Shown in pieces: positions 1-64,000 of a stretch of DNA of 64,000 bases. The first letter of the stretch is position 1. The number at the start of each line of letters is the position of its first letter. Source of the stretch: Dokdonella sp. (GTDB taxonomy: Bacteria; Pseudomonadota; Gammaproteobacteria; Xanthomonadales; Rhodanobacteraceae); NCBI GenBank assembly GCA_016712865.1, contig JADJQH010000002.1, positions 1-64,000 on the forward strand. The letters are read 5' to 3'. Under the pieces are notes generated by a model, which worked only from the letters and a program-made list of their open reading frames with translations, was not told the origin of the DNA and did no database searches. Position numbers and translations under genes: made by a program.

Positions 1-1325
1 AGAAACTGGCCCCAGACATGCGTGCCGGTGTTCATGCCGTCGACGATGGGATCGACGATCTGGGCGGCGCCGTCGATGATGTCCAGTGGTGGATGGGTGC
101 TGCCCTCGACGATCTTGCGTGCGGCGATTTCCGCCGGGTTCGTCGGTGACCCAGTTCGGTGTCCATGCTGTTCGCGTGGATGCCGTCGTTGAAGAAGTCG
201 GTGGCCGAGGTGCGCGTCATCATGTTGAGCGCGGCCTTGGCCATGTTGGTATGCGGGTGCCTTGATGTCTTGAAATTGCGGTAGAACTGCCCTCTTCCAT
301 CGCGGGACACGTTGACGATGTGCTTGTCGCGCCCGGACCGCGCAGCATCAGCGGTTTCCCAGGCGCGCATTGATGATTCAGCGTGGAGCAAACCGGCATT
401 CACCAGTTGCACCTCCAGCAGTTCCACGGAGGAGACTTCCGCCAGCATCATGTCGCCAGGAATTGCGTCCGCGCAGGTCGACCTGCAGGTCCTGATCAAG
501 CCATTTTCGGGGAACAGGTGCTGGCGGGTTTGCATCTCCTCCGGGCAGCAGCAGTTGCGATAATTCCGCAGCGCGATCCAGGCCGGGAAGGGCAGCGGAT
601 TTTCGCCGTCGAAACCGGCAGGGACCTGCTGTCCGCGGGAATCGAAGGAACGTCCTGGCGCAACTGTTCGTACTGGCTGACTGTGCTGCGCACCGGGTCT
701 GGCAATCCATTATCCAGGGCAATGTTCGTCCTCCATCATGCGCATAGAATCCCGGCGGCCGGCGCACGGTCTGGCAGGCATTGGTGATGATGAATTCGAG
801 ACGGCTGCGGGTTTTCAGCAGGTGCGTGCGTAAAAACGTCTCGACGCGCTGGGCGTATGGCGCAGGTCCAGTCCGAAATCTTGCAGGCGCGAGGACCGGG
901 GAGGAAAGTCTTCCTCATGGCGTGGCGTTTCGCCGCATCGCGCGGGAGTGTGGTGACGATCAGTTCGGCGCCGGCACGCAAGAGTTTCAACCCGGCCGTA
1001 ACCGATCTTCACGCGCCCACCGGTCAGCAATGCAACGCGTCCGCGGAGGTCAGCCAGTTCGTTGCGCTTGGCATGGTTGAACGCGGCACATTGCGGACAA
1101 CTGGTCGTAAAAGTGGTGAATCGAAGCGAATACTGCTTACAGCAGACAGCAATGCTGGGGATCGAAGTGATTGCCGATGCGCGAGATCTCGTCAGTATCC
1201 CGGCCGGTGAATGCCCGGCGGGAACACATTGCGTGCGGGAACACGCCTTGCGCTAACTGGCGGATGCCCGTGGCGTTGAGCGAAACGTCCCTACCCGTCT
1301 TGCCGCGACTCTTTTTCCTTCGCAC
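1..1325 (-). pseudogene. SDR-family NAD(P)-dependent oxidoreductase, frame broken several times, 3' end cut by window edge
   Basis: Fragments in all three minus frames line up as one large short-chain dehydrogenase. From N to C terminus they are: LLTGGRVKIGY (glycine-rich nucleotide-binding start, about 1010-1030), LRAGAELIVTT, DFGLDLRHTPS, then KHIVNVS, the RHPHTNMAKAALNMMTRTSA stretch (Lys of the usual YxxxK; the Tyr position is not Tyr) and a C-terminal part rich in GINNGTH-type residues running off the left edge. Upstream pieces (about 1140-1325) read like the Cys-containing N-terminal extension seen in larger members of this SDR group. The true start is unclear and may lie further right. 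The frame changes every few hundred bases, so no intact protein can be read. Substrate unknown. Either a decayed gene or, more likely, uncorrected indels. Confidence 0.6.
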
Positions 1326-1530
1326 GCAACTTCATGCGTTGTCGACGCAGGACCGGATCCGGGTGATAGACGCCAAACCGCCCGACGCAGCGCGTTGCGG
1401 CCTTCCGCCGGCAACCGCTCGCCAGCTGGACCAGTCTTCGGCTACGGCACGCAAGGCCTGCATGGGCGGCGCGCAACTGCTTGACTCAGACCGGCTGCGG
1501 GACCGTCCGCGGCCGGTCCGGGTTTGCTGC

Positions 1531-2239
1531 TCACGTTGATGGTTCAGTCTTGAGGGGCGCGCAGTGGTCGCACACCCATGGCCCGCCGCCACCACGCGTT
1601 GATATGCAGGTCAGTTCGATGAATCCTGTCGCGTGAACCGGCAGCAAGCGCCAACCGCGGCGAATGGCCAACCAGCGCAGGATGAAACACAGCACGGCAC
1701 CGACAATCGCCACCGGGGCTGGCGGAAGGTCCGCGCGATCGCCAGCAAACCACCACCACCGCACCGAGCAACGCGGCAACCGCGGACAACTCGCGTTTGA
1801 GCATCGCCGGGAACGGTGCCAGACGAGCACGATCACGCACCACGCCGCCACTCACGCCGGTCAGGATGCCAAGCATGATTGCGGCAAGGAACCCTAACCT
1901 GCTTGCAGGGCCTTGCTCGTACCCAGTACCGCAAACAAGCCGAGACCCACGGCATCAAACAGCTGCACGGGTTGCGCATGCGTTCTACCTCGCATGGCGA
2001 AAAAAAAGTCAGCAATCCGGCGGCAATCGACACTGCCGCATAGCGCCAGTCCACCAGGCCACGGGCGGTGCTGCGCCGAGGGCAATGTCACGCAGGATGC
2101 CGCCGGCCGCCGCGGCGGCAAATGCCAGCACCAGCACGCCAAAGAGATCAAGCCGATGGCGCACCGCGACCAGCGCGCCGCTGATGGCGAATGCGAAAGT
2201 GCCGGCAAAATCGAGCAGGGATACCAGGCTGGTGGTCAT
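1531..2239 (-). pseudogene. TRIC-type cation channel family membrane protein (YadS/YicG, UPF0126), frameshifted
   Basis: The start at 2239 gives MTTSLVSLLDFAGTFAFAIS and then GGILRDIALG, the first half of the UPF0126/TRIC repeat. The second half appears in other frames as LFDAVGLGLFAVLGTSKAL and MLGILTGVSGGVVRD, the repeated GGxxRD signature of the family. These are inner-membrane proteins of about 205 residues with seven helices, proposed as monovalent cation channels. Frame changes are needed near 2055, in the run of eight A at 2000-2007, near 1893 and near 1755. At least two are explained by one base lost from a homopolymer. The C-terminal end is approximate. Probably intact in the organism. 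Confidence 0.72.
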
Positions 2240-2314
2240 GCCATTCTCGCGGAGAAGGTGTGTGCTGTGGCAATGGACCGCGTGCGCAGGCGCCCACGCA
2301 TCAACGCTGCCACC

Positions 2315-2912
2315 CTACTCGCGCGTCGAGGCATCGGCAAGGTGCCCAAGAAACGGCCGGTAATATGCCAACTCGGCGATCGAGTCGCGCACATCGCTCA
2401 GCGCGGTATGCGCGGCATCCTTGCTGTGGCCCTTGCACACCTCCGGAGCCCAGCGACGGGCCAGTTCCTTGATGGTGGAAACGTCCAGGTTGCGGTAGTG
2501 GAAAAACCGTTCCAGGCGCGGCATCAGCCGATGCATGAAGCGTCGATCCTGGCAGATGGAATTGCCGCACATCGGTGACTTTCCTGCGGGAACCCACTGG
2601 GCAAGGAACTCGACGGTGCGGACTTCCGCCAGTGCCATGTCCACGTCCGAATCAATGACACGTTGCCACAAGCCCGATTTGCGGTGCTGGTTTCGGTTCC
2701 AGTCATCCACGACCTGCAAGCGGGTTTCGTCGTGCCGGATCGCAAAACTCCGGCCCTTCGGCGAGGATGTTCAGGTTTCGATCGGTCACCACCGTGGCGA
2801 TCTCCAGGATCGAGTCGTTGTCCGTATCGAGCCCGGTCATTTCGAGATCGATCCAGATCAGGTTGTCCTCGTGCGCGGTCGGCGCGTGCGTCGGCGGCAT
2901 GGTGCTCTCCAT
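2315..2912 (-). pseudogene. orn: Oligoribonuclease (Orn), one homopolymer frameshift
   Basis: Orn is the DEDDh 3'-5' exonuclease that degrades 2-5 nt RNAs, including the pGpG product of c-di-GMP breakdown. The N-terminal frame shows [13 protein letters not shown] (DxE of exonuclease motif I) and [10 protein letters not shown]. The second frame continues with MDDW-like [42 protein letters not shown] and [11 protein letters not shown], which carries the last motif with its catalytic His and Asp. The frames join if one of the four A at 2744-2747 (plus strand) is removed, giving [12 protein letters not shown] at the joint. The length then matches the family (about 195 aa). Another start is possible at 2900. 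Orn is usually essential in this group, so the frameshift is probably a sequencing error. Confidence 0.88.
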
Positions 2913-3001
2913 TGGGCGATGAGGGGATTATGGCTGCGAGCGCGGAATGAGTGAACCCGAACTGCGAAAATGTGCATGAGGAGATTGCTTGAGCGGTGCA
3001 G

Positions 3002-3343
3002 GAGTCGCTGGCCTGCCTGCGCAGGGGCGACGAGCCATGCAATTCTCCGTAATGCTTGCCTGCACGTGTGCGGGGAGCGGCTTTGCCCCGTCATCGCGCC
3101 ATCAAAGGCAGGCCGGAAATCGTTCCTGCCTTCCCTGCATGCGGTCATCCATGGCTAAGGAAACTCTGAACAAGTATGGAACTCATTCGTCGCGAGCAAG
3201 CTCGCTCCCACAAAATCAAGCAATGGTGGGAGCGAGCTTGCTCGCGACAGTACTTGTTCAGACCTTCCCTGACGCACGGAGTAAGCTGGTTCAAGCATGG
3301 CTCACCACTCGTCGCCCCTGCAGGCAGGGGGCCCAGCGACTTT
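3002..3343. repeat. Nested inverted repeats (REP/REPIN-like) upstream of sbcB
   Basis: Three nested inverted pairs share one centre. The outer arms are 3002-3034 and 3309-3343, each with GCAGGGGCGACGA-type sequence in opposite orientation. The middle arms are TCTGAACAAGTA at 3165-3176 and its complement at 3251-3262. The inner arms are a perfect 23-bp pair, 3189-3211 and 3226-3248, around a 14-nt loop, and each inner arm contains its own palindrome (GCGAGCAAGCTCGC). No gene is seen between orn and sbcB. The form fits a REPIN or other small non-autonomous element. Confidence 0.75.
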
Positions 3344-3434
3344 GGAGTTTGATTTCTTTACCGGGAGCCTTGCCTCTTGCGCTACTGCGCCAACGAAGCA
3401 GTTAGCATGCGCATTCCCCGCCCGCTTGCCCACC

Positions 3435-4870
3435 ATGCCCGCTTCCACGTTCTTCTGGCACGACTACGAAACCTTCGGCACTGACCCGCGTCGGGACAGG
3501 CCGGCGCAGTTCGCCGGAATCCGCACCAACGGTGAGCTGGAGGTCATTGCCGACCCGGTGATGCTGTATTGCAAGCCGCCCACCGACAGCCTGCCGCATC
3601 CGGAAGCCTGTCTTTTGACCGGCATCACGCCGCAGCTGGCGGAGCGCGAAGGGCTGATCGAGTGCGAATTCGCGGCGGCCGTGCTAGAGGAACTCGGTGC
3701 GCGCGGAACCTGTGGCGTCGGCTACAACTCGATCCGCTTCGATGACGAGTTCACCCGCAATCTGCTGTACCGGAATTTCCACGACCCTACGAGCGGGAAT
3801 GGAAAGACGGCAACTCGCGTTGGGACCTGATCGACCTCGCCCGCATGTGTTACGCCCTGCGGCCGCAGGGCATCGAGTCACGCGGCGCGACGATGGCAGC
3901 CCGAGCTTTCGTCTGGAAGACCTGGCCAGTGCCAACGGACTCAAGCAGCAACGCGCGCACGATGCGCTATCCGATGTCGAGGCCTTGATCGAGCTGGCGC
4001 GCCTGATCCGTCGCCGGCAACCGCGCCTGTTCGACTTCCACTTTGGCCTGCGCCGCAAGCAACAGGCCTTGCAACTGCTCGATGTCGCGCATGGCACGCC
4101 GATCGTGCATGTCTCCTCGCGCTATCCGGCCACGCGTGGCTGCCTGGCCATTGTTGCACCTTTGGCCATGCATCCGACCAATGCCAACGGCGTGATTGTC
4201 TACGATCTCGATGTCGATCCAGCGCCCCTGCTCGAACTGGATGCCGATGACATCGCCGAGCGCGTGTTCGTGGCACGCAACGATCTGCCCGAGGACATCC
4301 CGCGCATTCCACTCAAGCTGGTGCATGCCAACCGATCCCCGGCCCTGGCACCACTTTCGGTATTGAAAGGCATCGACAGCGCACGCATTGCCCTCGATGT
4401 CGAGCGCGCCTTGCGTCACCGCGAGATGCTTGCGGGCCAAACGGGACTTGCCCGCAAACTCCAGGCGGTGTTTGCGGCGCAACCGGCATTCGAGGCGGCC
4501 AGCGATGCGGAGCTTGCACTGTATTCCGGATTCCTGCCGGATGCGGACAAGCGACTGCTGCGCGACGTGCGCAACAGCTCGGCGGACAAGCTGGGCAGCG
4601 CGTCATTTGTGTTCAGGATCCGCGCTATGCGGAACTGCCGTTCCGCTATCGCGCACGCAACTGGCCGGCTTCGCTCAGTGATGATGAGGCCGATCACTGG
4701 CAGGCATTCCGTCGCCAGCGCCTGACCACGTCCTCGGCGCTGACCACATTGACACTGGATGACTACTTCCCCTCATCCAGCAATTGCGGACAAGCGCGAC
4801 GCAAGGCCAGGTCACCATTCTCGATGCCCTGGAGGACTGGGGCATGCACCTTCGCCGCACGCTGGATTGA
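3435..4870 (+). pseudogene. sbcB: Exodeoxyribonuclease I (SbcB/ExoI), frameshifted
   Basis: Start ATG at 3435 gives MPASTFFWHDYETFGTDPR; DYETFG is exonuclease motif I with the catalytic Asp and Glu. Then follow RPAQFAGIRT, LTGITPQ and GYNSIRFDDEFTRN (motif II). A second frame carries FRLEDLASANGL and AHDALSDVEALIELARLI (motif III). The C-terminal part (YAELPFRYRARNWP, LDDYFP, then LRRTLD before the TGA at 4868-4870) needs two more frame changes. Indels are needed near 3786, 3873, 4612 and 4768. The reconstructed length of about 478 aa equals that of ExoI (475 aa in E. coli). Role: 3'-5' ssDNA exonuclease in recombination and mismatch repair. Probably intact in the organism. Confidence 0.87.
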
Positions 4871-4874
4871 ATCC

Positions 4875-5556
4875 ATGAGCGTCTATTTCACCCGGGCCAG
4901 CTTCCAGTTCCTGCGCGACCTGCGCAACAACAACAACCGCGCCTGGTTCGCCGACAACAAGTCGCGCTATGAAGGCGTGGTGCGCCAGCCTTTCCTGCAT
5001 CTGATCGCGGACCTGCAACCTGCGCTGGCGAAGATCTCCACGCATTACGTTGCAGATCCACGCACCCAGGGTGGCTCGATGTTCCGCATTCATCGCGACA
5101 CCCGCTACGCGAACGACAAGACGCCCTACAAGACTTGGGCGGGAGCGCGCCTGTTCCATGAGCATCACCGGCAACAGGAAGCGCCTTCCTTCTACATGCA
5201 CTTCGAACCGGCAGACTGTTTTGTCGGTGGCGGCATCTGGCATCCGGGTGCGGAGGCGCTCAAGCGCATCCGTTCATTCCTTGCCAACAACCCGGCGGCC
5301 TGAAAAGGCAACGCGTTCGCGTTCATTCACCACGCATTTTGCGCTGGGCGGCGACAGCCTGATCCGCGATCCGCGCGGCTTCGAGGTGGATGCAGACCTC
5401 CTGCAGGACATCAAGCGCAAGGACTTTGTTGCCTCGCAGCGATTTGCCGATGCACTGGCCTGTTCCAACGAGCTCAAGCCCTTGTTGATCGACCGCTTCA
5501 AGCGCGTCGCGCCGATGATCGATTACCTGTGTGCCAGCCTGGATCTGGATTTCTGA
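4875..5556 (+). pseudogene. DUF2461 (TIGR02453) family protein, frameshifted
   Basis: ATG at 4875, four bases after the sbcB stop. MSVYFTRASFQFLRDLRNNN followed by RAWFADNKSRYE is the typical TIGR02453/DUF2461 start. Family hallmarks MFRIHRDTRYANDKTPYKT and WHPGAEALKRIR follow. The frame stops near 5300 but continues in another frame as HFALGGDSLIRDPRGF, KRKDFVASQRF and DYLCASLDLDF up to the TGA at 5554. Joined length is about 227 aa, normal for the family. No function is established. The frame can be restored by adding bases in the GCCTGAAAAGG stretch (5298-5308), consistent with homopolymer miscounting. Confidence 0.82.
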
Positions 5557-5557
5557 A

Positions 5558-6755
5558 ATGAAGGCCTCGCCGCTTGCGCAAGCCGAGATTCCCATGCTGC
5601 GCCTGTCTTCGTTCTACTTTGCCTACTACGCGGCGCTCGGGGCATTCACGCCGTATTGGGGTGTGTACCTGAAGGCGCGTGGCCATGATGCCGCGGCCAT
5701 CAGCATCCTCATGAGCCTGTGGTATGCCACGCGTATTTTCGCGCCGAGCACCTGGAGCACCCTCGCATCCCGATCAGCGCATCCGATCCGTTGGTTGCGC
5801 ATCGGCTGCCTGTCCACCGCGCTCAGCTTTGCCGTGTTCATCGTGCCGCTCGACTTCACGGGCCTGTTCCTTGCCATGTGTGTTCTGTTTCGTCTACAAC
5901 GCGGTGATGCCGCAGTTCGAGGCAATCACGCTTTCGCACCTGGTCGGCAGGAGTGAACGCTACGGGCGCATCCGGGTATGGGGATCGATCGGATTCGTAT
6001 TGGTGGTGGCGCTGTTCGGGCTGTTGCTCGACCGCCTGGGTGAAACCACCCTGCCCTGGCTCATGCTGCCCTTGTTCGCCGGCTTGTGCGTGTCCTCGTG
6101 GTTCAACGACTATGGAAGCGGGCAATCGGAAGCACCGGCGGGGAAGCATGGTGGATTCGCAGCTCGGCTGAAGCGCCCGGAAGTAGCTGCATTCTTCGGC
6201 GTCGCCTTCCTCATGCAGATCTGCTTCGGTCCGTACTACACGTTCTACTCCATCTATCTTGATGAACATGGCTACAGCACGTCCTCGCTCGGCATCTACT
6301 GGTCGATTGGCGTTGTGCTGGAGATCCTGGTGTTTGCCGGATCGGGTTGGATCCTGAGGCGCTGGCATGCCGCATGGGTGCTGCTGGTGTCGGTGCTTGC
6401 CGCCGCGGTGCGTTGGGCCATGGTTGCACTGTTTGCCGACAGCGCCGTGTTGATGGCATTGGCGCAGGCGACCCATGCCCTCAGCTTCGCCGCATTCTTC
6501 GCTGCCAGCATGCAATTCCTCGCGATATTCTTTCCGGGGCGGCAGAACGGTCACGCCCAGGGCGTCTTTTATGGTTTCTCCTCGGGTGTGGGCGGCGTGC
6601 TCGGCGCACTGCTGTCCGGTTGGGTCTGGGAAAGATCCGGCGGCGAGATGGCGTTCCTGCTTGCGTCGGCGGTTGCGGTGCTCGCCTGCGTTGTGGTCTG
6701 GGTCTGGTTGCGACCGGCCCGCTTGCAATGCATGGGCTCTGGAGTCGATAAGTGA
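5558..6755 (+). pseudogene. MFS transporter (MFS_1-like, HcaT/YcaD type), one frameshift
   Basis: ATG at 5558 follows the previous stop by one base, so transcription is probably shared. The N-terminal frame (LRLSSFYFAYYAALGAFTPY, WGVYLKARG) and the frame continuing from about 5880 (CFVYNAVMPQFEAITLSHL, RYGRIRVWGSIGFV, QICFGPYYTFYSIYL) together make one 12-helix permease of about 400 aa. The RIRVWGSIGF motif in the middle loop is characteristic of the nucleoside/3-phenylpropionate-type MFS branch. One indel near 5876-5884 separates the two frames. Substrate cannot be told. Probably intact in the organism. Confidence 0.82.
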
Positions 6756-6829
6756 GCGATCGATCTTGCCACTCAGGCACTGTTCGCGCTGGATGGATCG
6801 AATCTTGTCGAGAGATTGCAATGAAACCG

Positions 6830-7235
6830 TCCATGGTTCCCTTCGACAGGACGGGCCCTTCGACTGGCTCAGGACGAACGCGACAAGACATGCCGTTCGT
6901 GGTGAGCTGGTCGAACCATGAACGGATCGCAAGATCGCAGGCCCACCCTTTGACTGGCTCAGGACAGGCTCGGGCTCACCACGAACGAATGGTTGGGCGG
7001 GTATGCCATGGTCCCGCTCATGGTTCGACAGGCTCACCACGAACGGGCCTGGGAGCTCGCCACGAACGGGCCTGGGAGCTCACCACGAACGGGCCTGGGA
7101 GCTCACCACGAACGGGCCTGGGAGCTCGCCACGAACGGGCCTGGGAGCTCGCCACGAACGGAATTTTTTGCTCAGCGCTGCTTGACATGCAGCATAGAAT
7201 CTCAGGACAGGCTCGGGCTCACCACGAGCGGTTGT
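6830..7235. repeat. Dispersed CCGTTCGTGGTGAG-family repeats
   Basis: This 0.5-kb gap between the MFS gene and the yedE pair holds no recognisable gene. It contains several minus-orientation copies of a dispersed repeat whose core is TTCGACAGGCTCACCACGAA, with variants carrying GGCTCAGGACAGGCTC before the core. Copies sit around 6838-6925, 6945-6990, 7015-7045 and 7200-7232. The stretch 7165-7232 also carries the complement of a flanking module seen at 17.8, 33.0 and 54.5 kb. A tandem array of the core is inside (7037-7161). Confidence 0.8.
7037..7161. repeat. Tandem repeat, 23-bp unit, five copies plus a partial sixth
   Basis: The unit begins CCACGAACGGGCCTGGGAGC and is repeated at 7037, 7060, 7083, 7106 and 7129, with only G/A variation at the last unit base. 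A partial copy starts at 7152. The first ten bases of each unit are the end of the dispersed CCGTTCGTGG repeat, so the array appears to have grown from one repeat copy. No spacers, so not a CRISPR. Confidence 0.88.
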
Positions 7236-7273
7236 TTGTATCACTTTTGCGTTGAACAGGAAGGAGGTGCATC

Positions 7274-7698
7274 GTGTTTGAGGCGTGGATACCCGCACTT
7301 GCGGGTGGCGTGTTGATCGGGCTTTCCTCCGTTCTGCTGCTTTGGCTGAACGGACGCATCGCCGGCATCAGCGGAATCATGAATGGCGTGTTGCTGCCGA
7401 AATCCGGCGAGACGTCGTGGCGCATTGCATTCCTGCTCGGGTTGATTGCCGCTGCCGGGCTTTACATCGCCTTCGTTCCGGGCGCACCACAACCCCGCCA
7501 AGGCTTTTCGACCACCGGGTTGATCATTGCCGGATTATTGGTCGGTTTCGGTACGAGCATGGGCAATGGTTGTACCAGTGGGCATGGCGTGTGCGGCCTG
7601 GGTCGCTTCTCCGTTCGTTCGCTTGCCGCCGTGCTGGTCTTCATGGCGACTGCGATGCTGACGACATTCCTCTTGCGCCACGTCTGGGGTTGTCATGA
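7274..7698 (+). CDS. YeeE/YedE family protein, first half-gene (probable frameshift at its end)
   Basis: GTG start at 7274, supported by a near-perfect Shine-Dalgarno AAGGAGGT at 7261-7268. It reads MFEAWIPALAGGVLIGLSS and later GFGTSMGNGCTSGHGVCGLG; the CTSGHGVCG motif is the conserved Cys-containing pore motif of YeeE/YedE membrane proteins (thiosulfate or sulfur-compound transport). Strictly, the frame runs on to 8143 in a nonsense tail after HVWG. If one G is restored in the G run at 7686-7689, the protein ends HVWGLS with TGA at 7696-7698 overlapping the next ATG, as expected for this two-gene arrangement. About 141 aa. The pair with the next gene is the usual configuration. Confidence 0.83.
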
Positions 7699-8108
7699 GT
7701 CGCTTGCTGGTTTCTGCGCTCGTCGCCGGCGCATTGTTCGGGCTCGGCCTGGCCATGTCCGGCATGACCGATGCACGCATCGTGCTTGGCTTTCTCGACG
7801 TGGCCGGCGCCTTCGATCCCACGCTCATGTTCGTGCTGGCCGGTGCCGTTGCCACCACCGCCCTGCTGTTCACGCCGATCCTGCGTGGCGGTCATCCCCT
7901 GTTCGCAAGTGCATTCCAGGTCTCGAACCTCAAGCACATCGATGCACCGCTGCTGGCCGGTGCCGCGCTGTTCGGCATCGGCTGGGGCATCGCCGGATAC
8001 TGTCCGGGTCCCGCCCTGGCGGGGCTTGGTGCCGGCTCACTGGAATCGCTGTGGTTTGTTCCCGCCATGCTGGCGGGCAGCCTGTTGCATCGACTGCTCT
8101 TCCGCTGA
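7695..8108 (+). CDS. YeeE/YedE family protein, second half-gene
   Basis: ATG at 7695 overlaps the probable stop of the preceding half-gene (ATGA). 137 aa and almost wholly hydrophobic (four or so membrane helices). MSRLLVSALVAGALFGLGLA followed by SGM is the family start, and GIGWGIAGYCPGPAL carries the second conserved Cys motif (GYCPGP). Together with the upstream half it should form one inner-membrane sulfur-compound channel. No sulfurtransferase or regulator (BigR/SoxR type) is adjacent, so the substrate is inferred only from the family. Confidence 0.9.
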   Translation: MSRLLVSALVAGALFGLGLAMSGMTDARIVLGFLDVAGAFDPTLMFVLAGAVATTALLFTPILRGGHPLFASAFQVSNLKHIDAPLLAGAALFGIGWGIAGYCPGPALAGLGAGSLESLWFVPAMLAGSLLHRLLFR

Positions 8109-8210
8109 GGACGCGATTGCCATCGGCAAGCGCTGGGGTCTGAAGGGTTTGGAAGCCGAGGTGCGTGGGCGCGTCGGCGCACGTCAGTCTGGCCGATGAA
8201 TAGCCGAATC

Positions 8211-8329
8211 CGGTGGATGCGCTTCGCTTATCCACCCTACGCGCGACACATAGACGGGATGATTATTTGCAGCGAATACACCACATTTGGTGCATGGGTA
8301 GTGTGGATAAGCGCAGCGCATCCACCTCC
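8211..8329. repeat. Inverted REP pair
   Basis: GGTGGATGCGCTTCGCTTAT with CCACCCTAC behind it (8211-8240) is matched in reverse orientation at 8298-8329 (GTGGATAAGCGCAGCGCATC). Each arm is itself a hairpin. The pair lies between the converging yedE and epmA genes and could stop transcription from both sides, but there is no T-run. Confidence 0.75.
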
Positions 8330-8331
8330 AG

Positions 8332-12646
<4,315 letters not shown>

Positions 12647-12653
12647 ATCCGGG

Positions 12654-12935
12654 ATTCGGGATTGGGAATTGGGGAAAGCGAGTAGTCGTCTACTGATTCC
12701 TCCCCGCGATTCAGACATTCAATGCCCGGATTCGAAGCCTGCGCTCCACACTCCCGAGTAGCCGCTGGTCCGAATCCCTACTCTCAGATCCGAATGCCAC
12801 TGACTTAAGGCCGGCGCACCCAGATACCGTCATTCCGGCGAAAGCCGGAATCCATTTTGGTCTTGGGCATCCGGCGGAGAAAAGCAATATGGATCCCGGC
12901 TTTCGCCGGGATGACGAGCTTAAGTCAGTGCCATT
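12654..12935. repeat. Intergenic repeats: GGGATTCGGGATTGG motif and a 143-bp inverted-repeat element
   Basis: 12654-12679 holds the motif GGGATTCGGGATTGGGAATT, also found inside icmF at 44.7-44.9 kb. 12793-12935 is an element bounded by 17-bp inverted ends (CACTGACTTAAG core at 12793-12809 and 12919-12935, one mismatch). Inside is a second inverted pair, 12829-12854 and 12890-12915, of the widespread GTCATTCCGGCGAAAGCCGG type. No gene is seen between 12647 and the sigma-factor gene. Confidence 0.78.
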
Positions 12936-13046
12936 CCTCTCAGATCCCAAATCCCGGCCTCCCGGAAACCCCGATTCCCGCCTTGCCGCGTTGCACACGG
13001 CACCATGTTGATGACGACCTCCCTGGATTGCCTTAACCTCGCGTCC

Positions 13047-13598
13047 ATGGGGTCGGAACGTACGGACGAGGAACTGATGCTTGCGTATGCCGGGGGCGAC
13101 ATGATCGCCTTCGAGACCCTCTATCGCCGTCATCGCGGCACCCTGTACCGCTTCCTGCTGCGCTCCTTGCGTCAGCGCGCCGATGCCGATGAACTGTTCC
13201 AGGAAACCTGGAGCCGGGCCGTGGCCGCTCGCGAGCGTTATCGGCCGGAAGCCAAGTTCAGCACCTGGCTCTTGCAGATTGCCCACAATCTGGTGATCGA
13301 CCGCTTTCGCCGCTCGCGGCCGCATGCCTCGGCGGAGGAAACCGATCTGCTGTTCAGCCGCCTGGACGCACCGGAGTCCGAGCAGCCGGATCGTGTGTTG
13401 AGCGAGTTCGAGCAGCGCCGCAGGCTTCAGCTCGCGCTTGAGGAATTACCTGAAGAACAGCGCGTAACCTTCTTGTTGCGCATGGAAAATGGCCTTGGAC
13501 TTGAGGAACTTTCGGAAGTCACCGGGGCGGGCCGGGAAACCGTGAAATCCCGCCTTCGCTATGCCCTTGCGCGGGTGCGGGCGAGGTTTGAGTCATGA
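13047..13598 (+). CDS. ECF-type RNA polymerase sigma factor
   Basis: 183 aa from the ATG at 13047 (MGSERTDEELMLAYAGGD); an in-frame ATG at 13005 adds 14 residues without family support. Region 2 spans roughly residues 10-85 (FETLYRRHRGTLYRFLLRSL, DADELFQETW, KFSTWLLQIAHNLVIDRFR), the last block contacting the -10 element. Region 4 is at about 130-182 (LEELPEEQRVTFLLRME, LEELSEVTGAGRETVKSRL), a helix-turn-helix for the -35. The stop overlaps the next gene by 4 bp, which encodes a membrane protein and probable anti-sigma factor, so the pair should be co-translated. The inducing signal cannot be read from the sequence. Confidence 0.92.
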   Translation: MGSERTDEELMLAYAGGDMIAFETLYRRHRGTLYRFLLRSLRQRADADELFQETWSRAVAARERYRPEAKFSTWLLQIAHNLVIDRFRRSRPHASAEETDLLFSRLDAPESEQPDRVLSEFEQRRRLQLALEELPEEQRVTFLLRMENGLGLEELSEVTGAGRETVKSRLRYALARVRARFES

Positions 13599-14458
13599 GC
13601 ACGCGACGCGATCCCGAACAGGATCTCCAACAGCTGCTGAACGCAGATCGGGGCGACCTGGGCCACATCTACGACAAGCTCGCCCGTGCCGAGCCACCGC
13701 CACGCCTGGACCGGATCGTGCTCGGGGAAGCTGCGCGCGCCATTCGCAGTCAGCGTCAGCCGCGTGCGCAACGCTGGCTGGTCGGATTCGGGTCGGCCGC
13801 TGGAATTGTCCTCGCCGCAGGAATCGCCTGGCAGGTCGGTCAGCAAATGCAGCGGCAGGACGCTGCGGATACATCCTCGGACAGTGCCCGCAGCGTGATA
13901 CCCGTGCAGCCAATCAGCGCACCGGCCGACGTCGAGCGCGAAGCGGTGTATGCCCAGCCCTCCGCCGAAAGCGTCGCCGCGCCGCAAGCTGCAGCGCCAG
14001 CGAAACAGGAGTCGGCCCCCATGCGTGCGCGCCAGGAAAAACCCCGGCCTGCGCCACCTCCTGCACCCCCGGCTCCAGCATCGCCACCCGTCCCAATGCC
14101 CGAATTGGCAAAGCCGAAGGCGGACACGGCGCAGCCGGCTGCTGCCGAACCCTTCCCGGCTGCCGAGGAAAGCGCGGCATCTGCGGCGGGTGGCATCCTG
14201 CGCGAGCAAGCCGACATGGCGGCCGAGCCAGCTGCGGTTGTGGAAGAAAAGCGCGCCAGCGCTGCCAAGGCGCCTGCACCCAGCGCATCCATGCGCTTGC
14301 ATCGGAATATCCAATTGGATCCCGAGGCATGGCTCGGTGAAATCATCCGACTCGAAGAACAGGGTCGGCACCAGGAAGCCATCGAGAACCTGCGCCTGTT
14401 CCGCCGCAAGTATCCCGACCATGACCTGCCGGATGTCTTGCGCAAGCTCGATCCATGA
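13595..14458 (+). CDS. Ala/Pro-rich single-TM protein, probable anti-sigma factor
   Basis: 287 aa. The cytoplasmic N-terminus of about 60 residues (MSTRRDPEQDLQQLLNADRG, then DKLARAEPPPRLDRIVL) is followed by one membrane helix at about 64-80 (LVGFGSAAGIVLAAGIAW). A long Ala/Pro/Glu-rich low-complexity segment (about 95-225) is probably periplasmic, and a short helical end follows (LDPEAWLGEIIRLEEQGRHQ). Position and 4-bp overlap with the ECF sigma gene, plus this topology, suggest an anti-sigma factor. No ZAS-type HxxxCxxC zinc motif is seen, so the family is uncertain. It overlaps the next gene by 4 bp. Confidence 0.75.
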   Translation: MSTRRDPEQDLQQLLNADRGDLGHIYDKLARAEPPPRLDRIVLGEAARAIRSQRQPRAQRWLVGFGSAAGIVLAAGIAWQVGQQMQRQDAADTSSDSARSVIPVQPISAPADVEREAVYAQPSAESVAAPQAAAPAKQESAPMRARQEKPRPAPPPAPPAPASPPVPMPELAKPKADTAQPAAAEPFPAAEESAASAAGGILREQADMAAEPAAVVEEKRASAAKAPAPSASMRLHRNIQLDPEAWLGEIIRLEEQGRHQEAIENLRLFRRKYPDHDLPDVLRKLDP

Positions 14459-15054
14459 GTGTGTTGCACGCGCTGCGCAGGTCCGCGCAGTTGTCGCTGG
14501 AAATCCGCAAGAGTCGTTTCCTGGTCCAGGCAGAACGTGTTGATTCGCCCGATCAGGCCATGGCATCACTCAAACGGATGAGCGATCCGCTGGCCACGCA
14601 CAACTGCTGGGCCTGGCGCATCGGCGCGCTTTACCGATTCTCCGATGATGGCGAACCGGGCGGCACGGCGGGTCGTCCCATTTTCCAGGCCATCGAAGGC
14701 CAAGGCATGGACCGCGTTCTCGTGGTGGTGACGCGCTGGTACGGAGGCATCAAGCTTGGAACGGGCGGTTTGGCGCGCGCCTATGGCGGGAGCGCGGCGG
14801 AGTGTCTACGCCTTGCCGAACGGATTCCGTTGGTGGCGATGACCCGGATGCAGGTGCATTGCGAATTTGCGCTTCTGCCGCTGCTGATGGCCCGGCTGCA
14901 CGAGTTCCAGGCGCAGAAGGTGGAGGAAGCATTCGATGCACAGGGCGCACGCCTCAGCCTGCGTCTGCCACGCGATCAGGCAGGCGGACTGCGCGACTTG
15001 CTGATGAATCTGAGCAAAGGTCGCGCGTTTATTGAGCCGGAGCAGCCGGAGTAG
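14455..15054 (+). CDS. YigZ/IMPACT family protein
   Basis: 199 aa, family-typical length. The N-terminal UPF0029/IMPACT domain shows IRKSRFLVQA, THNCWAWRIG, FSDDGEPGGTAGRPI and VLVVVTRWYGGIKLGTGGL, the signature blocks of YigZ. The C-terminal small domain (DUF1949-like) covers about residues 130-195. The family is linked to translation control in eukaryotes (IMPACT); the bacterial role is unclear. Third gene of the sigma/anti-sigma run by 4-bp overlap, though functional linkage is not established. Its 3' end overlaps the convergent phosphatase gene by 26 bp. Confidence 0.92.
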   Translation: MSVLHALRRSAQLSLEIRKSRFLVQAERVDSPDQAMASLKRMSDPLATHNCWAWRIGALYRFSDDGEPGGTAGRPIFQAIEGQGMDRVLVVVTRWYGGIKLGTGGLARAYGGSAAECLRLAERIPLVAMTRMQVHCEFALLPLLMARLHEFQAQKVEEAFDAQGARLSLRLPRDQAGGLRDLLMNLSKGRAFIEPEQPE

Positions 15055-15772
15055 TGGACTGCAGCGGCAACGCAGGTGCGCCCAGATCGCGATCGGCATC
15101 GCCCGTGGATCCGGTGCGCATGTTCGCTGGAATATGGCCAACGTCACCCACCGAAAGCACCTTGAAGCGACCGTCCGCTTCCACCCGGATGCGGGTGATG
15201 CTGGCGTGGCCCGGCGACATCTCCAGCCACGACTTGGTATCCACGCCGAGCGCGCGGGTCACCAGATAGCGAATCACGTTGCCGTGGCAAACCATCATCT
15301 CGGTGCGCGGTTTTCCCTGCGCCGGTTTGAAGTACTCATCGAACACGCCATCCAGTTGCTTCTTGCACGCAGCCATGCTGGCCGGATCTTCCTTGTCCGC
15401 TACTTCCTTGCGCCAGGTGGGTGGCGTGCACTCTTCCAGTCCATCAATGATCGAGAAGCTGCGCCCCGGAAACTCCTGCGCGATGGCCGCCGCGGTATCG
15501 CGCGCACGCTGCATCGGGCTGACATACAGGGCATCGAACCCATCCGGGAATCCCACCAGGCGGGCACCGGCCATCTGTGCTTGTGCCACGCCGAGTACAG
15601 ACAAACCCGGGCCGAGCTTCTTGTCGGCATCGGGGTTGGGCAAGTAATTGCCATGCCGCACCAGCACGATGGTGCGCGTTGCCGATTCAGGGGGTGCACT
15701 CGTCTTGTCGGCAACTGCGGATGGGGTCGTTGCAATCAGCAAGACAAGCACAAACAGCATTTTCAAGGTCAT
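15029..15772 (-). CDS. Exported histidine phosphatase family protein
   Basis: 247 aa. Signal peptide at residues 1-21 (MTLKMLFVLVLLIATTPSAV, cut near VADK). The phosphoglycerate-mutase-like core starts with TIVLVRHGNYLPNP, whose RHG carries the His that is phosphorylated. YVSPMQRARDTAA supplies the second Arg motif, GLEECTPPTW follows, and MMVCHGNVIRYLVTRAL supplies the second catalytic His. A low-complexity tail ends in LQSTTPAAPAQ. Probably a periplasmic phosphatase; substrate unknown. Convergent with yigZ, overlapping it by 26 bp. Confidence 0.88.
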   Translation of the reverse strand: MTLKMLFVLVLLIATTPSAVADKTSAPPESATRTIVLVRHGNYLPNPDADKKLGPGLSVLGVAQAQMAGARLVGFPDGFDALYVSPMQRARDTAAAIAQEFPGRSFSIIDGLEECTPPTWRKEVADKEDPASMAACKKQLDGVFDEYFKPAQGKPRTEMMVCHGNVIRYLVTRALGVDTKSWLEMSPGHASITRIRVEADGRFKVLSVGDVGHIPANMRTGSTGDADRDLGAPALPLQSTTPAAPAQ

Positions 15773-15859
15773 TGATCACTCTCCAAGGCTGCGACAACGT
15801 TCAGGGGTTGAACTGACCGACCAACGTGACGCCGCTGTAGTTGGACCACGCGTACAGCA

Positions 15860-17671
15860 TCACATGCCAGGTTCCGCCTGCGGCGAGGCAATGACGCAGG
15901 TTTCCGTGCTGGTGGATGAAGTGGATCGGCAATCGTAAACCTGTTGGGTGGGTGGCGAACCCCGGCGAACATACAGATCCATGTCGCCCGTGCCACCGCT
16001 GCTGCTGAAACTGAGATTGGTCGCACCCGCGGGAACTTCCAGTGTGAAGTAGATGGTCCCGCCCTGAGTGTCGGAAAGCCCCGCAACCGGCACGCCATTC
16101 TGCAAGGGACCACCGCCTGGCGATACGACCACGTTGCGCACGCGATCATCGGACGCGCCATCGTCATCGGTCACGGTCAGGGTGACCTGGTAACTGCCGC
16201 CTACCGCGTAGCTGTGTTGTGGATTGGCAACGGTGGAATTGCCGCCGTCACCGAAATTCCAGGCATGGGAAACGATGCTGCCATCATTGTCCGTCGATGT
16301 ATTGGTGAAGCTCACATCGAGGCCATTGGCCAGCGAGCTGAAATTGGCCGTTGGCGGCTGGTTCGGCAGGGCCTCGAATCCGTGCGCAAAAATCAGGTCC
16401 GATGCCTGGCTGGTGCCTTTGGCCACTTCGCCGAGGAAGGCGAGGCCCAGCTGTGCGAACGGCACGCTGTGTTCGGCGCTATCGCCCATGTTGACCAACA
16501 GGTCATTCACGCTATGAATCTGCTGAAAATCATGCCCCATGCCGCCCCCCTCGAACACGAACGACGACGGATAACCAGACGATGTCCAGGATGCGTGATC
16601 CGAACAGGCATACCCGCACGGGCTGCTGCCGCGACTCATGCCCAATGGCGCCAGGTAGGCATCGAACAACTGGCCCATGAACGCATTCAAGGTTGAGCTG
16701 GTGAAGTCGTTGATCACCTCGATCTCGACCTGGCCTGGCTCGTGGTAGTTGGTCATGTCCAGTTGCAAGGCGCCGACCACGTTGACGCCATCCGCCTGGA
16801 ATGACTGGGCAATGGCCTGCGAGCCGTTCAATCCCACTTCCTCGGCGGCATAGCCCATGAATTTGACGGTGCGCTGCGGGCGGAAGTTGCTGGCCATCGC
16901 CACGCGCAGGATTTCGGTCAGGCTGGCAATACCGGAGGCATCGTCATCGGCACCCGGCGCGCGCTCGGTCGCCGGCGGCAGGTTGTCCACATGGTTGATG
17001 GAATCCAGGTGTCCACCCAGAACGACCACTTCATTGGGAAGCGTCGTGCCCTGGATGGTCAGGATCACCGAAGGCTGACCGCCACAGTCGCCGCAGGCGG
17101 TGAACAATTCGGCGCTGACATCACTGCGGCCATTGGCCAGAGCCAGCCAGGTATCGCGGATCCAACCTGCAGCTTCCGCACCCGTTGCACTTGCGTAGTA
17201 GCGGTTCTGGTAAGCCTGAAGGTGACTGATGGTGTTGTATATGTTCAGCTCGCTGACCTGCGGCAGCCAGGCGTTCACCACATTCGCGTGGTCGATGGTG
17301 TAACCACCCATGGGTTCAAACTGCGTGGCCTGCCTGCTGCGGTCATTGGCCAGGAAGGCTTCCGCAGCGGCGCGGCTCGGAAACGAGAAGAATCCACCAC
17401 AGCGGCGCTCTTGCAGGTGAACGTACCGCCCCAGCGCATCCACCTGCCCCGCATCCAGTTCGGCCAGCATGAGTGCATTGCCCAGGGCATCCACGCGTGG
17501 CGCGGCGGACGCATGCATATCGGGCATCCCCTGCCAGGTTTCCTGGGCAGTAATCACGAAACGCCGGGAGTCACTGTTGACAGGTGCGGCCACTGCGGCT
17601 CCCAACGCAAGCGCAGAACCCAGCATCAGGGAAGCGTGAACGTACCTGCCAAGCGTGTTGAATCGAAACAT
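15860..17671 (-). CDS. Secreted M28 zinc aminopeptidase with PKD and pre-peptidase C-terminal domains
   Basis: Start at 17671. Signal peptide at residues 1-29. The M28 catalytic domain has the full co-catalytic zinc set: His221 (VVLGGHLDS), Asp242 (PGADDDASG), Glu277/Glu278 (YAAEEVG), Asp305 (QLDMTNY) and His386 (QQIHSVND). Cys352/Cys356 (SPCGYACSDH) resemble the disulfide near the active site of Vibrio-type leucyl aminopeptidases. A PKD domain follows at about 430-510 (NFGDGGNSTVANPQHSY) and then a PPC domain (GDMDLYVRRG). The frame stops at 15860, but restoring one G in the GCGGAACC stretch near 15881 gives the normal PPC ending (TWHVMLYAWSNYSGVTLVGQ), stop at 15801 and 623 aa. Extracellular peptide degradation. 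Confidence 0.93.
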   Translation of the reverse strand: MFRFNTLGRYVHASLMLGSALALGAAVAAPVNSDSRRFVITAQETWQGMPDMHASAAPRVDALGNALMLAELDAGQVDALGRYVHLQERRCGGFFSFPSRAAAEAFLANDRSRQATQFEPMGGYTIDHANVVNAWLPQVSELNIYNTISHLQAYQNRYYASATGAEAAGWIRDTWLALANGRSDVSAELFTACGDCGGQPSVILTIQGTTLPNEVVVLGGHLDSINHVDNLPPATERAPGADDDASGIASLTEILRVAMASNFRPQRTVKFMGYAAEEVGLNGSQAIAQSFQADGVNVVGALQLDMTNYHEPGQVEIEVINDFTSSTLNAFMGQLFDAYLAPLGMSRGSSPCGYACSDHASWTSSGYPSSFVFEGGGMGHDFQQIHSVNDLLVNMGDSAEHSVPFAQLGLAFLGEVAKGTSQASDLIFAHGFEALPNQPPTANFSSLANGLDVSFTNTSTDNDGSIVSHAWNFGDGGNSTVANPQHSYAVGGSYQVTLTVTDDDGASDDRVRNVVVSPGGGPLQNGVPVAGLSDTQGGTIYFTLEVPAGATNLSFSSSGGTGDMDLYVRRGSPPTQQVYDCRSTSSTSTETCVIASPQAEPGM

Positions 17672-17799
17672 GGATGATTCCCAATTTGAGGACCTGCGCC
17701 GAGACTCCACCTCGAACACGAGGCACGGCAGCCAGAGATTATTGCATGCGACTGGCCAACCCAAGATAGCGCTGAACAAGCCGCTTCCGTTCGTGGAGA

Positions 17800-18216
17800 G
17801 ATACTATGTTGCCGTCCAACCAGCTCTGAGCAAGAGAATTCCGTTCGTGGTGAGCCCTTCAATTCCGTTCGTGGTGAGCTTGTCGAACCATGAACGGAAT
17901 CCTGCCAGATTCCACGCCCTTTTCGAGCGGAAAAGAGCGATACCTATCCCGGATGACAGGCCGGTTCCCCGGCCTGCCCTTCGGGCCAACGCTTCGCGCA
18001 TGTTCGCTACGGCATCCTGCCTACGCAGTGCGCTGCGCTGCATACTGGCTACGTTGCTCAAACCCGTTCGTGGCGAGCCCCCAAATTCCGTCCGTGGTGA
18101 ACCCTTCAATTCCGTTCGTGGTGAATCCTTCAATTCCGTTCGTGGTGAATCCTTCAATTCCGTTCGTGGTGAATCCTTCAATTCCGTTCGTGGTGAGCTT
18201 GTCGAACCATGAGCGG
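17800..18216. repeat. Composite repeat block: CCGTTCGTGGTGAG copies, 114-bp module, 24-bp tandem array
   Basis: This fills the gap between the M28 peptidase and the DUF1456 gene; no gene is seen. In order: a flanking module (ATGTTGCCGTCCAACCAGCT type) at about 17803-17835; two copies of TTCCGTTCGTGGTGAG, the second ending TGTCGAACCATGAACGG (17836-17898); a 114-bp module at 17923-18036 with a GC-rich hairpin (CAGGCCGGTTCCCCGGCCTG), nearly identical to 33112-33225; then an array of a 24-bp unit starting CAATTCCGTTCGTGGTGAAT, with exact copies at 18107, 18131 and 18155, diverged copies before, and a last copy at 18179 running into GTCGAACCATGAGCGG. Confidence 0.85.
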
Positions 18217-18289
18217 AATCATGGTGGCGCCTATTCATCCTCCAACCGGCCCAAGAATAGAGGGTGTGGTCAGCTCTACCCTCTAACCC

Positions 18290-18760
18290 TCACCCGCCGC
18301 GCACGCGCCGAGTCAGGCCCTTCAGGAAGTTGCGCAGCATCTGATCACCGCAGGCACGGTAGTTCTTATGCCCAGGCTGACGGAACAGCGCCGACATTTC
18401 CGGCTTGGTCACGGGAAAGTCCACCTCTTCGAAAATGCCGTGCATGTCTTCATCCTTGAGCTCAAAAGCAACCCGCAATTTCTTCAGCACCAAATTGTTG
18501 GTGATGCGCTTCTCGATGGCGCGCTGCGGATCGCCTTCCCTGCGCCCACGGGAATGGACGATCAAACCATCCAGGAAATGCGCAAGCACGCTGTCGGGAC
18601 ATTCGAGATAGCCGGGTTCCCCTTCCTTGCGCAGCATCGCCTGCGCGTGTTGCGCCTCCATGGGGAACGCGGCATCCGCCATGCGCGTGATCTCAGCCAC
18701 CTTGCGGTCGGACAGGTCGAGCATGTAACGCACGCTGCGCAGTACATCGTTGTTGATCAT
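18290..18760 (-). CDS. DUF1456 family protein (YehS-like)
   Basis: 156 aa from ATG at 18760 (MINNDVLRSVRYMLDLSDRK); the in-frame extension to 18799 is not supported by the family. Two repeats of the DUF1456 domain are visible: DVLRSVRYMLDLSDRKVAEI with CPDSVLAHFLDGLI, and NNLVLKKLRVAFELKDEDMH with CGDQMLRNFLKGLTRRVRG. That duplicated DxxLRxLR...LxxFLxGL pattern is the whole of YehS (156 aa in E. coli). Small cytoplasmic protein of unknown function. Confidence 0.92.
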   Translation of the reverse strand: MINNDVLRSVRYMLDLSDRKVAEITRMADAAFPMEAQHAQAMLRKEGEPGYLECPDSVLAHFLDGLIVHSRGRREGDPQRAIEKRITNNLVLKKLRVAFELKDEDMHGIFEEVDFPVTKPEMSALFRQPGHKNYRACGDQMLRNFLKGLTRRVRGG

Positions 18761-18928
18761 CAAAGCGGATCCCGAGGGTGGCCTGACAGTTCGCCGCACT
18801 TGGCGAGACTATCGCCTGCGGATCATGCAACACTTTTGATGTTGTTGGTCCAGCGAAACCCGGACGTGGTTCAGCAGGCCGATCCGCAACGGAATTCGTA
18901 AACACCGAATTGTCCCTGGAATCAGCGC

Positions 18929-20116
18929 ATGAATGGAAATGACCCCAGGTCCTTGAACCACATGCAGAAGGGCACGAGCTCAGGACTGGACATGCATCAG
19001 GTTCCCGGGTGCGTATGGGTTGGCATGCTGCTTTGGCTTCTGGCCTTGTTGGGCGGCTGCGTATCGCCACCGCAACGATCACCTTTGCGCACACCGGATG
19101 AGGTTCGTGCCCAGTTGGTTCAATTGATCCCGCCCAAAACGCCGGATCGCGCGGGTTGGGCTGCCGATATCCAGTCCTCGTTTCTGTTGCTGGATATTCC
19201 GCCGAGCACGGAAAACCTGTGTGCGGCACTGGCCGTCATTGCCCAAGAATCGACATTCGTGGCCGATCCGGTGGTGCCCGACCTGGGACGAATCGCACGC
19301 AAGGAAATCGAGCATCGCGCCGCTCAGCACCACGTCCCTGCCTTTGCCGTGGGCGTTGCACTCATGCTCAAGTCGTCCGATGGGCGCAGTTACGCGGATC
19401 GCATTGCCCGCGTGCGCAGCGAGCGCGAGCTCAGCGAAATCTACGAAGACCTGATTGGTCGCGTGCCTTTGGGGCGTCAGTTGTTTGCCGATTCCAATCC
19501 GGTACGCACCGGCGGACCCATGCAGGTGAGCATCGCCTTCGCCGAGCGTCATGCCGCCGACCATGCGAATCCCTTTGCTGCCGATGGCTCGATCCGCCAT
19601 GCCGTGTTCACGCGGCGCGGTGGTTTGTACTTCGGTATCGCCCACCTGCTCGACTATCCGAGCAATTATCCACGGCACATTTACCGGTTTGCCGATTTCA
19701 ATGTCGGCTGGTATGCCAGTCGCAATGCCGCGTTCCAGAACGCGCTCGGCATTGCCACCGGCGTGCCCCTTGCGCTTGATGGCGATCTGCTTGTTCCCGG
19801 CAGGCTCAGTGCGACTGAAGCGGCGGCCCGCACACTCGGGCCGCAGTTGGGTCTGGGTGATGCCGGCATTCATCGCCAGCTCGGGATGTCGGACGGATTG
19901 GCGTTCGAGGAAAGCGCGCTGTATCGCGGGGTGTTCGAGATTGCCGATCGTCGCAAGGGCAAACCCATGGCGCGTGAAATGATTCCGCAGATCCGGCTGG
20001 AAAGCCCGAAGATCACACGCAAGCTGACCACCGAATGGTTCGCCAATCGCGTGCAAGCGCGCTACCAGCGTTGCGTCAACCAGGGGTTTGCCGACATCCG
20101 ACAAACACCCGATTGA
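18929..20116 (+). CDS. DUF1615 family lipoprotein
   Basis: 395 aa from ATG 18929; later in-frame ATGs at 18962 and 18992 are also possible, and the one at 18992 (MHQVPGCVWVGMLL) puts the signal closer to the N-terminus. The lipobox LLGGC gives lipidation at the Cys followed by VSPP, so an outer- or inner-membrane lipoprotein. The body matches DUF1615: IPPSTENLCAALAVIAQES, LGRIARKEIEHRA, TGGPMQVSIAFAE, RRGGLYFGIAHLLDYP and YRFADFNVGWYASRNAAFQ. The QES plus GPMQVS blocks resemble lysozyme-like transglycosylase folds, but this is inference. Function unproven. Monocistronic by spacing; the next gene is convergent. Confidence 0.85.
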   Translation: MNGNDPRSLNHMQKGTSSGLDMHQVPGCVWVGMLLWLLALLGGCVSPPQRSPLRTPDEVRAQLVQLIPPKTPDRAGWAADIQSSFLLLDIPPSTENLCAALAVIAQESTFVADPVVPDLGRIARKEIEHRAAQHHVPAFAVGVALMLKSSDGRSYADRIARVRSERELSEIYEDLIGRVPLGRQLFADSNPVRTGGPMQVSIAFAERHAADHANPFAADGSIRHAVFTRRGGLYFGIAHLLDYPSNYPRHIYRFADFNVGWYASRNAAFQNALGIATGVPLALDGDLLVPGRLSATEAAARTLGPQLGLGDAGIHRQLGMSDGLAFEESALYRGVFEIADRRKGKPMAREMIPQIRLESPKITRKLTTEWFANRVQARYQRCVNQGFADIRQTPD

Positions 20117-20129
20117 TCGCCAAGGAATC

Positions 20130-21650
20130 CTACTTGCCCAGTTCGTAGAGGTAGTCGATGAAGGACATCACCGCACCGTCGTAGCCACGTACGGCGGGAT
20201 TGCTGGATTCGATCAACATGTACTCATCCGGTGCGTGGGCACCACTGCCGTGGCCGAGACCAAAATGTCCAGAGGCAAGATTGAGCGGCGGATTGGTGAA
20301 GATGAATCCCGGATACGAACCGGCATTGCGTGGCCACAGCGTCGGCTTGAGGCCAGCCGCCTTGAGCACCTTGACCTGCGCCTGCATCAGGCGCGAATCC
20401 GCGCTGGTACTGGTGGCATCGTAACCGCCGCTGACGTTCACCTCGATATCGCCGTACCCGTGGTTCTTCAGATGCGCCTTCAGCGCCGCCACGGCATCGT
20501 CGAAACGCATGCCGGGCACCAGGCGCATGTCGATCTTGGCCACCGCGCTGTGCGGCAAAACGGTCTTGCCGCCCGGACCTGTGTATCCAGCGACAAGGCC
20601 TTCGATATTGATGGTGGGTTGTGAAACCAGGCGCTCCATTGCCTGCTGCCAGGCGAGGTCGTCAATCCAGTGTGAGACGCCAAGCTGCTGCTTGTATTTG
20701 ACCTCATCACGCCGGGCAGCCGCCTCGGCCACCATGGCTTTTTCTGCCGCGCTGATGGCCGGTGCCTGCGGGTAATTGTCAACCGTGATCGTGTTGCCGT
20801 CTTCGGAGACCAGGGTGTCGAGCGCCTTGACCAGACGCCAGACCGGGCTGTCGACCATCGCCTTCAACGAAGAATGCACATCCTTGGCCGGTCCCCTGCC
20901 CCATTTTTCGCCGCTGGCAACGAGTTCGAGTTCGACGATGCCTTTTGCGCCCAGGCTGACGGTGATGCCGCCTTGCAGGTCCTGGCTTGCCGAGGGCATG
21001 AACACGCCGAGGGTTTTTGCGAGGGCCGCCTGAACTTCCGGATTCAGTGCCAATTGGCCGATGTGCGGAGAACCGATTTCCTCTTCACCCTCGGCAACCA
21101 GCACCAGGTTCACCGGCAGCTTCTTTCCTGCACCGCGAATGGCATGCAAGGCGGCCAGCAACGCCGACTGCGGTCCCTTCTGGTTCACCGCCCCGCGCCC
21201 CATCATCACCTTGCCAACACCGGGTTTGTCGATGATCTTCGCTTGCAGCGGCGGCGAGCTCCACTCGGCAGGATCAAACTGCTTTACGTCATACATGAAG
21301 TACAAGCCAACCGAGTGTTTCGCACCGGCATCGAGCATGGCAAACACACCCGGTTTGCCATCAGTCTGGATGATCTCGACCTTCTGGAAACCCGCTTCGC
21401 GAGCCAGCTTGGCCATGTAGTTGGCGCCTTCCTGCGAGTTCAGGTTTTCCGCGGCGATGGAGGGGAACGCAATCCAGTCCTGCAGGCGCTTGATGTTGTC
21501 CGCATGCTGCTGGCTGACCTGCTTTTCCAGGGCCGCCCGACCGGGCGTAGCCGCACAAACCGTGGCACTCGCAAAGACGAGGCCGCCCAGCAATGCACCG
21601 AAGGCAAGACCATGACCGCGAATTTTCCAGGCAGATCCAGGCTGACGCAT
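20130..21650 (-). CDS. Exported M20-family metallopeptidase with a substituted metal-ligand His
   Basis: 506 aa from ATG 21650 (MRQPGSAWKIRGHGLAFGAL); signal peptide to about residue 33 (ASATVCAATP). M20 catalytic domain: YFMYDVKQFDPAEW at 117-130, MGRGAVNQKGPQSALLAA, the Glu pair in AEGEEEIGSPH, and a C-terminal Asp/His block (GSGAHAPDEYMLIES). Residues 205-390 hold the dimerisation insert. The first metal motif, normally HxD, reads MYD (Met119-Tyr-Asp121). I have a recollection of MYD-type motifs in some M20 dipeptidase-like proteins but cannot confirm it here. Likely a periplasmic di- or aminopeptidase. Convergent with the DUF1615 gene, divergent from the amidohydrolase. Confidence 0.9.
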   Translation of the reverse strand: MRQPGSAWKIRGHGLAFGALLGGLVFASATVCAATPGRAALEKQVSQQHADNIKRLQDWIAFPSIAAENLNSQEGANYMAKLAREAGFQKVEIIQTDGKPGVFAMLDAGAKHSVGLYFMYDVKQFDPAEWSSPPLQAKIIDKPGVGKVMMGRGAVNQKGPQSALLAALHAIRGAGKKLPVNLVLVAEGEEEIGSPHIGQLALNPEVQAALAKTLGVFMPSASQDLQGGITVSLGAKGIVELELVASGEKWGRGPAKDVHSSLKAMVDSPVWRLVKALDTLVSEDGNTITVDNYPQAPAISAAEKAMVAEAAARRDEVKYKQQLGVSHWIDDLAWQQAMERLVSQPTINIEGLVAGYTGPGGKTVLPHSAVAKIDMRLVPGMRFDDAVAALKAHLKNHGYGDIEVNVSGGYDATSTSADSRLMQAQVKVLKAAGLKPTLWPRNAGSYPGFIFTNPPLNLASGHFGLGHGSGAHAPDEYMLIESSNPAVRGYDGAVMSFIDYLYELGK

Positions 21651-21765
21651 AACCTCACTCCCGTTGGTTGATGGAACAGGCAATGCCGGATTGCACACCC
21701 GGCCAGCCTGCGACGCAAGGCCCACGTATACTCGGACGCTTCATCTTGCCACGGGGAAAACCGCC

Positions 21766-23562
21766 ATGCGCCAATTCCGCATCGCCAGCGTGCTCGCGTG
21801 CCTGGGCCTGATCCTGCCGGCCTGCTCAGGTGCACCCACACGTTCGCCGCCGGCGCACTACGATCTGCTGATTCGCAACGGCGCGGTTTATGACGGCAGC
21901 GGTGCAGCGGCGCAATCGGTGGATGTGGCGGTCAATGGTGATCGTGTTGTCGCCCTGCTGCCTGCGGGCACGCCAGCCAGCGCAACTACGGTGATTGACG
22001 CGGGAGGTCACGCGGTGGCACCGGGCTTCATCAACGTGCTCAGTTGGGCGACGGAATCCCTGATCGCCGATGGCCGAGGCATGTCCGACACGATGCAGGG
22101 CGTGACCCTGGAGATCTTCGGCGAGGGCTGGTCCGGCGGCCCGCTCACCGAGGCCATGCGTGCGCAGGCGCTCAAGCAGCAAAGCGATTTTCATTTTCCC
22201 ATTCCGTGGACCTCGCTCGGCGAATACCTCGAACACCTGCAGCAGCTCGGCATCACGCCCAACATCGCATCCTTTGTTGGGGCGACCACGGTGCGCATTC
22301 ATGAATTGGGCGAGGACGATGTCGCGCCGACCCCCGAGCAACTTTCGCGCATGCAGGACCTGGTTCGCGCAGCCATGCGCGAAGGTGCGCTTGGCGTCGG
22401 TGCCTCGCTGATCTATCCGCCGGCATTCTTTGCCAAGACCGATGAGCTGGTTGCCCTTGCTCAAGCGGCGGCCGAATCCGGCGGTGGCTATGTGGCCCAC
22501 ATGCGCAGCGAGGCCGATCAATTCCTGCCCGCGCTGGAGGAAACCATCACCATCGCCCGCGCAACCGGCCAGCACGCCGAGGCCTATCACCTGAAGGCGG
22601 CCGGTGCGCGCAACTGGCCGAAAATGGCGAAGGCAGTTGCACGCATCGATCAGGCACGCAGCGAAGGTGTGGACATCGCCGCAAACATGTATGCCTACAC
22701 GGCCGGCGCCACCGGCTTGACGGCCGCCTTGCCGCCGTGGGTGCAGGCCGGTGGCCATGACGTCATGATCAAGCGCCTCAAGGATCCCGCCATCCGCCAG
22801 CGCGTGATCGCGGAAATGAAGGGGCCAGCCAAGGGTTGGGAAAACCTGCGCGAACTCGCAGGCGATGATGCCAAGGTGCTGTTCATCGGCTTCCGCAGCG
22901 AAGCCTTGAAACCCCTCACCGGCAAGACCCTGGCCGACGTGATCGCCCAACGCGGCACCTCGCCGGAAGACACCATGCTCGATCTCATCATCGAGGATGA
23001 TTCGCGCGTGGATACCGCGTATTTCCTGATGAGTGAGGAAAACGTCGAACTGGGCCTGAAGCAGGCATGGACCAGTCTCGGTTCCGATGCCGAGTCCTCC
23101 GCACCGGAGGGTGTATTCCTGAAGACCAGCACGCATCCGCGCGCCTACGGCAATGTGGCTCGATTCCTCGGCCACTATGTGCGTGATCGAAACCTGATGT
23201 CGTTGGCGGAAGCAATCCACCGCCTCAGCGGCTTGCCGGCGAAGAACTGGAAGTTGAAGGACCGTGGCTGTCTTGCAGTGGGCTGCTTCGCCGACATCGT
23301 GGTGTTCGATCCGCAAACCATCACCGATCACGCCACCTATCCCGAGCCCATGAAATATTCGAGCGGCGTCAGTGATGTCTTCGTCAACGGCGTGCAGGTA
23401 TTGCGCAACGGCGAGCACACCAATGCACGACCGGGGCGCGTGGTGCGCGGCCCGGGTTGGACAGGTGAAACTAGCGGCTCCGGCCTCGCAGGCCTAGAGC
23501 CGAATCGAAAACTTGGCAAGTGCGTTGGTCGAACCGCACGGTTGCGATTCGAACGGGTGTAG
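21766..23562 (+). CDS. Lipoprotein amidohydrolase (N-acyl-D-amino-acid deacylase type)
   Basis: 598 aa from ATG 21766 after an ACGGGGA ribosome site. Signal with lipobox LPAC (Cys20), so a lipoprotein. The amidohydrolase fold begins YDLLIRNGAVYDGSG, VIDAGGHAVAPGFIN. The usual HxH after PGF(I)D is missing: the text is FINVLSWATESLIADG. The later ligand blocks are present: EIFGEG, GASLIYPPAFFAKTDELVAL, YVAHMRSE, AYHLKAAG, KTSTHPRAYG and a C-terminal FADIVVFDP. The last 30 or so residues (after GPGWTG) look non-native and overlie a hairpin and REP sequence, so the original stop may have been near 23466. Divergent from the M20 gene and facing the M14 gene. Confidence 0.88.
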   Translation: MRQFRIASVLACLGLILPACSGAPTRSPPAHYDLLIRNGAVYDGSGAAAQSVDVAVNGDRVVALLPAGTPASATTVIDAGGHAVAPGFINVLSWATESLIADGRGMSDTMQGVTLEIFGEGWSGGPLTEAMRAQALKQQSDFHFPIPWTSLGEYLEHLQQLGITPNIASFVGATTVRIHELGEDDVAPTPEQLSRMQDLVRAAMREGALGVGASLIYPPAFFAKTDELVALAQAAAESGGGYVAHMRSEADQFLPALEETITIARATGQHAEAYHLKAAGARNWPKMAKAVARIDQARSEGVDIAANMYAYTAGATGLTAALPPWVQAGGHDVMIKRLKDPAIRQRVIAEMKGPAKGWENLRELAGDDAKVLFIGFRSEALKPLTGKTLADVIAQRGTSPEDTMLDLIIEDDSRVDTAYFLMSEENVELGLKQAWTSLGSDAESSAPEGVFLKTSTHPRAYGNVARFLGHYVRDRNLMSLAEAIHRLSGLPAKNWKLKDRGCLAVGCFADIVVFDPQTITDHATYPEPMKYSSGVSDVFVNGVQVLRNGEHTNARPGRVVRGPGWTGETSGSGLAGLEPNRKLGKCVGRTARLRFERV

Positions 23563-23665
23563 GTCGGTTCAAGCGGCGCAGCCGTGGAACCGACATTTGA
23601 GGGGATGGATGGCTTGGCATCGACTTTACCGTCGGTTCCGACCTCGCGGTCTTGAGCCGGCCTAC
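23559..23665. repeat. Inverted REP pair between convergent genes
   Basis: GTAGGTCGGTTCAAGCGGCG and following bases (23559-23595) are matched in reverse at 23632-23665 (TCGGTTCCGACC through CCGGCCTAC), about three quarters identical. The pair lies between the amidohydrolase and M14 genes and could act as a bidirectional transcription stop. Confidence 0.65.
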
Positions 23666-24591
23666 GAAGCAGGATTTGCGAGGGCGAAATCGAGCGCGGC
23701 GCGCACGGCGGCAACTTGAGCCGCGTTGCATTGCTCGGGACTGGCGCGCGGGCTATCCGGGTAAACCTCGGTGGTGGTGGTGTAGCGTGCGCCGGTGATG
23801 CCGGCACACAAGCCAAGGCGTTTGAGTGGATAGCGGATCAGGCCCAGTGCCACCACGTCGGAGCCGATGATGGTGCCATCTGCATCAGCGGGCGCGATGT
23901 GGGTCACTTTGGAAACTGCTTCGATGATTGCGTTCTGGAACGCAGGCTGCGGATTCTCGGTGTCGTCAACCAGATAGAACCCGTCCGGAATGGTGCCGGG
24001 CGTGAATGGATTTCCATCGCGCGCAGCCAATGCCGGACGGAACTCGGATTCATCCGTGTCCGTGGTTTCGTGCAGGTCGATGTGGGCGATGAATTGGCCG
24101 CGCAGTGAATTGACCAGATTCCACAGCGCAGCCGACTCTCCGGCGGGACTGTCCGCGTAGAACGAGCGGTTCGGGTCGATGGCGTCCGGGTTCCAGCGTT
24201 GGATGCGCTCGAACGCCCAGGGTGACACGCACGGTGCGATCAGCAGGTTCAGCTTTCCCGCGTATTCGCCGGCGAATGCTTCGGCAAACTGCAAGGCGCC
24301 GATGACGCCACTGGTTTCGTAGCCGTGCACGCCACCGGTGACCAGGGCAGTGGGCAGTGCATCGATCCAGTTGCGGCTGCGCAGGGCGAACAAGGGAAAG
24401 CGTTCGCCTGAATAGTCCAGTTCGCCGTACTGCTGAACTGTCCAGGACTTGCGCAAGCGGTCTACCACGGGCAGCACATCGTCGTGATAGCTGCGCCTGC
24501 GTACCTGGCGCGAACGCCAGATGCTGATCTCGGATTCACCCCAAGGCTGCCCTGGCGTGCCGATGAAACCGACGGAAGTTGCGTTGCTCAT
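23662..24591 (-). CDS. M14-family zinc carboxypeptidase-like protein
   Basis: 309 aa, start 24591 (MSNATSVGFIGTPGQPWGES). The M14 zinc site is visible: VTGGVHGYETSG (His and Glu of HxxE, about residues 94-97) and, later, FIAHIDLHETTDTDESE with the third ligand His. NPDAIDPNRSFYADSP carries the Asn-Arg pair that binds the substrate carboxylate in M14 enzymes. TEVYPDSP near the end may hold the catalytic Glu. No signal peptide, so probably cytoplasmic, closer to the succinylglutamate desuccinylase/aspartoacylase or murein-peptide amidase branches than to secreted carboxypeptidases. Follows two other hydrolases, suggesting peptide use. Confidence 0.87.
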   Translation of the reverse strand: MSNATSVGFIGTPGQPWGESEISIWRSRQVRRRSYHDDVLPVVDRLRKSWTVQQYGELDYSGERFPLFALRSRNWIDALPTALVTGGVHGYETSGVIGALQFAEAFAGEYAGKLNLLIAPCVSPWAFERIQRWNPDAIDPNRSFYADSPAGESAALWNLVNSLRGQFIAHIDLHETTDTDESEFRPALAARDGNPFTPGTIPDGFYLVDDTENPQPAFQNAIIEAVSKVTHIAPADADGTIIGSDVVALGLIRYPLKRLGLCAGITGARYTTTTEVYPDSPRASPEQCNAAQVAAVRAALDFALANPAS

Positions 24592-24717
24592 TCAGTGTTC
24601 GACTCCATCGAACTTCGGAAACGAGGCACTGTAGCATCAAGCCATTGCATTGCCTTGTTCATGCAAACTGGCATGCGAATTGCTAGGTTTTCAGCTCCGA
24701 TCAACCAGAATTTGCTG

Positions 24718-27700
24718 ATGTCCAGAGCGCCATCCATCACCGGCTTCCTGCTCGCCGTCCTGCTGACGGGGATGCCGGCGTTGCAGGCGGCGGAAATCAC
24801 GCAGCAACCGCTGCCCTTGTTCGACTTGGCGGCGCCTTCGTTCACGAGCTACACCATCCATGACGGACTTCCGGCCTCGGTCATGACAGGCGTAGTCGTG
24901 GACCGGGCTGGTTTTGTGCTCGCTTCCTCGGCCAGCAGCATCGTGCGTTACGACGGCAGTCATTGGGAATTGGACACGCCGTATGCCTCGAACGGCACCC
25001 TGCCAACCTTGACCTTGCGCCATGACGGATCGCTGTGGGCGGCATTCCGCGATACCGGCATTGCCCGTTTCGATGGAACGCGCTGGCAGCCGCAGGCGGA
25101 TTTTCCATCCCGCTTTGCGCGCCGCCTGGTGGAAACGGTGCGTGCCGATGGTGGTTACGACTTCTGGGGGCTCACCACCGACCAGGGCTTGTTCAAGTTT
25201 GACGGCAAAACCTGGCACAAGGTCTCGGGAAGTGCGCAGCTTCCGCGAGACCTGCTCAACATCGCCGTCACGCACAGTCTTTTTGGACAGAGCCGGATAT
25301 GGGTTGGCTGCGGATCGGCAGGCCTGTGGTACCGCGAAGGCGATGGTCCGTGGCAACGTTTCTCAGCTCCTGGCTTCGAGGGCAGCCAGATCGAGGATCT
25401 GCTGGTCACCCATGACCAGAGTCGGGAGCAGTTGTGGATATCCGCGTTCGGTTCTGGCCTTTGGCGACTCGAGGATTCGGGTCTGCGCAACTGGACCCTG
25501 CTAGGCGGCGAGTTGCCCAGCAACAGCATTTACTCGTTGGCCAGGAGTGAAGTCGGTGATGGCGAGTCGGTGATCTGGGTTGCATCGCGCGCGGGACTGC
25601 TGCGCATTTTCAAGGATCAGGTACAGGTTTTTGATCGCAGCAATGGGCTGGTTTCCGATGTGGTTCGTGATCTGCGGATCTGGAACAGTCCGGATGGCGT
25701 GCAGATCCTGTGGCTGGCCACCGAAGGCGGCATGGCCCGCGCCATTGCCGACGTAAGGCCGTGGAGCACGGCGTCCTTGCTGGGTGCCCGCAGCACGGGC
25801 GTGTTTGCCGTCCTGGTCGAACCGCATGCAGGTGGCGAGCGACTGTGGGCTGGTGCGCAGCAGGACGGGCTTGGCCTGTATGAGAACAGGCAATGGCGCC
25901 ACTTTGGCATTGCCGACGGCCTGCCAACGAATACGGTACGAATGATCCGACGGATTGCAGATGGCGACGGTGGTTTCTCCGTGTGGATCGGTTTGTCGGG
26001 TGGTGGCCTGGCGCGCGTGTTTGACGGCCCGCGGTTCCAGACTGCCCCGGTGCCCTGGCCGCAGGTTACCGAGCAATCGGTGCTGGATCTCGTGGCGGCG
26101 GAATTCGAAGGCATCCACGATATTTGGGTGGCGACCCGCGCCAATGGGTTGTATCGCTTGCGTCAGGGCCAGTGGCAGGCCATTGCGCCGCCCGATGCAC
26201 CAGCCCAATGGCGATCAACTGCCCTGCTCCATCAGGTGGATGCGCAAGGCAGGCGCTGGATCTGGGCCACCAGCTCCCTGGGGCTGCTGCGCTTCGATGG
26301 GAGAAAGATGGAGGTCGTCCTCGGTCCCGATGTACTGCACAAACTCAACCTCCTCGGAATAAGCCTGTTCGAAGACGAGGGCGAGTCCGTGCTCTGGATT
26401 GGCAGCGGCAACGGGTTGGTTCGCGTGAACATCACTGACCCCTTGCATCCCCGCCTGCTGGATGACGACCTGCCCGCCGCTCCCGATCCGGTGGTGTATG
26501 ACGCCACCCGCGATTCCGCTGGCAGAATCTACCTGTGCACCAACAATGGCGTGCAATTGTTGAAGGCAACGGCAAAAGGCTATTCCTCGCGCGTCTTCAC
26601 CCGCCGTGATGGCTTGCCCCACGACGAGTGCAACACCAATGCGCGTTTCATCGACGTCCACGACCGCTACTGGACCGGCACCTTGGGTGGCCTGGCAGTC
26701 TACGATCCTTCCGCCGAACACGAAGACAGGCAGCCCAAACCGCTCCGCATCCTTGACGCCTGGATCGGCAGCAGGCAGGTGGATGCCGACAATATCGTGA
26801 TGAAGCCCGACGAGCGCAACCTGAAAATCCGGTTCGCCCTGCTCTCCTGGTTGCACAACGACAAGAGCCGTTTCCGCACCCAGTTGATCGGCGACGAGCT
26901 TGAACCCGGCAGTTGGTCGGCAGCCAACGAACGCAGTTTCAACCACCTGCCGCCGGGTTCCTACACCCTGCGCATCGAGGCCATGGACTACGCCGACAAC
27001 GCCAGCACGCCCATGAATGTCTCCATCCGGGTGATGCCTGCGTGGTGGCAAACCGGTGCGGCCCGCGTGGCCCTGGTACTCGCTGCCGCGCTGTTGTTCT
27101 ACATGATCCTGCAATGGCGCAACCGGGCATTCACCCGGCAACGCCGCATGCTGGAGGAACAGGTTGCAGACCGCACACGCGACTTGAACCAGGCCAACAC
27201 GCGCCTGACCGAATTGTCGCTGCAAGATCCCCTTACCGGCCTTTCCAATCGTCGCAAACTGCATCAGGTGATGCAGCTGGGGCTCGAAAGCGAACCGATC
27301 CGGTCCTGGAGCCTGATCTTCATCGATGTCGATCACTTCAAGGATTACAACGATCGCTACGGTCACCCCGCGGGTGATGAAGCGCTGCGTGCGGTCGCAT
27401 CGGCGATGCTTCGATGCGCACCACCCCATGCGTTGCTGGCGCGCTACGGTGGAGAAGAGTTCGCTTGCCTGATTCCAGGTGCCTCACGCGCGGAAGCCTG
27501 CGATGTGGCGGAGTGCATGCGCGTCACCATGCGCAACAGCCAGGTCACCGTGCCGGGTTCGTCGGTCCTGACCCGCTTGACCATCAGCGCAGGCGTGGCC
27601 GAACGCGTCATCACCGAATCCGCCGACTTCCACAAGTTGCTGCATGAGGCCGACAAGGCGCTGTACCAGGCCAAGAATGCGGGACGTGATCGGGTTTGCG

Positions 27701-27744
27701 TGAGTGACGGATCTCCGATCCTGTCGAAGGAAGGGCTGCGCTGA
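24718..27744 (+). CDS. Propeller-sensor diguanylate cyclase (two-component-regulator propeller, Y_Y_Y, TM, GGDEF)
   Basis: 1008 aa from ATG 24718 (MSRAPSITGFLLAVLLTGMP, signal peptide cleaved near ALQAAE); earlier in-frame starts at 24661 and 24673 are less likely. A large periplasmic region of seven-bladed-propeller repeats with GxxW/LWxG-type blades (SLWAAFRDTGIARFDG, YDFWGLTTDQGLFKFDG, RIWVGCGSAGLWYREG, VIWVASRAGLLR) is followed by a Y_Y_Y domain (FRTQLIGDELEPGSWSA), one TM helix at about 785-801, a coiled coil (MLEEQVADRTRDLNQANTRL) and a GGDEF domain. The active site reads GGEEF (about 912), so it should make c-di-GMP. The RxxD inhibitory site is absent: the spot reads RCAP. Ligand unknown. 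Confidence 0.93.
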   Translation: MSRAPSITGFLLAVLLTGMPALQAAEITQQPLPLFDLAAPSFTSYTIHDGLPASVMTGVVVDRAGFVLASSASSIVRYDGSHWELDTPYASNGTLPTLTLRHDGSLWAAFRDTGIARFDGTRWQPQADFPSRFARRLVETVRADGGYDFWGLTTDQGLFKFDGKTWHKVSGSAQLPRDLLNIAVTHSLFGQSRIWVGCGSAGLWYREGDGPWQRFSAPGFEGSQIEDLLVTHDQSREQLWISAFGSGLWRLEDSGLRNWTLLGGELPSNSIYSLARSEVGDGESVIWVASRAGLLRIFKDQVQVFDRSNGLVSDVVRDLRIWNSPDGVQILWLATEGGMARAIADVRPWSTASLLGARSTGVFAVLVEPHAGGERLWAGAQQDGLGLYENRQWRHFGIADGLPTNTVRMIRRIADGDGGFSVWIGLSGGGLARVFDGPRFQTAPVPWPQVTEQSVLDLVAAEFEGIHDIWVATRANGLYRLRQGQWQAIAPPDAPAQWRSTALLHQVDAQGRRWIWATSSLGLLRFDGRKMEVVLGPDVLHKLNLLGISLFEDEGESVLWIGSGNGLVRVNITDPLHPRLLDDDLPAAPDPVVYDATRDSAGRIYLCTNNGVQLLKATAKGYSSRVFTRRDGLPHDECNTNARFIDVHDRYWTGTLGGLAVYDPSAEHEDRQPKPLRILDAWIGSRQVDADNIVMKPDERNLKIRFALLSWLHNDKSRFRTQLIGDELEPGSWSAANERSFNHLPPGSYTLRIEAMDYADNASTPMNVSIRVMPAWWQTGAARVALVLAAALLFYMILQWRNRAFTRQRRMLEEQVADRTRDLNQANTRLTELSLQDPLTGLSNRRKLHQVMQLGLESEPIRSWSLIFIDVDHFKDYNDRYGHPAGDEALRAVASAMLRCAPPHALLARYGGEEFACLIPGASRAEACDVAECMRVTMRNSQVTVPGSSVLTRLTISAGVAERVITESADFHKLLHEADKALYQAKNAGRDRVCVSDGSPILSKEGLR

Positions 27745-27758
27745 AGGCGGAGCCTGGC

Positions 27759-27992
27759 TCAGCCTCCGCAGCCGCCACAACAGATCGATGGCAGTTGCCT
27801 GATTTCGCGAACGCAGTGCCCCGAATTGGTCAGCAAGCTGGTGATGTCTTCACCTTCCAGCCAGGCCGTCACCCGCAGTGAATGGTCGACGGGATCGATG
27901 TCCACATAGGCGGTGGCGTCAACCGACTGCAGCACATCGTTGATCGCAGCCACGTCCGGTGTCTGGGCGGCAAGTCGAATGCGGAATTCCAT
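27759..27992 (-). CDS. Small protein with C-terminal CCGGCGG, unknown function
   Basis: 77 aa from ATG 27992 (MEFRIRLAAQTPDVAAINDV), preceded by GGAG at good spacing; a start at 28043 would add 17 residues. The body reads like a small alpha/beta ferredoxin-like (HMA-type) fold: two beta-alpha units, VDATAYVDIDPVDHSLRVTA and REIRQLPS. It ends in ICCGGCGG, a likely metal-binding tail. An FNR/DNR-like box is centred about 75 bp upstream of this start, which fits a class II activated promoter. Possible role in metal delivery under low oxygen, but this is inference. Confidence 0.65.
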   Translation of the reverse strand: MEFRIRLAAQTPDVAAINDVLQSVDATAYVDIDPVDHSLRVTAWLEGEDITSLLTNSGHCVREIRQLPSICCGGCGG

Positions 27993-28060
27993 GCTGGACT
28001 CCAGGTTGCGCGCGAACAAATGCGCAGCGTGTATCGTGTCCATTTGCCGCTTCCGGCGCC

Positions 28061-28074
28061 CTGATCTGGATCAA
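28061..28074 (-). promoter_or_regulatory. FNR/DNR-like box upstream of the CCGGCGG protein gene
   Basis: CTGATCTGGATCAA matches TTGAT-N4-ATCAA at every fixed position but the first. It is centred about 75 bp before the start at 27992; the -10 match is weak (CACGAT at the right distance). Confidence 0.5.
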
Positions 28075-28124
28075 GGGCACGGCGCTCGTCAAACTTCCGC
28101 ATGTCCAAGCCATAAGGTACCCGC

Positions 28125-28961
28125 ATGAAACGCTATTCAGGCCCGTTGCTGACCCGTCAGCTCGCCGGGCGATTGCTTGCCCAACGCGATTCCGGTGCCC
28201 TTGCCTGGACGGCTTCGATGGATCTGGGGCGCAGCCAGGATCTGGTCCACCTGGCCGCAGACGCATGGCAATGGCGCGGGCTGTCCTATCCCTACCCCGT
28301 CGATCTCAAGGATCGCACCATCCACTTCTGGGACGGCAAGGATTTTGTACCGGTATCCCGCTACTCCGGCGCCTTGATCAAGCTGGTGCCAACCGATTGG
28401 GGTGTTCCAACCTTCGAGATCGACGGCATCAAGATGCTGCCCACGGCGCGCGAATCGCCGCTGGACGATGCGCGTCGCAAGGTGGCCCTGGTGCAGCCTG
28501 CCGGAAAGGTCGTGCTGGACACCTGCGGTGGCCTGGGCTATTTCGCCACCTGCGCACTCGAAGCCGGTGCAACGCAGGTTTGCTCCTTCGAAAGGAATGC
28601 CGAGGTGTTGTGGTTGCGCTCGATCAATCCATGGTCCCCGGATGCGCATGCGCATGCTGATCGGTTCAGCCTCCAGCATGCCGATGTCCTGCAGGCCATC
28701 GACACCGTGCCGGATGCAAGTTTCGGCGCTGCCCTGCATGATCCACCACGCTTCGGCATCGCCGGTGAACTGTATTCAGCAGCCTTCTACGCGCAGTTGG
28801 CGCGGGTGCTGAAACGCGGCGCGCGCTTGTTCCACTACACCGGAACGCCGAACAAGCTGAGTTCGGGCCGCGACCTTCCTCGCGAAGTCGCGCGGCGCCT
28901 GCAAACCGCGGGATTCAAGGCGGAACCGGCACTGGACGGCGTACTCGCCATCCGCCGATGA
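28125..28961 (+). CDS. Class I SAM-dependent methyltransferase-like protein
   Basis: 278 aa from ATG 28125 (MKRYSGPLLTRQLAGRLLAQ). The N-terminal domain of about 110 residues (RGLSYPYPVDLKDRTIHFWD, then a KMLPTARESPLDDA segment) precedes a Rossmann methyltransferase core: VVLDTCGGLGYFATCALEAG (SAM motif I, about 131-150), QVCSFERNAEVLWL (motif II) and ALHDPPRFG (motif IV, a DPPR variant of the (D/N)PPY catalytic loop of N-methyltransferases). The end KRGARLFHYTGTPNKLS fits motif VI. Target unknown, perhaps a nucleic acid or small molecule. Reads away from the CCGGCGG gene across the FNR-like box. Confidence 0.8.
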   Translation: MKRYSGPLLTRQLAGRLLAQRDSGALAWTASMDLGRSQDLVHLAADAWQWRGLSYPYPVDLKDRTIHFWDGKDFVPVSRYSGALIKLVPTDWGVPTFEIDGIKMLPTARESPLDDARRKVALVQPAGKVVLDTCGGLGYFATCALEAGATQVCSFERNAEVLWLRSINPWSPDAHAHADRFSLQHADVLQAIDTVPDASFGAALHDPPRFGIAGELYSAAFYAQLARVLKRGARLFHYTGTPNKLSSGRDLPREVARRLQTAGFKAEPALDGVLAIRR

Positions 28962-28969
28962 GTTTGCTG

Positions 28970-29584
28970 TCACGTGCAGGCCTGGACACGGATCACCTGC
29001 GGATCGTCTGCATGTTCGAGCAGCAGCCGGCGTACCCTGTCCTGCCAGACCTGCGCGAAGGCTTGGCGCGTCTCGGCGGTGGCATCTTGCGCCAATGCCT
29101 GCATCATCAGTGGTTTCATGTGCGGCGGCGATGGCATGGTGGAGAGATCCATGCTCACCGCCACCGCAGCGCCGTTGTCCCGACGGCGGAAAGTGGCGAT
29201 TGAATCGTCTTCGGCATGACCGAAGCTCAAAAGGTCCTGGCGGACATGATGGCCGCCAATGCCGTGGAATCCATTGCTGGCGGCAGCGCCCGTGACCAGG
29301 GTGAAGACCTGCGCAATGACGCCGGTCGTCCCTTCATCTTCGTATGCACTCATGTCGACTTCGATGTCGCCGCGCTCGGCAGGGCCATCCGGATACAAGG
29401 CCCGCAGCGCCGCGTGCACCATCAGCCAGGCACCCGCCACGGTTGGGCAGGCGTGTCCGGTCAGCCTCACCGCATCGGCAAATTCGTAGCGGATGCGTCC
29501 GCTCTCCGCAGAACCAAGCAACTCGGCCAGACCATCATGAACGGTGATGGACGGCGCCTTGGCGAAGTGATCGGGCATGCCCAC
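28970..29584 (-). CDS. FmdE-like domain protein
   Basis: 204 aa, start 29584, three bases after the stop of the DUF2249 gene, so co-transcribed. VRLTGHACPTVAGAWLMVHA (about 40-60) resembles the GHxCPG motif of FmdE-type proteins, with the Cys-Pro kept. Further similarity lies in RGDIEVDMS, DEGTTGVIAQVFTLVTGAA and GFHGIGGHHVRQDLLSFGH, whose clustered His residues could bind metal. FmdE proteins were named from molybdenum formylmethanofuran dehydrogenase operons but are widespread with unknown roles. No membrane or signal segment. Probably acts with the DUF2249 protein under the FNR-like promoter. Confidence 0.68.
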   Translation of the reverse strand: MGMPDHFAKAPSITVHDGLAELLGSAESGRIRYEFADAVRLTGHACPTVAGAWLMVHAALRALYPDGPAERGDIEVDMSAYEDEGTTGVIAQVFTLVTGAAASNGFHGIGGHHVRQDLLSFGHAEDDSIATFRRRDNGAAVAVSMDLSTMPSPPHMKPLMMQALAQDATAETRQAFAQVWQDRVRRLLLEHADDPQVIRVQACT

Positions 29585-29587
29585 GGC

Positions 29588-29860
29588 TCAAGCCTCAGGC
29601 AGGCCAGTGATGCCGAAGTCGATGACCACGCCGTACTCGTCACGCTGCCGGTAGGTAACCGACAACTGCCCGCCAAAACACTGGCCCAGTTGCTCCAGCA
29701 GCGGAATCGGGTCGTGGTCGTTGATGAATCGCATGGCCTCGCCGTTGTGCAGCGCGCCAAGTGCACCGAAGATCGCCGAATGCCGGAAGCGGCGGGCAAC
29801 GCCGCGCGCGTCAAAGACATGGACATTGGGTTCGGGTACGCACTGGAGTGACATTGCCAT
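29588..29860 (-). CDS. DUF2249 domain protein
   Basis: 90 aa, start 29860 (MAMSLQCVPEPNVHVFDARG), with another ATG at 29854. The pattern VFDARGVARRFRHSAIFGAL, GEAMRFINDHDPIPLLEQL and GVVIDFGI is the DUF2249 fold: a small domain related to SirA/TusA, with DxR near the first strand and HDPxPL. Such proteins often sit beside nitric oxide reductase, hemerythrin or other denitrification-linked genes. First gene of a two-gene operon with the FmdE-like protein. An FNR/DNR-like box lies 57 bp upstream, with TAGGAT at the right distance for a -10. Confidence 0.82.
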   Translation of the reverse strand: MAMSLQCVPEPNVHVFDARGVARRFRHSAIFGALGALHNGEAMRFINDHDPIPLLEQLGQCFGGQLSVTYRQRDEYGVVIDFGITGLPEA

Positions 29861-29910
29861 CTGCCGTGTGCTTCAACGGCACCATCCTATGCATCCACTG
29901 CGGCAATTCC

Positions 29911-29924
29911 CTGATCCAGATCAA
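29911..29924 (-). promoter_or_regulatory. FNR/DNR-like box with -10 for the DUF2249-FmdE operon
   Basis: CTGATCCAGATCAA matches TTGAT-N4-ATCAA except the first base. Centre 29917.5. TAGGAT at 29884-29889 (minus strand) is centred 31 bp away, exactly the spacing of a class II site at -41.5, giving a start near 29877, about 17 bp before the gene. Confidence 0.62.
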
Positions 29925-29971
29925 ATCCGGTAGAAATGCTTCAATTCGCCGAATGGGATCAGGCGGGCCCG

Positions 29972-30313
29972 TCAGCTGCGCCAGTAGTTGTTGGCGGCGG
30001 CGATAGTCTGGAAATTGGTGGCAACCACCTGGGAAGAGGCAATCAGCGCAGTGGCGTCCTCGCCGTACTGGGGTCGCAGGCGATCGCGCACTTCGGCGGA
30101 TGGCTGCGTGTACTTGACACCCATGCGCGACAACTTGATCGCAAGTTCGAAACCCGCCTGTGGCGTATCGGTTACCAGGCTGCCCAACCAGAAATCACTC
30201 ATGGCACGACTCCAGTTCATTTTGGAATCTGCATGTTCCTGCAACATCACCGCATCTGCAAACCCGGTGGATGCGTCATCAGCCAATTGATCGAAGTCAA
30301 TGCAGGGAATCAC
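29972..30313 (-). CDS. Small hypothetical protein in the FNR-box cluster
   Basis: 113 aa from ATG 30313 (MIPCIDFDQLADDASTGFAD); a later start at 30220 (MNWSRAMSDFWLGSLV) is possible and would leave the FNR-like box at 30287-30300 outside the gene. No known domain is recognised. The sequence is mildly helical (ELAIKLSRMGVKYTQPSAEV, ATALIASSQVVATNFQTIAA) and ends NNYWRS. No signal peptide. Codon use looks like its neighbours. It lies between the DUF2249 operon and the DUF6522-like gene, so a shared stress role is possible but unproven. Confidence 0.55.
   Translation of the reverse strand: MIPCIDFDQLADDASTGFADAVMLQEHADSKMNWSRAMSDFWLGSLVTDTPQAGFELAIKLSRMGVKYTQPSAEVRDRLRPQYGEDATALIASSQVVATNFQTIAAANNYWRS
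30287..30300 (+). promoter_or_regulatory. FNR/DNR-like box before the DUF6522-like gene
   Basis: TTGATCGAAGTCAA matches TTGAT-N4-ATCAA with one change. Reading right, AATGAT at 30323-30328 is centred 32 bp away (class II spacing), giving a start near 30335, about 23 bp before ATG 30358. It lies inside the longer version of the divergent hypothetical gene. Confidence 0.5.
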
Positions 30314-30357
30314 CTGCCGCGAAATGATGGCAATCGTGTCGCTGGATCTGTTTGCAA

Positions 30358-30627
30358 ATGGGCGATTCCATCCCGATCAGGCTCCAATCACGCGAAACCA
30401 TTCCAATTGATGGAACGCTGGTTGCACATGCGCTTGGCATGGATTCAACCACGTTCAGGCGCCTGATGGATCAGGGCAAGATCAAGACGCTCTGCGAACG
30501 CGGCACCGGCGAAGACGAAGGCGTGTTTCGCATCAGCTTCTACCACAATGCTGCGCGCGTTCGCCTGGTCGTCGATCCGCAGGGCGCCTTGCATCAGCCC
30601 ATGGACATTCGCCCTGACACGGCATGA
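30358..30627 (+). CDS. DUF6522-like small protein
   Basis: 89 aa from ATG 30358; TTG 30352 is an alternative. The text IPIDGTLVAHALGMDSTTFR followed by RLMDQGKIKTLCERGTGEDE and GVFRISFYHNAARVRLVVD fits the DUF6522 pattern (an N-terminal helix pair, then CERGxGED and a beta pair ending in VVD), known to me from genomes with denitrification-type genes. The C-E-R-G-x-G-E-D motif is the strongest point. No function is known. Preceded by an FNR/DNR-like box, transcribed toward the TonB receptor with a 53-bp gap. Confidence 0.65.
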   Translation: MGDSIPIRLQSRETIPIDGTLVAHALGMDSTTFRRLMDQGKIKTLCERGTGEDEGVFRISFYHNAARVRLVVDPQGALHQPMDIRPDTA

Positions 30628-30680
30628 ACCGGCAATCCGGTTAGGATACGTTCCTTTGCTCCGGGGCCTTGGCAAGCGCG

Positions 30681-32783
30681 ATGAGTCGGGTGATTCCCTG
30701 TCCTTGCATTTGGCCGTCCAGTCGATGTCTGGCGCGCACAATGGCAGTGAGTCTTCCGCTGCTGATGATTGCGGGCCTCGCCGGTGCGCAGGTGGCGGAT
30801 GCCAGCGCCGATTCAGATGCCGGCGTCCTGCCGGTGGTCGTGGTCAGCGCATCACGCAGCGCAGAGCCCGAGCTTGATGTGCCCGCATCTGTCAGCGTGG
30901 TCGAGGCCAAGCCGGTACAAACTGCCCTGCCCGGTTCCGGCCTGGCCCAATGGCTGGCGCAGGTTCCCGGTCTTGTTGCCCAGGATCGCCTGAGCTACGC
31001 CCAGGACTTGCAGATTTCCCTGCGGGGATTCGGCGCGCGCGCATCCTTTGGCGTGCGCGGGATACAGATCCTGATGGATGGGCTGCCCTATACCTTGCCG
31101 GATGGTCAAAGCCAGACTGATCCCCTCAGCCTGTTGCTGGTTGATCGGGTCGAAGTCCTGAGGGGACCCACGGCGGTGATGTATGGCAATGCTGCCGGCG
31201 GCGTGATTCAACTGTTCACCGCCGATGCGCCTTCGCAAACCGTGCTGGAGGCCGGCATCCGATTCGGCAGCGACGCAACGCGTGAGGAACATGTCCGCAC
31301 CGGAGGCAGGGTCGGCGCGTTCGACTATCTGGCCAGCCTTTCAAATTTTGCCACCGATGGTTTTCGCGATCACGGCAGCGCACGCAGGGATCATTTCTAC
31401 GGCAAGTTGCGCTACCGGCCCGATGCATCATCCTCGCTGACCTTCATCCTCAACGCCGAAAACCAGCCGTTTGCCGAAGATCCCTCCTCGCTCAATGCAG
31501 GGCAACTCGCCGAGGATCCGCGCCAGGCGGTTGCGCGCGTATTCCAGTACGACGCCGGCGAAACGCATCGCCATCGGCAAGGCGGATTTGTCTACGCGCG
31601 CGACCTGGGCGATCAGGATCATCTGCAGGCATCGCTGTGGTCGGCAACCCGGCGCGTGATCCAGTTTCTTCCCTTCAGCGGCGATGAACCCCTGTCCAGT
31701 GGTGCCGTGGTGGATCTCGACAGCGCATCCGCAGGCGCCAGCCTGCATTGGAGCCGCACGATTCGGGATTCCGTTCTGGCGCAGCGATGGATTACCGGAT
31801 TCGACTTCCAGCGCCAGCATGAAACGCGCAAGGGTTTCGTCAATGCGGATGGCATGAAAGGCGCGCTGGCCCGCGACGAGAGGGACGCAAGCTCCAGACT
31901 TGGCGCATTCGCGCAGTGGCGCCTGGGTCTGGCGCGCTGGCATCTGGACACCGGCATCCATCATTCGCGGGTTGCCTTCGATGTCGATGATCGCTTCGTC
32001 AACGCCTTCAATCCTGACGACAGCGGTCAACTGGATTACTCAAGAACCACCGCATTCGCGGGCCCGTCCTGGCGCGCTTCCAGCACCAGCAACCTGTACC
32101 TGTCGTTCGGCAAGGGCTTTGAAACCCCAAGCTTTGCCGAGTTGGCCTACCGTCCCGACGGCCAAGGCGGACTCAATTTCGAGCTGAAGCCTTCAACCAG
32201 TCGCCATGTCGAAGCGGGATACAAGGCCGATTTTTCCAGCACGACACGCCTGCGGCTGGCTGCGTTTTCCATCGAGTCAGACAACGAGATCGTCACCGCG
32301 AGCAATGTCGACGGCCGCTCCACGTTTCGCAATGCCGGTGGCACCAGCCGCAAGGGCCTTGAAATCAGCCTCGATGGAAAGCCGGGAGAGAACCTTGCAG
32401 GCACCCTGGCCTGGTCGCTGTTGAACGCACGCTTCTCCACCGGTGCGCTTTCAGGAGCCCGTCTGCCAGGCATTCCGCGCAGCACCTTGTTTGGCTCGCT
32501 GCGCTGGGAAAATGCCAACAGCGGACTGCATGCCTCGGTCGACGCCGCGTGGAGGGGGCGCATGTTTGCCGATGACGCCAACCTCCATGAAGCGGGAGGA
32601 AACCTTCGCCTTGGCCTTGAATTCGGCAAGCGCCAGCATTGGGGCGACTGGTTCCTGCGCCTGGACAACGCGCTCGACCGCCGCAGCGTGGGTGCCGTGG
32701 TGGTGAACTCGGGCAACGGGCGCTACTACCAGCCAGCAACGGATCGAACCTTCCTGATCGGTATCAATCTGCAACGCGAGTAA
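30681..32783 (+). CDS. TonB-dependent outer-membrane receptor
   Basis: 700 aa from ATG 30681 (MSRVIPCPCIWPSSRCLART); ATG 30741 gives a more standard signal peptide (MAVSLPLLMIAGLAGAQVAD). VLPVVVVSASRS is the TonB box region. The plug domain follows: LAQWLAQVPGLVAQDRLSYA, LQISLRGFGARASFGVRGIQ, MDGLPYTLPDGQ and VEVLRGPTAVMYGNAAGGVI. The 22-strand barrel ends in Arg-Glu after FLIGINLQ rather than Phe. SLRGFG and the GPxxxxYGN block are typical of siderophore- or metal-type receptors (FecA/YncD-like). Ligand unknown. No Fur box recognised. Downstream is only a repeat block. Confidence 0.93.
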   Translation: MSRVIPCPCIWPSSRCLARTMAVSLPLLMIAGLAGAQVADASADSDAGVLPVVVVSASRSAEPELDVPASVSVVEAKPVQTALPGSGLAQWLAQVPGLVAQDRLSYAQDLQISLRGFGARASFGVRGIQILMDGLPYTLPDGQSQTDPLSLLLVDRVEVLRGPTAVMYGNAAGGVIQLFTADAPSQTVLEAGIRFGSDATREEHVRTGGRVGAFDYLASLSNFATDGFRDHGSARRDHFYGKLRYRPDASSSLTFILNAENQPFAEDPSSLNAGQLAEDPRQAVARVFQYDAGETHRHRQGGFVYARDLGDQDHLQASLWSATRRVIQFLPFSGDEPLSSGAVVDLDSASAGASLHWSRTIRDSVLAQRWITGFDFQRQHETRKGFVNADGMKGALARDERDASSRLGAFAQWRLGLARWHLDTGIHHSRVAFDVDDRFVNAFNPDDSGQLDYSRTTAFAGPSWRASSTSNLYLSFGKGFETPSFAELAYRPDGQGGLNFELKPSTSRHVEAGYKADFSSTTRLRLAAFSIESDNEIVTASNVDGRSTFRNAGGTSRKGLEISLDGKPGENLAGTLAWSLLNARFSTGALSGARLPGIPRSTLFGSLRWENANSGLHASVDAAWRGRMFADDANLHEAGGNLRLGLEFGKRQHWGDWFLRLDNALDRRSVGAVVVNSGNGRYYQPATDRTFLIGINLQRE

Positions 32784-32821
32784 ACCGAGTACCTGGCTGA
32801 GCGCATGGCGCCGTGATTCCC

Positions 32822-33310
32822 TTCATGGTTCCCTTCGACAGGCTCAGGGCAGGCTTGAGCTCACCACGAACGGAAGCGATTTGATCAGCGTTGCCCCACT
32901 CAGATCCTGGTCCAGGCAAGCACAGAATGCGCACGGATTCCGTTCATGGCTCGACGAGCCTGTCCTGAGATTCCATGTTGCAGGTCAACGAGCTCTGGAC
33001 AAAATATTCCGTTCGTGGTGAGCCTGTCGAACCATGAACGGCTCTCACCTCCTCCGTTCGTGGTGAGCCTGTCGAACCATGAACGGACTCGTTCCAAGAT
33101 CCGCGAATTCTTCGAGCGGCCAAGAGCGAAACCTATCCCGGATGACAGGCCGGTTCCCCGGCCTGCCCTTCGGGCCAGCGCTTCGCGCATGTTCGCTACG
33201 GCATCCTGCCTACGCAGTGCGCTGCACTCCTTCCGGACTACGCCACAGATTCCGCTCGTAGCGAGGGGCGGAGGTCGGATGTCAACATGCAAGCACAGTC
33301 GAAGGGCTCA
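32822..33310. repeat. Composite repeat block, second copy of the 114-bp module
   Basis: Fills the gap between the TonB receptor and the flavin reductase; no gene seen. 32822-32873 is a minus-orientation repeat copy (GGCTCAGGGCAGGC, then CTCACCACGAACGG). 32939-33008 carries the flanking module (CCATGTTGCAGGTCAACGAG). Two full copies of the core, ending TGTCGAACCATGAACGG, are at 33009-33041 and 33054-33086. 33112-33225 is the 114-bp module, nearly identical to 17923-18036, with the same hairpin. A degenerate copy ends near 33310. The same parts occur in the same order at 17.8-18.2 kb. Confidence 0.85.
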
Positions 33311-33342
33311 GCACGAGCGGATTTTGCTCGTGCACCGTTGCC

Positions 33343-34065
33343 TCAGTAGCCGAAGAACTCCTCACTGCGGATGTCATCTTCGTCGATGCCTGCCCCTGCA
33401 AGCACCGAGCGCATTGCCTGCACGAGTGCGGGTGGTCCGGAGACATAGGCGATGGGATCGGGCAGCCCCTGGATGGCATGGCTCACGAAGGCGCTGTCGA
33501 TCTTGCCCTTGGCACCTTTCCAGCTGGACGGCGTGCCATCCATGTCGGTTACGGTGGCCAGCAGGCGGAAATTGCCCATGCGCTCCTGCAAGCCTTCCAG
33601 TTCAGCAAGGAACGCGATGTCTTGCGGGCGACGGTTGCTGTAGAGCAGCAACAGTTCCTGTGCGCCCGGATTCGCGGCCGCATTGCGCAGCATGCTCATG
33701 AACGGCGTGATGCCGATGCCTCCAGCCACCAGAAGGGCTGCGCGCTCGGGCTTGCGATGAAGGGTAAGCGAGCCGAACGGACCCTCCAGTTCCAAGGGGC
33801 TGCCGATTTCCAACGAACCCAGTGCATTCTTGTAGGCGCTGCCCTCGCGCATGCGCGTGGCAATGACCAATTCGGATTCCTGCGGCGCGGCGACGATGGA
33901 AAAGGCATGCGATTGCGATTCCGAATGGCCTGGCTCGACAGGCAGAAACAGGTCAATCGCCTGGCCTGGCTTGAACGCAAAGCCGGCCGGCTTCTCGAAA
34001 CGGAATGCCATGGTGCCTTCGGCAACGGCGTGTTTGCCGAGCAGGCGAGTCGATGATCTGGCCAT
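33343..34065 (-). CDS. Ferredoxin-NADP+ reductase-like FAD/NAD(P)-binding oxidoreductase
   Basis: 240 aa, start 34065 (MARSSTRLLGKHAVAEGTMA). FAD domain at about 10-105: FKPGQAIDLFLP, SHAFSIVAAP (the RxYS-type flavin motif reads HAFS) and GSPLELEGPFGSLTL. NAD(P) domain: LLVAGGIGITPFMSML (pyrophosphate loop), LLLLYSNRRPQDIAFLAELE, PIAYVSGPPALVQAM and the last residues EEFFGY, as in flavohemoglobin-like and phenol-hydroxylase-type reductases. No 2Fe-2S or globin domain, so it needs a separate redox partner. Soluble. It lies near the FNR-box genes and faces away from the TPR lipoprotein gene. Confidence 0.9.
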   Translation of the reverse strand: MARSSTRLLGKHAVAEGTMAFRFEKPAGFAFKPGQAIDLFLPVEPGHSESQSHAFSIVAAPQESELVIATRMREGSAYKNALGSLEIGSPLELEGPFGSLTLHRKPERAALLVAGGIGITPFMSMLRNAAANPGAQELLLLYSNRRPQDIAFLAELEGLQERMGNFRLLATVTDMDGTPSSWKGAKGKIDSAFVSHAIQGLPDPIAYVSGPPALVQAMRSVLAGAGIDEDDIRSEEFFGY

Positions 34066-34250
34066 CGTGAACCTCCTTTGTCATGCATTGGATGACACCA
34101 GCACGTGGACCGTTCCCGCCATCGGGATGCGCCCATCATGCACCCATCGCGGCTGCGGGGGCCGAACCAGCCCAGAGAGCCACGATTCGCTGGATTGGGC
34201 ATATAGTTGCACCCGCAACCCAACGCTCGCACCTGCCCTGGAGGATTGCC

Positions 34251-35939
34251 ATGAAAGCGCTGCCCGCCCTTCTCGTGACCTTGGGCTTTTCCGCACTGGG
34301 TCTTGTCGCCTGCCGCGATTCAACAACCATGGTCGAGGCTCCTGCCGTGTCCGCGCCGGAGCTGGCCATGATTGGCGCCAACCTGCTCGAAGGCCTCGGC
34401 AATCATCGATTCAGCGTCACCAGCACGCATCCCGAGGTGCAGAGATGGTTTGACCAGGGCCTGATGCTGACCTACGGCTTCAATCACGACGCTGCCGAAC
34501 GATCCTTCCTCAAGGCCACCGAGCTCGATCCTTCGTGTGCGATGTGCTGGTGGGGTGCATCCCTGGTGCTGGGTCCGCATGTCAATGCCGGCATGGAGCC
34601 GGCCGATGCGGCCGATGCCTGGTCGCGCCTGCAACGCGCACGGCAATTGGCACCCGGCGCAAGCGAGCGCGAGCAGGCCTTCATCACGGCGTTGTCCGCA
34701 CGCTACGCCGAGCAGCCCCCCGAGGATCGTCGCCCATTGGACGAAGCCTATGCCGCTGCCACCCGCGAGCTGGTCAAGCAACGACCGGACGATCTCGATG
34801 CTGCCGTGTTCCACGCGGAAGCGATGATGGATCTGCAACCTTGGGACTACTACGACGCAGATTTGCAACCCAAGGGCCACACGGCGGAAGTGGTCCAGGT
34901 GTTGGAATCGGTGATGGCGCGCAATCCCGATCACGCCGGCGCGCTGCACCTTTACGTTCATGCCGTGGAAGCCTCCGCGGATCCGCAGCGCGGCGCCGTT
35001 GCCGCCGATCGCCTGCGCGAACTGATCCCCGGTTCCGGACATCTCGTGCACATGCCGGCGCACATCTATGCACGCGTCGGTCGCTGGCACGATGCGGTGA
35101 TCGCCAACCAACGCGCCATCGAAGCGGATGACGCCTACCTTGCCGTGTGCCGCGGCAACACGCAGGGCGTGTATCCGCTCGGCTACGTGCCGCACAACCA
35201 TCATTTCCTCTGGTTTTCGGCCAGCATGGAGGGCAGCAGCGCACTCGCCCAGGCTGCGGCGCTTACCACGGCAGAACGCACCAACCTGCAAGACCTCATG
35301 CGCCAACCCGGATTTGCCGGATTGCAACACTATTGGCTGACGCCATGGTTCGAACGGGTTCGCTTTGGGCGCTGGAATGAAATCAGCGCCAACCCGAACC
35401 CGGCGCCCGACTTGCCCTACGTCACGGCAATCTGGCATTACGCACAGGCCATGGCGGCGATCCGTTCCAACCAGCTTGATCAGGCGGATACCCATCTGGT
35501 GGCGCTGCGCCCCCTCGCCAATGATCCGGCCATGGAAAAATTGATGGTGTGGGATCGCTATCCCCTGAGCCATTCGGCGCGCATCGCCGAGCGCACGGTG
35601 ACGGCGGAACTGGCTGCCGCACGCGGTGATCACGCCACGGCCATCGCCTCGCTGCGCGAGGCAGTTGCCATTGAAGATGCCATTCCCTACGACGAACCCC
35701 CGGGCTGGCACGCGCCGGTTCGCCAGTCACTGGGCGCGGTCCTCCTCGATGCCGGACGCCCGGTGGATGCCGAAGCGGTGTATCGCGAAGAACTCCAGCG
35801 CAACCCCGAGAACGGTTGGTCCCTGTTTGGACTGGCGCAAAGCCTCAAAGTGCAAGGCAAGGAAACGGCTGCCATTGATGACCGCTTCAAGGTCGCCTGG
35901 AAGAACGCCGACATCGAACTCAAGTCATCGCGCCTTTAG
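34251..35939 (+). CDS. TPR-containing lipoprotein
   Basis: 562 aa from ATG 34251, with GGAGG at 34240-34244. Signal peptide with lipobox LVAC (Cys21), so a lipoprotein. TPR-like helices throughout: GLMLTYGFNHDAAERSFLKA then TELDPSCAMCWWGASLVLGP, PDHAGALHLYVHAVE, VHMPAHIYARVGRWHDAVIA, NQLDQADTHLVALRPL and DAGRPVDAEAVYREELQRNP near the end. Similar long TPR proteins with the HxYVHAVE and HMPxHIYxRxGxWxDA blocks are widespread and uncharacterised. Role unknown; probably an envelope scaffold. Confidence 0.85.
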   Translation: MKALPALLVTLGFSALGLVACRDSTTMVEAPAVSAPELAMIGANLLEGLGNHRFSVTSTHPEVQRWFDQGLMLTYGFNHDAAERSFLKATELDPSCAMCWWGASLVLGPHVNAGMEPADAADAWSRLQRARQLAPGASEREQAFITALSARYAEQPPEDRRPLDEAYAAATRELVKQRPDDLDAAVFHAEAMMDLQPWDYYDADLQPKGHTAEVVQVLESVMARNPDHAGALHLYVHAVEASADPQRGAVAADRLRELIPGSGHLVHMPAHIYARVGRWHDAVIANQRAIEADDAYLAVCRGNTQGVYPLGYVPHNHHFLWFSASMEGSSALAQAAALTTAERTNLQDLMRQPGFAGLQHYWLTPWFERVRFGRWNEISANPNPAPDLPYVTAIWHYAQAMAAIRSNQLDQADTHLVALRPLANDPAMEKLMVWDRYPLSHSARIAERTVTAELAAARGDHATAIASLREAVAIEDAIPYDEPPGWHAPVRQSLGAVLLDAGRPVDAEAVYREELQRNPENGWSLFGLAQSLKVQGKETAAIDDRFKVAWKNADIELKSSRL

Positions 35940-35963
35940 CTCCGGCGACTGAAGAATCCTGCG

Positions 35964-36728
35964 CTATTGCCTGCCTGCGAGTTCCTTGTCAATCAAGTCC
36001 AGCGCCAGTTCTGCCGCCTTCTGCTGGCCGCCCAGCGAATCGGCGTAACCGCCCATGAAGCCGGCATACTCGGTGAGCATTCGATGGATCTCGACGTTGC
36101 CGGAGATGGCTGCGACGCCGGCCGCCGATACCTGGGGTGATACGCCCACAGGACACGGGTCGACGTAGGACTCCTCGCCATTGAGCAGGGAGAAGCAATT
36201 CTTCCAGTATGGCGCGTGTGCAGCCAAGGGAATCAATCCACGGACCAAAGCACGATAGGCCGGTGGCTGCTCCATTGGAGCGGCCACCTGCGCCGCCTGT
36301 CGCAGGTAGTCTTCCACGGCATCGACGATCGTACGTTGGCGGGGCCAGCCGTTGCGACGCATCTCCGCGTAGGTTGGCAAGGTGAAATCGAAGCGCTGCC
36401 ACTGGGATGCATGAAAGAAATCCACAAGCACCGGCCAACAGTCATCGCCACAGGATGCGCCGGCATCGAGAAAGGCCATTGCTCGCTGGCCCGAGCGGCC
36501 AACTTGTTCGAATGCACGCCGCTTGATGTGGGTCTGCGCTATTGATTCCACGATCTCCGCGCGCAAATCGACCAGCAGCAATCGCTCGCGAGCCCGGGCT
36601 GCTCGATCCTCGTTCCAGTTGGCGACCTGGATACCGATGAAGACACCCATCACGACAATCAGGAAATCGATGCCGATGGCGGTCCATTCCTGCTTCCGGA
36701 AATGGGCTATGACACGGCGCAGCAGCAT
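35964..36728 (-). CDS. Single-TM helical protein, paralogue A (DUF6090-like N-terminus)
   Basis: 254 aa, start 36728. MLLRRVIAHFRKQEWTAIGI leads into DFLIVVMGVFIGIQVANWNE: a cytoplasmic basic stub, one TM helix (about 16-36) and a GIQVANWN end, then a long helical domain probably outside the inner membrane (ARERLLLVDLRAEIVESIAQ). Cysteines (ASCGDDCWP, CSxx, DPCP) could form disulfides. Two paralogues at 40025-40804 and 40801-41586 share this opening. Unknown function. Downstream of the TolB-like gene on the same strand (27-bp gap), so possibly one operon. Confidence 0.8.
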   Translation of the reverse strand: MLLRRVIAHFRKQEWTAIGIDFLIVVMGVFIGIQVANWNEDRAARARERLLLVDLRAEIVESIAQTHIKRRAFEQVGRSGQRAMAFLDAGASCGDDCWPVLVDFFHASQWQRFDFTLPTYAEMRRNGWPRQRTIVDAVEDYLRQAAQVAAPMEQPPAYRALVRGLIPLAAHAPYWKNCFSLLNGEESYVDPCPVGVSPQVSAAGVAAISGNVEIHRMLTEYAGFMGGYADSLGGQQKAAELALDLIDKELAGRQ

Positions 36729-36755
36729 GCATGGCTCCCTTGAGGTGACGATCGT

Positions 36756-38633
36756 TCAGTTGCAGTGGTAGGTGCCGTCGCTGGCCTTCGGGCAGATGTC
36801 GGGCGGACCATGGGCGTCCCACAATGCAGGTAGTCCCTTGGCTTTCAGGTAGGCGGGAAATTCGGCCAGTGCGCGCAACGACTTTCCAGCCGGACTGAAC
36901 AGGAAAATCATGAAGTCCGGATTGTCGACGGTGACCCGCGTGCGCTCGATCTCCAGGGCCTCGGCACCACGACCCAACTCCACCATCCACAGTGGCAGCA
37001 CGCTGGAAATCACCCTGCTGGGTTCTGCAATGTAGGTGTCGACGAGTGCATTGGCCCGCACACGATCCTGCGCGTTGCCACCATACAAGGCGGTTGCCAG
37101 CAGATCGAGGGCATCGGCAGGAAGGTAGCTCACGATGTTGCGCGAGCCATCGCTCCACAGATGCCTGGCAAGGGCGACATCGCCGTCGCGAAAAGCGATT
37201 TCGCCCAGTTCGCGCCTCGCCAGCAGCAGTCCGGTGGACTGCGCGTGATCGAGCAGGCGCTTGGCATTCCCGACATCGCCTTCGCGCAGGTAAAGCACGC
37301 CGCGCCAGCGCAGGACGTTCGGCACCATGGGATCGATCTCCAGTGCATGTTCGATGCGCTGCACGCCGGCCCTTGTATAGCCGCTGCCCGCCAGTGCCAG
37401 GCCAAACCAGAAGTTGCTGGTGATGTCATCGGGGTCCAGCCTCATGGCCCTCTCAAAGTATTGCCGCGATTCGATCAGGCCCTGCCCGCTGCGCGGTGCC
37501 GCCAGGCCCATTGCGGCCCATGGTTCGGCCAACTGCGGGTCCAGCTCGCTCGCACGTTGCGCATTGATGCGGACCTGGGAACGCGAATCCGCCACGCTGC
37601 CCCCGACATAGGTCGGCAGGATGGCGTGGATGGCGGCAAGCCGCGAATAGGCTCGCGCGTAGCCAGGATCGAGTAGAACCGCCTGCTGCAATTGCTTCAC
37701 GGCATCCGCCATGTGGTCCCCATCGCGACGGTCGAACGTCGAGGAAGCCCGCAGGTAAAGTTGGTACGCCTCGACGTTTGCCGTGCCGGTTTCGACCAGT
37801 CGCTGCGACTGCGATCCGGCATCCAGTGCGACTTTCAGCGCATCGGTCACCTTGCGGGCAATGGATTCCTGCAGCGCGAACACGTCGGCATCGGTGCCGT
37901 CGAAAGTCTCCGACCACAACTGCACGCCATCGTTGACCCTGCTCAACTGCGCGGTGATGCGCAGGCGATTGCCTTGTTTTCGCACCGATCCTTCAAGGAT
38001 GTTGCCAACCCCAAGGGCATTGCCGATCTCGCCAAGGCTGATTCCCTTGCCCTTGAACTGGAAAGACGACCTGCGCCCGGCCACCTTCAACTCCCTGACC
38101 TTGGCCAGTGAATTGAGGATTTCCTCGGCAATGCCGTCCGCGAAGTACTCGTTGTCGCGGTCGGAACTGCGACTGTCGAAAGCCATCACCGCAATCGACT
38201 TGGCATTGGACGCTGCCGAAGCCTGGGCGCCCGCTTCGGCCTTGGCGGTTCGTGCGGTTGTTTCGATCAACGCGGCTTCGCGCCGGGGTGCCAGCGCGAA
38301 GCGGTCAAATGCGAAATAAACCAGCGCTATCGCCAGAATGCCGATCATCATGCGGTCAAGGCGGCGCGCCGTTTGCGGCGCGATGGATTCCTCGGGCGTG
38401 ACCTCGGAATCACGCTTGAGGCCAGCAGGAGTCAGCTCGAACGCCCAGGCGAATGCCAGCGCGGGCAGGAAACCTGCCGCCAAAACCAGTACCACGGCCT
38501 TCATGGCCCATGAGGGAGCTTCGAAAACCGGCAACAGGGTTGCCGCAACTTGGGTCACCAGCCAGGCACCGACCAGATACAGGCCAGCCATGCGGATCAC
38601 GTTGCGGCGCTTGAGCTCGTCAAGAAGACTCAT
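36756..38633 (-). CDS. Three-TM protein with FlgO/TolB-like domain and TPR repeats
   Basis: 625 aa from ATG 38633 (MSLLDELKRRNVIRMAGLYL); a GTG at 38645 is the alternative. Helices at about 12-36, 43-66 and 97-114. A cyclase-associated TolB-like domain follows at about 140-260 (IAVMAFDSRSSDRDNEYFAD, GIAEEILNSLAKVRELKVAG, GNILEGSVRKQGNRLRITAQ). TPR repeats come after (YARAYSRLAAIHAIL, DPQLAEPWAAMGLAA, VLRWRGVLYLREGDVGNAKR). The order is common in proteins otherwise carrying an adenylate cyclase or winged-helix head; here neither is present. Role unknown. Shares a strand with paralogue A. Confidence 0.87.
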   Translation of the reverse strand: MSLLDELKRRNVIRMAGLYLVGAWLVTQVAATLLPVFEAPSWAMKAVVLVLAAGFLPALAFAWAFELTPAGLKRDSEVTPEESIAPQTARRLDRMMIGILAIALVYFAFDRFALAPRREAALIETTARTAKAEAGAQASAASNAKSIAVMAFDSRSSDRDNEYFADGIAEEILNSLAKVRELKVAGRRSSFQFKGKGISLGEIGNALGVGNILEGSVRKQGNRLRITAQLSRVNDGVQLWSETFDGTDADVFALQESIARKVTDALKVALDAGSQSQRLVETGTANVEAYQLYLRASSTFDRRDGDHMADAVKQLQQAVLLDPGYARAYSRLAAIHAILPTYVGGSVADSRSQVRINAQRASELDPQLAEPWAAMGLAAPRSGQGLIESRQYFERAMRLDPDDITSNFWFGLALAGSGYTRAGVQRIEHALEIDPMVPNVLRWRGVLYLREGDVGNAKRLLDHAQSTGLLLARRELGEIAFRDGDVALARHLWSDGSRNIVSYLPADALDLLATALYGGNAQDRVRANALVDTYIAEPSRVISSVLPLWMVELGRGAEALEIERTRVTVDNPDFMIFLFSPAGKSLRALAEFPAYLKAKGLPALWDAHGPPDICPKASDGTYHCN

Positions 38634-38696
38634 GCGGGGACTCACATGCCGGAGGTTTGGGAGTAGTTGCCATCATGGCGGCAAATGCATGTCCAT

Positions 38697-40019
38697 TCAG
38701 TCGGACTGATCCATCTTGCGATCGGATCGTACGAACAGGATCAGCACCGCGCCGGCAAGCGCGAACACGGCACCGAGGGTGATCGCGACCGGCCAACCGA
38801 AGCCATCGGCAACAACCGCCAACAACAGTGCATTGATGAAACCCATGAGGTTCGCACCCGTGTTGAGCAGACCCGTGGTGGCACCGGCATGGCGTCCGCC
38901 GATCGCGCTGGCGGTCGCCCAATACGGGCCTTCGGTACATTGGTTGAAGAAAAAGCAAAGGCCGAGCATCAGCGCAGCGACGCGCGCATCCGGATTGAAG
39001 GCGACACCGAGCATGAGGGCACCCGAAGCGAGCAAGCCGACGATGATTGGCCAGCGGCATCCCCAGCGCAGTCCCAGCTGTTTGCACAGACGGTCGCAAG
39101 CCCAGCCTCCGAGCGCCGCGCCCAACCCGGCGAACAGCCATTGCGCGGCAGTCAGGAAACCGGCGATCTGTTCGCTGAAACCGCGCACGGTGACGAGATA
39201 GTAGAAGCCCCAACTGAAGAGCACATAGAACACGAAGTTCATGCATGAATAACTCAAGGTCACCAGCAGTACATCACGGTCGGCAAGTACCCTCCGCCAC
39301 GCTGGCCGTGCGCTTGCGGAAGATGTGGATGGGCCATGGGCATCACCCGCGTCGCGCCCGTTGCAAACCAGCGCAAGCTCGGCCCCGTTCACTGCTGCGT
39401 GCTGAGCCGGTTGGTCCCTGGCATACCACCACCACAAGGCAGCGACGGCAAAACCGCATGGCGCAAGCAGCAGAAACGACACGCGCCATCCAAATGCGCC
39501 CATCAGCCATGGCAGCAACGATGCGGTCAGCGCAAGACCGATGGTGAGCGCGCTGCTGGTCAACCCGTTTGGCAACGCCCAGCGCCCCGGCGGAAACCAG
39601 CGCTCGATGCTCGCCGCGACCAGCGGAAAAATCGGCGCATGCGACATGCCGACGAGGAACTGCGTCGTCACCAGGAATGCAATGATGAGCGTCGTCGAGG
39701 CGACTTCCGGCGAAGGGGTGGCGCTGCTGATCGCAATCAGGATGCCCCAGGCAACTGCGATCAGGGCCAGCGCCTTGCGTGGGCCGATGCGACTGCCCCA
39801 TACGCCGCCGGGAAACTGGAACAGCGCATAGCCAAGCGGAAAGGCCGACATCACCCATCCCCACTGGATTTCGGACAGCCTCAGGTCCGCCATCATCGAC
39901 GGTGCAGCAATCGACAGGTTGCCGCGCAACAGGTACGAAACAAAACTCAGCGCGCCGAGCAGCACGAGGATGCGCCAGCGTACGAAGGTGGGGCGTGCAC
40001 CGGGATGAGAGCCGCTCAT
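38697..40019 (-). CDS. MFS transporter, ACS/anion-cation symporter type
   Basis: 440 aa, start 40019 (MSGSHPGARPTFVRWRILVL). Twelve predicted helices. First-half marks: VSYLLRGNLSIAAPSMMADL, IQWGWVMSAFPLGYALFQFP and GGVWGSRIGPRKALA (the loop 2-3 GxxxDRxGxR-type motif). The central loop at about 205-235 is hydrophilic. Second half: SYSCMNFVFYVLFSWGFYYL, LGGWACDRLC and ATTGLLNTGANLMGFINALL. LRxNLSIAAPxM resembles the sugar-acid/phthalate-type ACS family (ExuT, GarP). Substrate cannot be fixed. It precedes two paralogous single-TM genes transcribed in the same direction. Confidence 0.9.
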   Translation of the reverse strand: MSGSHPGARPTFVRWRILVLLGALSFVSYLLRGNLSIAAPSMMADLRLSEIQWGWVMSAFPLGYALFQFPGGVWGSRIGPRKALALIAVAWGILIAISSATPSPEVASTTLIIAFLVTTQFLVGMSHAPIFPLVAASIERWFPPGRWALPNGLTSSALTIGLALTASLLPWLMGAFGWRVSFLLLAPCGFAVAALWWWYARDQPAQHAAVNGAELALVCNGRDAGDAHGPSTSSASARPAWRRVLADRDVLLVTLSYSCMNFVFYVLFSWGFYYLVTVRGFSEQIAGFLTAAQWLFAGLGAALGGWACDRLCKQLGLRWGCRWPIIVGLLASGALMLGVAFNPDARVAALMLGLCFFFNQCTEGPYWATASAIGGRHAGATTGLLNTGANLMGFINALLLAVVADGFGWPVAITLGAVFALAGAVLILFVRSDRKMDQSD

Positions 40020-40024
40020 GATGG

Positions 40025-40804
40025 TCAGCGTGCCTCGCGGTTTTCGCCCGCATTCGCCAGCGAGGAAAGCGCCTTGCGGATGACCTCGGCATCGCCGCTG
40101 ATATTGGCATGCGCGGAATAGACATCCGAATACTGATGGCGCAGTTCCGCCAGCACGACGGGATCGGCTCGCAGGTCTGCGGCCGTTGCTTCGATCACCT
40201 GCGGGCTCATGTCGATCGAGCAGTCCGTCATGAAACCGGTAATCTGCTGGGTGCCATCACGCAAATCGCTGCATCCGGCGCGCAGGGCCTGCTGCATGGA
40301 CAAGGGGATGATCGTGCGAACGCGGTGTCGATAGGCCGATACATTGAGGATGTCCAGATGGTTGCGTGCGGTATCGAATGCAAAATACTCGCCGGCTGAG
40401 ACAACCACATCCCTCGGCAACAAGCCGGTATCACCGGTGGACACGATTTCATCCCAGGTTGCGCGGGTCGGCGCGCGAAAATTGATCTCCGTCGCGCGGT
40501 AGGCATTGAACACGAGTGTCTTTGCATCCGATACCGGGTCCGCCAGTAGCGCGTCGGTACGCTCGATACTCTCGAGCACGGCGGCATAGTAGGCAATGAG
40601 GTCACGCCGCGAAGCGAGATCCTTTTCCAGATCGGACTTCAGCCGCATGACGTATTCCTGTCCGAGTCGCGCATCGGCCAGCTTCTGGTTCCAGTTCGCG
40701 ACCTGGATACCGAGGAACACACCCAGCACCAGCAACACGAACTCGATGGCAATGGCCATCCAGTTCTGCTCTTTCAACGATTGCGACAGGCGGCGCAGGA
40801 TCAT
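40025..40804 (-). CDS. Single-TM helical protein, paralogue B
   Basis: 259 aa, start 40804, overlapping the stop of paralogue C by 4 bp, so co-translated. MILRRLSQSLKEQNWMAIAI then EFVLLVLGVFLGIQVANWNQ: same basic stub, TM helix and ANWN end as the other two. A long helical domain follows (GQEYVMRLKSDLEKDLASRR, LIAYYAAVLESIERTDALL), with TRATWDEIVSTGDTGLL shared in spirit with paralogue C (RRATYEELISTGNIGLI). Its stop is 6 bp from the MFS gene start at 40019, so all three may be one operon. Unknown function. Confidence 0.82.
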   Translation of the reverse strand: MILRRLSQSLKEQNWMAIAIEFVLLVLGVFLGIQVANWNQKLADARLGQEYVMRLKSDLEKDLASRRDLIAYYAAVLESIERTDALLADPVSDAKTLVFNAYRATEINFRAPTRATWDEIVSTGDTGLLPRDVVVSAGEYFAFDTARNHLDILNVSAYRHRVRTIIPLSMQQALRAGCSDLRDGTQQITGFMTDCSIDMSPQVIEATAADLRADPVVLAELRHQYSDVYSAHANISGDAEVIRKALSSLANAGENREAR

Positions 40805-41586
40805 GGTTTTCCACTTCCGAACTGGACAAAACCCTCAAACACATCGCGGTTGTTGCTGGTCAGATCGACCAGCCTGGTTTCCAGATCGGCAATGCGCAAG
40901 CGCAGGAAACGAAGTGTCTGCGGGTCCGCGCGCAAGGCTTCAGCGGCGGCATCAACATCCCCCTCCGAAAGGCCGGTCGTGCACGCATAGTCGATCACAT
41001 GATCGTAGTCGTGGTAGTCGCCAAACCGGATATAGCGATCTCCGCATTGACGAGCGAGAGCCCGCTGCATGTCGTTGGAAATGCTCATGCGGAACAATTC
41101 GCGATAGCGGGATTCGAGGCCCTCGCGCGCCATGTACTCGATGGTGGGAAGGCTGTAGGCGCGAACCGCAAGCTCCAGCAGTTCACGGTCTTCGATGAGG
41201 CCGATATTGCCGGTGGAAATCAGTTCCTCGTAGGTCGCTCGCCGGACTTCACCTTGTTGCTTGTACTGGCTGGCACGGTAGGCATTGATCAGGAATGCCT
41301 CGTTTGACAAGGCTTGCTTGCCGCTCAAGGAATCGGCGGCCGCTTCGGCCGCGTCCCGCACGTCCTGGTAGTAGGCTAGCAGGAACTGGTATCGCCAGGC
41401 CTCGGCGCGCAAATCTTCCGCAAGGCGCGCAGTGAAAATCGCCGTCTTCTCTTTCGCTTCGCGCGCGCCGTTCCAGTTTGATGCCTGGATGCCCAGGAAC
41501 ACACCGCACACCAACAGCACGAACTCGATGATGATGGCCGTCCATTCCTGCCTGCGCAGACGGGCCATGACACGATGCAGCAGCAT
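40801..41586 (-). CDS. Single-TM helical protein, paralogue C
   Basis: 261 aa, start 41586 (MLLHRVMARLRRQEWTAIII), then EFVLLVCGVFLGIQASNWNG. Topology as in paralogues A and B: a short basic N-terminus, one TM helix, then a helical domain (FTARLAEDLRAEAWRYQFLL, VDAAAEALRADPQTLRFLRL). RATYEELISTGNIGLIEDRE is the clearest block shared with paralogue B. First gene of the probable C-B-MFS operon. Unknown function; tandem duplication is evident. Confidence 0.82.
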   Translation of the reverse strand: MLLHRVMARLRRQEWTAIIIEFVLLVCGVFLGIQASNWNGAREAKEKTAIFTARLAEDLRAEAWRYQFLLAYYQDVRDAAEAAADSLSGKQALSNEAFLINAYRASQYKQQGEVRRATYEELISTGNIGLIEDRELLELAVRAYSLPTIEYMAREGLESRYRELFRMSISNDMQRALARQCGDRYIRFGDYHDYDHVIDYACTTGLSEGDVDAAAEALRADPQTLRFLRLRIADLETRLVDLTSNNRDVFEGFVQFGSGKP

Positions 41587-41720
41587 GCCGACCCCTCCCC
41601 GGAGCAGCCCTGTTCGCTCAATGTTACATGCGTTGCCTAGGATCGAGCAGTCCCCTCGCGGAAACCGCTTGCCGCAACCAGACCATCAATGCCGGCGCGT
41701 TGCGGCGACGGCATGTCGAA

Positions 41721-44700
41721 TCACATGTTGCGCCGGTATTCCCCGCCGACGTCGTACAGTGCATGGCTGATCTGGCCCAGCGAATGCGTCTTCACCGCTT
41801 CCATCAACGCGGCAAACACGTTCCTGCGCTCGCGTGCGGTCCTTTGCAGGTAGGCCAGGCCGTGGCCATCGTGTGGCTCCGACGCCGCGGAACCATCTTC
41901 GACCACATGCCCGTGTTCGGTCTCACCCACCGGCGCCATGCGATTGCGGTTGCCCTGGTAGGCACGCACGTTGTCGATTTGCTGGCCTTTCTCTTCCTCG
42001 GTGGAGCGGATCAGTTCGATCTCGGTGACGATGTCGCCACCGTGTTCCTTGGGCAGGAAAGTGTTGACGCCGACCAGGGGCAGGCTGCCGTCGTGCTTCT
42101 TGTGCTCGTATGTCAGGCTTTCTTCCTGGATCTTGCCACGCTGGTACATGGTATCCATGGCGCCGAGCACCCCACCGCGCTCGCTGATAGCCTCGAATTC
42201 CTTGTACACCGCTTCTTCGACGATGTCGGTGAGCTTCTCCACGATGAAGCTGCCTTGCCAGGGGTTCTCGCAGAAATTCAGGCCGAGTTCCTTGTTGATG
42301 ATCATCTGGATGGCCACCGCGCGGCGCACGCTTTCTTCCGTCGGCGTGGTGATGGCTTCGTCGTATGCGTTGGTGTGCAGTGAGTTGCAGTTGTCGAACA
42401 GTGCGTACAGCGCCTGCAGCGTGGTGCGGATGTCGTTGAACTGGATTTCCTGCGCGTGCAGCGAACGGCCGGAGGTCTGGATGTGGTACTTCATCATCTG
42501 GCTGCGTTCGTTGGCGCCGTAACGCTCGCGCATGGCGCGCGCCCAGATGCGCCGTGCAACGCGGCCAATCACGGTGTACTCGGGGTCCATGCCGTTGGAG
42601 AAGAAGAACGACAGGTTGGGCGCGAAGTCATCGATCCGCATGCCGCGTGCGAGGTAGTACTCGACGATGGTGAAACCATTGCTCAGCGTGAAGGCCAGCT
42701 GCGAAATCGGGTTCGCACCGGCTTCGGCAATGTGGTAACCGGAAATCGACACCGAATAGAAATTGCGCACCTTGCGTTCGACGAAATACTGCTGGATGTC
42801 GCCCATCATGCGCAGGGCGAATTCGGTGCTGAAGATGCAGGTGTTCTGCGCCTGGTCTTCCTTGAGAATGTCGGCCTGCACGGTGCCGCGCACCGTGGCC
42901 AGAGTTTCCGCCTTGATGCGGGCGTAGGTTTCCGCATCGACCAGCTGCTCGCCGGTCATGCCGAGAAATGCCAGCCCGAGACCATTGTTTCCCGCGGGCA
43001 TTTCACCGTGATAGCACGGGCGCGGCCTGTCCTTGAAAAACGCATCGATCGTCTGCTGCGCATGCGACCAGCGGATCGGGTCGGCCTTGAGGTATTTCTC
43101 CACCTGCTGATCGATGGCCGTGTTCATGAACATGGCAAGAATGATCGGTGCCGGCCCATTGATGGTCATGGATACGGACGTGGTCGGCGCGCACAGGTCG
43201 AAGCCCGAGTACAGCTTCTTCATGTCGTCCAGGGTCGGGATATTGACCCCGGAGTTTCCGATCTTGCCGTAGATGTCCGGACGCGGTGCCGGATCCTCGC
43301 CGTACAGGGTGACCGAGTCGAAGGCGGTGGACAGGCGCGCAGCCGGCAAGCCCTGGCTCAGGTAGTGGAATCGGCGGTTGGTGCGTTCCGGCGTGCCCTC
43401 GCCGGCGAACATGCGGATCGGGTCCTCGCCACTGCGTCGGTACGGATACACGCCACCGGTGTAGGGATAGGCCCCGGGCAGGTTTTCCTTGCCGAGAAAG
43501 TTGAGCTGCTCGCCCCAGCTGCGATAAGTCGGCGCGGCGATCTTGGGTACGCGCTGGTGCGACAGCGATTCGCGGTAGTTCTCGACGCGGATGGTCTTGT
43601 CGCGCACCTGGTACTCGTTGACATCGTCGGTGATCGCCTTGCGCCGTGCAGGCCATTCGCGCAGCAACTTCAGGTTTTCGTTGGTGAGCGCCTGCACAGC
43701 GTCGTTGTAGCGCTGGCGCAGGGTAAGCAGTGACCGATCCGGCGCTTCCCCCTCTCCCGCTGGCGGGAGAGGGTTGGGGTGAGGGTGGGCTTTGGCGGAA
43801 CCACCCTCACCCGCGCCTGCGGCGCGACCTCTCCCGCCTGCGGGAGAGGCAAGCAGATCGTCGGCACTGTAGATATCCAGCGCCGGCGGCACGGTGGCAT
43901 CACCCAATTCCCTCAACGCTTCCCACAGCGATTGCGCGCGATCGGCAACTTCTGCCTGTGTCTCGATGCGTGAATTGATGCCCCTGCCCTGCTCGGCGAT
44001 CTCGGCCAGATAGCGCACCCGCGCACCCGGAATCAGCACGGTGGCGCGCGGCTCCTTGAGCGAGGTGTCGATGCCGGGCCGAAAATCGCATCGGGCATTT
44101 CCGATCCCCGGCTTTTCGCACAGCAAGCGACACAGGTTGGCGAACATCCAGCTGATGCCGGGGTCATTGAACTGGCTGGCGATGGTCGGATAGACGGGAA
44201 CATCCTCGTCCTTGACATTGAAACGGACGTGGTTGCGCTTCCATTGCTTGCGCACGTCACGCAGGGCGTCTTCCGCGCCACGCTTGTCGAATTTGTTGAG
44301 CACCACCAGTTCGGCAAAATCCAGCATGTCGATCTTTTCGAGCTGGCTGGGCGCGCCGAAGTCCGAAGTCATCACGTACATCGGAAAATCAACCAGATCG
44401 ACAATTTCGGAATCCGACTGGCCGATGCCTGCGGTTTCCACGATGAGAAGGTCGTAACCCAGGGATTTCAGGAAGGCAATGCAATCCTTGAGTACCAGGT
44501 TGATGGCCGCGTTCTGGCGGCGTGTGGCCATCGAGCGCATGAATACGCGATGGCTGCGCAGCGAGTTCATGCGGATGCGGTCCCCGAGCAGCGCGCCGCC
44601 GGTGCGGCGACGGGTGGGGTCAACCGAGATCACCGCCATGCGCATGTCCGGGAAGTACGCAAGGAAACGGTTCAACAGTTCATCGGTAACAGATGACTTG

Positions 44701-45407
44701 CCTGCGCCACCGGTGCCGGTGATGCCGATGATCGGCGTTGCCGAAACCCGGGATTCGGGATTGGGGATTCGGGATTCGTCAGAGCAGTGCCTCGCCCACT
44801 GCTTGCGCAGCATTGCCAACTCCGATTCGCTGAAGACACCATCCTCGATGGCGCTGAGGACGCGACCAATTCCGATTTCGTCCTCGATGCCAGGCAGCGC
44901 CGCTCCTGCGAATCCCGAATCCCCAATCCCGAATCCCCCCGACCTGCGGGCCGCGCCCGCGCGGCCCACCACATCCTCGATCATGGCCACCAGGCCCATG
45001 TGCATGCCGTCGTTCGGGTGATAGATGCGTTCGACGCCGTAGGCTTCCAGCTCGCGGATTTCCTCGGGTGTGATGGTGCCGCCGCCGCCTGCAAACACGC
45101 GGATGTGGCTGGCGTTGCGTTCCTTCAACATGTCGACCATGTACTTGAGGTACTCGACGTGTCCGCCCTGGTAGCTGGACAGGGCAATGCCGTCGGCGTC
45201 TTCCTGCAGGGCCGCGCGGACCACATCCTCGACGCTGCGGTTGTGGCCGAGATGTACGACTTCCGCGCCCTGGGCCTGGATCAGGCGGCGCATGATGTTG
45301 ATGGCCGCATCATGGCCATCGAACAGGCTAGCCGCGGTGACAAATCGCAGGGGCGATGTTTCCGGGCGCGACTGGCTGGCTGGGACAGGCTTGGCAATCG
45401 TGTTCAT
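41721..45407 (-). CDS. icmF: Fused B12-dependent acyl-CoA mutase with G-protein domain (IcmF)
   Basis: 1228 aa, start 45407. N-terminal B12-binding domain (residues 25-150; [14 protein letters not shown], where His is the cobalt ligand, and [12 protein letters not shown]). MeaB-like GTPase domain at about 222-480 ([13 protein letters not shown]-loop, [15 protein letters not shown]). C-terminal mutase barrel ([54 protein letters not shown]). This is the IcmF order: it interconverts isobutyryl-CoA and n-butyryl-CoA (or related acyl-CoA) with built-in chaperone GTPase. About 130 residues longer than typical IcmF (about 1095 aa); part of the excess is in-frame repeat insertions at residues 157-167, 209-220 and 520-553. 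Probably odd-chain/branched acyl-CoA metabolism. Confidence 0.95.
43749..43849. repeat. Inverted repeat inserted in the icmF coding sequence
   Basis: An intergenic-type repeat, CCCTCTCCCGCTGGCGGGAG followed by GTTGGGGTGAGGGTGG (43749-43787), faces a copy in reverse (43801-43849, GACCTCTCCCGCCTGCGGGA). Together they form about 34 in-frame codons (residues 520-553, GEGx[12 protein letters not shown]-type). They lie between the GTPase and mutase domains. Confidence 0.85.
44748..44940. repeat. Pair of inverted GGGATTCGGGATTGG repeats in icmF
   Basis: GGGATTCGGGATTGGGGATT (44748-44780) and its reverse copy AATCCCGAATCCCCAATCCC (44908-44940) flank 127 bp of icmF. They are read in frame as [11 protein letters not shown] and [10 protein letters not shown]. 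The same motif is intergenic at 12654. Confidence 0.82.
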
Positions 45408-45529
45408 GACGGATTTCAGCTGCTTGCAGGATGCTGGATTCTAACCCGGAACCCCTGCGCCACCGCCGTTCAGCCGCCCCGTTGCCCATCCCTGCCAAGC
45501 TTTGACTTGAGGCAACGCTGATTGGGCAA

Positions 45530-45731
45530 GTACCGTTCGTGACGCGCCCGTCGAACCAGGTACAGAAGCCATCCCTTTCAGCAATGACCGGACGGGCTGT
45601 TGAAGAACGTCGCCGAGGCAGTCAGTGCAAGGCGAAAGCAGGAGAAAAAGGGCAGTTTACCCGGCGCAAATGAGCATCTTGAGCCTGCTTTCAACGCAGC
45701 CATGGCAACGCAGGCAGTTTTTCAAAAGCCT
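45530..45731. mobile_element. Short inverted-repeat (MITE-like) element and degenerate dispersed repeat
   Basis: The gap 45408-45732 between icmF and the GAF-GGDEF-EAL gene has no gene. 45530-45572 is a degraded CCGTTCGTGG...GTCGAACC repeat. 45594-45731 is bounded by imperfect inverted ends, GGGCTGTTGAAGAAC at 45594 and the complement of AGGCTTTTGAAAAAC at 45717-45731 (12 of 15). It carries no transposase. It ends 2 bp from the stop of the downstream gene. Confidence 0.6.
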
Positions 45732-45732
45732 G

Positions 45733-48651
45733 TCAGTGGGTCCAGCTTGGCGTAGCCACCCATTGATCGATGGGCAATGGCCTGGCAAACAGGAAGCCCT
45801 GGCCGATGGTGCAGCCCTGGGCCAGCAGGATGTCCTTTTGCGCGATCGTTTCAATGCCTTCGGCAATCACTTCGATGCCAAGCGACTCGGCCAGCGCGAT
45901 GATGGCGCTGATGACCACGGGCGAACGATCCGCATGAATCAGGTCGGCGACAAACGATTTGTCGATCTTGAGCGAATGGATCGGAAACTGGTGCAGGTAG
46001 CTGAGCGAGGAATAGCCCGTGCCAAAGTCATCCAACTGCACGAGAACGCCGGCCGCACGCAGGCGCAACAGGATGTTGCGCATCTGCTCGGGCTGGTCGA
46101 GCAAGGCGCCTTCGGTCACTTCCAGGCGCACGCGCGATGGCGCGAGGCCGCTGGCCCTGATTGTGCGCAATGCCAGCTCGTCGAATTCCGCGATGCGCAG
46201 GTGGCGTGCCGAAATGTTCATCGAGATGTAGGTGTCCTCCGGCAAGCGCAACGCATCACGGCACGCCATCTCGAAGATCTGCCAGTCGATCTGCTCGATG
46301 CAACCGGTATCCTCGGCGGCCTGCAGAAAGTCGGCGGGAATGCGCGAGCCGCGCTCCGGATGGTTCCAGCGCATCAGCGCTTCGTAACCGAGGATGCGCT
46401 GGTCCAGCAGCGAAACGATGGGCTGGAAGTACGGCTCGAACTCGTGTCGCGCCAGTGCGTGGCGCAGGTCATTCTCCAGATCGAGCGTGCGCATGGCCTC
46501 CGCGCGCAGCTGCTCATCAAAGACTTCATAGCATTGGCGGCCACGTGCCTTGGCCCGATACATGGCGGTATCGGCGTCGCGCAAGAGTTCCTCGGCGCGG
46601 GTGTAGTGCGAATCCGCGTAGGCAATGCCGATACTGGCCGAGGTGAACAAATCCTTGTTGTCGACCCGGATCGGATCAACAAGCGCATCCAGCACCCGCT
46701 TGGCTACGGCAATTGCCAGTTCCGGCTGCGGCGCGCTGTCCACCAGCACCGCGAATTCGTCACCACCGAGGCGGGCAACCATGAATGGCGCGCAGGAGCC
46801 GGCCAGTCGCAATGCAGCCTGCTTCAGCATGGCATCGCCGACCAGGTGGCCGACGCTGTCGTTGACCACCTTGAAACGATCCAGGTCGAGAAACAGGATG
46901 GCGTAGGTGTTGCCCTTGTCTGCACGGTGGTTTTCCATGGCCGTGGCGAGCCGCTGGAGCAAGAGCGCGCGATTCGGCAAACCGGTCAGCACGTCGTGAA
47001 ATGCCTCGTGAGTCAGGCGCGCCTCGATGCGTTCGCGCTCCAGAATCTGCGTCACGAGATCGCGGTTGGAGTGCGCCAACTCGCGCGTGCGCTCATCGAC
47101 GCGCGCCTCCAGTTCGGCATTGCTCTTCAGCATGGCATCGGCGGCACGCTTGCGCTCAAGGCCATTGGCGATGTGGTACGCCACGAAGTTCAGCAATTCC
47201 TGGTCGCGCGCACTGAATGGCGCGTCGGCCGAATAACTTTGCACGGCCAGCACGCCCACCGTCTTTTCCGCGCAGATCAGGGGAACGCCCAGCCAATAAC
47301 AGGCACGCGTACCAAACCTTGCCACGCTGCCCTCGCCAATCAGATGGTCGATCATTTCCCGATCGGCAAGCAGGGCCTTGCCGGATGCAAGCACGTACTC
47401 GGTCATGCCGTTGGCCAGCGGACGCCTCGGTCGAACCGGGTTGATTTCGTCCACCGAATAGGGGAACTCGATTTCGTTGCCGTCATCGGTGACCAGGGCA
47501 ATATAGAAGTTGCGCGCATTCAGAAGTTCACCCACGATCTGGTGAACGCTTGAATAGAACTCAGCCATGGATTCAGCCGACGCCGCGCATTCAACGATGC
47601 CGAACAAAGCGCGCTGAAGCCGTTCGCCGCGCTGGCGCTCGGAAACCTCCTGCTGCAATTCGGTGTTGGCACTGGCCAACTCCTGGGTGCGCTCGGCAAC
47701 GCGGGCTTCCAGCGCGGTCTTGGCCTGCTTGCGTTCGAGCGCCGTCAAAATGTGCTGGGCGACGTAGATCAGGATCGAACGATCCTCTTCGGTGTAGCGC
47801 GCATCCTCGATGTAGCTCTGCACCACGATGGCCCCGCGCGTCCCGGCCGAACCGGCCATCGGCACACCCAACCAGTCCAGGCTGTCGGGGCCAAACTTTT
47901 CATCCCGCTGGATGCCAAGACGCTCGCGAATGAGTTCCGATGGGCCCATCTGCGACTCTCCGCTGCGGATCATGGCGAGAGTCAGGCTGTTGGGCAGCTC
48001 GCTGGCGGAGATCTCGTCATCCGGGTTGAACACGTCATGGTCGACCGTGTCGGCAAAGTACAGAAAACGCAAACTGTCGTGGGACGGCTCGTACAGCACG
48101 ATGAAGAAGTTCTCTGCGTACATCAGCCAACCGACGATTTCATGGATGCCACGCAACATGGCGGGCATCTCGAGGTCGGAACTGGCCATGTTGGCAATGG
48201 CGAACAGCGCGCGCTGCACGTGTTCGGCACGCTCAAGCCGGTGCACGGAGGCCGTCAGCGATGCCTGCTCGACGAGACGTTGCGCCACGCAGGCGGTCTC
48301 GTCGAGGAACTGTTCCCACTCTCCACCACGTGAATCCGGCCGCTTGCTTCCACCTTGCCAGTGCAAATCGGCACGCGCTCCGTTGGCGCGGGCGAACAGG
48401 GAAACCTTGTCGAATACCGAGTCATCGCCGGCAATGGCTGGCGAACAACCGCTTCCGGCTTGTTCCGCATCAACGCTGGTGCGTGCCGTGTGCCAATGCA
48501 GGCCGACATTGCCCAGGTCGAAGCGTGTGCGCGCCTCGTCCGCCGCCAACTCCCCAAGCTCCTGCAGGGTGGCAACACGCAGCAGTCGGTGGGCGTAACT
48601 TTGGCTCACCGGCATGTCCTTGGGGGACGCTTTGTTGGGTTTCAGTGTCAT
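45733..48651 (-). CDS. GAF-GGDEF-EAL bifunctional c-di-GMP protein
   Basis: 972 aa, start 48651 (MTLKPNKASPKDMPVSQSYA). No TM helix or signal peptide, so cytoplasmic. Two GAF-type domains at about 160-310 (NFFIVLYEPSHDSLRFLYF, LDWLGVPMAGSAGTRGAIVV) and 345-500 (NFYIALVTDDGNEIEFPYSV, CYWLGVPLICAEKTVGVLAV), each followed by a coiled coil. GGDEF domain at about 545-705 with an intact RLGGDEFAVLV (about 628), then EAL at about 715-960 with YEALMRWNHP, MNISARHL, LDDFGTGYSSLSYL, LKIDKSFV and AEGIET, a complete phosphodiesterase set. Direction of net activity unknown. Its neighbours are icmF and acnB; with PilZ, RpfG and the propeller DGC it adds to the c-di-GMP genes of the window. Confidence 0.95.
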   Translation of the reverse strand: MTLKPNKASPKDMPVSQSYAHRLLRVATLQELGELAADEARTRFDLGNVGLHWHTARTSVDAEQAGSGCSPAIAGDDSVFDKVSLFARANGARADLHWQGGSKRPDSRGGEWEQFLDETACVAQRLVEQASLTASVHRLERAEHVQRALFAIANMASSDLEMPAMLRGIHEIVGWLMYAENFFIVLYEPSHDSLRFLYFADTVDHDVFNPDDEISASELPNSLTLAMIRSGESQMGPSELIRERLGIQRDEKFGPDSLDWLGVPMAGSAGTRGAIVVQSYIEDARYTEEDRSILIYVAQHILTALERKQAKTALEARVAERTQELASANTELQQEVSERQRGERLQRALFGIVECAASAESMAEFYSSVHQIVGELLNARNFYIALVTDDGNEIEFPYSVDEINPVRPRRPLANGMTEYVLASGKALLADREMIDHLIGEGSVARFGTRACYWLGVPLICAEKTVGVLAVQSYSADAPFSARDQELLNFVAYHIANGLERKRAADAMLKSNAELEARVDERTRELAHSNRDLVTQILERERIEARLTHEAFHDVLTGLPNRALLLQRLATAMENHRADKGNTYAILFLDLDRFKVVNDSVGHLVGDAMLKQAALRLAGSCAPFMVARLGGDEFAVLVDSAPQPELAIAVAKRVLDALVDPIRVDNKDLFTSASIGIAYADSHYTRAEELLRDADTAMYRAKARGRQCYEVFDEQLRAEAMRTLDLENDLRHALARHEFEPYFQPIVSLLDQRILGYEALMRWNHPERGSRIPADFLQAAEDTGCIEQIDWQIFEMACRDALRLPEDTYISMNISARHLRIAEFDELALRTIRASGLAPSRVRLEVTEGALLDQPEQMRNILLRLRAAGVLVQLDDFGTGYSSLSYLHQFPIHSLKIDKSFVADLIHADRSPVVISAIIALAESLGIEVIAEGIETIAQKDILLAQGCTIGQGFLFARPLPIDQWVATPSWTH

Positions 48652-48817
48652 TCGCTGCTACTGGGGGCATTGAAGCGGGGCCACGGGTGGGGAGCAATCC
48701 GCGCCCGCGCCACGCTTCGCATGGTGCACTGTCGGGTTTGTGTCCGGCACGCCATTCGCGCGCAATTCACAACCCGCACCTTGCCACAGCATGGCGCCAG
48801 CATGGTGGCTCATGTGG

Positions 48818-51403
48818 TCAAAGCGTGACGCCTTCTGCAATCTGCTGGAACTCGCTGATCTGATCGAAATTCATGTACCGGTAGATGCGCTCGCCGTTGG
48901 CATTGATTACTCCAATGTCCGCCAGATACTCCTCGCGCGTCGGAATGCGCCCGAGTCGAGAACAGATTGCAGCAAGCTCCGCAGAGCCAAGATAGACATT
49001 CGAGTTCCTGCCCAGGCGATTCGGGAAATTGCGCGTGCTGGTCGAGAACACGGTTGCGCCCTCGCGAACCTGCGCCTGGTTGCCCATGCACAGCGAGCAA
49101 CCGGGCATTTCCATTCGCGCGCCGGCCGTGCCAAAGGTTCCGTAATGTCCTTCCTTGGTCAGTTCTGCTGCATCCATCTTGGTGGGCGGTGCAACCCAGA
49201 GCTTGGTTGGAATGTCGCGATTGCCTTCGAGCAGTCGCGAAGCCGCGCGGAAATGCCCGATATTGGTCATGCAGGAACCGATGAAAACCTCGTCGATGGT
49301 CGCTCCGGCCACATCCGAAAGCGTCTTGACGTCATCCGGATCATTCGGACAAGCGACAATGGGCTCGTGGATCTCGGCCAGGTCGATGTCGATCACCGCG
49401 GCATACTCGGCGTCGGTGTCCGCCTCCAGCAGGCGCGGATTGTCCAGCCATTCCTGCATGGCCTTGATGCGCCGGGTGATGCTGCGCACATCCTTGTAGC
49501 CCTGCGCGATCATCCACTTCAACATCACCACATTGCTGTTGAGGTATTCGATGATCGGCGCCTTGTCCAGGTGCACGGTGCAGCCTGCGGACGAGCGCTC
49601 GGCGGAGGCATCGGACAGTTCGAAGGCCTGCTCCACCTTGAGATCCGGCAGTCCTTCGATTTCCAGGATGCGGCCGGAGAACACGTTCTTCTTGCCCTTC
49701 TTGTCGACCGTGAGCAGGCCTGCCTTGATGGCGTAGAGCGGGATGGCATTGACCAGATCACGCAAGGTCACGCCCGGCTGCATCTGGCCACGGAAACGCA
49801 CCAGCACGGATTCCGGCATGTCCAGCGGCATCACCCCGGTTGCCGCGGCAAACGCCACCAGGCCGGAGCCGGCCGGGAAGGAAATACCGATCGGGAAGCG
49901 CGTGTGCGAATCGCCACCGGTTCCCACGGTGTCCGGCAGCAACATGCGATTGAGCCAGGAATGGATGATGCCGTCACCGGGTCGCAGGGAGATTCCGCCG
50001 CGGGTACTGATGAAGTCCGGCAGCTCATGGTGCATGGTCACGTCCACCGGCTTGGGATAAGCGGCGGTATGGCAGAAGGACTGCATCACCAGGTCGGCAC
50101 TGAAGCCGAGGCAGGCCAGATCCTTGAGCTCATCGCGCGTCATCGGACCGGTGGTGTCTTGCGAACCGACTGAGGTCATGCGTGGCTCGCAATAGGTTCC
50201 CGGGCGAATGCCCTGGCCTTCCGGCAATCCGCATGCGCGACCCACCATCTTCTGCGCGAGGGTGAAACCTGCGCTGCTGCCCGCCGGAGCCAGCGCCTGG
50301 CGGAAGGCTTCCGACGGCGGCAAGCCCAATGCTTCGCGAGCCCTGGTAGTCAAGCCGCGGCCGATGATCAACGGAATGCGGCCACCGGCACGCACCTCGT
50401 CGAACAGCACCGGCGACTTCACCTGGAATTCCGCGATGACGGTGCCATTCTTGAGGGCCTTGCCATCGTATGGACGAAGCTCGATGACATCACCCATGTT
50501 CATCTGGTTGACGTCGACTTCTATGGGCAGCGCGCCCGCGTCTTCAAGCGTGTTGTAGAAGATCGGCGCAATCTTGCTGCCGAGGCACACACCACCAAAA
50601 CGCTTGTTGGGAATGAACGGAATGTCCGCACCCGTGTGCCAGAGCACGGAGTTGGCAGCCGACTTGCGGCTGGAGCCGGTACCGACCACGTCACCGACAT
50701 ACGCCACCAGATGCCCCTTGTCCTTGAGGCCGGCGATGAAGGCCACCGGCCCGCGCTTGCCATCTTCCTCGGGCTCGATACCGTCGCGACGGTTCTTGAG
50801 CATGGCCAGCGCATGCAGGGGGATATCCGGGCGGGTCATTGCATCCGGCGCGGGAGAAAGATCATCGGTATTGGTCTCACCGCTCACCTTGAACACCGTG
50901 ACCGTGAGCGATTCCGGCACTTGCGGACGACTGGTGAACCATTCCGCATCGGCCCAGCTTTGCATCACGGCCCTGGCATGGGCATTGCCGGCAGCGGCCA
51001 ATTCCTTGACGTCGTGGAAGGCATCGAACATGAGCAGGGTGTGTTTCAGGGCTTGCGCCGCATCCGCGCCCAGCGTGTCGTGCTTGAGCAGTTCCACCAG
51101 CGGATGGATGTTGTAGCCACCGAGCATGGTGCCGAGCAGTTGCACCGCGCGCCGTGGCGAAACCAGTGCGCAACGCTCGCTGCCGAAGGCCAGGGCTGCC
51201 AGCCACGAGGCCTTGACCCGGGCAGCATCATCGACACCGGCAGGCACGCGCTGGCTGAGCAATTCGACAAGGAACTCCCCGTCCTGCGGCGCGGGCGCCT
51301 TGAGCAGCTCAATCAATGCGGACGTCTGGGGGGCGCTCAGCGGCAAGGGTGGAATACCAAGAGCCGCACGTTCTGCGGCGTGTTGGCGGTACTCGATCAG
51401 CAT
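48818..51403 (-). CDS. acnB: Aconitate hydratase B / 2-methylisocitrate dehydratase
   Basis: 861 aa, start 51403 ([20 protein letters not shown]), standard AcnB length. AcnB carries out the citrate-isocitrate step of the TCA cycle and often 2-methylisocitrate dehydration. HEAT-like N-domain at about 1-160, then the swivel domain ([31 protein letters not shown]) and the catalytic part with the [4Fe-4S] ligands, [10 protein letters not shown] (about 709) and GCSLCMGNQ (about 766, two Cys). [19 protein letters not shown] is the aconitase signature. Gene is head-to-head with acnA, 275 bp apart. Confidence 0.97.
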
Positions 51404-51678
51404 GGATGGGGTCCTTGGGAAGCGTTCTGGGCGTGATTGCGCGCCACAATTGCGATGCCCGCAATTGCAGGCAGGGCGAGTACATCCGGGCCCGGGAAAG
51501 CGGGCTCGTGGCTGCGAATTTTAGCGGTTTGCCGCGCGCCCCGGCAACGAACTCCACGCGCGGCTGTCACGAACCTGCGCACAGGCTGCGGGTTGCGCCT
51601 CCCCGCGAATCGGCTGTCACCGCGGCTTCGCGATAGGATACGGGTCCGAGCCCCGCAGGATCAGCCAGGAGACTTGCC

Positions 51679-54417
51679 ATGAAAGACAGCTTTTCGACCC
51701 ACGACACGCTGACAGTCAATGGCAGGAACTATCGCTTCGCAAGCTTGGCGCGACTGGAGTCGCGCTTCGACCTCAAGCGCCTGCCCTATTCGATGAAGAT
51801 CCTGCTCGAGAACCTGTTGCGGCATGAAGACGGAAGCAATGTCAGCGAACGGGAAATCGCAGCCGTTGCCGGCTGGAAAGCCGGCACCGAATCGGAAACC
51901 GAAATTGCCTTCATGCCGGCGCGCGTCGTGTTGCAGGACTTCACCGGCGTGCCGTGCGTGGTCGATCTTGCCGCCATGCGCGATGCCATGGTCGAACTCG
52001 GCGGAGATCCGACCCTGATCAATCCGCTGGTCCCCGCCGAACTGGTGATCGACCACTCGGTGCAGGTGGATTCCTTTGGCTCGGTGCACTCGCTCGACGA
52101 AAACGTGGAGATTGAATTCGAGCGCAACCAGGAACGCTATGCCTTCCTGCGCTGGGGGCAGAAGGCCTTCAACAATTTCAAGGTGGTGCCGCCACGCACC
52201 GGCATCGTGCACCAGGTCAACCTCGAGCATCTCGCCCGCGTGGTCATGACCGGCAAGCGCAACGGCGTCGAATGGGCCTTCCCCGACACGGTGTTCGGCA
52301 CCGACTCGCACACCACGATGATCAATGGCCTCGGCGTGTTGGGCTGGGGCGTGGGCGGCATCGAAGCCGAAGCCGCCATGCTGGGTGAACCCTCGTCCAT
52401 GCTGATTCCACAGGTGGTCGGTTTCCAGCTGAGCGGCCGTCTTGGCGAAGGGGTGACCGCTACCGACCTCGTGCTCACCATCACGCAGATGCTGCGCAAG
52501 CATGGTGTGGTCGGGAAATTCGTCGAGTTCTTCGGCAGCGGCCTCAAGCACCTGCCACTCGCCGATCGAGCCACCATCGCCAACATGGCGCCGGAGTACG
52601 GCGCAACCTGCGGCATCTTCCCGATCGACGCCGAATCCATCCGTTACCTCAGGCTGTCCGGACGCAGCGAAGAACAGATCGCACTGGTCGAAGCCTATGC
52701 AAGGGCCCAGCACCTCTGGCATGACGATGCGACGCCGGCGGCGGAATTCAGCTCGACGCTCAAACTCGACCTGGGCGACGTGCGGCCATCGATGGCCGGC
52801 CCGAAGCGGCCGCAGGACCGCGTCCTGCTCGGTGACATGCAGGCCAACTACGAAGCGGCGCTTGCGGGAATGACTGCTTCCCGCAAACCGAGGTCGGCAT
52901 CCGTCAACCGCTTTGAAGGCGAAGGCGGATCGACCGCCGTTGGACATGACACCAGCGCCTGCGCCACCGGATCGCATGTCCCCAAGGTGCCCTTGCAGGA
53001 TGGCGCCGTCGTCATTGCCGCAATCACTTCGTGCACCAACACGTCCAATCCCGCCGTCATGATTGCCGCGGGGCTCCTGGCGAGGAACGCCGCCGCACGC
53101 GGGTTGTGCGCGCGCCCCTGGGTGAAACCCTCGCTGGGGCCGGGCTCGCTGGTCGTGACCGATTACCTCAAGCAGACCGGCTTGCTGCATGAACTGGAGA
53201 AGGTCGGTTTCTATGTCGTCGGCTATGGCTGCACGACCTGCATCGGCAATTCGGGGCCGTTGCCCGCCGAAGTCAGCAAGGAAATTGCCGAAGGCGACCT
53301 CGCCGTGGTTTCGGTGCTCTCGGGCAACCGCAATTTCGAGGGACGCGTGCATCCCGAAGTGAAAATGAACTACCTGGCCTCGCCGCCGCTGGTGGTCGCC
53401 TACGCATTGGCCGGGACTGTCGACATCAATCTGGAAACCGATCCCCTCGGTGTCGGCAAGGATGGTATGCCGGTTTATCTCAAGGACATCTGGCCATCGA
53501 ACAAAGAGGTCGCTGATACCATCGCCGGAGCCATCAATCCCGCCATGTTCGCCTCGAATTATGCCGATGTGTTCAAGGGCGATTCGCGCTGGAACCACAT
53601 CGCATCCCCGGATGGCAACCAGTACGCATGGGGAGCATCGACCTACGTCAAGGCGCCCCCGTATTTCCATGGCATGCGCATGCAGGTTGGCGAGGTCACC
53701 GACATCATCGGCGCCAATGTGCTCGGCCTGTTCGGCGACTCGATAACCACCGATCACATCTCCCCGGCAGGAACCATCAAGAAGGACTCCCCGGCCGGCC
53801 GCTATCTGATCGAGCACGGCGTACAGCCCAGGGACTTCAATTCCTATGGCTCGCGCCGTGGCAACGATGAGGTGATGGTGCGTGGCACGTTTGCGAATAT
53901 CCGCATCAAGAACCTGATGCTGGATGGGGTGGAAGGCGGATTCACCTTGCACCTGCCGACAAACCGGGAACTGCCGATCTACGATGCGGCGATGCTCTAC
54001 AAGGCCGAGGGCATGCCACTGGTGGTGATTGCCGGAAAGGAATACGGCACCGGCTCCTCGCGTGACTGGGCAGCCAAGGGCACCCTCCTGCTCGGCGTCA
54101 GGGCAGTCATCGCGGAAAGTTTCGAGCGCATTCACCGCTCCAATCTGGTCGGCATGGGCGTCCTGCCCTGCCAGTTCAAGCCTGGTGACAGCGCGGCCAA
54201 GTTGGGTCTCAACGGCAAGGAGCGCTACGACATCAGCGGCCTGGACAAGGGCAATGCGCGCGAAGCCAGCGTCGTGGCCACCCGCGCCGACGGCTCACAA
54301 ATCCGCTTCACTGTCGATGTATTGCTGGCGACGCCGAAAGAGCGCGAGTTCTATCGCCATGGCGGCATCCTGCAGTACGTCCTGCGCCAGCTTGCAAGCC
54401 CCGCAATAAGGAACTGA
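51679..54417 (+). CDS. acnA: Aconitate hydratase A (acnA, rpfA in Xanthomonas)
   Basis: 912 aa, start ATG 51679 preceded by [25 protein letters not shown] and [19 protein letters not shown] are the AcnA N-terminus. Cluster ligands: [13 protein letters not shown] (about 452) and [14 protein letters not shown] (about 517-520, two Cys). [20 protein letters not shown] and [17 protein letters not shown] are the other signatures. AcnA is the stress-stable aconitase and can act as an RNA-binding regulator when its cluster is lost. In Xanthomonas campestris the homologue is rpfA, near rpfB and rpfF, and affects pathogenicity factors. Here it is followed by repeats and the rpf genes. Confidence 0.97.
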
Positions 54418-54441
54418 TTCAGGCACCAGACCTCAGCCAAG

Positions 54442-54575
54442 GTAACGCTGATCATGTGGATTCCGTTCGTGGTGGGATTTCATGTTGCCTGTCAACCGGT
54501 TCCGAGCAAAAAATTCCGTTCGTGGTGAGCCCTTCGTGTGCTCAGGACAGGCCTGTCGAACCATGAACGGAACGA
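54442..54575. repeat. Dispersed CCGTTCGTGGTGAG repeats downstream of acnA
   Basis: ATTCCGTTCGTGGTGGGATT (about 54460) is followed by the flanking module (TTCATGTTGCCTGTCAACCG, 54478 on), a second TTCCGTTCGTGGTGAGC (54513) and an ending TGTCGAACCATGAACGG (to 54571). Same parts as at 7.2, 17.8 and 33.0 kb. Confidence 0.8.
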
Positions 54576-54628
54576 GGCGCCATGCGCTCGTTTGCAGGTG
54601 GACTCCGGACAAGCAGCATTTTATCAGC

Positions 54629-54798
54629 GCTAGGAGCCTGCGCGGCAGAATGAATTCGACGCGAAACGACGCTGACGCGATTCAGTGGATCAATCGGAAG
54701 GTGCGCATAGCGGGCACTATGAAAGCCTGACGATTGATCCGATCAATCGATGACAGCGTCGTTGCAGCCGGATGGCTTCTGCCGCGCAGGCTCCTAGC
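54629..54798. mobile_element. 170-bp MITE-like element with perfect 22-bp terminal inverted repeats
   Basis: Arms 54629-54650 and 54777-54798 are perfect complements (start GCTAGGAGCCTGCGCGGC). Inside is a second inverted pair around ACGACGCTG / CAGCGTCGT and a CGATTGATC palindrome set. No ORF of note. No clear target duplication. It lies just 3' of the lipoprotein gene. Confidence 0.72.
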
Positions 54799-54809
54799 CA
54801 AGCGTTGTC

Positions 54810-55289
54810 TCAGAGCTGGCGTTCCCACTGCGCATTGACGCACTTCCATTCGCCGTCACGCAGACGCCAACCGCTGGATATCTCGAAGCTTGAGCCGCGC
54901 TCGGGCAACCAGCGTCCACTGCCACCCTCCACAAGCAGGGTGATTTGCACGTTTGCCCGCTGGTCAGTGACCTGAATGTCGGTGCCGGTTCGCACGACGC
55001 CAATGTGCGTGTTGGCAAGGGCCTGCGCCATGAGCAGCCGCTGCATGCCTGTGCGATCCAGCTCCCCGTCATTTGCAGTGAAGTCCTCGGCCAGGTGCTG
55101 CATGAAGTCGCCGGTCTCGCCCGCCTCGATGGCAACCTCCATGGCATCGACTGCCTGGAGCAGTTGCTCCTCGTCACTGCTGCGCTGGCAGGATGCGAGG
55201 ACCAGAACCAAATAGGCCGCGCCCAGCATCCAGCCCCACCGCCTCCATGCAGCCTTGTCCGCGCGCCTCCGGCCAGCCCTCGATACCAT
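54810..55289 (-). CDS. Small lipoprotein with NTF2/SnoaL-like domain
   Basis: 159 aa from ATG 55289 (MVSRAGRRRADKAAWRRWGW); upstream in-frame codons to 55346 are not favoured. Basic stretch, hydrophobic segment (MLGAAYLVLVLASC) with lipobox LASC, then QRSSDEEQLLQAVDAMEVAI, DFMQHLAEDFTANDGELDR and a C-terminal SSGWRLRDGEWKCVNAQWER, which is the usual end of NTF2/DUF4440-like domains. Function unknown. Divergent from rpfB with about 136 bp between starts. Confidence 0.78.
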   Translation of the reverse strand: MVSRAGRRRADKAAWRRWGWMLGAAYLVLVLASCQRSSDEEQLLQAVDAMEVAIEAGETGDFMQHLAEDFTANDGELDRTGMQRLLMAQALANTHIGVVRTGTDIQVTDQRANVQITLLVEGGSGRWLPERGSSFEISSGWRLRDGEWKCVNAQWERQL

Positions 55290-55425
55290 GGATACTCCTC
55301 CAGCGTTGCAGCGCGCCTTGCCGCAGCTTCGACGCCTGTGGTGCAATCGCGATCAATACGCTCATGTACGGAACCCCGGCCGTGACGGCCGCTTCCGCTA
55401 CCTTAAACCCGATTCGGGAGGATGC

Positions 55426-57114
55426 ATGTCTGGCAGCAACACGCGACCCTGGTTGAACAGTTACCCTGCAGGGATCCCTGCCGACATCGACCTCAACGAA
55501 TTTGCCTCGATCGTGGCCCTGCTGGAAAGCAGTTTCAAGCGCTTCCGGCACCGGCCTGCGTTTTCGAACATGGGGCGCACGATCAGCTACGGCGAGCTGG
55601 ACACGCTCAGCAACCAGTTTGCGCGTTTCCTGGTCAACGACCTGAAGATGGACAAGGGCGATCGCATCGCCATGATGATGCCCAATGTATTGCAGTATCC
55701 GATAGCGATCTGTGGTGCGCTGCGGGCGGGTCTTGTCATCGTCAACACCAATCCGATGTACACCGCACGCGAGCTGAAGCACCAGCTCGAAGACTCGGGC
55801 GCCACGGCAATCATCGTGCTCGAGAATTTTGCGCATACCCTCGCCGAAGTGATTGCCAGCACGCCGATAAAACACACCATCACCACCGGCGTTGGCGATC
55901 TGCTCGGATTTCCCAAGTCCGTGATCACCAATTTCGTGATTCGACGCGTGAAGAAGCTGGTCCCGGCGTATTCGCTTGCGAACGATATCCGCTTCGTCGA
56001 CGCACTGCGGCGTGGCGCAAGCGGTACCCTGCCCGCGGTCCAGGTTGATTCCGGTGATATCGCCTTCCTCCAGTACACCGGCGGTACCACCGGCGTTGCC
56101 AAGGGCGCCATGCTGACCCATCGCAACCTGATTGCAAACATGCAGCAGGCCAGCGCCTGGTTTGGCACGGAGATGAAGGAAGGCGAGGAAGTCATCATCA
56201 CCGCCCTGCCGCTGTACCACATCTTCGCGCTGACCGCGAATTGCCTGACCTTCATGAAGATCGGCGGGCTCAACCACCTGATCACCAATCCGCGTGACAT
56301 GAAGGGTTTTGTCGCCGAGCTTTCGCGTGTCAAATACAGCTGCATCACGGGAGTCAACACGCTGTTCAATGGCTTGCTCAACACGCCGGGATTCAGTGAT
56401 CTGGATTTCTCCGGCTTGCACATGACCCTGGGCGGCGGCATGGCGGTACAGCGCGCGGTGGCCGATCGCTGGAAGCAGGTGACCGGTTCGACCCTGGCCG
56501 AGGCCTATGGGCTCACGGAAACTTCGCCGGCGGTATGCATCAATCCTCTCGACATTTCGGGGTACAACGGCTCCATCGGGCTGCCGGTTCCTTCAACGGA
56601 AGTCAGCATCCAGAACGATGACGGCCAGGAACTCGGGATTGGCGAGGTCGGCGAACTGTGCGTTCGTGGTCCGCAGGTGATGAAGGGCTACTGGCAGCGT
56701 CCGGAGGAAACCGCCAAGGTGCTGGATGCACAGGGCTGGTTGCACACCGGCGACATCGCGCGCATGGACGAGAAAGGGTTCTTCTACATCGTTGACCGCA
56801 AGAAGGACATGATCCTTGTCTCCGGATTCAACGTTTACCCCAATGAGATCGAGGACGTGGTCGCCTCGCTGCCGGGCGTGCTGGAAGTCGCTGCCATCGG
56901 CATCCCGGACGACAAGAGTGGTGAGGCCGTCAAGCTGGTTGTGGTGAGGAAGGATCCTGCACTCAGCGAAGAGGCCATTCGCGCCCACTGCCGGACCGAG
57001 CTGACCGGCTACAAGCAGCCGAAGATCATCGAGTTCAGGGAATCACTGCCAAAAACCAATGTCGGCAAGATCCTCAGGCGCGAACTGCGGGATGCGGTAC
57101 CCGCCGGCAACTGA
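55426..57114 (+). CDS. rpfB: Long-chain fatty-acid--CoA ligase (FadD type; RpfB by position)
   Basis: 562 aa from ATG 55426 with GGGAGGA at 55416-55422; an ORF extension to 55255 is unsupported. AMP-forming ligase: P-loop QYTGGTTGVAKGAMLTHRN (about 215-232), AEAYGLTETSPAV (A5 motif), GWLHTGDIARMDEKGFFYIV (A7), DRKKDMILVSGFNVYPNEIE (A8) and a catalytic Lys near the end in KTNVGKILRRELR (A10). It activates long-chain fatty acids with ATP and CoA. In Xanthomonas the homologue rpfB lies directly before rpfF and alters the DSF profile. Here a PilZ gene (opposite strand), an ACP and a ketosynthase separate them. Confidence 0.9.
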   Translation: MSGSNTRPWLNSYPAGIPADIDLNEFASIVALLESSFKRFRHRPAFSNMGRTISYGELDTLSNQFARFLVNDLKMDKGDRIAMMMPNVLQYPIAICGALRAGLVIVNTNPMYTARELKHQLEDSGATAIIVLENFAHTLAEVIASTPIKHTITTGVGDLLGFPKSVITNFVIRRVKKLVPAYSLANDIRFVDALRRGASGTLPAVQVDSGDIAFLQYTGGTTGVAKGAMLTHRNLIANMQQASAWFGTEMKEGEEVIITALPLYHIFALTANCLTFMKIGGLNHLITNPRDMKGFVAELSRVKYSCITGVNTLFNGLLNTPGFSDLDFSGLHMTLGGGMAVQRAVADRWKQVTGSTLAEAYGLTETSPAVCINPLDISGYNGSIGLPVPSTEVSIQNDDGQELGIGEVGELCVRGPQVMKGYWQRPEETAKVLDAQGWLHTGDIARMDEKGFFYIVDRKKDMILVSGFNVYPNEIEDVVASLPGVLEVAAIGIPDDKSGEAVKLVVVRKDPALSEEAIRAHCRTELTGYKQPKIIEFRESLPKTNVGKILRRELRDAVPAGN

Positions 57115-57123
57115 GCAGATTGG

Positions 57124-57489
57124 CTACTGCGCTTCCGCGCAACCGGGCGGCGACTCCATCTCATCGGCATGATGGCCGAGCAGGTCCCACAGGATCTGCT
57201 CCTTTTCCTCGGGGATACGGGTAAAGGAAAAGGCAATACGCTCCGCGGTGGTTCGTGTTACCAGCGCTTCCAGGTGGATATGCCTGCCTTCGCCAACCAG
57301 CAGATCCAGCACGCAGCGCTGGCCAGTGCTGATCTCGCAATCCTCGGGCTGGATTGCCAGCATTCCGGAGGCCGAGATGTTGTCGACCACCGCTTCCCAG
57401 GATCGGGCGCCCATGCTGATCAGCACAACCAGTCGGATGTGCATGCGCGAGTGGCGCACAAACCGCCTGTTTGATTCATCACTGCTCAT
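57124..57489 (-). CDS. PilZ-domain protein
   Basis: 121 aa, start 57489 (MSSDESNRRFVRHSRMHIRL). The c-di-GMP-binding RxxxR reads RRFVR (residues 8-12) and the D/NxSxxG motif reads DNISASGM (about 36-43). Beta strands follow (RCVLDLLVGEGRHIHLEALV, ERIAFSFTRIP). A single-domain PilZ receptor of usual size. Convergent with rpfB (9 bp between stops). Its position in the locus that ends with the c-di-GMP phosphodiesterase rpfG makes a role in DSF output plausible, but this is inference. Not the usual Xanthomonas gene order. Confidence 0.88.
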   Translation of the reverse strand: MSSDESNRRFVRHSRMHIRLVVLISMGARSWEAVVDNISASGMLAIQPEDCEISTGQRCVLDLLVGEGRHIHLEALVTRTTAERIAFSFTRIPEEKEQILWDLLGHHADEMESPPGCAEAQ

Positions 57490-58025
57490 GCAAAGCTCCG
57501 CTGCCGGTAACGTGGATGGTCCAGTTCCTGCCCATCCATTTTCTGGAATGCGCGGTCAGGCCGCGCCTTTCGGTCAGGGTTGGAATGCAAACAATATGCC
57601 AAATAACCCCACAGTTCCCTGCAAATCGCGGGCGAATCCCTGCGTGTTCAACGAGCACCCTCCCGGAAATGGACCCCCATGCGCGGAACGGACCCGGTTG
57701 CAGGCGCGCATCAAACTCGCCCCATCCACACCCATTCATCGCGCCCGCCAGGCATCCCCACTGCGCATTCCAGGATTGCGAATGCCGCATTCTCGCAATG
57801 TCCCGTACAATTCACGCGTGCTCACTCGATGGCGTCACCGCTTGCATGACCATCCGCATCGGGTGCACAAGAGGGGTCCATACCAGTCCCTGAGACGGAA
57901 AGCCGGGCTTGCCAGAACGCATCCCCGCTCGCGTGTGTCTGGCTTTGCCGCTTTCCCGGCGCGGACGCCACGTTGCCGACAACAACCAAAACCGACTTGA
58001 ACGTTTCGAGACACAAGGCAAACCC
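57490..58025. other. Intergenic region between the PilZ gene and the ACP gene
   Basis: A 536-bp gap without a gene I can support. It must hold promoters for the PilZ gene (left) and the ACP-KS-rpfF run (right). A possible -10 TACAAT lies at 57806-57811 but no good -35 was found. A short hairpin (GCGAATGCCGCATTCTCGC, 57778-57796) is present. A TATTTGGCATATTG-type AT-rich patch at about 57594-57607 (minus) could serve the PilZ gene. Confidence 0.4.
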
Positions 58026-58289
58026 ATGAGCCAACCCGATGCAAACCAGATTTTCGCTTCATTGCAGCAGTTCCTGAACGAACGTTTCGACCTGGAGCCG
58101 ACTGGCTTGACCCGCGAAGCGACGTTGCGCAGCGTTGGCCTCGATTCGATGATGGTGCTCGATGTGATGCTGGAAGTCGAAGACAGGCTGGGGGTCAAAC
58201 TCGATGACATGAGCCTGCCAAAGGATGCAACGCTGGGTGACGTTGCGAACCTGATCAGCAGGAATCTGGAAAAATCCTCAGCGCCATGA
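58026..58289 (+). CDS. Acyl carrier protein
   Basis: 87 aa, start ATG 58026 (MSQPDANQIFASLQQFLNER). The phosphopantetheine site reads VGLDSMMVLDVMLE, with Ser41 in GLDS(M). Acidic C-terminal helices (DRLGVKLDDMSLPKDATLGD) are typical of ACPs. It is longer and more diverged from AcpP (about 78 aa), so probably a specialised carrier rather than the housekeeping one. The stop overlaps the next gene by 4 bp (ATGA), so ACP and ketosynthase are co-translated. Followed after the ketosynthase by rpfF, whose product works on acyl-ACP substrates. Confidence 0.9.
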   Translation: MSQPDANQIFASLQQFLNERFDLEPTGLTREATLRSVGLDSMMVLDVMLEVEDRLGVKLDDMSLPKDATLGDVANLISRNLEKSSAP

Positions 58290-59566
58290 CCAACCGCAGC
58301 AGCGATGTGCTGGTTACCGGCATCGGTGTCCTGTCACCGATTGGCTTGTCGATTGCCGAACTGGAACGCAGCCTGCTCAACAATCGGTCCGGCATCGGCC
58401 TTTGGCAATCTGAAGCGCTGTCGAAACCCGTGCCCGCTGGCCAGATCGGCACCGATTTCAGCGACCGCTTCAGCAAGCTAGAGCTGCCTTACCTTGATCG
58501 CTGCAGCCAGATTGCGATGCTCGCGGCCGACCAGGCCATTGATGATGCAGGACTCGCCGGCTTTGCAGAGTGCGGCCAGCGCGCCGGCCTCTTTTATGGT
58601 TCAGTTGCCGGCGGTGTGAAGACCGAACACGACTGGGTCAAACAGTTTGAACGGGATCGGACCCGCTCATCGCGACCGTTCACCATCATGGCCAGCATGC
58701 TCAACGCGGCACCCGCGCTGATCTCGATCAGGCACAAGATCCAGGGTCCGGTCGTGACCAACAGCAGCGCCTGCTCGTCGTCCGGCGTTTCCATCGGCGA
58801 GGGATTCCGCGCCATCCGCGATGGCTACCTGGACATGGCCCTGGTCGGCGGCGCCGAAGCGGCATTGACGCCAACCTTCATCGCCCTGTGGGGCGGCTTG
58901 CGGGCACTGGCAGAGCCTTGCGTGGACGATGTCGCACGCAGCTGCCGACCATTCTCGGTGGACCGTACCGGCCTCGTCCTCAGCGAAGGCGCGGTTTTCC
59001 TGATGCTTGAGTCCAGGCAGCATGCCGACCGGCGCTCGGCACGCCGCTACGGCAGGATTTCCGGCTATGGCATCGCCTCGGATGCATTTCATATCGGCTC
59101 CCCCGATACGGCAGGGCAAGCTGCGGCCCTGCGCGCGGCATTGGACTATGCCGGCCTGGAAGCGACGCAGATCGATTATTACAACGCCCACGCAACGGCC
59201 ACCCGGGGCGGCGATCCGGTGGAAGCGGCAGCAGTTCGGCAAACCTTTGCCGAGCACGCATCGCGCATGCCGGTCAGTTCCACCAAGGCCATCCACGGTC
59301 ACTTGCTGGGCGCTGCCAGCGCCATGGAACTGGCCGTGTGCACTTTGGCCGTCCGTGGCGGATTCCTGCCGGCCACCGCCCACCTGGTCGAAGCCGACCC
59401 GGAATGTGAACTCAACCATGTTCGCCAACAGCCCATCCTCGATCGGCAGGTGGAGCATGCCATGTCGCTTTCCGCAGGATTTGGCGGCACCAATGTGGCA
59501 CTAATTGTTTCAAAGGAGCACGATTCGCTCACGAAATCCCCTACTCCAGTGGAGAAGACTTCGTAA
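58286..59566 (+). CDS. Beta-ketoacyl-ACP synthase (FabF-like, KS II type)
   Basis: 426 aa, start ATG 58286. Catalytic Cys163 in TNSSACSSSGVSIGEG; the pair of His residues is His302 in YYNAHATATRGGDPVE and His339 in STKAIHGHLLGAAS, with Lys334 alongside. So a complete Cys-His-His condensing enzyme. VTGIGVLSPIGLSIAELERS is the family start and SLSAGFGGTNVALIV the end. It differs from FabF in size of the first loop and in the HATAT block, suggesting a specialised role. Translationally coupled to the ACP; its stop is 42 bp before rpfF. Expected reaction: extension of an acyl chain on the ACP with malonyl-ACP. Confidence 0.92.
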   Translation: MTNRSSDVLVTGIGVLSPIGLSIAELERSLLNNRSGIGLWQSEALSKPVPAGQIGTDFSDRFSKLELPYLDRCSQIAMLAADQAIDDAGLAGFAECGQRAGLFYGSVAGGVKTEHDWVKQFERDRTRSSRPFTIMASMLNAAPALISIRHKIQGPVVTNSSACSSSGVSIGEGFRAIRDGYLDMALVGGAEAALTPTFIALWGGLRALAEPCVDDVARSCRPFSVDRTGLVLSEGAVFLMLESRQHADRRSARRYGRISGYGIASDAFHIGSPDTAGQAAALRAALDYAGLEATQIDYYNAHATATRGGDPVEAAAVRQTFAEHASRMPVSSTKAIHGHLLGAASAMELAVCTLAVRGGFLPATAHLVEADPECELNHVRQQPILDRQVEHAMSLSAGFGGTNVALIVSKEHDSLTKSPTPVEKTS

Positions 59567-59608
59567 TCGGCGCTTCACCGGGAGGCGCCCAACCTTGAGG
59601 AGAGCGCC

Positions 59609-60484
59609 ATGAGAATCGCCCATGCCGTGCAGCAGGCACCAGAATCGCAACTGGTCCGCACCCGATTTGATCCTGACTCGAATCACACGCTCTGGCTGAC
59701 ACTGCCCGCTGGCATCGATGGCAGCGCGCCGCACTTCTCGCCGGAGTTGCTGGATGAGCTGCATGGGCTGCTCAAGGACATGCAGGATCGTGGAGTCAGC
59801 TGGCCCGTGGCTGGCGGCAGACAGAGCGTGCACTACACGGTGATGCGGTCTGCACATCCGGATTATTTCAGCCTGGGCGGTGACCTGGCGCTGTTCCGGG
59901 ATTGCATCCTGCGCAAGGATGCCATCGCCTTGCGAAACTACTCCATGCAATGCGCAAGCATGCTGCATGAATGGTCCAGCCTGCTGGGCAATGACGCAAC
60001 GACGATTGCACTGGTTCAGGGCCGCGCCCTCGGCGGCGGGTTCGAGACAGCTCTGGCCGCCGACTACATCGTTGCCGAGGAACACAGCGAATTCGGTTTT
60101 CCGGAAATCCTGTTTGGCCTGTTCCCTTGTACCGGCGGCATGAGTCTGTTGGCGCAGCGCATCGGCATTCGCGCTGCCGAACGCATGCTGTCCGATGGTC
60201 GCATCTACAGCGCATCAGCCCTCAAGGACATGGGCGTCGTGGATGAGGTCTGCGCGCACGGAGAAGGTGAAGCAGCGGTGGAAAAGCTGATTGCCAATCA
60301 CGCACGCCAGCGTGAGGCACGCCTTATGCTCCAGCGCAGCCGCCGGCGCCTGCAATCACTGGACTTGAAGGAACTGCACACGGTCGTCGAGGAGTGGACG
60401 CAGGTCGCCATGCAGCTGAGCAGCCAGAACCTGCGGGTGATGGAGGCGCTAGCGAAAATGCAGCGAGGGCGAGCCGCTGCTTGA
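59609..60484 (+). CDS. rpfF: DSF synthase RpfF (crotonase-fold enoyl-ACP hydratase/thioesterase)
   Basis: 291 aa, start ATG 59609. Crotonase fold with RpfF marks: YFSLGGDLALF (oxyanion hole), TIALVQGRALGGGFETALAA with Glu146, and SEFGFPEILFGLFPCTGG with Glu166. These align with the two catalytic Glu (141 and 161) of Xanthomonas RpfF. The C-terminal helices VEEWTQVAMQLSSQNLRVME and ALAKMQRG match too. RpfF makes cis-2-unsaturated fatty acid signals from 3-hydroxyacyl-ACP and releases them. Its 3' end overlaps the convergent rpfC gene by 36 bp. Upstream are the ACP and KS, likely in one transcript. Confidence 0.93.
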   Translation: MRIAHAVQQAPESQLVRTRFDPDSNHTLWLTLPAGIDGSAPHFSPELLDELHGLLKDMQDRGVSWPVAGGRQSVHYTVMRSAHPDYFSLGGDLALFRDCILRKDAIALRNYSMQCASMLHEWSSLLGNDATTIALVQGRALGGGFETALAADYIVAEEHSEFGFPEILFGLFPCTGGMSLLAQRIGIRAAERMLSDGRIYSASALKDMGVVDEVCAHGEGEAAVEKLIANHARQREARLMLQRSRRRLQSLDLKELHTVVEEWTQVAMQLSSQNLRVMEALAKMQRGRAAA

Positions 60485-62611
60485 CTCGGCAGCGTTGCCA
60501 GCGGCTTCAATCTCCCTGCGCAAGGCCGCAATGGTGATGCGCAGGGCTTCGGAGACGTCTGCTGCCCAGCGTTCGGCGCTGCGATCCAGATCGTCACCCG
60601 GTGTGGCCATCAGGCTGCTCGCCAAGGCATAGACGCGAACCGCGCCAACACTGCCGCTGACGCCCTTGAGCGCATGTGCCGCATCGCGGACTGCGCCATG
60701 CTGGCGCTTTTCCAGGGCCTCGAGAATGTGCTGCACACAGCGCACCATGTCGTGCTCCGCCTCGCGCAACAGGCTCGGAAAAAATTCAGCTCGGTGACTG
60801 ACCGTTTTCAGCTCGGCAATGATCTCCGCATCCAGCGCAGTGACGGCTACGCTGGTCAATGCCGGTTTTGCCTGACGAGCAGCGGAATACATGATCTCCT
60901 GGGAAATCTCCGCTTTCTCGGCTACGCCAGGCGCGCAGGCTTCAATTGCGCTCAGAGCCTTGCGCAACTTCAAGAGCGTCACCGGTTTGTACAGTACGGA
61001 TGAGCCGTTCGTGCATTCACTTATTCGCTGGGCAGTCTGCTGGGTCGTGTCCGCGGTGAGGAACAAGGCTGGCGTTGTCCTGGCGTGCCCGAAATGCCAG
61101 GTCTGCAGAACGCGCACGCCGTCCATGTCGCCGAGGTTGTAGTCCAGCAGAATCAGGTCGAAATCGCGCTCGGCGAGAATCTCTAGAGCCTCGGTGCCGC
61201 TGCTGCAGGTCGTTACCACGTGGCCGTCGATCTCCAGCAACTCTCGCAGGAGGATCAAGTTGGTTTCGTTGTCTTCCGCAACCAGAATGCGTTTGGGCGT
61301 CGAGATCGACCCGTCGTGCAGCGCATCTGTAGCATCGACCCCGGCAATCGCCAGGCACCGACCCATGGAGACTTCGAACCAGAAGAGCGACCCGCGACCT
61401 ATCTCACTCTCGAATCGGAGCACTCCACCCATCAATTCGACAATCTGGCGCGCAATAACCAGGCCCAGGCCGGTTCCGCCATACTTCTGATGTGTTCCCT
61501 GCCCCTGTGAAAATGGCTGGAACATCCTGTCCTTGAAAGCATCGGGAATGCCGATACCGGTGTCCGAGACACCGAAGCGCAGGACGTAGCGGGATTCTTC
61601 CATTCGAACCAGGTCAACGGTCAGGCGAACATGTCCCTGGTCCGTGAACTTCACGGCATTGCCGGAAAGATTGAGAAGCACTCGCCCCAAGTGATGCGCG
61701 TCGGTCTGCACGCGGTCCACGATGGCCGGATCCACCCTGATCTGGAAATCGATGCCTTTCTTGACGGCGATTTCAGCCAGCGCGGCATGCACGAGGTCTA
61801 CCTGGGCCTTGATATCCACTGGCGCAAGTTCAAGCCGAGTCGCGCCGGCATCAAGCTTTGCTTCATCGAGCAGATCATTGATCTCGCGCAGCAGCTTGCC
61901 GGAAAGCGACAGGATGGTATCCGCCCGTCGTCTGACCACTTCCTGGGTGGCCTCACCCGCCATCAGTTCCGTTGCCGAAATGATTCCCGCAAGGGGAGTC
62001 CGCAACTCGTGGCTCACCTTGGCCAACAGTTCCGACTTGGCCTTGCTTTCCCGTTCCGCGAGCTCGCGCGACTCGCGCAAGGACTTGATCAGCATGCCCG
62101 CGTACATGGGCACCACCAGCAAGGGAATGAGCAAGGCAAGGAAAGTGGTCAGGTGCTCCTGCCAATAGGGAACGCCAAGGCAAACCAGCAGGAACCCGGC
62201 CACAGCCGTCAACTGGCACAGGTACATCAATGGGCGACCGGTGCGGAAGCCGAAACCGAGGATGGTGAACAGGTAAAAGCCCACGATCAGCCCGCCGTAT
62301 TCACCGGTAACAACCAGCCACGCGGTGAGCGCCAGGGGATCCAGTACCGCCGTCGCCACCAGCAACGCACGCGACGACACGATCTGCGGGAAATGCACGA
62401 GAACGCGCAATGCCAGGATGTAGACGCAATACAGGATGGACAAAACCACCAGGCGGGCTGCGACACTGGCCGGCGAACCCAGGTAGAGAATGGTCTCGAC
62501 GATGATGACCGGCACGGCGACCAAAATGCGCAGCGTGGCCTGCGCCTTCAGAATATGACGCAGGGCGGATTCGGACTTGTCGGCTATGCCTTCAACGATG
62601 TCGGTGATCAT
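60449..62611 (-). CDS. rpfC: DSF sensor hybrid histidine kinase RpfC
   Basis: 720 aa, start 62611 (MITDIVEGIADKSESALRHI). About five to six TM helices in residues 25-175. HisKA with His201 (KVSHELRTPLAG), HATPase with N box LLNLSGNAVKFTD, DTGIGIP and GGTGLGLVIA. Receiver with Asp490 (LILLDYNLGDMDG). C-terminal HPt with His646 (DAAHALKGVSGSVG). The phospho-residues are at nearly the same places as in Xanthomonas RpfC (H198, D512, H657, from my knowledge of that protein). It senses DSF, phosphorelays to RpfG, and in Xanthomonas binds RpfF to limit synthesis. Convergent with rpfF. Confidence 0.92.
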   Translation of the reverse strand: MITDIVEGIADKSESALRHILKAQATLRILVAVPVIIVETILYLGSPASVAARLVVLSILYCVYILALRVLVHFPQIVSSRALLVATAVLDPLALTAWLVVTGEYGGLIVGFYLFTILGFGFRTGRPLMYLCQLTAVAGFLLVCLGVPYWQEHLTTFLALLIPLLVVPMYAGMLIKSLRESRELAERESKAKSELLAKVSHELRTPLAGIISATELMAGEATQEVVRRRADTILSLSGKLLREINDLLDEAKLDAGATRLELAPVDIKAQVDLVHAALAEIAVKKGIDFQIRVDPAIVDRVQTDAHHLGRVLLNLSGNAVKFTDQGHVRLTVDLVRMEESRYVLRFGVSDTGIGIPDAFKDRMFQPFSQGQGTHQKYGGTGLGLVIARQIVELMGGVLRFESEIGRGSLFWFEVSMGRCLAIAGVDATDALHDGSISTPKRILVAEDNETNLILLRELLEIDGHVVTTCSSGTEALEILAERDFDLILLDYNLGDMDGVRVLQTWHFGHARTTPALFLTADTTQQTAQRISECTNGSSVLYKPVTLLKLRKALSAIEACAPGVAEKAEISQEIMYSAARQAKPALTSVAVTALDAEIIAELKTVSHRAEFFPSLLREAEHDMVRCVQHILEALEKRQHGAVRDAAHALKGVSGSVGAVRVYALASSLMATPGDDLDRSAERWAADVSEALRITIAALRREIEAAGNAAESSSGSPSLHFR

Positions 62612-62743
62612 TCCCGGAGCCTCGCGCGTCCATTGCCGGTTGAACTGCTTGCGACGTTATTGGACAGCCCAGCGGTTTGATCGAGGCAGCCGAATGGATC
62701 CGATCCAAATTGCCATGCAGCGCTCGGAAACCATGCCAACGCC

Positions 62744-63823
62744 TCAGCCACCGCTGGCGGACGGCACCTGCTCCTGCTGGATTTCCGCTGCCTCCGCCCG
62801 CTTGGCCAACAGTACTCGCACGCAATTACTATCAAAAAGCGTGCCAGAGTGTTGCTGCAGGTAATCGCACGCTTCTTCGATTCCCCATGCCGGATGGTAG
62901 GGGCGCTCGGTCGTCAGTGCATCGAACACGTCGGCAACCGCAACGATACGGGCGACAAGGGGAATCTGCTCGCCCTTCAGTCCATCCGGGTAGCCACTGC
63001 CGTCCCAGCGTTCATGGTGACGCAGCGCAATCAGTGCCGCAGCCTGGATCACCTTGCTCTGGCTATCGCGCAGGATCTGCTCCCCGATCAGGGGATGGCG
63101 CCGCATGATGGCCATTTCCGCATCATCCAGGCACCCGGGTTTGAGCAATATCGACTCGGGGACGCCGATCTTGCCGATGTCATGCAAGGGGGCAGCCTGG
63201 ATCAGGACATGCACGTCTTCCTCGGACATGTCCAAACCGGATGCAATGAGTTCGCAATAACGCGCCATGCGCATGAGATGGGCACCTGCACCAAGCTCCC
63301 TCTGGTCGACTGCCCTGGCCAGTCGCAACAGGATGTCGTGCTCAAGAAAGCTCACCTCATGGGCGCTATCGAGCGCCTTCTGCTCGAGGGTTCGCGCGCG
63401 TTCCTTGATGGATTCCCCCTGGCGACGCATCTGCAGCAGGTTCTTGCAGCGTGAGCGCAGCTCGCGCGGACGCACGGGTTTGATGACGAAATCGATGACG
63501 CCCGAATCGAGGGCAGCCTGGCGAACCGGTTCATCACCGACCACGCTGATCAGCACGATCGGCACGTCGCGGCGGGAAATCGGTCGACGAAAGCGCCGCG
63601 CAAATTCCAGGCCGTCCATTTCCGGCATGCGGTAGTCGAGCAGCAGCAGGTCAGTGGTGTTGTTTTCCGACCAGCGCAAGGCGTCAATCGGATTGCCGAA
63701 ATCGCTGACCTTGACCACCGGACCGATGCCTTCGACAACATGCCTGAGCATGGTTCGAGCCGAGGCCTGGTCGTCGACAATCAAGACGTTCAAGTCGTTT
63801 CCTCCAGCAGATTCGAGGTCCAT
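62744..63823 (-). CDS. rpfG: Response regulator RpfG (REC-HD-GYP c-di-GMP phosphodiesterase)
   Basis: 359 aa, start 63823 (MDLESAGGNDLNVLIVDDQA). Receiver domain with Asp63 (LLLLDYRMPEMDG) and VIKPVRP. HD-GYP domain with LHDIGKIGVPESILLKPG (His214, Asp215), RRHPLIGEQIL, HHERWDGSGYPDGL (GYP 277-279) and RIVAVADVFDALTTERPYHP. All metal and signature residues are present, so active phosphodiesterase expected. It receives phosphate from RpfC and lowers c-di-GMP when DSF is sensed. Gap to rpfC of 132 bp on the same strand; probably one operon with rpfG first. Confidence 0.95.
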   Translation of the reverse strand: MDLESAGGNDLNVLIVDDQASARTMLRHVVEGIGPVVKVSDFGNPIDALRWSENNTTDLLLLDYRMPEMDGLEFARRFRRPISRRDVPIVLISVVGDEPVRQAALDSGVIDFVIKPVRPRELRSRCKNLLQMRRQGESIKERARTLEQKALDSAHEVSFLEHDILLRLARAVDQRELGAGAHLMRMARYCELIASGLDMSEEDVHVLIQAAPLHDIGKIGVPESILLKPGCLDDAEMAIMRRHPLIGEQILRDSQSKVIQAAALIALRHHERWDGSGYPDGLKGEQIPLVARIVAVADVFDALTTERPYHPAWGIEEACDYLQQHSGTLFDSNCVRVLLAKRAEAAEIQQEQVPSASGG

Positions 63824-64000
63824 TCCGCCTCCACATGATCCGTTGTATCCAATTCCCTGTCTGAAGGTTCCCGCGCACGGGAATCAGTCCGAAGGCTATC
63901 ACAACGACATTGGCACGGCGCTGCCGCGCACGCACGGGAAACGGTCAAGACACCTGTCGAGCCGGCAACTGCGATCGGGATCTCAGGCAGAGGGCCGCAT
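63824..64000. other. Upstream region of rpfG up to the window edge
   Basis: 177 bp with no gene visible. It probably holds the rpfG-rpfC promoter, but no clear -35/-10 pair could be named. The window ends inside it. Confidence 0.4.

Follow-up and report, generated by a model that had tools for sequence, protein, structure and literature searches.

Among the known systems closest to the locus analysed here are the rpf/DSF systems of xanthomonads, in which rpfF is convergent with the rpfC-rpfG operon and lies in an operon with rpfB, with small variations (PMC4504480, in the part cited). The mix of signals made by known DSF systems mirrors the fatty-acid pool open to RpfF, and the DSF made by a strain varies with host and medium as well as with the supply of substrate (PMC4504480 and PMC4958263, likewise in part). 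Stenotrophomonas maltophilia has two RpfF/RpfC pairs, rpf-1 and rpf-2, always co-occurring and differing mainly in the RpfF and RpfC N-termini, for which exchange between bacteria has been suggested; the cited sections of this work mention no acyl carrier protein (ACP) or beta-ketoacyl-ACP synthase (KS) gene, 'ketoacyl' being absent from its whole text and 'acyl carrier' occurring there once (PMC4517397). In Burkholderia, the synthase gene of the RpfF-RpfR system is convergent with the receptor gene, and in Pseudomonas aeruginosa the RpfF homologue dspI lies among genes implicated in fatty-acid metabolism and is set apart by its description, which in the part cited includes neither an ACP-KS pair nor an RpfC (PMC4504480).

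The locus described here was found in a 64,000-nucleotide stretch of DNA from Dokdonella sp., the whole of which we call the window. With the Xanthomonas system it shares an acnA-rpfB ... rpfG locus, an RpfF-type crotonase convergent with RpfC and an RpfG of the HD-GYP type, but it has an ACP and a KS gene ahead of rpfF, an RpfC without the RPDSExxQ motif and an opposite-strand PilZ gene between rpfB and rpfF. It resembles the S. maltophilia variants in its paired RpfF/RpfC types, although the split is deeper and two biosynthetic genes are added, and the Burkholderia system in its convergent synthase and receptor genes, although RpfR serves as receptor there, and the window RpfF is only 30-31% identical to the five Burkholderia records listed in a plasmid collection. 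Rhizobial NodF-NodE offers a parallel, with a dedicated ACP and a dedicated FabF-like KS by which a signal's acyl chain is set; the Nod factors themselves, lipo-chitooligosaccharides, are the work of NodA. That system is without RpfF or RpfC, and it is linked to the window by a weak match of the ACP to NodF structure 1fh1 (E 0.022). In searches of the open-access literature we found no description of a module of this kind.

Arrangement of the locus in the window

The features of the locus are as follows.

51679..54417, + strand: aconitase gene acnA, upstream marker of the rpf locus (tblastn synteny)
55426..57114, + strand: rpf-locus feature between acnA and the PilZ gene
57124..57489, - strand: PilZ-domain protein of the rpf locus, running against rpfB and the ACP gene
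58026..58289, + strand: ACP, 87 amino acids (PF00550, 37 bits), phosphopantetheine site Ser41 in GLDSMM
58286..59566, + strand: FabF-type KS, 426 amino acids (PF00109 and PF02801), Cys163/His302/Lys334/His339
59609..60484, + strand: RpfF-type crotonase, 291 amino acids (PRK08788, 275.4 bits against a cut-off of 177), E146 and E166 kept
60449..62611, - strand: RpfC-type hybrid sensor kinase (HisKA, HATPase, REC, Hpt)
62744..63823, - strand: RpfG-type response regulator (REC-HD-GYP)

The gene order is acnA-rpfB-PilZ, then ACP-KS-RpfF, then rpfC-rpfG, with rpfB, rpfF, rpfC and rpfG together at one locus that is syntenic with those of three relatives (L055, L058 and L059). We take the first gene to be aconitase acnA, presumably the counterpart of rpfA in Xanthomonas. 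The preliminary description had correctly pointed out an ACP gene with a Ser41 site that overlaps a Cys-His-His ketosynthase gene by 4 bp (ATGA, 58286-58289), with Cys163, His302 and His339 all found, and a KS stop (59566) lying 42 bp before the ATG (59609) of an rpfF homologue with both glutamates, seen in alignment A1 as E146 and E166. It had overlooked that rpfF and rpfC lie tail to tail, that rpfG comes next, that a PilZ gene is interposed and that the RpfF is of a separate lineage. This PilZ gene parts rpfB from the ACP gene and is also seen in several canonical rpf loci. The convergent rpfF and rpfC overlap by 36 nt (60449-60484); by eye no hairpin common to the members was seen in this overlap, and single-strand folds vary among them. 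The ACP, KS and rpfF genes are probably co-transcribed. A point against the reading given next is that a scan of 57400-62800 gave no sigma-70-like promoter (0 against 1.2 expected).

The best reading of this arrangement, and one that we hold to be reasonably probable, is that a private ACP-KS pair sets the chain handed to RpfF and that a matched RpfC reads the product, which would make the set a variant form of DSF quorum sensing that is complete in itself. The dedicated ACP and FabF-type KS would perform the last condensation or condensations of one particular acyl chain on a private carrier, with malonyl supply by host FabD and reduction by host FabG being assumed; both would have to serve the private ACP, since the set has no ketoreductase or acyltransferase gene. 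The RpfF-type crotonase would then dehydrate the 3-hydroxyacyl chain and free a cis-2-enoic, DSF-like acid, which the co-diverged RpfC would perceive, passing the signal to host RpfG or another regulator. A private supply would have a purpose because the product pattern of RpfF tracks substrate supply (PMC4504480 and PMC4958263, in part), and possession of an ACP and KS of its own would, if this is true, be a built-in way to fix signal identity.

Recurrence and ancestry of the ACP-KS-RpfF-RpfC set

The four-gene set was found in 16 genomes including the window, namely 13 of the 233 genomes of the source's family, two of another family in the order and one betaproteobacterium. The ACP was present in all 15 cassettes having its place sequenced; in the remaining one (L068) it is hidden by the contig end, the contig starting inside the KS, and this locus was omitted from the KS and distance analyses. 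Given this recurrence in 15 further genomes, a chance neighbourhood of ACP and KS with RpfF was ruled out. Start codons of the relatives' genes were chosen by script and are possibly wrong in places (KS of L064; RpfC of L050, L053 and L061).

An RpfF search and a separate KS search of the 299 genomes of the order retrieved the identical six genomes. Neighbours were read at 30 loci per search, in the order-wide RpfF search and in a second search (30 of 67 matches), and for the remaining matches of the order-wide RpfF search the KS search was used instead. Within the 233 genomes of the family there were 13 KS matches at E <= 1e-100, all beside a cassette-type RpfF and RpfC, and none of 53 canonical rpfF loci, 24 from one reading and 29 from another, had a KS or ACP match within about 1.5 kb (in four of these, L083, L087, L089 and L093, less than 1 kb of sequence lies upstream of rpfF). 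ACP and KS genes are therefore not scattered at random around rpfF, as the preliminary description had allowed for, and are tied to a single RpfF clade. Its proposal of a private supply stood up in this respect and in the tight ACP-KS-rpfF spacing found in most cassettes, but it missed the membership of RpfC in the module and the co-divergence of this sensor with it.

Phylogenetic analysis placed the 16 cassette RpfFs in one clade outside 55 canonical RpfFs, none of which had an ACP or KS detected next to it (SH-aLRT 99), with one change of cassette label on the tree against a shuffled mean of 14.6; L013, L027 and L032, duplicates of L057, L059 and L058, were left out of this tree. Since the association has one origin, the 16 cassettes do not count as independent gains. 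The co-occurrence of the four genes in related and distant bacteria suggests that the set both produces and perceives a variant fatty-acid signal of its own.

A KS scan of a contig collection yielded 16 loci, with rpfF only at L098, which is the G316 sequence again, and at L099; the other 14 carry KSs of 24-40% identity without rpfF. RpfF kin on plasmids amounted to 16 records, of which the 15 listed are 30-41% identical, and in the two regions examined (Methylobacterium and Sphingomonas) no ACP or KS is annotated; viral contigs gave a single match, at 31%. In the order of G820, 36 of 349 genomes matched the KS at E <= 1e-88, all but G820 itself through FabF-like proteins 40-46% identical, and no rpfF was found within about 1.5 kb at the 19 of 35 such loci that were read (eight of these FabF-like loci were fetched with longer flanks, and the neighbours of five were given to Pfam). 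These KSs of the neighbouring FabF-like group, which stand in other contexts and have an ACP match directly upstream at 10 of the 19 loci, would fit a different explanation, as would the single origin. In this explanation the ACP and KS have an accessory role in fatty-acid or lipid metabolism and hitch-hike alongside rpfF-rpfC without feeding RpfF. However, the pair has been retained through inversion, relocation, absence of the canonical genes and RpfF divergence to 44-47% identity, and the ACP remains in the set despite the changed gene order of L053 and L054, where it is found past rpfC at a distance of about 3 kb from the KS; this distance is also a point against the private-supply reading. 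We regard hitch-hiking as rather improbable.

Active sites and sensor

The solved structures best matched by the window RpfF were 7zq7 (E 9.8e-47) and the RpfF structure 3m6m (1.6e-46), and its scores against RpfF structures were far above those against other crotonases. E146 and E166, which we take to be the RpfF catalytic pair, are invariant in the 20 rows of alignment A1, and the crotonase core is kept, at 35-38% identity between the window RpfF and the five canonical rows. The protein passes the broad model PRK08788 and fails the NCBIfam equivalog NF053515 (192.8 bits against a cut-off of 550); this cut-off is narrow, since the canonical RpfFs of two relatives also score below it (405.3 and 410.9).

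In the KS tree the window protein groups with the other 14 complete cassette KSs in a single clade (support 100). The catalytic Cys/His/Lys/His and the gate Phe are kept in all 15 complete KSs, and each of these also carries the substitutions G304A, T270G and G107V, with F398 replaced by A, C or S (positions presumed to follow E. coli FabF numbering); pocket position F202, W or F in both KS groups, does not separate the cassette KSs. The window KS misses the NCBIfam fabF model TIGR03150 (350.1 bits against 493.75), and its ACP falls under the cut-offs of all eight matching NCBIfam ACP models (best 36.4 against 66). That the KS is a duplicate of the housekeeping FabF was rejected, because the genome's own FabF and FabB pass their cut-offs (655 against 493.75 and 653.7 against 630 bits), are only 34% and 31% identical to the KS and are encoded at other places, FabF next to an AcpP that scores 152.1 bits against 106.

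A set of ACP, KS and enoyl-CoA hydratase family genes also recalls the beta-branching (HMG-CoA synthase-like) cassettes, in which an ACP, a decarboxylating KS and a crotonase act on a polyketide. The decarboxylating KSs of those cassettes are without the catalytic Cys, which is kept in 15 of 15 here; no HMG-CoA synthase was detected with Pfam among 28 window and flanking genes, the RpfF preference for RpfF structures stands against such a function, and RpfC adjoins in all 16 cases. That the locus is a remnant or relative of such a cassette is thus extremely improbable.

The window RpfC carries a HisKA-HATPase-REC-Hpt phosphorelay (motifs were found; transmembrane helices were judged by eye), and the cassette RpfCs form a clade with support of 100; in the RpfC/KS tree two RpfC rows longer than 760 amino acids (the L053 and L055 reading frames) were trimmed to their last 700 residues. 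Cassette and canonical RpfCs are 22% identical in the membrane region and 38% in the kinase core. Residues R15, D17, S18, E19 and Q22 are essential for DSF sensing in Xcc RpfC (PMC5391125, in the part cited). The RPDSExxQ motif, which holds these residues ahead of the first helix, was found in six of six canonical RpfCs and in none of the 16 cassette RpfCs. The altered RpfC is a natural comparison for ligand choice by fatty-acid receptors.

Absence of the sensing motif from 16 of 16 sensors, the active-site substitutions common to the 15 complete KSs and an RpfF loop that reads FPCTG in 15 cassette rows of A1 and FPGMG in the five canonical rows would also be in agreement with an ACP-KS product outside the cis-2-enoic acids, such as an acid with a 3-hydroxy or 3-keto group or a chain built with an unusual extender. 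RpfF, an enzyme described as having both dehydratase and thioesterase activity (PMC4504480, in part), would then be mainly a releasing enzyme, and the sensor would read that other molecule. Retention of dehydration would predict the invariant Glu pair and crotonase core that are observed, which counts against this alternative, and we consider it unlikely. From the full catalytic set, the altered KS active site and the purifying selection described below, we infer that the ACP-KS pair probably provides RpfF with a private chain, this being the explanation that best fits the sequences.

Co-divergence, placement and coexistence with the canonical system

RpfC is part of the module, with which it has co-diverged, the module genes being linked and co-divergent as a group. 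For the host genes rpfB and acnA, too, distances correlated with those of the module genes (0.60-0.82, with fewer members), so the co-divergence is in part common descent. The four module genes gave dN/dS values of 0.05-0.15 in three pairs; in the pair formed by the window and L060 they gave 0.08-0.14 against 0.05 for acnA and 0.06 for rpfB, the module thus being less constrained. The module stands at the rpf locus in the same orientation in three cases, inverted in seven and elsewhere in six. The four genes are a conserved, relocating unit under purifying selection with an RpfF of single ancestry, and rpfG is a host gene of the rpf locus, outside the fixed part of the mobile set. A tree test of horizontal transfer involving the betaproteobacterium gave AU p values of 0.27 (RpfC) and 0.32 (KS) for a topology with all members of the order together.

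Genomes G261 and G268 have both the cassette and a canonical rpfF-rpfC, and would allow a direct look at whether one cell can run two DSF channels. In G265 and G288 no canonical rpfF-rpfC was found at the rpf locus, where rpfG is present. The output partner is not constant, since a search for RpfG at E <= 1e-90 found none in G820 and none in G318 (85% complete). It is in our view an evenly balanced possibility that the set represents a second, orthogonal DSF-type class: a portable unit with its own chain outside the common pool and a matched receptor without the known DSF-binding motif, coexisting with or replacing canonical rpfF-rpfC and feeding host RpfG or other regulators. The L054 cassette has genes for Dus and a phage integrase in its vicinity; in a search for the repeats of an integrated element no direct repeat of at least 18 nt was found within 20 kb, and no tRNA was found.

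The rpf-type locus of the window

The rpf-type locus in the window is complete, with acnA, rpfB, a PilZ gene, an ACP gene, a FabF-type ketosynthase (KS) gene, rpfF, rpfC and rpfG, of which ACP, KS, rpfF and rpfC are considered here as a cassette.

Genes of the rpf-type locus (window positions, strand, identity)
51679-54417, + strand, acnA, rpf-type locus gene
55426-57114, + strand, rpfB, rpf-type locus gene
57124-57489, - strand, PilZ gene, on the opposite strand after rpfB
58026-58289, + strand, ACP, cassette gene
58286-59566, + strand, KS, cassette gene
59609-60484, + strand, rpfF, cassette gene
60449-62611, - strand, rpfC, cassette gene, overlapping rpfF tail to tail
62744-63823, - strand, rpfG, rpf-type locus gene

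Re-checking on the window sequence bore out the coordinates of ACP, KS and rpfF in the preliminary description, together with the 4-bp ACP/KS overlap, the 42-bp gap between KS and rpfF, Ser41 of the ACP, the Cys-His-His set of the KS and both Glu residues of RpfF. A structure-database search returned 7zq7 and the RpfF structure 3m6m as the best solved relatives of the window RpfF. Since the housekeeping FabF, FabB and AcpP genes are located elsewhere in the genome, away from the cassette, and their products pass NCBIfam cut-offs that the cassette ACP and KS fail, the latter two are additional to the housekeeping set. Searches of the open-access literature turned up no paper describing an ACP-KS pair at rpfF; two papers that name both rpfF and a ketosynthase deal with other ketosynthases, and PMC5941067 deals with a FabG2 reported to take part in DSF synthesis. 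Several rpf loci in the family, canonical ones (whose RpfF is outside the cassette lineage) as well as cassette-bearing ones, likewise have an opposite-strand PilZ gene following rpfB, a possible c-di-GMP-linked part of the rpf locus.

Distribution and phylogeny of the cassette

Among 299 genomes of the order, 86 match the window RpfF at E <= 1e-20; six of these carry the close kind, the cassette RpfF lineage (the window's own genome, then 48-68% identity), and the remainder are 35-46% identical. Using tblastn with the window proteins on 30 fetched loci, a KS was located upstream of 6/6 close-kind rpfF genes and 0/24 canonical ones, and a KS-based search of the same 299 genomes (E <= 1e-85) recovered the identical six. 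At E <= 1e-100 the KS was detected in 13 of the 233 genomes searched from the family, and all 13 KSs, including that of G444, whose contig starts inside the gene, adjoin a close-kind RpfF and a cassette RpfC. The class sample contains RpfF at E <= 1e-30 in 66/369 genomes, the close kind in the window's own genome only; no KS or ACP match was found beside rpfF in the 29 other loci read (30 of 67 matches were read), four of which have less than 1 kb of sequence upstream of rpfF. Scanning species genomes with the KS gave 16 loci, two of them with rpfF: the G316 sequence again and the betaproteobacterium RIFCSPLOWO2_02_FULL_63_19, whose cassette is 43% (ACP), 55% (KS), 54% (RpfF) and 44% (RpfC) identical to that of the window. 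The searches of order, family, class sample and species genomes thus yielded 16 cassettes in total.

In a quick tree with long branches, built from 16 cassette RpfFs and 55 canonical ones from the order and class, all cassette members fall on one side of a single branch (SH-aLRT 99), with one label change against a shuffled mean of 14.6 (as low in 0/500 shuffles). The canonical RpfF of L087, a long row, was placed next to the cassette clade with a weak support of 65, a placement flagged as unsafe by the program. Careful trees separate the cassette RpfCs (n=16) and KSs (n=15) from their outgroups with support of 100/100 each, and the betaproteobacterial copy may or may not have come by transfer, with AU p values of 0.27 (RpfC) and 0.32 (KS) when the order members are kept as one group.

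Gene order, relocation and co-divergence

ACP and KS are spaced by -4 to 5 nt in 11 cassettes; the 136 nt computed for G440 is an artefact, because ATG-only start picking set the KS start too late, and in G268 and G288 about 3 kb separates the KS from the ACP, which is on the far side of rpfC. KS and rpfF are separated by 34-69 nt in the 15 cassettes measured. A tail-to-tail rpfF/rpfC overlap of 27-36 nt is present in 13/15 measured cassettes (36 nt in the window, 60449-60484) and in 0/5 canonical loci; reading frames give 11 nt for the betaproteobacterium. In three close pairs dN/dS was 0.05-0.09 for ACP, 0.09-0.14 for KS, 0.09-0.10 for rpfF and 0.11-0.15 for rpfC, with acnA (0.05) and rpfB (0.06) tighter than the module genes in the pair of the window and locus L060. 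Tree distances correlate at 0.84-0.93 among the module genes (15 members), and at 0.60-0.82 between these and rpfB (13 members) or acnA (11).

By gene order, the cassette occupies the rpf locus in the same orientation in three genomes (the window, G316 and G319, the last with no rpfG found up to the contig end) and inverted in seven (G150, G448, G440, G443, G445, G439 and G444, whose contig stops short of the rpfG side), and lies away from it in six (G261, G265, G318, G268, G288 and the betaproteobacterium). Besides the cassette, G261 and G268 retain a canonical rpfF-rpfC pair beside rpfB and rpfG. In G265 and G288 the cassette RpfF is the sole RpfF at E <= 1e-25, and their acnA-rpfB-rpfG loci (with PilZ before rpfG in G265 only) have no rpfF or rpfC in between; G031 and G214, of the same genus, have the canonical pair at the rpf locus and no cassette KS. 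Gene order in the 16 cassettes, relocated ones included, indicates that RpfC moves together with ACP-KS-RpfF and RpfG stays behind. In G288, the cassette ACP has a phage integrase gene and a Dus gene no more than 3 kb away (L054, 4873-7231), which hints at an integrated element; a search of these surroundings found no tRNA, and no direct repeat of at least 18 nt in 20 kb. Near the betaproteobacterial RpfC there is a REC-adenylate/guanylate cyclase response regulator (L099, 14679-15722), so output there may run via a cyclase instead of RpfG.

Ketosynthase active site, sensor and proposed working

In E. coli FabF numbering, Cys163, His303, Lys335, His340, Phe400, Thr305 and Thr307 are kept in 15/15 complete cassette KSs. 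All 15 replace Gly304 by Ala (Gly in 33/35 comparison KSs), Thr270 by Gly and Gly107 by Val (each substitution in 0/35), and Phe398 by Ala, Cys or Ser (31 Phe and 4 Leu in the comparison set). Of the FabF acyl-pocket gating residues, reported as I108 and F202 (PMC7138838), position 108 is mostly small in cassette KSs (A 5, G 5, N 2, T 1, R 1, I 1) and I, M or L in 31/35 comparison KSs, and the two sets are alike at position 202. Judged from these residues, the cassette KS looks like a working elongating enzyme with a reshaped active site.

In the Xcc RpfC, Arg15, Asp17, Ser18, Glu19 and Gln22 are described as essential for DSF detection (PMC5391125). The motif RPDSExxQ is present in 6/6 canonical RpfCs and 0/16 cassette RpfCs; in its place, nine of these 16 carry D[KR][ST]E close to the N-terminus. 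Mean identity of the window RpfC is 22% (membrane part) and 38% (kinase core) to canonical RpfCs, and 54% and 58% to the other cassette RpfCs.

The cassette probably runs from a private-chain ACP-KS through RpfF to a matched RpfC, in line with the earlier proposal that the pair supplies RpfF with its own chain. The private ACP and KS would build one chain solely for RpfF, the host lending its FabD and FabG, and the RpfF product would be read by the matched RpfC; NodF-NodE serves as a comparison system. The RpfF substrate is reported to be 3-hydroxyacyl-ACP (PMC4504480), and the DSF signal pattern to be set more by substrate supply than by the RpfF used (PMC4504480; PMC4958263). For the exchange of RpfF and RpfC as a pair, the closest precedent is the Stenotrophomonas rpf-1/rpf-2 variants reported in PMC4517397.

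KSs related to that of the cassette were also observed near S33-type alpha/beta hydrolases in three loci (L160, L161 and L164) from genomes in the order of the betaproteobacterium, in L161 with a polysaccharide deacetylase nearby as well. In L160 and L161, the small gene immediately upstream of the KS gives ACP-model matches below the cut-off. These loci represent another ACP-KS context.
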